A stretch of DNA of 20,215 nt from positions 1-20,215 of the IMG/VR virus record IMGVR_UViG_3300042261_002396; one strand, given 5' to 3'. This document shows positions 1-20,215 of the stretch, one piece after another. Below the pieces are notes generated by a model. That model worked only from the letters and a program-made list of their open reading frames with translations, did not search any database and was not told where the DNA came from. A program made the position numbers and the translations under genes. Numbering within the stretch: position 1 is the first letter of the stretch; each line of letters opens with the position of its first letter. The DNA is from a virus.

Positions 1-918
1 ATGGAATTTCCCATCAGAAAGCTGCTTAAACATTGCGACGCCTATGAGCCGCTTGCCTGGTGGAAAAATCTGTTTGGCGAAGCGTTCCCATCGATCCGGC
101 CATTCCTCTCGCCATGCGAGGATCGCCGCGCCGATTTCTACCCCTCGCCGGATCGCCCATTGATCCAGCTCACAGTTCGCGAAACGAAAACACGTTATCA
201 TGCGACTCCACCAAAAGAGCTTGGAGACGAGGTAGAAGATCTGATTCTTGACTGGGATGATGTTCAGGCATATCACCTCGATTGTGACCGCCTGCGGACT
301 TCTCTCCGCAAGACGCTCAATCTGAAGCCCGCCGCTTCTCGACCGGTTGAGGGGCTGTTCTACATCGGTCGTTGCGAACGCAACAAGGAGTACCGGCACG
401 TCTATGCCTGCCTGGCAGTTTCCGATCAAAAGGCATTGCAAGCTGCAGAAAACTGCATCGACCCAAAAAAGACCGGTTGCATTTTGTTCCCTGCGCATCA
501 CACCAAGGCGGCCGATCTACTGAAGCGCAGGGGCATTGTTTCAGTCGCCTTGCGCGAGTGCCTGTCAATCAAGCCGGACGGCTTTCATGGCGAGTGTCCG
601 GTCAATTGCGCCGGATGCCTGTTGCCGCCCGGCGATACCGCGAAGTTGGAATCCCGTCTTGATACCATCGAAAAAACTGTTCTGCCCGATGCGTCCCGCG
701 GCTCAAAAACAAAACGCTCCGCTTCCGCAGGCGGCAAAGCGCGGGCAGAGACTTATCTGCCGCAATATGCAGAAGCCCGGCGTTTCATACTGAAATATCA
801 CCGGGAAAATCGGTCTATGTGCTTCACGCAGGCTCTCCGGAAGGCCGCTCAGCACTTGCACCTCTCTGAAAGGACGCTCAAAACCCATGTAAATAAAGGG
901 GATTTCCCCGATTGGTAA
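1..918 (+). CDS. Hypothetical protein with C-terminal HTH-like end
   Basis: I do not recognise this 305-residue protein. It is soluble, with no signal peptide or membrane segment. A cysteine cluster (CPVNCAGC, about residues 198-205) could bind metal. After a basic Ser/Lys/Arg-rich linker (about 232-250), the last 50 residues are helical and end in LSERTLKTHV, which resembles the recognition part of a helix-turn-helix. A DNA-binding or regulatory role is therefore inferred, not shown. The ATG is the first base of the window, so the true start could lie upstream. The gene stands apart from the next one: a palindrome and an intrinsic terminator follow its stop. A 13-bp word inside its HTH-encoding part is repeated in that palindrome. 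Confidence 0.6.
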   Translation: MEFPIRKLLKHCDAYEPLAWWKNLFGEAFPSIRPFLSPCEDRRADFYPSPDRPLIQLTVRETKTRYHATPPKELGDEVEDLILDWDDVQAYHLDCDRLRTSLRKTLNLKPAASRPVEGLFYIGRCERNKEYRHVYACLAVSDQKALQAAENCIDPKKTGCILFPAHHTKAADLLKRRGIVSVALRECLSIKPDGFHGECPVNCAGCLLPPGDTAKLESRLDTIEKTVLPDASRGSKTKRSASAGGKARAETYLPQYAEARRFILKYHRENRSMCFTQALRKAAQHLHLSERTLKTHVNKGDFPDW

Positions 919-924
919 AATAAT

Positions 925-949
925 GGTGCAAGTGCCCGCCACTTGCACC
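925..949. repeat. 10-bp inverted repeat, sharing a 13-bp word with the upstream gene
   Basis: GGTGCAAGTG (925-934) and CACTTGCACC (940-949) form a perfect 10-bp inverted repeat with a 5-nt spacer. The word CACTTGCACCTCT occurs at 940-952 and also at 853-865 inside the preceding gene. No T-run follows, so it is not a terminator by itself. It could be an operator or a recombination site. Confidence 0.55.
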
Positions 950-964
950 TCTGACCCTTGCTAG

Positions 965-1001
965 ACCTGTCCCGTATTAAACGCGGGGCAGGTTTTTTTT
1001 T
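965..1001 (+). terminator. Intrinsic terminator
   Basis: A 10-bp stem (965-974 with 984-993, one G-U pair) is followed directly by a run of nine T. It separates the first gene from the operon starting at 1032. Confidence 0.8.
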
Positions 1002-1002
1002 G

Positions 1003-1024
1003 CTCCGCACACAAAAACGCGGAG
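1003..1024 (+). promoter_or_regulatory. Hairpin that buries the SD of the AlpA-like gene
   Basis: CTCCGC (1003-1008) pairs perfectly with GCGGAG (1019-1024). The right arm contains the GGAG ribosome binding site for the ATG at 1032. In the mRNA this 6-bp stem would hide the SD. Control of translation is an inference. Confidence 0.4.
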
Positions 1025-1031
1025 ACGAAAA

Positions 1032-1424
1032 ATGAAAACAGTAAGCAACGACGATCTGATCCGGGCGGTCTTCACCGCCACCGACGAAGCCAAAACCCGA
1101 GCCCTTGCTATCCTTGAAGGTAGGGCGAGCACGCCTGCCCTGAGCCAAGTCGAAGGGCCGAGCCGTCCGGAAGACAACAGTCCCTTGCTCCTCACGATGG
1201 GCGAAGCCGCTCAGCTTCTCAACGTCAGCCGCGCCACACTCTGGCGCACCATCAAATCCGGCCGCTTGCCGAAGGTAGAGCTTTATCCCGGCGCGTTTCG
1301 TCTCCGCCGCTCCGACATTCTTGCCTTAGTTAATGGTAGGGACGGATCTCCGAGCCGTCCGTCTTCTCCTTGCTCCATGCGCCATGCTCCCTGCACATCA
1401 GCACCGGAGGTGCGCAATGGTTGA
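1032..1424 (+). CDS. AlpA/excisionase-like HTH DNA-binding protein
   Basis: This is a 130-residue protein with one winged-helix HTH of the MerR/AlpA 'helix_turn_helix_17' type at about residues 52-101: a TMGEAAQLLNVSRATLWRTI helix pair, then a basic strand and the 'R-R-S-D-I' cap. Such proteins act as excisionases or as activators of integrase genes in prophages and satellites, which fits the tyrosine recombinase at the right edge. Residues about 30-47 and the tail after about 102 are encoded by palindromic micro-repeats (1119-1170 and 1335-1361), so the functional core is only about 50 residues. The SD is GGAG at 1021-1024. The end overlaps the next start by 8 bp (ATG at 1417), implying translational coupling. 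Confidence 0.75.
   Translation: MKTVSNDDLIRAVFTATDEAKTRALAILEGRASTPALSQVEGPSRPEDNSPLLLTMGEAAQLLNVSRATLWRTIKSGRLPKVELYPGAFRLRRSDILALVNGRDGSPSRPSSPCSMRHAPCTSAPEVRNG
1119..1170. repeat. Palindromic micro-repeat in frame in the AlpA-like gene
   Basis: The segment contains GGTAGGGCGA, then a GCCCTGAG...TCGAAGGGC inverted repeat, then GAGCCGTCCG. Related words recur at 1335-1361, 3270-3326 and 5312-5333. The insert adds about 17 residues without breaking the frame. Confidence 0.6.
1335..1405. repeat. Palindromic repeat plus 'ctccatgc' phrase at the 3' end of the AlpA-like gene
   Basis: GGACGG and CCGTCC form a 6-bp inverted repeat at about 1340-1360 within a GGTAGGG...GAGCCGTCCG unit. A pyrimidine-rich CTTGCTCCATGC-type phrase follows, and a similar phrase occurs at about 17635-17660. 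It encodes the low-complexity C-terminal tail of the HTH protein. Confidence 0.5.
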
Positions 1425-1611
1425 TCCCCGTTTTTCCCAACTGCTCCAGCTCGCCAAGGATGGCGACGAAGCTTCTGTCGCTGCTCTGTGGTGGGAATTT
1501 GACTTCGACTTCCACGCCGAAGTTTCTTCCTCTGCGCCTTCGCGCCTCTGCGAGGAATCTCTTTCCGACACTCGCCACGCGACACCCGACACTCTCGAAG
1601 GAGGCATGTAA
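1417..1611 (+). CDS. Small hypothetical protein
   Basis: This is a 64-residue ORF. I chose the ATG at 1417 because a strong GGAGG lies 6 nt upstream (1406-1410). The gene overlaps the previous gene by 8 bp and the next one by 1 bp (TAATG at 1609-1613), so it sits inside a tightly coupled operon. The N-terminal half (MVDPRFSQLLQLAKDGDEAS and on to about residue 34) looks like a normal acidic helical protein. The C-terminal half (Ser/Arg/Thr-rich, from about residue 35) is encoded by phrase-like micro-repeats (about 1519-1595). Function unknown. The signals on both sides support that it is translated, possibly mainly to couple its neighbours. Confidence 0.55.
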   Translation: MVDPRFSQLLQLAKDGDEASVAALWWEFDFDFHAEVSSSAPSRLCEESLSDTRHATPDTLEGGM

Positions 1612-2069
1612 TGCTCATTCGAGTAGATACCCGCGAGCAGCTCCCGCTGGAGTTTGAGAACTGCTCAACTGTGCGCGGCACGATCAAAACGGGGGATTAC
1701 AGTCTCGAAAATGACCAAGACCGCTTCGCCATTGAACGCAAATCACTGCCCGATCTCATTCAGTCGCTGGCTATCCAGAAAAACTACTGCCGCGAGTTGA
1801 AGAAAATTCGCCGAGCCCGTGCGCTCCAGAAAATGCCGCGCATTTTTTATGTGGTCGAGGCCAACCGCGAGGACATCGAACACTTTGACTTTTCCATCTT
1901 CTCCGGCGGCAGAGTCGGAGCGGACTTCATATTCCATCAGCTCTCCGAGCTCGAATACTTTCACGACGTACACGTCATCTTTTCCGGCGATGCGCTCGGT
2001 GCCGCCCGCGATATCTACCGCCTGCTCAAACGCCGTTCCGAAGATTTGAAACAGCAGGAAGGCGAATAA
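1611..2069 (+). CDS. ERCC4-type nuclease domain protein
   Basis: This 152-residue protein is essentially one ERCC4/XPF-type nuclease domain. Visible motifs are VDTREQ near the N-terminus, TGDYS (about residues 27-31) and the family signature ERKxxxD (ERKSLPD, about residues 42-48). These supply the acidic and Lys residues that bind metal in XPF/Mus81-like enzymes, which cut branched or flap DNA. Stand-alone versions are common in phage replication and recombination modules, so a role in resolving replication intermediates is inferred. AGGAGG lies 6 nt before the ATG, which overlaps the stop of the previous gene. Length is typical for a stand-alone domain, and no insertion is seen in it. Confidence 0.85.
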   Translation: MLIRVDTREQLPLEFENCSTVRGTIKTGDYSLENDQDRFAIERKSLPDLIQSLAIQKNYCRELKKIRRARALQKMPRIFYVVEANREDIEHFDFSIFSGGRVGADFIFHQLSELEYFHDVHVIFSGDALGAARDIYRLLKRRSEDLKQQEGE

Positions 2070-2090
2070 CCAACAAATAAAAGGAATACC

Positions 2091-3164
2091 ATGACCGAAA
2101 AACTACACGCCAAACACAGCCCCAGCTCGCTGAAAAATAAAGAGCTGTGCCCTCATTGGGAAAACCGTCCGGGATCATCCAAGGCCGCCGACGAAGGGAC
2201 GATGATGCACGATGCCGCTGACACCGGCCATCTGGACGGCCTCAACGAAGAGCAGGCCGCACAGGTTCAGCTCTGTCTGGACTACGTCCAAACCTTGGAA
2301 GAATCCATTCCGGACTGCAAGCGGTTCAATGAAATGCAGGTGGATGTCTGCGGGCTGACGTTCGGCACCGCCGATGTGATTCTGCTCGGAAAGCATTCGG
2401 CGGTCGTTCTCGATTACAAAATGGGACGATTTCCCGTCGATGATGCTGCGATCAATCTGCAAGGCTGGGCCTACGCCCTTGGCGCGTTCGATCTGTTTGA
2501 GGTTGAAACAGTCAAGGTGGTTTTCCTCCAGCCGCGCTGCGATCTGGTCACGGAGCACACCTTTATCCGTTCTGCCGATTATGCGCGGATGAAAGAACGC
2601 GTGGCGCGCGTCATCATGCTGGCCGAAGATCCGGAAAGCCCGTACTGCCCCGATCCCGACAACTGCCAGTATTGCGGAGCACAGGCCCGCTGTCCCGCAT
2701 TGGCCGCCAAAGCCCTTGCGGTGCTGGAACAGCTTCCCGACCGGCTGGCGCTTCCGGCAATCCTTGATCCCTCGCAGATTACCCAGCCGGAACAAATGGC
2801 ACTGGCACTGCAACTGGCTCCGGTGCTGACGGCGTGGGCTGAATCAGTCCGCGCTCATGCGCTGGAAATGGTGCAGGGCGGACAGGAAATTCCCGGTTAC
2901 GAACTGCGCTACCGCTCAGGACAACGAGTCATCAAAGAACTGGTTGCTGTCTGGGACATCATCCATGCGGAGTTTGCCGTTCCGCTCGAAGAATTTCTTC
3001 CCGCCTGCTCGATCTCAGTCACGGCGCTTGAAACCGCCGTTAAGAAATCCCAAGCGCGAGGGAAGGGCGCCGAAGCCGTAAGGAAAATGAACCAGTTGCT
3101 CACTGCCGAAGGGCTCTGTGTGTCCGGTTCCGAAGTTTCCTATCTGGCTAAGGAGAAAAAATAA
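2091..3164 (+). CDS. DUF2800-like PD-(D/E)XK nuclease with Fe-S cysteines
   Basis: This 357-residue protein matches the phage DUF2800 pattern. The N-terminus (HSPSSLKNKELCPHW) is followed by GTADVILL (D95) and VVLDYKMG (D108-x-K110), the PD-(D/E)XK core, and Q124. One cysteine near the N-terminus (C20) and three near residue 200 (C192, C195, C201) are spaced as in AddB/Cas4-type nucleases that hold a 4Fe-4S cluster. The expected activity is a metal-dependent exonuclease or recombination nuclease acting on DNA ends. The rest is a helical C-terminal region. It follows the ERCC4 gene by 21 bp with an AAGGAA ribosome site and precedes the replication genes, the usual place of this family in phages. 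A hairpin terminates or attenuates after it. Confidence 0.82.
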   Translation: MTEKLHAKHSPSSLKNKELCPHWENRPGSSKAADEGTMMHDAADTGHLDGLNEEQAAQVQLCLDYVQTLEESIPDCKRFNEMQVDVCGLTFGTADVILLGKHSAVVLDYKMGRFPVDDAAINLQGWAYALGAFDLFEVETVKVVFLQPRCDLVTEHTFIRSADYARMKERVARVIMLAEDPESPYCPDPDNCQYCGAQARCPALAAKALAVLEQLPDRLALPAILDPSQITQPEQMALALQLAPVLTAWAESVRAHALEMVQGGQEIPGYELRYRSGQRVIKELVAVWDIIHAEFAVPLEEFLPACSISVTALETAVKKSQARGKGAEAVRKMNQLLTAEGLCVSGSEVSYLAKEKK

Positions 3165-3175
3165 ACAGCATGTAC

Positions 3176-3201
3176 GGGCGATCCCGGTGGTCGCCCTTTT
3201 T
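3176..3201 (+). terminator. Family-B hairpin B1 with T-run, upstream of the SD of gene 3222
   Basis: An 8-bp stem (GGGCGATC with GGTCGCCC, 3176-3196) has a 5-nt loop, followed by TTTTT. It could work as an intrinsic terminator or attenuator. The next SD (GGAG) starts about 15 nt later. It belongs to a five-member family with copies at 4079, 14683, 15245 and 15720. Confidence 0.6.
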
Positions 3202-3221
3202 AAAACAACAGGAGAAATACA

Positions 3222-4028
3222 ATGACCACTACATCGTTCAAAAAAAATAAATCCACTGACGCCTCGAAAGGTAGGGCGACGCCTCCGGCGGAGCCGCAGG
3301 TAGGGATGGCTGTCCCCAGCCGTCCGGGAACTGACAACTATCAACCGGCAACTGTGAACTCTGAAATCCCGCCTGTTGGCGGAGTTTCCGGCGACTATCA
3401 GGAATCAGACTTCCGGTTGCCGAGGATAAACGTTGTCCAGGCTGTAGGTCCGCTTTCGGAGGACTTCGAGCCCGGCACGGTTGTGCTGAACAAGGACATG
3501 ATTCTGTTGCCGGCATCGGAAGATCCCAAAATCTGGAGCACCCCGTTGAACGTCACCGTCCTGAATGCGAAGAAGCAGTTTCAGGAAAATGTCGAGTACG
3601 GCAGCGACGACATGCCCGAGACCGTTGAGACGTTGGAAGAAGTCACTGCCCGTGGCGGATGGCTGGACTGGCGCAACGATGCACCGCCGCCGTGGCGTCC
3701 GATCTTAACCGCGTTGCTTCTTATTGAAGCACCGACGGACGCACTGGCCGACGAGTTCTCCATTCAAGGCCCGGATGGCAAAGCGTACGATCTGGCACTC
3801 TGGACAATGAAAGGCACTTCGTACAGCCGGGCAGGCAAGGCGATCAATACGGCGGCACGGTTTGCACTTCGCAACAAGGACACCGGTCTGCCGGAACTGC
3901 ATAAAGGCAAATGGACGTTGCAGGTTCGCCGGGAAAAGCTGGGCACGAATCTTGTATTCGTTCCCCGTCTGCGCCAGCACGGCAAACATGCTGATGAATT
4001 TATCGCATTCATCACCACGCTGCTCTAA
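3222..4028 (+). CDS. Phage DNA-metabolism protein of unknown function
   Basis: This is a 268-residue protein, not firmly recognised. After a repeat-derived N-terminus (residues about 17-47), a conserved-looking core begins with SDFRLPRINVVQAVGPLSEDFEPG, continues with LNKDMILLP, and ends in a basic region (residues about 205-245). Proteins with an 'LPR(I/L)xxVQ' start occur in phages next to replication genes. Its place between the DUF2800-type nuclease and the DNA polymerase is where a DUF2815-type ssDNA-binding protein usually sits, so a DNA-binding accessory role is inferred from position only. The SD is AGGAG, 7-8 nt before the ATG, preceded by hairpin B1. Confidence 0.6.
   Translation: MTTTSFKKNKSTDASKGRATPPAEPQVGMAVPSRPGTDNYQPATVNSEIPPVGGVSGDYQESDFRLPRINVVQAVGPLSEDFEPGTVVLNKDMILLPASEDPKIWSTPLNVTVLNAKKQFQENVEYGSDDMPETVETLEEVTARGGWLDWRNDAPPPWRPILTALLLIEAPTDALADEFSIQGPDGKAYDLALWTMKGTSYSRAGKAINTAARFALRNKDTGLPELHKGKWTLQVRREKLGTNLVFVPRLRQHGKHADEFIAFITTLL
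3270..3363. repeat. Double palindromic micro-repeat in frame near the start of gene 3222
   Basis: Two GGTAGGG units (3270-3297 and 3299-3326). The second folds into a 9-bp stem (GGATGGCTG with CAGCCGTCC, one G-U). A phrase of the 'aactgacaactatcaacc' kind follows. It encodes about 30 residues of Pro/Gly/Ala-rich linker. Confidence 0.6.
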
Positions 4029-4078
4029 TCCGCTGGGGTGGGGCGTGACCTCCGGGCGCGCCTCTCCTTTTTTCGTAC

Positions 4079-4098
4079 GGGCATCCTTTTGGGTGCCC
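4079..4098 (+). promoter_or_regulatory. Family-B hairpin B2 upstream of DNA polymerase
   Basis: An 8-bp stem, GGGCATCC with GGGTGCCC (one G-U), closes a TTTT loop. It lies in the short gap before the polymerase ATG and is preceded by GTAC as in the other copies. No T-run follows, so an mRNA structural role is more likely than termination. Confidence 0.55.
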
Positions 4099-4126
4099 TG
4101 CATCCAACCCATGGAACCATTCAGCC

Positions 4127-6199
4127 ATGAACACCTTTGCAATCGACTTCGAAACCTACTACGACCGCGACTATTCCCTGAAAAAGATGGACGCATATTC
4201 CTATGTCCATCACCCGCAATTCGACTGCTACCTCATGTCCGTCTACGGAGTTGTCCCCAACGTAGACGCGATGCCCTCATCGCGTTCTCTGTTTTCTGGC
4301 ACCTGCCACCCGACACCTGACACTCCTGCACCCGGAACGGAGTTCCTCTGGGTTGGCCACCCGAAGGATTTTAATCAGTGGCATCTTTTTGAAAACGCCA
4401 TTCTCGTCGCTCACAACGCCGCCTTTGACTCTCTCGTTTTTAAACGCCTGCAAGAGAAGGGTATCATTCCTCAAATTGGAAATCCAACATGGCGTTGTTC
4501 CGCATCCCTTGCAGTGTATTTATCAGCACCCCGTTCCCTCAAAGGTGCCTGCAAGCAACTGCTCAATATCGATGTGGACAAAACCCAGCGCAGCAAAGCA
4601 AGCGGACAATCCGGTGCCGATCTGTTTGGCAATGAAGTGATGTTTGCCTATGCCCTTGAAGATGCGCGGCTCTGCTTCCTACTTTGGGAAAAATTCAATC
4701 ACCTATGGCCGGCGGATGAAAAGGAGTTGGCAACATTAACCTTTGAGTGGGCGCAAGAGGGCATAGCGATAGATTTACAAACCTTGGAAAAATCTATCCA
4801 GACACTGGAAACACAACGCTTTAACGCAGTCCAGAATCTGCCTTGGGTGGATGATCCTGACTCCGATACGCCGTTGTCTCACAGCAAACTGGCTTTCACC
4901 TGTCGCGAAGCCGGTATTCCCTGTCCAGTGTCGCTGGCAATGGATGACCCTGATTGCGAAGCGTGGGAAGAAAAGTACGGCCCTGAATATCCGTGGGTGG
5001 ATTCAATGCGCACCTTCCGGCGCACCAATATGCTGCTTTCCCGCTTCTACACCGTCCGCAGTCGCCTCGTTTTCCAAGGTGGAGCGGGCTCTCCGAGCAC
5101 GCTTTCCCCTGTAGCCGAGGGCCGCGACCTCGGTTTCTCACCTAAAGCCTCAAGCCTAAAGTTTCAAGCCTTCTTCCCTTATGCCCTGAAATACTTTGGA
5201 GCTGTTCCCGGTCGCTGGTCAGGTGATGCCGGATTCAATGTGCAGAACATGCCGCGAGGTGAACTGTTTGGCGCCGACCTGCGTAAGTGTTTTGTTCCGA
5301 GCGAAGCTCGCCCTGAGTCGGGTCGAAGGGCAACCACCGATAAAAACGTTTTCATCATCGCCGACCTCTGTCAGATTGAGCCGCGTATTCTCGCATGGCT
5401 GATTGAAGACGAAGCGTTTCTATCTCTCGTTCGCAGTGGTGTGGACATCTATGAGGCTCATGCCCGTTCGACGATGGGGTATTCCGATCCTTCTCCGTTG
5501 AAAGAATCTGATCCCGACAAACGCGCTTTGGCCAAGGCGAGGGTGCTTGGACTTGGCTATGGTTGCGGCCCTCAAAAGTTTGTCACCGTGGCAAAAAATC
5601 TCGGTGGTATCGACATCTCGTTTGCCGACGCAAAGAAAACGGTTGCCGATTTCCGATCAAAGAATCCTCGAATTTCCAGACTTTGGAACCAGCTCGACCG
5701 TGACTTTAAACGCAGTGCCGGGGGTGACTATTCCATCGAACTGCCGTCGGGCCGGATATTACGGTATTTCAATGTGGCTAAGACACCGCGTGGTTATTAT
5801 GCCGCCGCTACCGAACGGGGTGGAAAACTGCGCAGTCTCTACGGTTGCCTGTTGACTGAAAATCTTGTCCAGGCCACAGCCCGTGATCTCTTTGCCCATC
5901 ACCTTCTTGAAATCCACCGCTACCTTAATCCCAATTCCCCTCCTTTGGAGGGGTGGCGGGACGGCGGGGTGGGTTCCCAACCTTCTGCATTCGATATTCC
6001 TTGTTCGACATTCTGCGGTTCAGGCCCTCTGGGCCGCATCGTTTTCCATGTTCACGATGAAGTCATCATTGAAGTTCCCGCATCCCATGCAGCCGAAGCG
6101 CGTAAACAGATTCAAACCATCATGTCCATCACACCCGATTGGCTATCCGGCTGTCCTGTTGCCGCCGAATCCAAAATTTTAAACCGCTACACCAAGTAA
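4127..6199 (+). CDS. Family A DNA polymerase with 3'-5' exonuclease
   Basis: This 690-residue replicative polymerase has two domains. The N-terminal DEDD exonuclease shows IDFETY (D7, E9), the second motif in LVAHNAAFDS and the YALED motif. The polymerase part shows GRWSG with VQNMPRG, motif A (IADLCQIEPRIL, D-x-x-Q-I-E), motif B (K-A-R-V-L-G-L-G-Y-G) and motif C (VHDEV). It would copy the element's DNA with proofreading. It is a phage-type polymerase with no 5' nuclease. Four stretches of micro-repeat origin interrupt surface loops in frame (about residues 53-73, 317-347, 393-405 and 603-635, the last just before motif C), yet all catalytic motifs remain. No clear SD precedes the ATG. Helicase-primase follows at 6460. 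Confidence 0.93.
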   Translation: MNTFAIDFETYYDRDYSLKKMDAYSYVHHPQFDCYLMSVYGVVPNVDAMPSSRSLFSGTCHPTPDTPAPGTEFLWVGHPKDFNQWHLFENAILVAHNAAFDSLVFKRLQEKGIIPQIGNPTWRCSASLAVYLSAPRSLKGACKQLLNIDVDKTQRSKASGQSGADLFGNEVMFAYALEDARLCFLLWEKFNHLWPADEKELATLTFEWAQEGIAIDLQTLEKSIQTLETQRFNAVQNLPWVDDPDSDTPLSHSKLAFTCREAGIPCPVSLAMDDPDCEAWEEKYGPEYPWVDSMRTFRRTNMLLSRFYTVRSRLVFQGGAGSPSTLSPVAEGRDLGFSPKASSLKFQAFFPYALKYFGAVPGRWSGDAGFNVQNMPRGELFGADLRKCFVPSEARPESGRRATTDKNVFIIADLCQIEPRILAWLIEDEAFLSLVRSGVDIYEAHARSTMGYSDPSPLKESDPDKRALAKARVLGLGYGCGPQKFVTVAKNLGGIDISFADAKKTVADFRSKNPRISRLWNQLDRDFKRSAGGDYSIELPSGRILRYFNVAKTPRGYYAAATERGGKLRSLYGCLLTENLVQATARDLFAHHLLEIHRYLNPNSPPLEGWRDGGVGSQPSAFDIPCSTFCGSGPLGRIVFHVHDEVIIEVPASHAAEARKQIQTIMSITPDWLSGCPVAAESKILNRYTK
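4285..4345. repeat. In-frame micro-repeat in the polymerase exonuclease domain
   Basis: A phrase of repeated CACC/GACAC words (CCACCCGACACCTGACACTC). A close relative is at about 1570-1595. It adds about 20 Pro/Thr-rich residues between exonuclease strands. Confidence 0.45.
5080..5170. repeat. In-frame micro-repeat in the polymerase thumb/finger region
   Basis: The stretch contains GGGCTCTCCGAGCACGC, a GAGGGCCGCGACCTC palindrome and the phrase CCTAAAGCCTCAAGCCTAAA, which recurs as CCTAAAGCCTAACCCCTAA at about 6424. It encodes about 30 residues of linker. Confidence 0.45.
5307..5336. repeat. CCCTGAG..TCGAAGGG palindrome in polymerase
   Basis: GCCCTGAG...TCGAAGGGC at 5312-5333 matches the copy at 1137-1158 at most positions. 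Words of this CCCTTCGAC...CTCAGGG type are widely dispersed in bacterial genomes. It is in frame just before motif A. Confidence 0.5.
5935..6030. repeat. 'cccctcctttggagggg' repeat in frame before polymerase motif C
   Basis: CCCCTCCTTTGGAGGGG is a hairpin and is followed by GGCGGGACGGCGGGGTGGG, a familiar dispersed-repeat style. It adds about 30 residues immediately upstream of VHDEV. Confidence 0.5.
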
Positions 6200-6459
6200 A
6201 GTGAGGAGTTCTTATGTTGCCAGTTCTCGGTTCTCAGTTTTCCCATCCGTGTCTTCCGTGTCCATCCGTGGTTGATTCTCGCATTCGTCTGTATTCGTGC
6301 GATTCGTGGGCAATCTCTTCCAACCCTTGGAAATCATTCGCGTCCATTTGCGTTCATTGCCACTCCATGCGGTCGTTGCTGTCGCGTTGCGCCAGCCTCT
6401 GCCTTCGGCGGTCGCGGTTTTTTACCTAAAGCCTAACCCCTAACGCCCAAGGACTTCGT
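6200..6459 (+). repeat. Micro-repeat island between polymerase and primase
   Basis: This 260-bp gap is built of reiterated short phrases: CCGTGTCTTCCGTGTCCATC, ATTCGTCTGTATTCGTGCG, GCGTCCATTTGCGTTCATT and CCTAAAGCCTAACCCCTAA. A 71-codon ORF (6214-6429) has a GAGGAG site 5 nt before its ATG. Its product is Ser/Cys/Arg-rich with no domain, so I regard it as repeat-derived, possibly translated but probably without function. Confidence 0.6.
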
Positions 6460-8565
6460 ATGTTACTTTCCATCCCTAATCTGTCATCTTCCCGCACAAA
6501 ACCCTGCAATCCGTGGTCGGTTTCGTCTTCCGCTCCGCCGAAAACCGATTGGAATAATCCGACTGTTGACCATTGTTTTTATTCGGGTCTCGAAGGTTTG
6601 ATTCAGTCTGCCCGGATTGATTCCAAAAACAATCCCGCTGTTTTTCTGCATTGGTTCGTTGCCGATTACGACGGCCAGATTGACCAGCACATGCGCGATA
6701 CCGTTCTCGACCGCTGTTGCGATTTCAAACCCCAGTATCTTTGCCGCACGTTCTCCGGGGGTGCCCGTCTCCTTTGGAAACTTGAAACCCCGTTTCCGCT
6801 TCATCGCAATGACCTCACCGCAAAGTTCATGCGGCATGTGAAGAAAAAGTTGAAGCTCTCCAAAATTCTGGTTGGGCTCGACGCCGAAGCGTTTGAAGAT
6901 CCCTGTAAATACTACGAAGCCGGTACAAACTGGGTTCATCTCTCCGATGATGTAATCCCGTCTGCGTTCATCATGCAGTGGGCTATTGAGTCCACGCATA
7001 ATTACGCATGGAATAAACTGGGTGATTCGATCCCGATTGACCGCGTTGCTGCCGAAGTTGAAAAGCAGTATCCCGGTCGCTGGCAAGGTGAGTTTTCCGT
7101 CGGTGTACGTGGTGTTCGTTTCTGGGATTCATCCGCTGACAATCAGACAGCCGCAGTCATTCGTGAATCTGGTATGCAGTGTTTTACCGGAGGTCAGGCG
7201 TTTGTTCCGTGGTCAGTGATTCTCGGGGGTCAGTTTGTACGTCAGTTTGAAGCCGACCGGGTAGGGGGCGCTGTTGCTGAAGTCTATTTTGACGGGCGTG
7301 AATACTGGACTTCTTTACCGAACAAACAGTGGCAGGCTTACAATAAATCAGACATCGCTTTGCATTTGAAAGTTGAGCGTGGTCTCAGTGCATCTGTCCC
7401 GCGCGGTTCATCCTACAGCGAAGTCGATCAGGCGCTTCATCGTATTCAGAAGCAGCAGTATATCGCTTGTGCAGCACCGTTGGTTCACCGTCCGAAAGGT
7501 ATCGTTTATCTCAACGGTTTCCGGGTTTTGAATACGTCCAGTGTGGAAATGTTCCAACCTTCGGAAGAGCATGAGGTAGTGCCGAGTCGGGATTTTCCGT
7601 GGTTGGAAAATTATTTTGCGACGTTTTTCGACCCCGTTGAACAGTTGGACTATTTTTATGCTTGGCTCAGGCGTTGGTACTCTTCCGCTCTCGATGGGAA
7701 AATGCTTCCCGGTCAGGCGTCGTTTTTTGCCGGTGTTCCGAACACTGGAAAGACCCTTTTGTCCACCGGTATTCTTTCCCGCATTTTCGGCGGTCATATT
7801 GACGCCAGCAGTTTTCTGTCCGGTGAAGATAATTTCAACAGTCACCTTTTTAACTCCGCTGTCTGGGCCGTTGACGACGTGGTTCCGTTGACCGATACCA
7901 AAACCCATTTGCGCTTTTCCGCTCTCATTAAAAAGATGGCAGCCAATCGTACTTTTTCCGTTCGTGAGAAATACCGGGTGGATAAGTTGATTGAGTGGAA
8001 TGGCAGGGTGGTGGTGACGTGTAATACCGATCCGGAGTCGATTCGCATTCTGCCGGACGTGGATTTGTCGAACCGTGACAAAATCAATCTGTTCCGTGTG
8101 GCTGATCGGGATACGTTTACGTTTCCCCGCAATGTGGCTGACATCATCCAGACTGAATTACCGTTTTTCTTACGCTGGCTTCTCAACTGGACACCGCCGG
8201 ACAACGTCCTTGGCGATTCCCGTTATGGTGTTCAAACCTATTGCGAAACGTCTCTGCTCGATGCCGCACGTCATTCATCCAGCGCCTATTCATTCCTTGA
8301 GGTTTTATTGAAGTTTTTCGAGGGACAGGTTTCCGATGTTTGGACGGGTTCAGCAACAGAGTTGCTGAGTGCCATGTTGAACGACGACGACGGTCTTGCC
8401 GGCATTGCGGCTAAGTACACCACCCGACAGGTTGGGCGCGAACTATCCAAGCTCGCATCCCAAGGCTATCCCATGACGCTTTGCCGACTGGGTTCCAAGC
8501 GGATTTGGACCATCAACATCAAGCAACTGTCGGAAGGAGACACCAATGAACCGGCACCGTTTTAG
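6460..8565 (+). CDS. Primase-helicase: prim-pol plus D5-type SF3 helicase
   Basis: This 701-residue fusion protein has two parts. Residues about 60-145 carry archaeo-eukaryotic primase signatures: FVADYDG (D69, D71), a GGARLLWKL strand in place of motif II, and VGLDAEAFEDP (D141). Residues about 415-560 form a superfamily 3 helicase: Walker A GVPNTGKT (425-432), Walker B AVWAVDDV, and a sensor Asn in VVVTCNTDPES. The tail is helical, likely winged-helix. It would lay primers and unwind DNA during element replication, as in phage NrS-1 and P4-like systems. An AAGGA site lies 6 nt before the ATG. Codons are visibly T-rich (TTT, CGT, GTT) compared with the capsid genes, which suggests a separate origin for this segment. 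Its end is followed by an iteron/AT-rich origin candidate. Confidence 0.9.
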   Translation: MLLSIPNLSSSRTKPCNPWSVSSSAPPKTDWNNPTVDHCFYSGLEGLIQSARIDSKNNPAVFLHWFVADYDGQIDQHMRDTVLDRCCDFKPQYLCRTFSGGARLLWKLETPFPLHRNDLTAKFMRHVKKKLKLSKILVGLDAEAFEDPCKYYEAGTNWVHLSDDVIPSAFIMQWAIESTHNYAWNKLGDSIPIDRVAAEVEKQYPGRWQGEFSVGVRGVRFWDSSADNQTAAVIRESGMQCFTGGQAFVPWSVILGGQFVRQFEADRVGGAVAEVYFDGREYWTSLPNKQWQAYNKSDIALHLKVERGLSASVPRGSSYSEVDQALHRIQKQQYIACAAPLVHRPKGIVYLNGFRVLNTSSVEMFQPSEEHEVVPSRDFPWLENYFATFFDPVEQLDYFYAWLRRWYSSALDGKMLPGQASFFAGVPNTGKTLLSTGILSRIFGGHIDASSFLSGEDNFNSHLFNSAVWAVDDVVPLTDTKTHLRFSALIKKMAANRTFSVREKYRVDKLIEWNGRVVVTCNTDPESIRILPDVDLSNRDKINLFRVADRDTFTFPRNVADIIQTELPFFLRWLLNWTPPDNVLGDSRYGVQTYCETSLLDAARHSSSAYSFLEVLLKFFEGQVSDVWTGSATELLSAMLNDDDGLAGIAAKYTTRQVGRELSKLASQGYPMTLCRLGSKRIWTINIKQLSEGDTNEPAPF

Positions 8566-8818
8566 TGACGTTGTGACATGTGACATCATGTTTTCAAAAG
8601 TCTCTCAGCTCCCTGTATTCAGCCTGCCTGTGGGCGTCCTGCGCTCTTTCTCTATATTCTATATTACTTTTATAAATAATAAAAATAACGTCACAACGTC
8701 ACTAGCCAATGTTTACAGGCCTTTCCTCGGTGACGTTAAGGTGACGTTTTCTCTTTTCGTGCCTGTTTCTGTCCGTTCTGTCCTTTTCCCTGCCATCCAG
8801 CCGGAGTCTGTTTTATGA
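8546..8818 (+). CDS. Doubtful 90-residue ORF overlapping the origin candidate
   Basis: The ORF starts at an ATG with a good AAGGAG site 6-7 nt upstream. It overlaps the primase end by 20 bp and ends in ATGA overlapping the next start (8815). Both ends therefore look coupled. The product has a hydrophobic, Val/Phe/Ser-rich sequence with no recognised domain. The DNA contains iterons and an AT-rich tract, so the frame may be open by chance or serve only to carry ribosomes to 8815. Confidence 0.3.
   Translation: MNRHRFSDVVTCDIMFSKVSQLPVFSLPVGVLRSFSIFYITFINNKNNVTTSLANVYRPFLGDVKVTFSLFVPVSVRSVLFPAIQPESVL
8563..8748. other. Candidate replication origin: GTGACGTT iterons around an AT-rich tract
   Basis: TAGTGACGTTGTGAC (8563-8577) is repeated perfectly inverted at 8690-8704. 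GTGACGTT words lie at 8565-8572, inverted in tandem at 8687-8694 and 8695-8702, and direct at 8730-8737 and 8741-8748. Between the arms, 8650-8689 is very AT-rich (TATATTCTATATTAC, TATAAATAATAAAAATAA). Iterons beside an easily melted tract just after the helicase gene are the classic pattern of a plasmid or phage origin. Binding by the primase-helicase is inferred. Confidence 0.5.
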
Positions 8819-9258
8819 ACTGTCATTCCTGTCCCCATCACGAAGATGTCATCCGCGGTGTTTACCGTGCGAACCCTTGGGCTGAATCTCCCTGTGCCGC
8901 CTGCAAGTTGAACGAGATTGCGACCTATGCCGTTCCGTTGGACGCAGACCATCCGCCGGAGGATGCGATTACCGATTTGACCTCTGATCTCTATCCTCCG
9001 TCGGGCGATTCCCAGTTGCTTCCGTCCGATATTCTATCGCAGTTTGTACAGGGTTTTCTCAATCTTCCCCCTGAGCAGCGGGATGTTATTTCGTGGCGGT
9101 ATCAGGGGTTGCAGTACAAAGAGATTGCCGAACGTCAGGGTGTTACGGTTTCGTGTGTTGAGAAGCGACACAGACTTGCCATGCGGGATTGGCCTGTTCT
9201 GGAATCTTTATTCCCGTTCAAAGTTGCCTGTCGCCGCTATCGCCGCTCCCGAAAGTAG
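8815..9258 (+). CDS. Sigma-70 region 4-like regulator with N-terminal zinc motif
   Basis: This 147-residue protein has an N-terminal pair of CxxC motifs (C3, C6 and C27, C30) that probably binds zinc. Residues about 74-130 form a sigma-70 region 4 domain: LPPEQRDVISWRYQGLQYKE, then the HTH to about residue 122. There is no region 2, so it is not a complete sigma factor. Region-4-only proteins act as phage late regulators (ArpU-like) or bind -35-like DNA. It sits at the end of the replication module and before the packaging genes, the expected place of a late-gene switch. The repeat-A sequences at 11330, 12876, 14099, 14653 and 18478 are possible targets, but this is untested. A weak GGAG lies about 8-9 nt upstream. 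Confidence 0.7.
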   Translation: MNCHSCPHHEDVIRGVYRANPWAESPCAACKLNEIATYAVPLDADHPPEDAITDLTSDLYPPSGDSQLLPSDILSQFVQGFLNLPPEQRDVISWRYQGLQYKEIAERQGVTVSCVEKRHRLAMRDWPVLESLFPFKVACRRYRRSRK

Positions 9259-9276
9259 GTTTGAGGTAGCCTCAGT

Positions 9277-9305
9277 TTGACGGATAGCCGAAGTTGCATT
9301 ATAAC
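9277..9305 (+). promoter_or_regulatory. Sigma-70 type promoter for the lipoprotein gene
   Basis: TTGACG (9277-9282), a 17-nt spacer and TATAAC (9300-9305) make a near-consensus promoter. Transcription would start near 9312 and give a leader of about 90 nt. It is the clearest housekeeping promoter in the window. Confidence 0.75.
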
Positions 9306-9398
9306 GACGCGTAGTTGATAACCTGCTACGGTTAATTTTGGGAAAAACCGTTTTCAAAGTGATGTCTGATTGTGCTGATGGAAAGGGGAATTCTATTG

Positions 9399-9626
9399 AT
9401 GAGAAACACATTTGGAATAAATGTTTTGCGGTCAACCGCAGGACTTCTGCTTTTAATCGTTGCGGGATGCAATACTATTAAAGACGGATGGAATTATAGT
9501 CCCTATAACTCAGAAAGTAGTAAAAAATATCAGGAAAGGTACGGGGATAAATACGATTACATGAAAAAATCTGATAGTCGCAGCGCTCCTTTTTTTACAC
9601 CGGTAGATATGGGGGGGCGGGAATAA
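9399..9626 (+). CDS. Small lipoprotein, probable cargo gene
   Basis: This 75-residue protein starts with a charged n-region, a hydrophobic stretch (STAGLLLLIV) and the lipobox VAGC at about residues 20-23. It would be exported, lipidated on Cys and anchored in a membrane. The mature part is about 50 residues, rich in Tyr, Ser, Asp and Lys (KYQERYGDKYDYMKK). I do not recognise its family. I prefer the ATG at 9399 to the GTG at 9372 because it gives a normal signal peptide and follows a GGAAAGGGG purine tract at about 10 nt. It has its own promoter, AT-richer coding than its neighbours and no partner gene, which is the pattern of a 'moron' (a gene added to a prophage and expressed in the lysogen). 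Confidence 0.72.
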   Translation: MRNTFGINVLRSTAGLLLLIVAGCNTIKDGWNYSPYNSESSKKYQERYGDKYDYMKKSDSRSAPFFTPVDMGGRE

Positions 9627-9793
9627 GCCAATATCGTTTTCGGCCTGAGGCTGTAATGGCCAATCATTTATTATTAAGAATTTTTTTGTTGATCTTCTCT
9701 CTACGGTCTCGTGCAATCAAGTGTCTTTTGTCGCCGGGACTTCAATCGTACCTCATTCAGCCCGTCGCCAAAATTCGCTTCATTGCACTCGCC

Positions 9794-9823
9794 CCCCCCA
9801 AGCCCCCCAAATGGGGGATGTAG
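9794..9823. repeat. C-run/G-run repeat, copy 1
   Basis: A 30-bp unit: CCCCCCAAGCCCCCC, a short spacer, a G-run and GATGTAG. The C and G runs can pair. On the minus strand two long G tracts separated by CTT could also form a quadruplex. Nearly identical to 9954-9983. Confidence 0.65.
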
Positions 9824-9849
9824 CCGCGCAAAAGGAATTGTTCCGCAGC

Positions 9850-9912
9850 TTGAAACGCTTCACGGTTTTTGTCTGGTTATCCTTCGGAGTTGTTTCCCGT
9901 GAATCGTTTCAA
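9850..9912. repeat. Long imperfect inverted repeat between the two C-run repeats
   Basis: TTGAAACG-c-TTCACGG (9850-9865) pairs with CCGTGAA-t-CGTTTCAA (9897-9912): 15 of 16 positions, with a 31-nt loop. On the minus strand the single mismatch is A opposite G. It lies between the two C-run repeats. Confidence 0.6.
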
Positions 9913-9953
9913 ACATGCTCCACAAATCCTTTTTTAGCGCGGGTTGTATTTGA

Positions 9954-9983
9954 CCCCCCAAGCCCCCCGATGGGGGGATGTAG
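9954..9983. repeat. C-run/G-run repeat, copy 2
   Basis: The second copy of the 30-bp unit, ending GGGGGGATGTAG. It lies at the left border of the hairpin-dense region. Read on the minus strand it would sit at the 3' end of a putative RNA. Confidence 0.65.
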
Positions 9984-9989
9984 TTAAAC

Positions 9990-11300
9990 GGCCCGAACCG
10001 GCTCTTCATCGTTCCACCCTGCGAGCCTCCTACGGTTGCTACGCAACCGGCCTCGGCTCTTGGGTGTCCGATTCAGTGCCGGAACGGGCCTTCTACCTCA
10101 GCAGTCCGCTGATCCCGCAACATCATGGCGCTCGAATACATCGCGCCATCATGTTTCGGGGCGGACTCCCTCGGGCTGCCTGCTGTTGCAGGCAACACTC
10201 CGTGGGGTGGTATTGGTTGAACGCAGACCGGTTCAGTTCCGGACGATAGCCGGAATTCACCGGCCAGCTCTCGGGGAATTAGCTCGGCGGCCACGCTCAA
10301 GGGTCTCGCAACCGCTGAATACAGCGGACCGGCCAACATCGCATAATTGATCAATTATGCAACGTGGGCCTTTGCTCAACCCTTTCGCTCAACAGAACGG
10401 GTTCTGTCAGGGCCGCCTCGCGCTCATCCGTCCGGCTGTGTTCAGCCGTTCCGTCTTCGCAGGGCTCAGCCCGCACCGGCTCGCGCCCTCGCACGGTACC
10501 GGGCTTCGATGGCCTCAACGTTTTCACTTGTCCCGCTCCACCGGAGAAGCAAACCCACCCGCTGGGCGGGTTTTCCTCTCGGCGTTTGCTCTGCAAAAGC
10601 CTCACTCCTTTCCCAGTGGGAAGCCCCCGCTTCGCGCCCGCTTCCCCCTCGGCCTTCGGCCTCACCCCTTTTCCCCAAAGCTGTCACGGTTTCGTGCTGG
10701 CTCCTTCGTCGCGGCAGAAACCGCGCCAGCCCCGCGTTTCAGCCAATCTCTGTTGTGGGGTGTTTCACTCCAGAGCCGAGCCCGACGAAAACCCGAGCCC
10801 GGAATACCGGCCAAGGGTTTTCTCTGGGCCCAGCTCTTCCGTTCCCCCGAAGAGAGTTCCTTGCCGGCGGCTTTTGCTTGCCTGCCGGAGTTGCCATGCC
10901 TCCAGCCCTTCGTCTGGAATCTAACGCCTTTTCTTTTACGCCGCCGTCTGCGGAATATTCCGCCGCTGTTGCGTCGTCGCCGTTCCGGCTCCCCTGCGGG
11001 GCGCGGTAGGCTTGGCAGCTGAATTTCGCCTTCGGCGATTCCGCCCCTCGGCGTTACAGCGTCCCGCTATACCGCCTCGGCGCGGCCAATTTTCCACCCG
11101 AGCCGCGAGGCGAGAGAGGCTGGCGCTATTGCGACGGCAACGGAACGCAGTGAAGTGGCAACCCTTGGAATTTCTTCTTCCAACCTCTGGAATCCCATTC
11201 GGCATTCACCAATGCTTGGGGCCCCCGCTGCGCGTGCCCCCCATAAAATGGGGCCCCGTGCGCTACGCGCCCACTGTTTTTCATTGTTCCAGCAATACCT
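9990..11300 (-). ncRNA. Candidate large structured non-coding RNA
   Basis: No family is recognised. Helices visible by eye (plus-strand positions): 10023-10059 (5 bp plus 7 bp); 10114-10160 (4+5+7 bp with single mismatches); 10177-10194 (7 bp); 10228-10263 (4+6 bp); 10341-10360 (perfect palindrome); 10392-10407; 10433-10448 (6 bp); 10770-10827 (6+7+4 bp, nested); 10950-10963; 11074-11111 (5+5 bp). I favour the minus strand because loops there are A-rich (AACA, GAA, GTA) and the mismatches in 10114-10160 become A-G and G-G, common in RNA, instead of C-U and C-C. Ends are unknown; no convincing promoter or U-tract terminator was found. Large ornate RNAs such as GOLLD and ROOL are known from phage regions, but I cannot assign this one. 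Confidence 0.4.
10341..10360. repeat. Perfect 20-bp AT-rich palindrome
   Basis: GCATAATTGATCAATTATGC is a perfect palindrome in a GC-rich setting. As RNA it gives an 8-bp stem with a GATC loop on either strand. As DNA it could be a dimer-binding operator. Confidence 0.6.
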
Positions 11301-11329
11301 TGCAACGGCCTGAAACACCATGTCCATCC

Positions 11330-11356
11330 GGTTGATTCCGGCTCTTTAGATGAGGA
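11330..11356 (+). repeat. Repeat A, copy 1 (upstream of TerS)
   Basis: GGTTGATTCCGGCTCTTTAG followed by ATGAGGAG, whose GAGGAG is the SD for the ATG at 11363. One of five related copies. Confidence 0.7.
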
Positions 11357-11362
11357 GATTTT

Positions 11363-11752
11363 ATGCCTTTTGAACCCGGACAATCTGGAAACCCCGCAGG
11401 CCGCCCCAAAAGGGCGAAGAGCGGTCGCATGTTCGCACTCGACGCGCTTGACGGCCTGCTCCAGGACGAAGGTGTTTTAGAAACCCTGCGCGAAGGACTC
11501 CAGAAAGCTCTGGAGCGCGACCCGGTCTGGTTTTTCCGCCGCATCATCATGCCTCTGCTTCCCAAGGAAGCGTCACTTCAAATTGAAAACAACGGAGTCG
11601 TGTCATGGCTGTCACTCTCAACTACCGTCCCCACCGAGGCCAGCAGGTTATCCACGATGCCCGCAACAAACGGTTCCGGGTCATCTGCACCGGGCGACGG
11701 TTCGGAAAGACACTCTGTCTTGCCGGAGAGCTGCTCGACCGTGGAGCCTTAG
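11363..11752 (+). CDS. Terminase small subunit-like, DUF5681 N-terminus
   Basis: This 129-residue ORF opens with the DUF5681 signature (FEPGQSGNPAGRPK, residues 3-16), often found in small terminase or DNA-packaging proteins just before TerL. Helices to about residue 68 look normal. A good GAGGAG site precedes the ATG within repeat A1. From about residue 82 it overlaps TerL for 148 bp, and that part is Ser/Thr-rich low complexity, simply the +1-frame reading of the TerL start. The natural protein may therefore have been about 80-95 residues and lost its stop by a frameshift, or the overlap may be tolerated. It would recognise packaging DNA. The role is inferred from position and signature. 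Confidence 0.65.
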   Translation: MPFEPGQSGNPAGRPKRAKSGRMFALDALDGLLQDEGVLETLREGLQKALERDPVWFFRRIIMPLLPKEASLQIENNGVVSWLSLSTTVPTEASRLSTMPATNGSGSSAPGDGSERHSVLPESCSTVEP

Positions 11753-12876
11753 CCCCCGGCGACTACGGATGGATTGCTCCGACCTACAACGTGGCGGAAC
11801 GCGGTATCGAAGCCTTGCGCGATATTGCCGGCGGCTTTGTGCGCTTCATCGGGCGGACTCCGACTCGTGCCGAGTTTGACGGTCCGTACGGCACCACTCG
11901 CATCTGGTTTCTGTCTGCCGACAATCCCGAAAATATTCGCGGCTACGGATTTCGCGGCGTGGTGGTGGACGAGGCCGCCGTCATTCCGCCGGATGTCTGG
12001 AACTACGTCCTGCGCCCGACGATTGCACAGACGCTGGGCTGGGCCGTGTTCATCTCGACCCCGAAAGGCCGCAACTGGTTTTACGATCTGTTCACACGCG
12101 GACAGGATTCGCACGAGAGCGGATACGAATCGTTTCAATTTTCCAGCGCGGATAGCCCGTATTTTCCGTCTCAGGAATGGGAGGATGCCAAACGGACGCT
12201 GCCGTCTGATGTTTTCCGGCAGGAGTACGAGGCACAGTTCCTTGAAGATTCTGCCGGGGTTTTCCGCAACGTTTCGTCCTGTTTGTTCCCCGATAGGGCT
12301 TTGACCCGCGAAGACCGCGCGGGGGCGGTGGTTATTGGATGCGACATCGCCAAGCACACCGACTTTACCGTGCTCGTTGCCATGAACCAGCGCACTGGCC
12401 GTTGCTTCGAAATAGAACGCTTTAACCAGCTCGACTGGCCGATCCAGAAAGACCGCATCCTCAGCTTTTCCCGAAAATGGCAGGGCCGTGTAATTTTGGA
12501 CGCCACCGGAGCAGGGGATCCGATCTATGACGATCTCACCCGCCGCTATTCCAATATCGAACCGTTCAAGTTTACTGCTCAGTCCAAAGTGGAACTTGTC
12601 CAGCGGCTCATTGTTGCGGTCGAACAGCAGAAAGTTAGCTGGCCGCAGGAATGGCAGGTACTGACCAACGAAATGCAGCGCTATGAATACGAAATTTCCC
12701 CGCGCGGCCACATCAGCTACAACGCCCCGGCGGGCTTTCACGATGACTGTGTCATGGCGCTCGCCCTCGCCAATCACCGCCGATGGGAAGCTGAATCCTG
12801 CGGCTCGATGATGCCCCTTGCGCACAAAGGCCGCTTTTCACCGTTCGCCGCTCGGCCCCGGATTATGAACGGGTAG
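11605..12876 (+). CDS. terL: Terminase large subunit
   Basis: This 423-residue packaging motor and nuclease has the N-terminal ATPase motifs: Walker A in CTGRRFGKT (about residues 30-38), Walker B GVVVDEAA (about 119-126) and the coupling-motif region FISTPKGRNW. The C-terminal RNase H-fold nuclease shows three acidic positions: GCDIAKHTDFTVLV, VILDATGAGDP and FHDDCVMALA. It would cut concatemeric DNA and pump it into the prohead through the portal. The ATG at 11605 fits family starts (a Pro-rich segment then HDARNKRFRVICTGRR). The GGAG site is about 8 nt upstream, inside the TerS ORF. The stop codon overlaps repeat A2. Confidence 0.93.
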   Translation: MAVTLNYRPHRGQQVIHDARNKRFRVICTGRRFGKTLCLAGELLDRGALAPGDYGWIAPTYNVAERGIEALRDIAGGFVRFIGRTPTRAEFDGPYGTTRIWFLSADNPENIRGYGFRGVVVDEAAVIPPDVWNYVLRPTIAQTLGWAVFISTPKGRNWFYDLFTRGQDSHESGYESFQFSSADSPYFPSQEWEDAKRTLPSDVFRQEYEAQFLEDSAGVFRNVSSCLFPDRALTREDRAGAVVIGCDIAKHTDFTVLVAMNQRTGRCFEIERFNQLDWPIQKDRILSFSRKWQGRVILDATGAGDPIYDDLTRRYSNIEPFKFTAQSKVELVQRLIVAVEQQKVSWPQEWQVLTNEMQRYEYEISPRGHISYNAPAGFHDDCVMALALANHRRWEAESCGSMMPLAHKGRFSPFAARPRIMNG

Positions 12877-12900
12877 TTGATTCAGCCTCTTTAAGTAAGG
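12876..12900 (+). repeat. Repeat A, copy 2 (upstream of portal)
   Basis: GTTGATTCAGCCTCTTTAAG plus TAAGG. Its first base is the last base of the TerL stop. AAGG is the likely SD for the ATG at 12909. Confidence 0.7.
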
Positions 12901-12908
12901 AACATTTT

Positions 12909-14069
12909 ATGCGCTACATTTGCTCATCCAAAGACCACGGCTACCGCGACTCAACCAACCCGCTGCGCGGACTCAACATGTCGCGCCTTGTCGGCTTGCA
13001 GGAATCCGGCGAACGCGGCGACTACGCCGACTTGCAGTGGTTCTACTACTACATGGAACGCTCCGACGCCATGATTCACTCGGTCATCCAGCGCCGCCGC
13101 GCCGCGCTTCTTTCCCTCGACTGGGATGTTCGCGTTGTCTCGCAGTCCAAAGACGATCCGCTCGCTCAGGAGCAGGCCGACTTTCTTCGCATGGTGTACG
13201 ACAACATCGGCAACTTCCGCGAAGCCGTTTCATTCCTGTTCACCGGATTTTTCCGGGGCTTTGCCCATCTTGAAAAACATTGGACACCCGGTGGGTTGAT
13301 TGAACGCCTTGAGCCGGTCGAACAATGGTTCTGGATTCGTGACGGACTTTTCGGCGACTGGGAATACAACACCGGCGCAGTCTCGGGCTGTCGAAGAGGC
13401 GTTCCCATAGAAAAAGACAACTTCGTTGTCCTGGAAACCGCCGCGCTCGACCGCATTCTCAGCGTCTTGTACCTGCGAAAAAACCTTTCACAGGCTGACT
13501 GGGATTCATACATCGCGGTCTATGGCATCCCGTCCATTTTTCTGGTCGGGCCGCCCAACGCCGATGAAACGAAGCAGAAAGAATATCAAGCCGTTGCCGA
13601 ACAAATCCTGTCTAACGGACGCGGCTTCCTGCCGCATGACAGCGACGTAAAATTTGTCACCGGGGGCGGGGGCCATCCGCCGTTTCACGACCTGATTAAA
13701 TACCTTGATGAGCAAATCACCATCACTGGAACCGGCGGCATTCTCACCATGCTCGCCGAATCCGGCACCGGTACGCTGGCGGGAAAAGCCCATCAGGACA
13801 CCTTTTTGCAAATCGCCAAAGCCGATGCCATCACGCTGGCGGGAGTTTTTCAGAACGCCATTGATGTGCCGCTACTGGCTGAATACTTCCCCGGACAGCC
13901 TGCGCTGGCCTACTTTGAATTTTCGCCCGGACTCACCCACGCCACAAGTCAGGTCGTGCAGGATGCGCTCGATCTCAAAGCCGCCGGTCTCGAAATTGAC
14001 ACCGCCGAACTTTCCGAAAAGACCGGCTACACCCTGAAAAAAGCTCCCGTAAATTCAGCGGTTCAATGA
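12909..14069 (+). CDS. Portal protein, Mu gp29-like (DUF935)
   Basis: This 386-residue protein matches the DUF935/Mu gp29 portal pattern. The N-terminal part is NPLRGLNMSRLVGLQESGERGDYADLQWFY, then helices with an Arg-rich ERSDAMIHSVIQRRRAALLSLDWDV segment. The middle of the protein contains YGIPSIFLVGP and the glycine-rich GTGGILTM...GTGTLAGKAHQ loop. It would form the dodecameric ring at the head vertex through which TerL moves DNA. The length is somewhat shorter than Mu gp29 (about 500 residues), because the C-terminal extension is missing. It lies directly downstream of TerL, with repeat A2 in the gap and repeat A3 after it. Confidence 0.88.
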   Translation: MRYICSSKDHGYRDSTNPLRGLNMSRLVGLQESGERGDYADLQWFYYYMERSDAMIHSVIQRRRAALLSLDWDVRVVSQSKDDPLAQEQADFLRMVYDNIGNFREAVSFLFTGFFRGFAHLEKHWTPGGLIERLEPVEQWFWIRDGLFGDWEYNTGAVSGCRRGVPIEKDNFVVLETAALDRILSVLYLRKNLSQADWDSYIAVYGIPSIFLVGPPNADETKQKEYQAVAEQILSNGRGFLPHDSDVKFVTGGGGHPPFHDLIKYLDEQITITGTGGILTMLAESGTGTLAGKAHQDTFLQIAKADAITLAGVFQNAIDVPLLAEYFPGQPALAYFEFSPGLTHATSQVVQDALDLKAAGLEIDTAELSEKTGYTLKKAPVNSAVQ

Positions 14070-14098
14070 TACGTCCGAAACGTCCGTTCCGTCCGTCC

Positions 14099-14126
14099 GG
14101 TTGATTCAGCCTCTTTAGGCAGAGGC
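14099..14126 (+). repeat. Repeat A, copy 3 (upstream of protease)
   Basis: GGTTGATTCAGCCTCTTTAG then GCAGAGGC. GCCTCT (14109-14114) and AGAGGC (14121-14126) form a perfect 6-bp hairpin. A short run of CGTCCG words (14071-14098) precedes it. Confidence 0.7.
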
Positions 14127-14164
14127 CGTTGTTTTTCGGCTTCAACAATCTAACCGGTGAAATC

Positions 14165-15229
14165 ATGAACCTAATCCTGAATCGTAATTTTGAACTTCCC
14201 GAGGACGGCTGGTATCAGCTCGCTCCGATTGGAGAGTTTCCCCATGCCGCCGCCGGTATCAATCAGGTGATTGACGAGACCGCTTGCGCCCGCATGGTCA
14301 CAGCGTTTGAAAACGCCCGGGCCGCCGCCGACAACTTCCCCGGCCTGTTGATCGACTTCGATCATTTCTCTCTCGATGCGTCCCGCCATTCCGAAGCCGC
14401 AGGATGGATCACTGATTTGAAATTGATGCCGAACGGCGGCGGGCTGTTCGCCCGCATCCGTTGGAGCGACACCGGCGAGGCCGCCGTAAAGGGTGGGCGC
14501 TACCGCTTTCTTTCCCCAGTATGGGCGAAATCCGACTGTGAAGATCTGGGAAGCCATCGCCTTCGTCCGGTGCGCCTGTTGAATGCCGCCGTCACGAATG
14601 ACCCTAATTTAAAGGGGATTTTGCCTATTTCGAACCGTAGTTCGGCAGAACCGGTTGATTCCGCATCTTTAGATAAGAGTACGGGCGCACCCGTTGGTCG
14701 CCCCAATCAAAAGGAGAAACTCATGCAACCCGTAATAGACGCCTTGCTCAATAAGCTGAATCTGCCCGCAGATACCGCGCAGGATGCAGTTCTTGCCGCC
14801 ATTGAAAACATGTCAGCACCCGAAGAATTCACCGCGTTGCTTAACCGCGCAGAGACGGCAGAAACCCGGCTCGCCGGATTCCAGGCCGCTCAGCTCGAAG
14901 CGGACGCCGACGCCTTCCTCGAAGCCAACGCCGCCCTTATCGAAAACCGCGACGATGTTCGCGCTCAGTTCATTGAAAACCGCACCCTGACGGAAGCGGT
15001 ATTCAAAAACCTCAAAGTCCCCAAGCCGGTCACTCCGCCGCTGGCCCCGGACACCCGACGTCCGCTGCATAACCGCGATTCAAAGGTTGCGGCGACGCAA
15101 AACCGCGACGCCTCAACTTCCGAATCCAAAGCCGTGAAAATCCGCAACCGCGCCGCAGAAATCATGAAGACCGAGCGCGTTGCCTATACCGAAGCTTTCC
15201 GCCGAGCCGAGCAGGAGCTTAGCGCTTAA
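14165..15229 (+). CDS. Mu gpI-like prohead protease fused to scaffold
   Basis: This 354-residue protein resembles Mu gp32/I. Residues about 1-155 form the protease part, with LLIDFDHFSL, GWITDLKL, RYRFLSPVWA and LLNAAVTNDPNLKG, as in phage I proteins. From residue 187 (MQPVIDALLNKLN) the rest is a charged, coiled-coil-rich scaffold. I chose the ATG at 14165 (GGTGA site 6 nt upstream) over a TTG at 14129. Between the two parts, residues about 159-186 are encoded by repeat A4 and hairpin B3, elements otherwise found only between genes. In Mu the scaffold gpZ is made from an internal start in gene I; the SD-led ATG at 14723 matches that arrangement. It would shape and mature the head. Confidence 0.83.
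   Translation: MNLILNRNFELPEDGWYQLAPIGEFPHAAAGINQVIDETACARMVTAFENARAAADNFPGLLIDFDHFSLDASRHSEAAGWITDLKLMPNGGGLFARIRWSDTGEAAVKGGRYRFLSPVWAKSDCEDLGSHRLRPVRLLNAAVTNDPNLKGILPISNRSSAEPVDSASLDKSTGAPVGRPNQKEKLMQPVIDALLNKLNLPADTAQDAVLAAIENMSAPEEFTALLNRAETAETRLAGFQAAQLEADADAFLEANAALIENRDDVRAQFIENRTLTEAVFKNLKVPKPVTPPLAPDTRRPLHNRDSKVAATQNRDASTSESKAVKIRNRAAEIMKTERVAYTEAFRRAEQELSA
14653..14679 (+). repeat. Repeat A, copy 4 (inside the protease-scaffold frame)
   Basis: GGTTGATTCCGCATCTTTAG followed by ATAAGAG. It lies 43 bp upstream of the internal scaffold start and is read through in frame. Confidence 0.65.
14683..14703 (+). promoter_or_regulatory. Family-B hairpin B3 upstream of the internal scaffold start
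   Basis: GGGCG pairs with CGCCC and ACC with GGT, with one bulged C and a CGTT loop. The SD AAGGAG starts 8 nt after it (14711-14716). TACGGGCG and GGTCGCCC are shared with copy B1. Confidence 0.6.
14723..15229 (+). CDS. Nested scaffold protein from an internal start
   Basis: An in-frame ATG at 14723 is led by AAGGAG (14711-14716), a much better ribosome site than that of the full-length gene. It would give a 168-residue protein rich in Ala, Glu and Leu with predicted helices (for example RAETAETRLAGFQAAQLEAD), ending in a basic segment (KAVKIRNRAAEIMKTERV). This is the pattern of Mu gpZ and lambda Nu3, scaffolds made from a start inside the protease gene. The scaffold would be needed in excess over protease, which a strong internal start provides. 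Repeat A4 and hairpin B3 lie directly upstream. Independent expression is inferred. Confidence 0.65.
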   Translation: MQPVIDALLNKLNLPADTAQDAVLAAIENMSAPEEFTALLNRAETAETRLAGFQAAQLEADADAFLEANAALIENRDDVRAQFIENRTLTEAVFKNLKVPKPVTPPLAPDTRRPLHNRDSKVAATQNRDASTSESKAVKIRNRAAEIMKTERVAYTEAFRRAEQELSA

Positions 15230-15244
15230 GCATCAATTTGTATG

Positions 15245-15263
15245 GGCAATCCTGAAGGTTGCC
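15245..15263 (+). promoter_or_regulatory. Family-B hairpin B4 upstream of the decoration gene
   Basis: GGCAATC pairs with GGTTGCC (7 bp, one G-U) around a CTGAA loop. A run of A and then AGGAG follow. Against B1 the stem carries A-U where B1 has G-C. Confidence 0.6.
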
Positions 15264-15282
15264 AAAAAAAAGGAGAAATAAA

Positions 15283-15708
15283 ATGTCCCAATCCAATACC
15301 AAAACCGGCCCCGTCGTTATGCCTTGTGGTGCAGATTTGACTGCTCACGCGGATCATCTCGCTGTCCTCAGCCATTCCACCGGAGCCCCGCAGATGATTC
15401 TGCCCGCTTCGCTCACCGCACCCGCGCTCTACCTCATCCTTGCAGGCGCTACTACCGGTAAAAACGGCGACTTCCAGCCGCTCACGCCCGACCGCAATGT
15501 CCGGCTTCCGCTCATTGGAACCTGCAACCCCGGCGACACGCTGGTCATTGCCAATCCGTCTGTCGCAGGACAGCCCGGCAAAGTCTGCGCACTGCCGACC
15601 GCCGCCGGAACCTATCGCGCTGTTGCCATCGCGGAAGAGAAGGGCGTTGCTGGTCAGCTCGTGCTGGCGCGTCCCGCCAACCTCGGCCTCATCACCGTAA
15701 CCGCATAA
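15283..15708 (+). CDS. Probable head decoration/cement protein
   Basis: This 141-residue protein lies between scaffold and major capsid genes, the usual place of decoration (cement) proteins. It is small, beta-rich and rich in Ala, Gly, Pro and Thr, with GDTLVIANPS and YRAVAIAEEKGVAGQLVLAR, a run reminiscent of DUF2190-type capsid cement proteins. It has no signal peptide or membrane segment. I chose the ATG at 15283 because AAGGAG lies 7-8 nt upstream, rather than a TTG at 15259 inside hairpin B4. Assignment rests on position and general character, so it could be another minor head protein. Confidence 0.6.
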   Translation: MSQSNTKTGPVVMPCGADLTAHADHLAVLSHSTGAPQMILPASLTAPALYLILAGATTGKNGDFQPLTPDRNVRLPLIGTCNPGDTLVIANPSVAGQPGKVCALPTAAGTYRAVAIAEEKGVAGQLVLARPANLGLITVTA

Positions 15709-15719
15709 CCCATCTGTAA

Positions 15720-15740
15720 GGGCAATCCTCGTGGTTGCCC
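15720..15740 (+). promoter_or_regulatory. Family-B hairpin B5 upstream of major capsid
   Basis: GGGCAATC pairs with GGTTGCCC (8 bp, one G-U) around CTCGT. AAAAAATAGGAG follows. The stem is the same as in B4, while the loop differs. Confidence 0.65.
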
Positions 15741-15758
15741 AAAAAATAGGAGAAAACC

Positions 15759-16712
15759 ATGTCCCGTCTACAGTCCATTAGTTCCAGCCCCATGCTTCGC
15801 CAGTTCGCACAAGGTGCCGCGCAAAGCGCCATCATGCCCGTAGCTGACTTTATTGCCCCCACGATTGAAGTCCCGACTTCAACCGGACGGTTCAAAAAGT
15901 ACACCGAAAAACATCGCTTCCACATTCCGAAGACTCTTCGGACGCTTGGGGGCCGTGCGTCCGAACTGCGCTTTGAAGTCAGCGATGCCACTTACAACTG
16001 CGAGCCCCATGCTCTTGACTATCCCGTGGATAATCTCGAGCAGCTCGAAGCCGAAGGGCTCGAAAACATGATCAGGGAAGGGGCCGTTGCCGTGGCTGAA
16101 GTCGCCGCGCTGGCTCATGAAAAAACCGTCATTGATCTCGCAGTCGAAGCCATCGGTCCCGGTGCCAACGCGACCTGGAACGATGCCGCCGATCCGGTTG
16201 CCGATATTGACGACACCATTCTGGATGTCATCAAAGCCTGCAAATACGGCTCGCTGATGAATATCGGTGTGCTGTTCGGCGCAAGCGCCTGGAATGTCTT
16301 CAAGAATCAGGCCAAAGTCCGTGGCCGTTTCGTGGTCGGTTCCGGTGCCAAGTCCGGTGTCGGGCTTGCCGTGCCGACGCAGGCCAATGTCGGTGAAATG
16401 TTTGTCGGTTCGCCCGAAGTCCGCACCAGCTACATGGTCTTTGACGATGCCCCCGAAGGCGTTGCCGAGGATGTCAAATTCTTGTTGGACAGCACCGTGC
16501 TGGTTTTCGCCCGCAAGGCGCAGCCCACCCGGCGCGACCCGAGCTTCATGAAGACCTTCCGCCTCATGAACCGTTTCATGGTGCCCGGTTCCTACATGCG
16601 CGACGATGGACGTGTCGAAGTCGCTAAGTTCGACTGGTCCGAAGATGTGCAGGTTTCCAATTCAGCCGCCGCCAAGCGCATCAATGTTTCCGCCACCGCT
16701 CCGGGTAACTAA
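15759..16712 (+). CDS. Major capsid protein
   Basis: This 317-residue protein follows scaffold and decoration genes and is followed by a strong terminator, as expected for the most abundant head protein. It resembles capsid proteins of Mu-like and related siphovirus heads with an HK97-type fold. Visible parts are an N-terminal arm (MSRLQSISSSPMLRQFAQGA), a glycine-rich loop region, a spine-helix candidate (LENMIREGAVAVAEVAALAHEKT), VLFGASAWNVFKN and a C-terminal strand region with RRDPSFMKTFRL. Many copies would assemble around the scaffold. The SD is AGGAG about 7 nt before the ATG, after hairpin B5. No N-terminal delta domain is evident, consistent with a separate scaffold. Confidence 0.83.
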   Translation: MSRLQSISSSPMLRQFAQGAAQSAIMPVADFIAPTIEVPTSTGRFKKYTEKHRFHIPKTLRTLGGRASELRFEVSDATYNCEPHALDYPVDNLEQLEAEGLENMIREGAVAVAEVAALAHEKTVIDLAVEAIGPGANATWNDAADPVADIDDTILDVIKACKYGSLMNIGVLFGASAWNVFKNQAKVRGRFVVGSGAKSGVGLAVPTQANVGEMFVGSPEVRTSYMVFDDAPEGVAEDVKFLLDSTVLVFARKAQPTRRDPSFMKTFRLMNRFMVPGSYMRDDGRVEVAKFDWSEDVQVSNSAAAKRINVSATAPGN

Positions 16713-16723
16713 CCGGTGCTCCG

Positions 16724-16760
16724 CCGTCCGTACCTTCCCTGTGGGTGCGGACGGTTTTCT
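16724..16760 (+). terminator. Intrinsic terminator after major capsid
   Basis: An 11-bp stem (16724-16734 with 16744-16754, one G-U) and 9-nt loop, followed by TTTTCTTTCT. It would end or reduce transcription after the capsid gene. Confidence 0.7.
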
Positions 16761-16806
16761 TTCTCCGTCTCGCTTCAATCATCAATCGTAAATCGGAAAT
16801 TCCCCC

Positions 16807-17217
16807 ATGTGGCCCATCCTCACAGTTGCTTACCTCGAATCGGTCATGAGTCCCGCGCTCTATGCCGCCTATCTGCAATGGCTCACCGACAACCCCGGCA
16901 AATCCGGGCGGCTCTCTGCGCTCATCACGCAAATCGCGACCGAATTCCGGAGCGCCCTGCGGGCCAACGGAACGCCGGTTCCGTCCGGCAGTGAGACGGC
17001 GGTTCCGTCCGCCTGCCTGCGTCATGCGCAGACCATTATCCTCTACGAGCTTAAACGGGAAATCGGCCTTCCCTTTACCGAGGGTGAAAACAACATGGCG
17101 TTGCGCTCCGACATGTTCCTGCGCAACGTCTGGACGGGCAACATTCCGCTCAGCCGGGACACCGGCGGACTTTCCCCCAGCTACGTTGCACAAGCCTCCG
17201 CCATCGAAAACCCCTGA
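16807..17217 (+). CDS. Head completion/connector-like protein
   Basis: This is a 136-residue soluble, helical protein directly after the capsid gene. In Mu-like heads this slot holds gp36-type adaptor proteins. Its pattern (LITQIATEFRSALRANG near the N-terminus, then CLRHAQTIILYELKREIGLPF and LRSDMFLRNVWTGNIPL) fits a small helical head-tail connector. The assignment is positional. It contains a short proline/serine linker. The SD is weak (CGGA, about 10 nt upstream), and the upstream gap holds the capsid terminator and a phrase of ATCATCAATCGTAAATC type. Confidence 0.5.
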   Translation: MWPILTVAYLESVMSPALYAAYLQWLTDNPGKSGRLSALITQIATEFRSALRANGTPVPSGSETAVPSACLRHAQTIILYELKREIGLPFTEGENNMALRSDMFLRNVWTGNIPLSRDTGGLSPSYVAQASAIENP

Positions 17218-17232
17218 TCGAAAGGAATACCC

Positions 17233-17616
17233 ATGAAAACCCTCTTCAAACTTATTTTCGCCATTCTCTGCGCCTTTGGAACTTTGTGCATTTGCCAGCC
17301 TTTGCAGGCCGCTGGCTTCTCCACCGTCCACTCCCTCAGCTCCGGCACCGTAGCTATCACCAACACCCAGAAACGATCCTCATGGGTGCCCGTTGCTTTG
17401 CTCTTCCGGTTTGCCGCCCCGGCATCCGGAGCGATCACCGTCGAACGGCGCACCGGCTCAACAGCCTTTCTTCTAACGGAGTGTGCGCTTTCCAACAACC
17501 AGCACGCGGTCTGGGTTCCGGAAGCCGACATTCCCTTTAACGAAAACGACTCCTTGAACATCACCAGCACCATCACCAGCGGCACCGTCGAAATCATCAG
17601 AAAGGGCGACCAATGA
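17233..17616 (+). CDS. Secreted protein of unknown function
   Basis: This 127-residue protein starts with a clear Sec signal peptide: a Lys-bearing n-region, a hydrophobic core (LIFAILCAFGTLCI) and a likely cleavage near QPLQA-A (residues 25-27). The mature part is beta-rich with many Ser/Thr and looks like a small extracellular or periplasmic domain (GFSTVHSLSSGTVAITN, SGAITVERRTG). There is no lipobox and no membrane anchor. An AAAGGA site lies 7 nt before the ATG. The end overlaps the next gene as ATGA (17613-17616). It sits where a tailed phage would have tail genes. Signal peptides are unusual for virion proteins, so it may act in the host envelope. Confidence 0.6.
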   Translation: MKTLFKLIFAILCAFGTLCICQPLQAAGFSTVHSLSSGTVAITNTQKRSSWVPVALLFRFAAPASGAITVERRTGSTAFLLTECALSNNQHAVWVPEADIPFNENDSLNITSTITSGTVEIIRKGDQ

Positions 17617-18203
17617 AAAAACAGATTTTTACTCTCTGCTCCATGCTCCTTGCTCTCTGCTCACCCGTTCGCGCCCAGCAGTGGACCATCGACGGCCAAC
17701 GCGTCCAAGCATTGGAAATCCACGTCTCCGACCCGCAGGCGCTTTACACCGATGGTTCTCGACAGATGACCGCGCCCATCAAATTCACTCAAAGTCACAC
17801 AGCAACCAATGGCGCGCTTCAAATCTACTCCAAGGACAGTGAAGTGCATCACGGCTATTTCAAAACGTTGAGTTTTCAGGACGGACTGCAATTTTCAACA
17901 GCGCACAGCGATGCTTTGTTTTTCGGACAGGATGCCAGTGACGGCCTTTTGATCGGCCCCGACAGCATCATGCAGGTTGGATACAATACGCGCATCGAAT
18001 TTGAAACCGGCACTCTGTCCGGCGGAACCGGGGAAAAGTGGCACGTTTCAGAGGATCCCACCGAAGCGTCCGGGATTGTCAATAAAGGTTACGCTGACGG
18101 GCGGTATCTGTTGCGCACAACCGGCATCACCACCAGCCGCGTCATTCAGGCCGGCAATACCTTGGTCATTTCCAACGGCGTCATCACCGCCATTCTCCCT
18201 TGA
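17613..18203 (+). CDS. Secreted protein with tail-fibre-like C-terminus
   Basis: This 196-residue protein is coupled to the previous gene by an ATGA overlap. Residues 1-21 are a signal peptide (MKKQIFTLCSMLLALCSPVRA, cut after VRA). The core is beta-rich and repetitive (ALQIYSKDSEVHHGYF, GLQFSTAHSDALFFGQ, GTLSGGTGEKWHVS). The C-terminal part contains VNKGYADGRYL, a motif common in trimeric phage tail-fibre and spike proteins. A fibre or adhesin exported through Sec is a possibility. The hydrophobic core of the signal is encoded by a CTCTGCTCCATGCTCCTTGC phrase that resembles the micro-repeat at about 1372-1397. No chaperone gene is seen. Function unknown. Confidence 0.58.
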   Translation: MKKQIFTLCSMLLALCSPVRAQQWTIDGQRVQALEIHVSDPQALYTDGSRQMTAPIKFTQSHTATNGALQIYSKDSEVHHGYFKTLSFQDGLQFSTAHSDALFFGQDASDGLLIGPDSIMQVGYNTRIEFETGTLSGGTGEKWHVSEDPTEASGIVNKGYADGRYLLRTTGITTSRVIQAGNTLVISNGVITAILP

Positions 18204-18213
18204 GGGCAGGGCT

Positions 18214-18432
18214 ATGAAATCCTGTAATCTTCCCGACGGCTGCCAACAGCGCTTCGACCGCATTGATGAAAAGCTCGAAGCCATTCACGCCCAGGCCAGC
18301 AAAACCAATGGCCGCGTCACCAAGCTCGAAAAATGGAGCCTCGTTCTTTTGACGGCGCTTGTCGTTTTTCTCTCCACCAACCCGCAAGGCTTGCTCACGG
18401 TGCTGAAAACCATCGCCTCATTTGTGCGCTGA
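18214..18432 (+). CDS. Coiled-coil membrane protein, holin-like
   Basis: This 72-residue protein has a charged helical N-terminal part (RFDRIDEKLEAIHAQASKTN and a Lys/Glu stretch to about residue 40), a transmembrane helix (about residues 41-54, WSLVLLTALVVFLS) and a second hydrophobic helix near the C-terminus. The plan matches small XhlA-like or holin-associated proteins, which help release phage by permeabilising the membrane. No endolysin is visible nearby, so lysis is only a suggestion. The ATG at 18214 follows AGGGCAGG. It lies 10 bp after the previous stop. Confidence 0.55.
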   Translation: MKSCNLPDGCQQRFDRIDEKLEAIHAQASKTNGRVTKLEKWSLVLLTALVVFLSTNPQGLLTVLKTIASFVR

Positions 18433-18477
18433 CATTTGGTTTCCCCGGCGCACTGGAGCACCAGAGCAACAAGCCGC

Positions 18478-18507
18478 GGTTGATTCAGCCTCTTAGTATA
18501 GAAGGAG
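18478..18507 (+). repeat. Repeat A, copy 5 (upstream of gene 18516)
   Basis: GGTTGATTCAGCCTCTTAGT then ATAGAAGGAGG, the SD for the ATG at 18516. CCTC (18489-18492) can pair with the GAGG of the SD. Confidence 0.7.
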
Positions 18508-18515
18508 GAATCATC

Positions 18516-18842
18516 ATGCTACAAACTATGCTCATCAAACTTGGCTTCGCGCTGTTCCAGCTTTTACCGCTGGAACGGATCGTTGCCAAAGTGCTCACCG
18601 CCGCCATCCAGCGCATCATGCTGTCCAAAAAGACCGCCGCGCAGATCGCGCAAATCCGCAAGACCGCCATTCATCTGACGGAACTTGTGGCGCTCATTGA
18701 TCCGATGCTGGCCGACAAAGCCGTCACCGGTGATGAAGCCAAGCAGATGTTTGACGCGGTCAACCGGACCCGGCTGGAGATTTTGAATCTCTGGGCCGAC
18801 GGCGAACCGGCCAAGCATCTCGAAGCTCAGTTGCCGAAGTAG
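18516..18842 (+). CDS. Small helical phage protein of unknown function
   Basis: This is a 108-residue protein with a very good SD (AAGGAGG, 8-9 nt upstream). The first 20 residues form an amphipathic or hydrophobic helix (MLIKLGFALFQLLPLERIV), then charged helices follow, with an acidic C-terminal part (LADKAVTGDEAKQMFDAVNR) and a final LWADGEP. No family is recognised. It is the last gene of the plus-strand block before the integrase and has its own repeat A copy, so it is probably expressed with the structural genes. A membrane-associated role near the lysis-like gene 18214 is possible. Confidence 0.6.
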   Translation: MLQTMLIKLGFALFQLLPLERIVAKVLTAAIQRIMLSKKTAAQIAQIRKTAIHLTELVALIDPMLADKAVTGDEAKQMFDAVNRTRLEILNLWADGEPAKHLEAQLPK

Positions 18843-18866
18843 GGCTCACCTCTCAGGAGCAGCCGC

Positions 18867-18901
18867 AGGATGGTCGGGGATTTCCCGCCCATCCTTTTTT
18901 T
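18867..18901 (+). terminator. Intrinsic terminator between the last plus-strand gene and the integrase
   Basis: AGGATGG (18867-18873) pairs with CCATCCT (18889-18895), and inner CGGG (18875-18878) with CCCG (18884-18887), followed by seven T. It ends the late plus-strand transcript. The hairpin also lies just after the stop of the convergent integrase gene, but there is no T-run on that side. Confidence 0.8.
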
Positions 18902-18904
18902 GCG

Positions 18905-20215
18905 CTACGCCGCCAGACTTTTGGCGACTTTCACCATTTCTTTGACAAGCTCTTCTTTGTTGAGCCCTTCGGCTTTTTCCGCCAACTCCAAAAGCGTGTC
19001 GCGCGGAGTGATCTTTTTCTGTCCGCCGCCGGTGAGCATGTGCGGCATGGCGGTTTCCAGAGCCGTCTTGAACGCATCCCGACCGGGCCGGAAATAGTGT
19101 TTCAGCACCACATCGACTGTCGAGTGGCCAGTGACACGGCGCACCAGTTCCATCGGTACACCCGCAGTCAGTGCCATCGTAATCCACGTTGTCCGCAACG
19201 AGTGAAAGTCCTTCACACTGGCCTTTTGCATGGCGTTATCCCGCTCGATCACGGTGCCTTCGATTTTTGCATCCTTGAGGGCTTTCTTAAAACGCCATGT
19301 CAGCCCCATCAGGTTGGCTTTGTACATTGCCGCCACCTCGGGAAAGACATAGATGCCCTTGCGCGGAAGCCGTTCCAGCTCGGCACGTAGCAGGGGAAAG
19401 AGCGGGATTTCCGCCAGCTCTCCGGTCTTGGAGGTTTTTACCGAAATGAAACCGTGTTCCAGATCGACCGACTCCCATTTCAGCAGGGCACAGTCACCGC
19501 GTCGCATGGCGGTACACATCGCGGTCAAAACGACAGGCCGGATCATTTCATCGCAATGCGCCAGAAGATCGTTCAGCTCTTTCTGTGTGAACGGCTGACG
19601 GTGCATCGTGTTGGTTTCATGGAAGGGAATGCCGTTGAAGGGATTTGTCAGCACCCCGGCTTCCGGTCCGAGCTTTTCAAAAATACCTTTCAGCAGAGAA
19701 AGCTTCGTGTTGTAGGTGGCACCGGCCATTCCTATATCATCCAGACTCTTCATCCATGCCAGTGCCATCTTGCGGGTAATCTGCGACATGGTCTTGGCTT
19801 GGGGAAACGTTGCTTCCATGAACTCCCGGAACTGCCGGATGGTTGTCAGCTGATTTTCTGTCCGGAGCGCGCAGCGCTTCTTTTTCGTCGGCAGCAGGCT
19901 CCACTGTTCGCCCAGTTCAGTCAGTGCAATCTGGGTGAGTTCTTCCCCGGCCTTAATCTCATAGAGCTCTTGCAGGTGGTGCGCCGCTGTCTTTCGGCTG
20001 TGGGCGTCTTGTTTAAACGCATCCATTTTCAGCTGGGCTTTCATGCGCGACCGTTCGAATGCGACATCCCCGACCTCTTTAAGTGATGCCGGAACTTGGC
20101 CGCAAATTTCAACGCCCAGATTTACGTACTTCCGTTCTCCGCCGACGGTGAAATTTCCATACCACCATTTTGACCTCGGCGACCCGTCTTGATTGCGTGT
20201 GATTTCTAATCCCAT
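18905..20215 (-). CDS. int: Tyrosine recombinase / integrase
   Basis: This is a 436-residue site-specific recombinase of the phage integrase family. An N-terminal arm-binding-like region (WWYGNFTVGGERKYVNLGV) and a SAM-like core-binding domain (about residues 100-190) precede the catalytic domain. The catalytic residues are visible: R238 (TAMRRGD), K263 (TSKTGE), H338 and R341 (FHSLRTT), H364 (TGHSTVD) and Y374 (LKHYF). It would integrate and excise the element at att sites. The gene is convergent to the structural block. The ATG lies on the window's last base, so upstream extension and the promoter or att site cannot be seen. A helical tail after residue 395 (PRDTLLELAEKAEGLNKEEL) is a small extension. 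Confidence 0.93.
   Translation of the reverse strand: MGLEITRNQDGSPRSKWWYGNFTVGGERKYVNLGVEICGQVPASLKEVGDVAFERSRMKAQLKMDAFKQDAHSRKTAAHHLQELYEIKAGEELTQIALTELGEQWSLLPTKKKRCALRTENQLTTIRQFREFMEATFPQAKTMSQITRKMALAWMKSLDDIGMAGATYNTKLSLLKGIFEKLGPEAGVLTNPFNGIPFHETNTMHRQPFTQKELNDLLAHCDEMIRPVVLTAMCTAMRRGDCALLKWESVDLEHGFISVKTSKTGELAEIPLFPLLRAELERLPRKGIYVFPEVAAMYKANLMGLTWRFKKALKDAKIEGTVIERDNAMQKASVKDFHSLRTTWITMALTAGVPMELVRRVTGHSTVDVVLKHYFRPGRDAFKTALETAMPHMLTGGGQKKITPRDTLLELAEKAEGLNKEELVKEMVKVAKSLAA

Follow-up and report, generated by a model that had tools for sequence, protein, structure and literature searches.

To our knowledge, only a few giant phage RNAs have been described, and none has an established function. 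GOLLD is encoded by phages or prophages, many of its members are longer than 800 nt, and its elaborate secondary structure includes a conserved part and a more variable part, the function being unknown (PMC12286853). ROOL (Rumen-Originating, Ornate, Large), also large and structured, occurs in phages and prophages, and neither its function nor a protein partner is known (PMC12286853). The stretch of viral DNA analyzed here very probably encodes, as judged from its sequence, a large folded RNA that is absent from the catalogues. A search, not complete, of the open-access literature found no earlier account of an RNA of this type next to terminase genes.

The window, 20,215 nt in length, is the complete IMG/VR virus record IMGVR_UViG_3300042261_002396 of an uncultured virus of bacteria. 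It carries the gene set of a temperate phage, including PolA-type DNA polymerase, primase-like protein, sigma-like regulator, terminase, portal, protease, major head protein, and integrase, and no tRNA genes were detected in it. Between the replication genes and the DNA-packaging genes, a total of 1.7 kb without a convincing gene separates a small ORF downstream of the regulator (9372-9626) from the start of the small terminase gene, and the element is located within this gap (Table 1). Homologues of the regulator flank the gap on its left side in seven related loci (L005, L006, L104, L007, L105, L106, and L111).

Table 1. Positions of the candidate RNA, its domains and the neighboring features in the window
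Feature	Position	Strand	Evidence or description
Sigma-70 region-4-like regulator (probable late regulator), left conserved neighbor	8815..9258	+	Pfam Sigma70_r4_2
Candidate large structured non-coding RNA, approximate extent	9690..11060	-	Conserved in L005, L006, L104; non-coding; covariation; fold z
Left-hand (3') hairpin domain	9708..9791	-	Loop GAAUGAGGUACGAWUG identical in four phages, stems differ
Long helix GUCCGC-CCCG...CGGG-AUCA-GCGGAC closed by CAUGAUG/CAUCAUG hairpin	10095..10176	-	In best-scoring single-sequence window
Hairpin GGCCGG-UGAAUUCC...GGAACUGAA-CCGGUC	10223..10268	-	Conserved internal loop, covarying stem
Core multibranch domain	10275..10429	-	Long closing stem, AGAA-NNNN-UUCU hairpin, long palindromic-stem hairpin, third hairpin
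Module M1, 15 pairs	10674..10736	-	Covariance model R1 matches in distant phages; covariation
Stacked helices CCAGAG/CTCTGG, AAAACCC/GGGTTTT, CCGG/CCGG	10767..10843	-	Present in window, L006 and L104, mostly lost in L005
Repeated motif GTTGATTCCGSCTCTTTARRTRGAGG before TerS	11331..11356	+	Further copies at 12876, 14100, 14654
Probable terminase small subunit TerS, right conserved neighbor	11363..11752	+	Pfam DUF5681; adjoins TerL
Terminase large subunit TerL	11605..12876	+	PHROG phrog_2

Conservation and coding capacity of the element

Two relatives (L005 and L006) were identified by a TerL search (82-85% TerL identity), and a DNA pattern yielded L092, which is the same contig as the third relative, L104. 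L005, L006, and L104 carry the region at the same place, with about 73-84% identity where aligned. No match was found by blastn, at its sensitivity, among GenBank phages or PLSDB plasmids.

The initial annotation had placed a structured RNA at 9990-11300. The structured part was confirmed up to about 11,000, but the element was found to extend further left, to approximately 9690, the conserved left-hand hairpin domain lying beyond the proposed start. To the right of about 11,000, 240-nt windows fold like shuffled sequences (z about 0) and conservation is poor; a helix proposed at 11074-11111 is located at the margin of the conserved part or outside it. Four other proposed helices (10114-10160, 10770-10827, 10023-10059, and 10177-10194) are all recovered when the minus strand is folded. 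In the relatives, compensatory changes preserve the helix at 10177-10194 and the outer part of that at 10114-10160, and the stacked helices of 10770-10827 are kept in three of the four phages, while the helix at 10023-10059 was seen only in the window and L104.

Overlapping plus-strand ORFs of 186-221 amino acids exist in three frames over the element, but with the window as reference, 43 of the 44 indels relative to L005, L006, and L104 are out of frame. The substitutions in the longest open frame are spread evenly over the three codon positions (48/42/42, 25/30/27, and 22/26/16 for the three relatives), whereas the portal (53/33/142) and TerL (62/31/184) genes, compared between the window and L104 as controls, show the third-position excess. 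The element is thus non-coding, as was initially proposed; its long ORFs reflect a stop-poor composition, and a protein-coding gene over the element was rejected.

The alignment of the window, L005, L006, and L104 gave 208 consensus pairs, of which 95% of cells are paired. Among these, 34 pairs are changed on both sides, as against 12 on average and at most 21 when the 3' letters were redealt in 300 shuffles and 3-10 in slid controls, although the consensus was derived from the same alignment, which favors it over the slid controls and less so over the shuffles; with three close relatives found to carry this RNA itself, most pairs rest on a small number of changes, and L005 contributes many of these. 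The divergence of the long-range helices is about that of the neighboring genes. Codon-level conservation, or a lack of covariation among homologues, had been named beforehand as grounds for giving up a structured RNA. Both were examined, and since codon-level conservation is absent and covariation is strong, the reading as a large structured RNA is supported.

Domains and strand of the element

In the core multibranch domain, 10 of the 52 pairs are changed on both sides as against three in shuffles (none of 500 shuffles was as high), and its fold z on the minus strand is -10.8. Covariance model R2, built from this domain, matched only in the four close relatives and none outside them, and a second copy of the core is absent from the 20 kb of the window. 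In a scan of host genomes, the AGAA-NNNN-UUCU hairpin matched a single Pectobacterium contig, which showed no other likeness and was taken as a chance match. L005 carries the loop of the left-hand domain twice, the second time nearly unchanged but on a different stem.

In OLE and, by dinucleotide, in GOLLD, palindrome switching is reported to characterize symmetric kissing loops between RNA copies (PMC12286853). The hairpin loop at 10348-10353 carries the self-complementary sequences GAUC, AAUU, and GCGC in three phages, but GGGC in L005, where the kissing-loop reading fails; this one hairpin in four sequences would faintly hint at self-assembly by kissing loops, and the loop palindromes may also be protein sites in DNA. 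At 10341-10360, the window carries the perfect 20-bp palindrome GCATAATTGATCAATTATGC, and a different perfect palindrome, GCATAATGAATTCATTATGC, occupies the same place in L006. A C-rich palindromic repeat (CCCCCCAAGCCCCCC-ATGGGGGGATGTAG), with two copies in the window (9792-9823 and 9954-9983) and shared with L006 and L104, has the look of a small repeat or mobile element within the left part of the RNA.

The element is biased in strand. Over 10060-11010, the minus strand folds with a z against shuffles of -13.1, the plus strand with one of -6.5, and 240-nt minus-strand windows over 9961-10440 rank among the strongest folds of the whole record, the best of them starting at 9961, 10081, and 10201 (z of -11.1, -6.5, and -5.9). 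Polarity on the minus strand is supported because the consensus energy is lower on this strand (-182 as against -146 kcal/mol), its unpaired positions are rich in A (0.33, with U at 0.14), one pair of M1 is G-U in nine of ten copies and A-U in the tenth (the opposite strand would give A-C in those nine), and GCGNAGC hairpin words are strand-specific over the set of loci (66 as against 21 expected on the RNA-like strand, 11 as against 12 on the other). The A-rich minus-strand loops and the preference for minus-strand transcription in the initial annotation agree with these values. In a stricter count, restricted to pairs predicted on both strands, G-U and A-C cells numbered 5 and 3, which does not separate the strands. 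Much of the same asymmetry would also appear in single-stranded DNA.

A sigma-70-type promoter for the element was looked for and not found, though the promoters of the host may be of another type. AAGGAG loops are enriched (18 as against 7.3, the copies not being independent), and a possible ribosome mimicry by these loops may be taken as a lead.

The regulator-terminase gap in more distant phages

One module of the element, M1, is shared with divergent phages. It was first spotted by visual inspection of L007 and L008 (64-66% TerL identity) as the pattern CUGGCRCG-stem-loop-stem-CGUGACAG, and each of these loci carries three copies with different stems. M1 is composed of an outer stem, a collar (GGCRCG...CGUGAC) with a conserved G.A mismatch and the G-U pair, a covarying inner stem, and the loop GCGACGAAGGAGCC. 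All six matches of a strict-rule scan over 858 kb of loci fell inside the gaps of L007 and L008. Covariance model R1, made from ten copies, recovered these copies at E values of 1e-9 to 1e-13 and detected a held-out copy on the minus strand of L105 (E=2.4e-4), the next matches, outside the element, being at E 0.2. Covarying cells of M1 numbered 23, as against 8 in shuffles. Altogether M1 is present in seven phages, in up to three copies per locus and always within the regulator-to-terminase gap; it was not found in further phages of the portal search. The loop word GACGAAGG is common to the window family, L008, and L105 (10 as against 0.7 expected, the copies being partly dependent). The RNA-like strand is the minus strand in the window, L005, L006, L104, and L105, and the plus strand in L007 and L008.

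Presence of the element is patchy. In L106, L108, and L111 (61-64% TerL identity), the gap holds tandem GC-rich structured units of about 320 nt, with 13 pairs changed on both sides, compensatory changes between units, and z of -8.1; no sequence kinship of these units to the RNA of the window was detectable. The arrays extend over 3273-4299 in L106, 2773-4289 in L108, and 3158-4408 in L111, the last with two alternating types. In L150, whose terminase and portal belong to the same family and whose gene layout is ordinary, about 140 bases separate the neighboring ORF from TerS. The element is accessory because L150 leaves no room for any element. The slot is thus retained, what fills it changes rapidly in evolution, and at least one relative can do without it.

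Other repeats and inserts were observed in these loci. Between the RNA and TerS, TTCCAA-N-TTGGAA repeats with a spacing of about 30 bases are present in L005 (about 5190-5500) and L006 (about 5060-5450), and about three degenerate copies are present near 11160-11220 of the window. The motif GTTGATTCCGSCTCTTTARGTAGAGG is repeated on the plus strand at the four sites of the window given in Table 1, in L005 (5685, 9341, 11327, and 11969), and in L006 (5685 and 8970), before terminase, portal, and protease and also within the protease gene; before TerS of L007, L008, and L105, GTTGA with a hairpin of a different stem was noticed by eye. The repeated motif (GTTGATTCCGSCTCTTTARRTRGAGG / GTTGATTCCGSCTCTTTARGTAGAGG) is probably a plus-strand late promoter or an operator of the sigma-like regulator. 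Gene cargo absent from the window is inserted in relatives between TerL and portal and between portal and protease (L005, 7266-9342 and 10517-11300; L104, 7270-8660; L007, 7350-10590), and these positions are further accessory slots. Directly after TerL in L007, a group II intron domain was matched (7548-7713; Rfam RF02001, E=1e-16).

Interpretation and comparison with known large RNAs

The explanation we favor, with some confidence, is a structured non-coding RNA of about 1.3 kb on the minus strand, accessory to the phage and acting in trans as a scaffold or multimeric particle. The RNA would be transcribed from the strand opposite to the phage genes, be composed of several hairpin and multibranch domains, and form an accessory unit of a clade of uncultured temperate phages, held in a fixed slot between the sigma-like late regulator and the small terminase gene. 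The RNA itself should work in trans, folding by domains, with purine-rich loops and internal loops presenting conserved contact motifs (M1, the GACGAAGGAG loop, and the GAAUGAGGUACGAWUG loop), and might form a complex with itself or with a protein. By analogy with what is supposed for GOLLD and ROOL, it may serve as a scaffold or multimeric particle in the phage cycle.

The strand-specific GCGNAGC words would also fit a single-stranded DNA element with hairpins on an exposed strand, for example a replication origin, a primosome site, or a packaging site. GCGNAGC is very stable as a single-stranded DNA hairpin, and the element adjoins TerS and TerL. L150, however, has a gap of only about 140 bases in spite of its related terminase and portal, the orientation with respect to the genes is not the same in all relatives, and a 1.3-kb multibranch structure with its largely invariant G-U pair exceeds what known sites use. 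Such a DNA element is therefore considered unlikely.

The location between a probable late regulator and the late genes, antisense to them in the window, could suit a cis-acting or antisense regulatory RNA of the late operon, that is, a long antisense transcript or a leader tuning the expression of regulator or terminase. The RNA-like strand of L007 and L008 is, however, co-directional with the genes, and therefore one cis role cannot serve both arrangements; in addition, the conserved part overlaps neither gene, and the repeated late motif is located at the genes themselves. We judge this role to be improbable.

An insertion hot spot, in which hairpin-rich repeats spread as DNA without function for the phage, would account for the patchy presence and variable length, the C-rich palindromic repeats, the TTCCAA-TTGGAA arrays of L005 and L006, and the tandem units of L106, L108, and L111. 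This explanation is quite improbable, as the core is single in the window, and the compensatory changes seen in the long-range helices, which have diverged about as much as the neighboring genes, require selection on structure. Finally, a protein gene in one of the three plus-strand frames, open for up to 221 amino acids, or in a frame of the minus strand, has a negligible probability in view of the out-of-frame indels and the even substitutions.

Within the favored reading of a trans-acting structured RNA, a more specific proposal is put forward tentatively: a new class of giant phage RNA that self-assembles into a particle and is built from modules shuffled, duplicated, and flipped between phages, while one terminase-side slot is kept. 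Its reusable modules would be M1, the GACGAAGGAG loops, and the loops of the left-hand domain. A further class unrelated in sequence, in a slot filled among its relatives by several different structured RNAs, of which some have one small module in common, would suggest that phages have repeatedly recruited large structural RNAs. Presence or absence in close relatives, together with one shared module, provides a handle for asking about function.

In Rfam 15, searched at a permissive threshold (E up to 5) with the window and five relatives, no family, including GOLLD, ROOL, and OLE, matched the element, in line with the new or divergent family suggested in the initial annotation. The best Rfam match of the window, HepC_CRE (878-1028, E=0.026), was rejected, being outside the element and far below the gathering score. 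A group II intron is also a large structured RNA, but the same search that finds one in L007 gives no model match in the element, which has no intron-encoded protein and interrupts no gene. The element resembles OLE as a large ornate bacterial RNA, but differs in the lack of a model match.

Like GOLLD, the element is phage-encoded, large, and ornate, with a conserved and a more variable part. It differs in having no match to the GOLLD covariance model and in its position between late regulator and terminase; GOLLD is often, though not necessarily, found near tRNA islands; the element is phage-located, in a window without tRNA. GOLLD forms a homo-multimeric RNA cage, and the palindrome-switching loop in three of the four phages might hint at a comparable assembly. 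The element is a large structured phage RNA as ROOL is, but it is about twice the 659 nt of the structure-solved ROOL and has neither a match to its model nor tRNA neighbors. Because the Rfam models do not match and the frequent tRNA setting is lacking, the element is classed, on sequence grounds, as a member of neither GOLLD nor ROOL. Nevertheless, it is non-coding, conserved in structure, and located in phage genomes, all features of the large structured phage RNAs, and it is like GOLLD and ROOL in kind.
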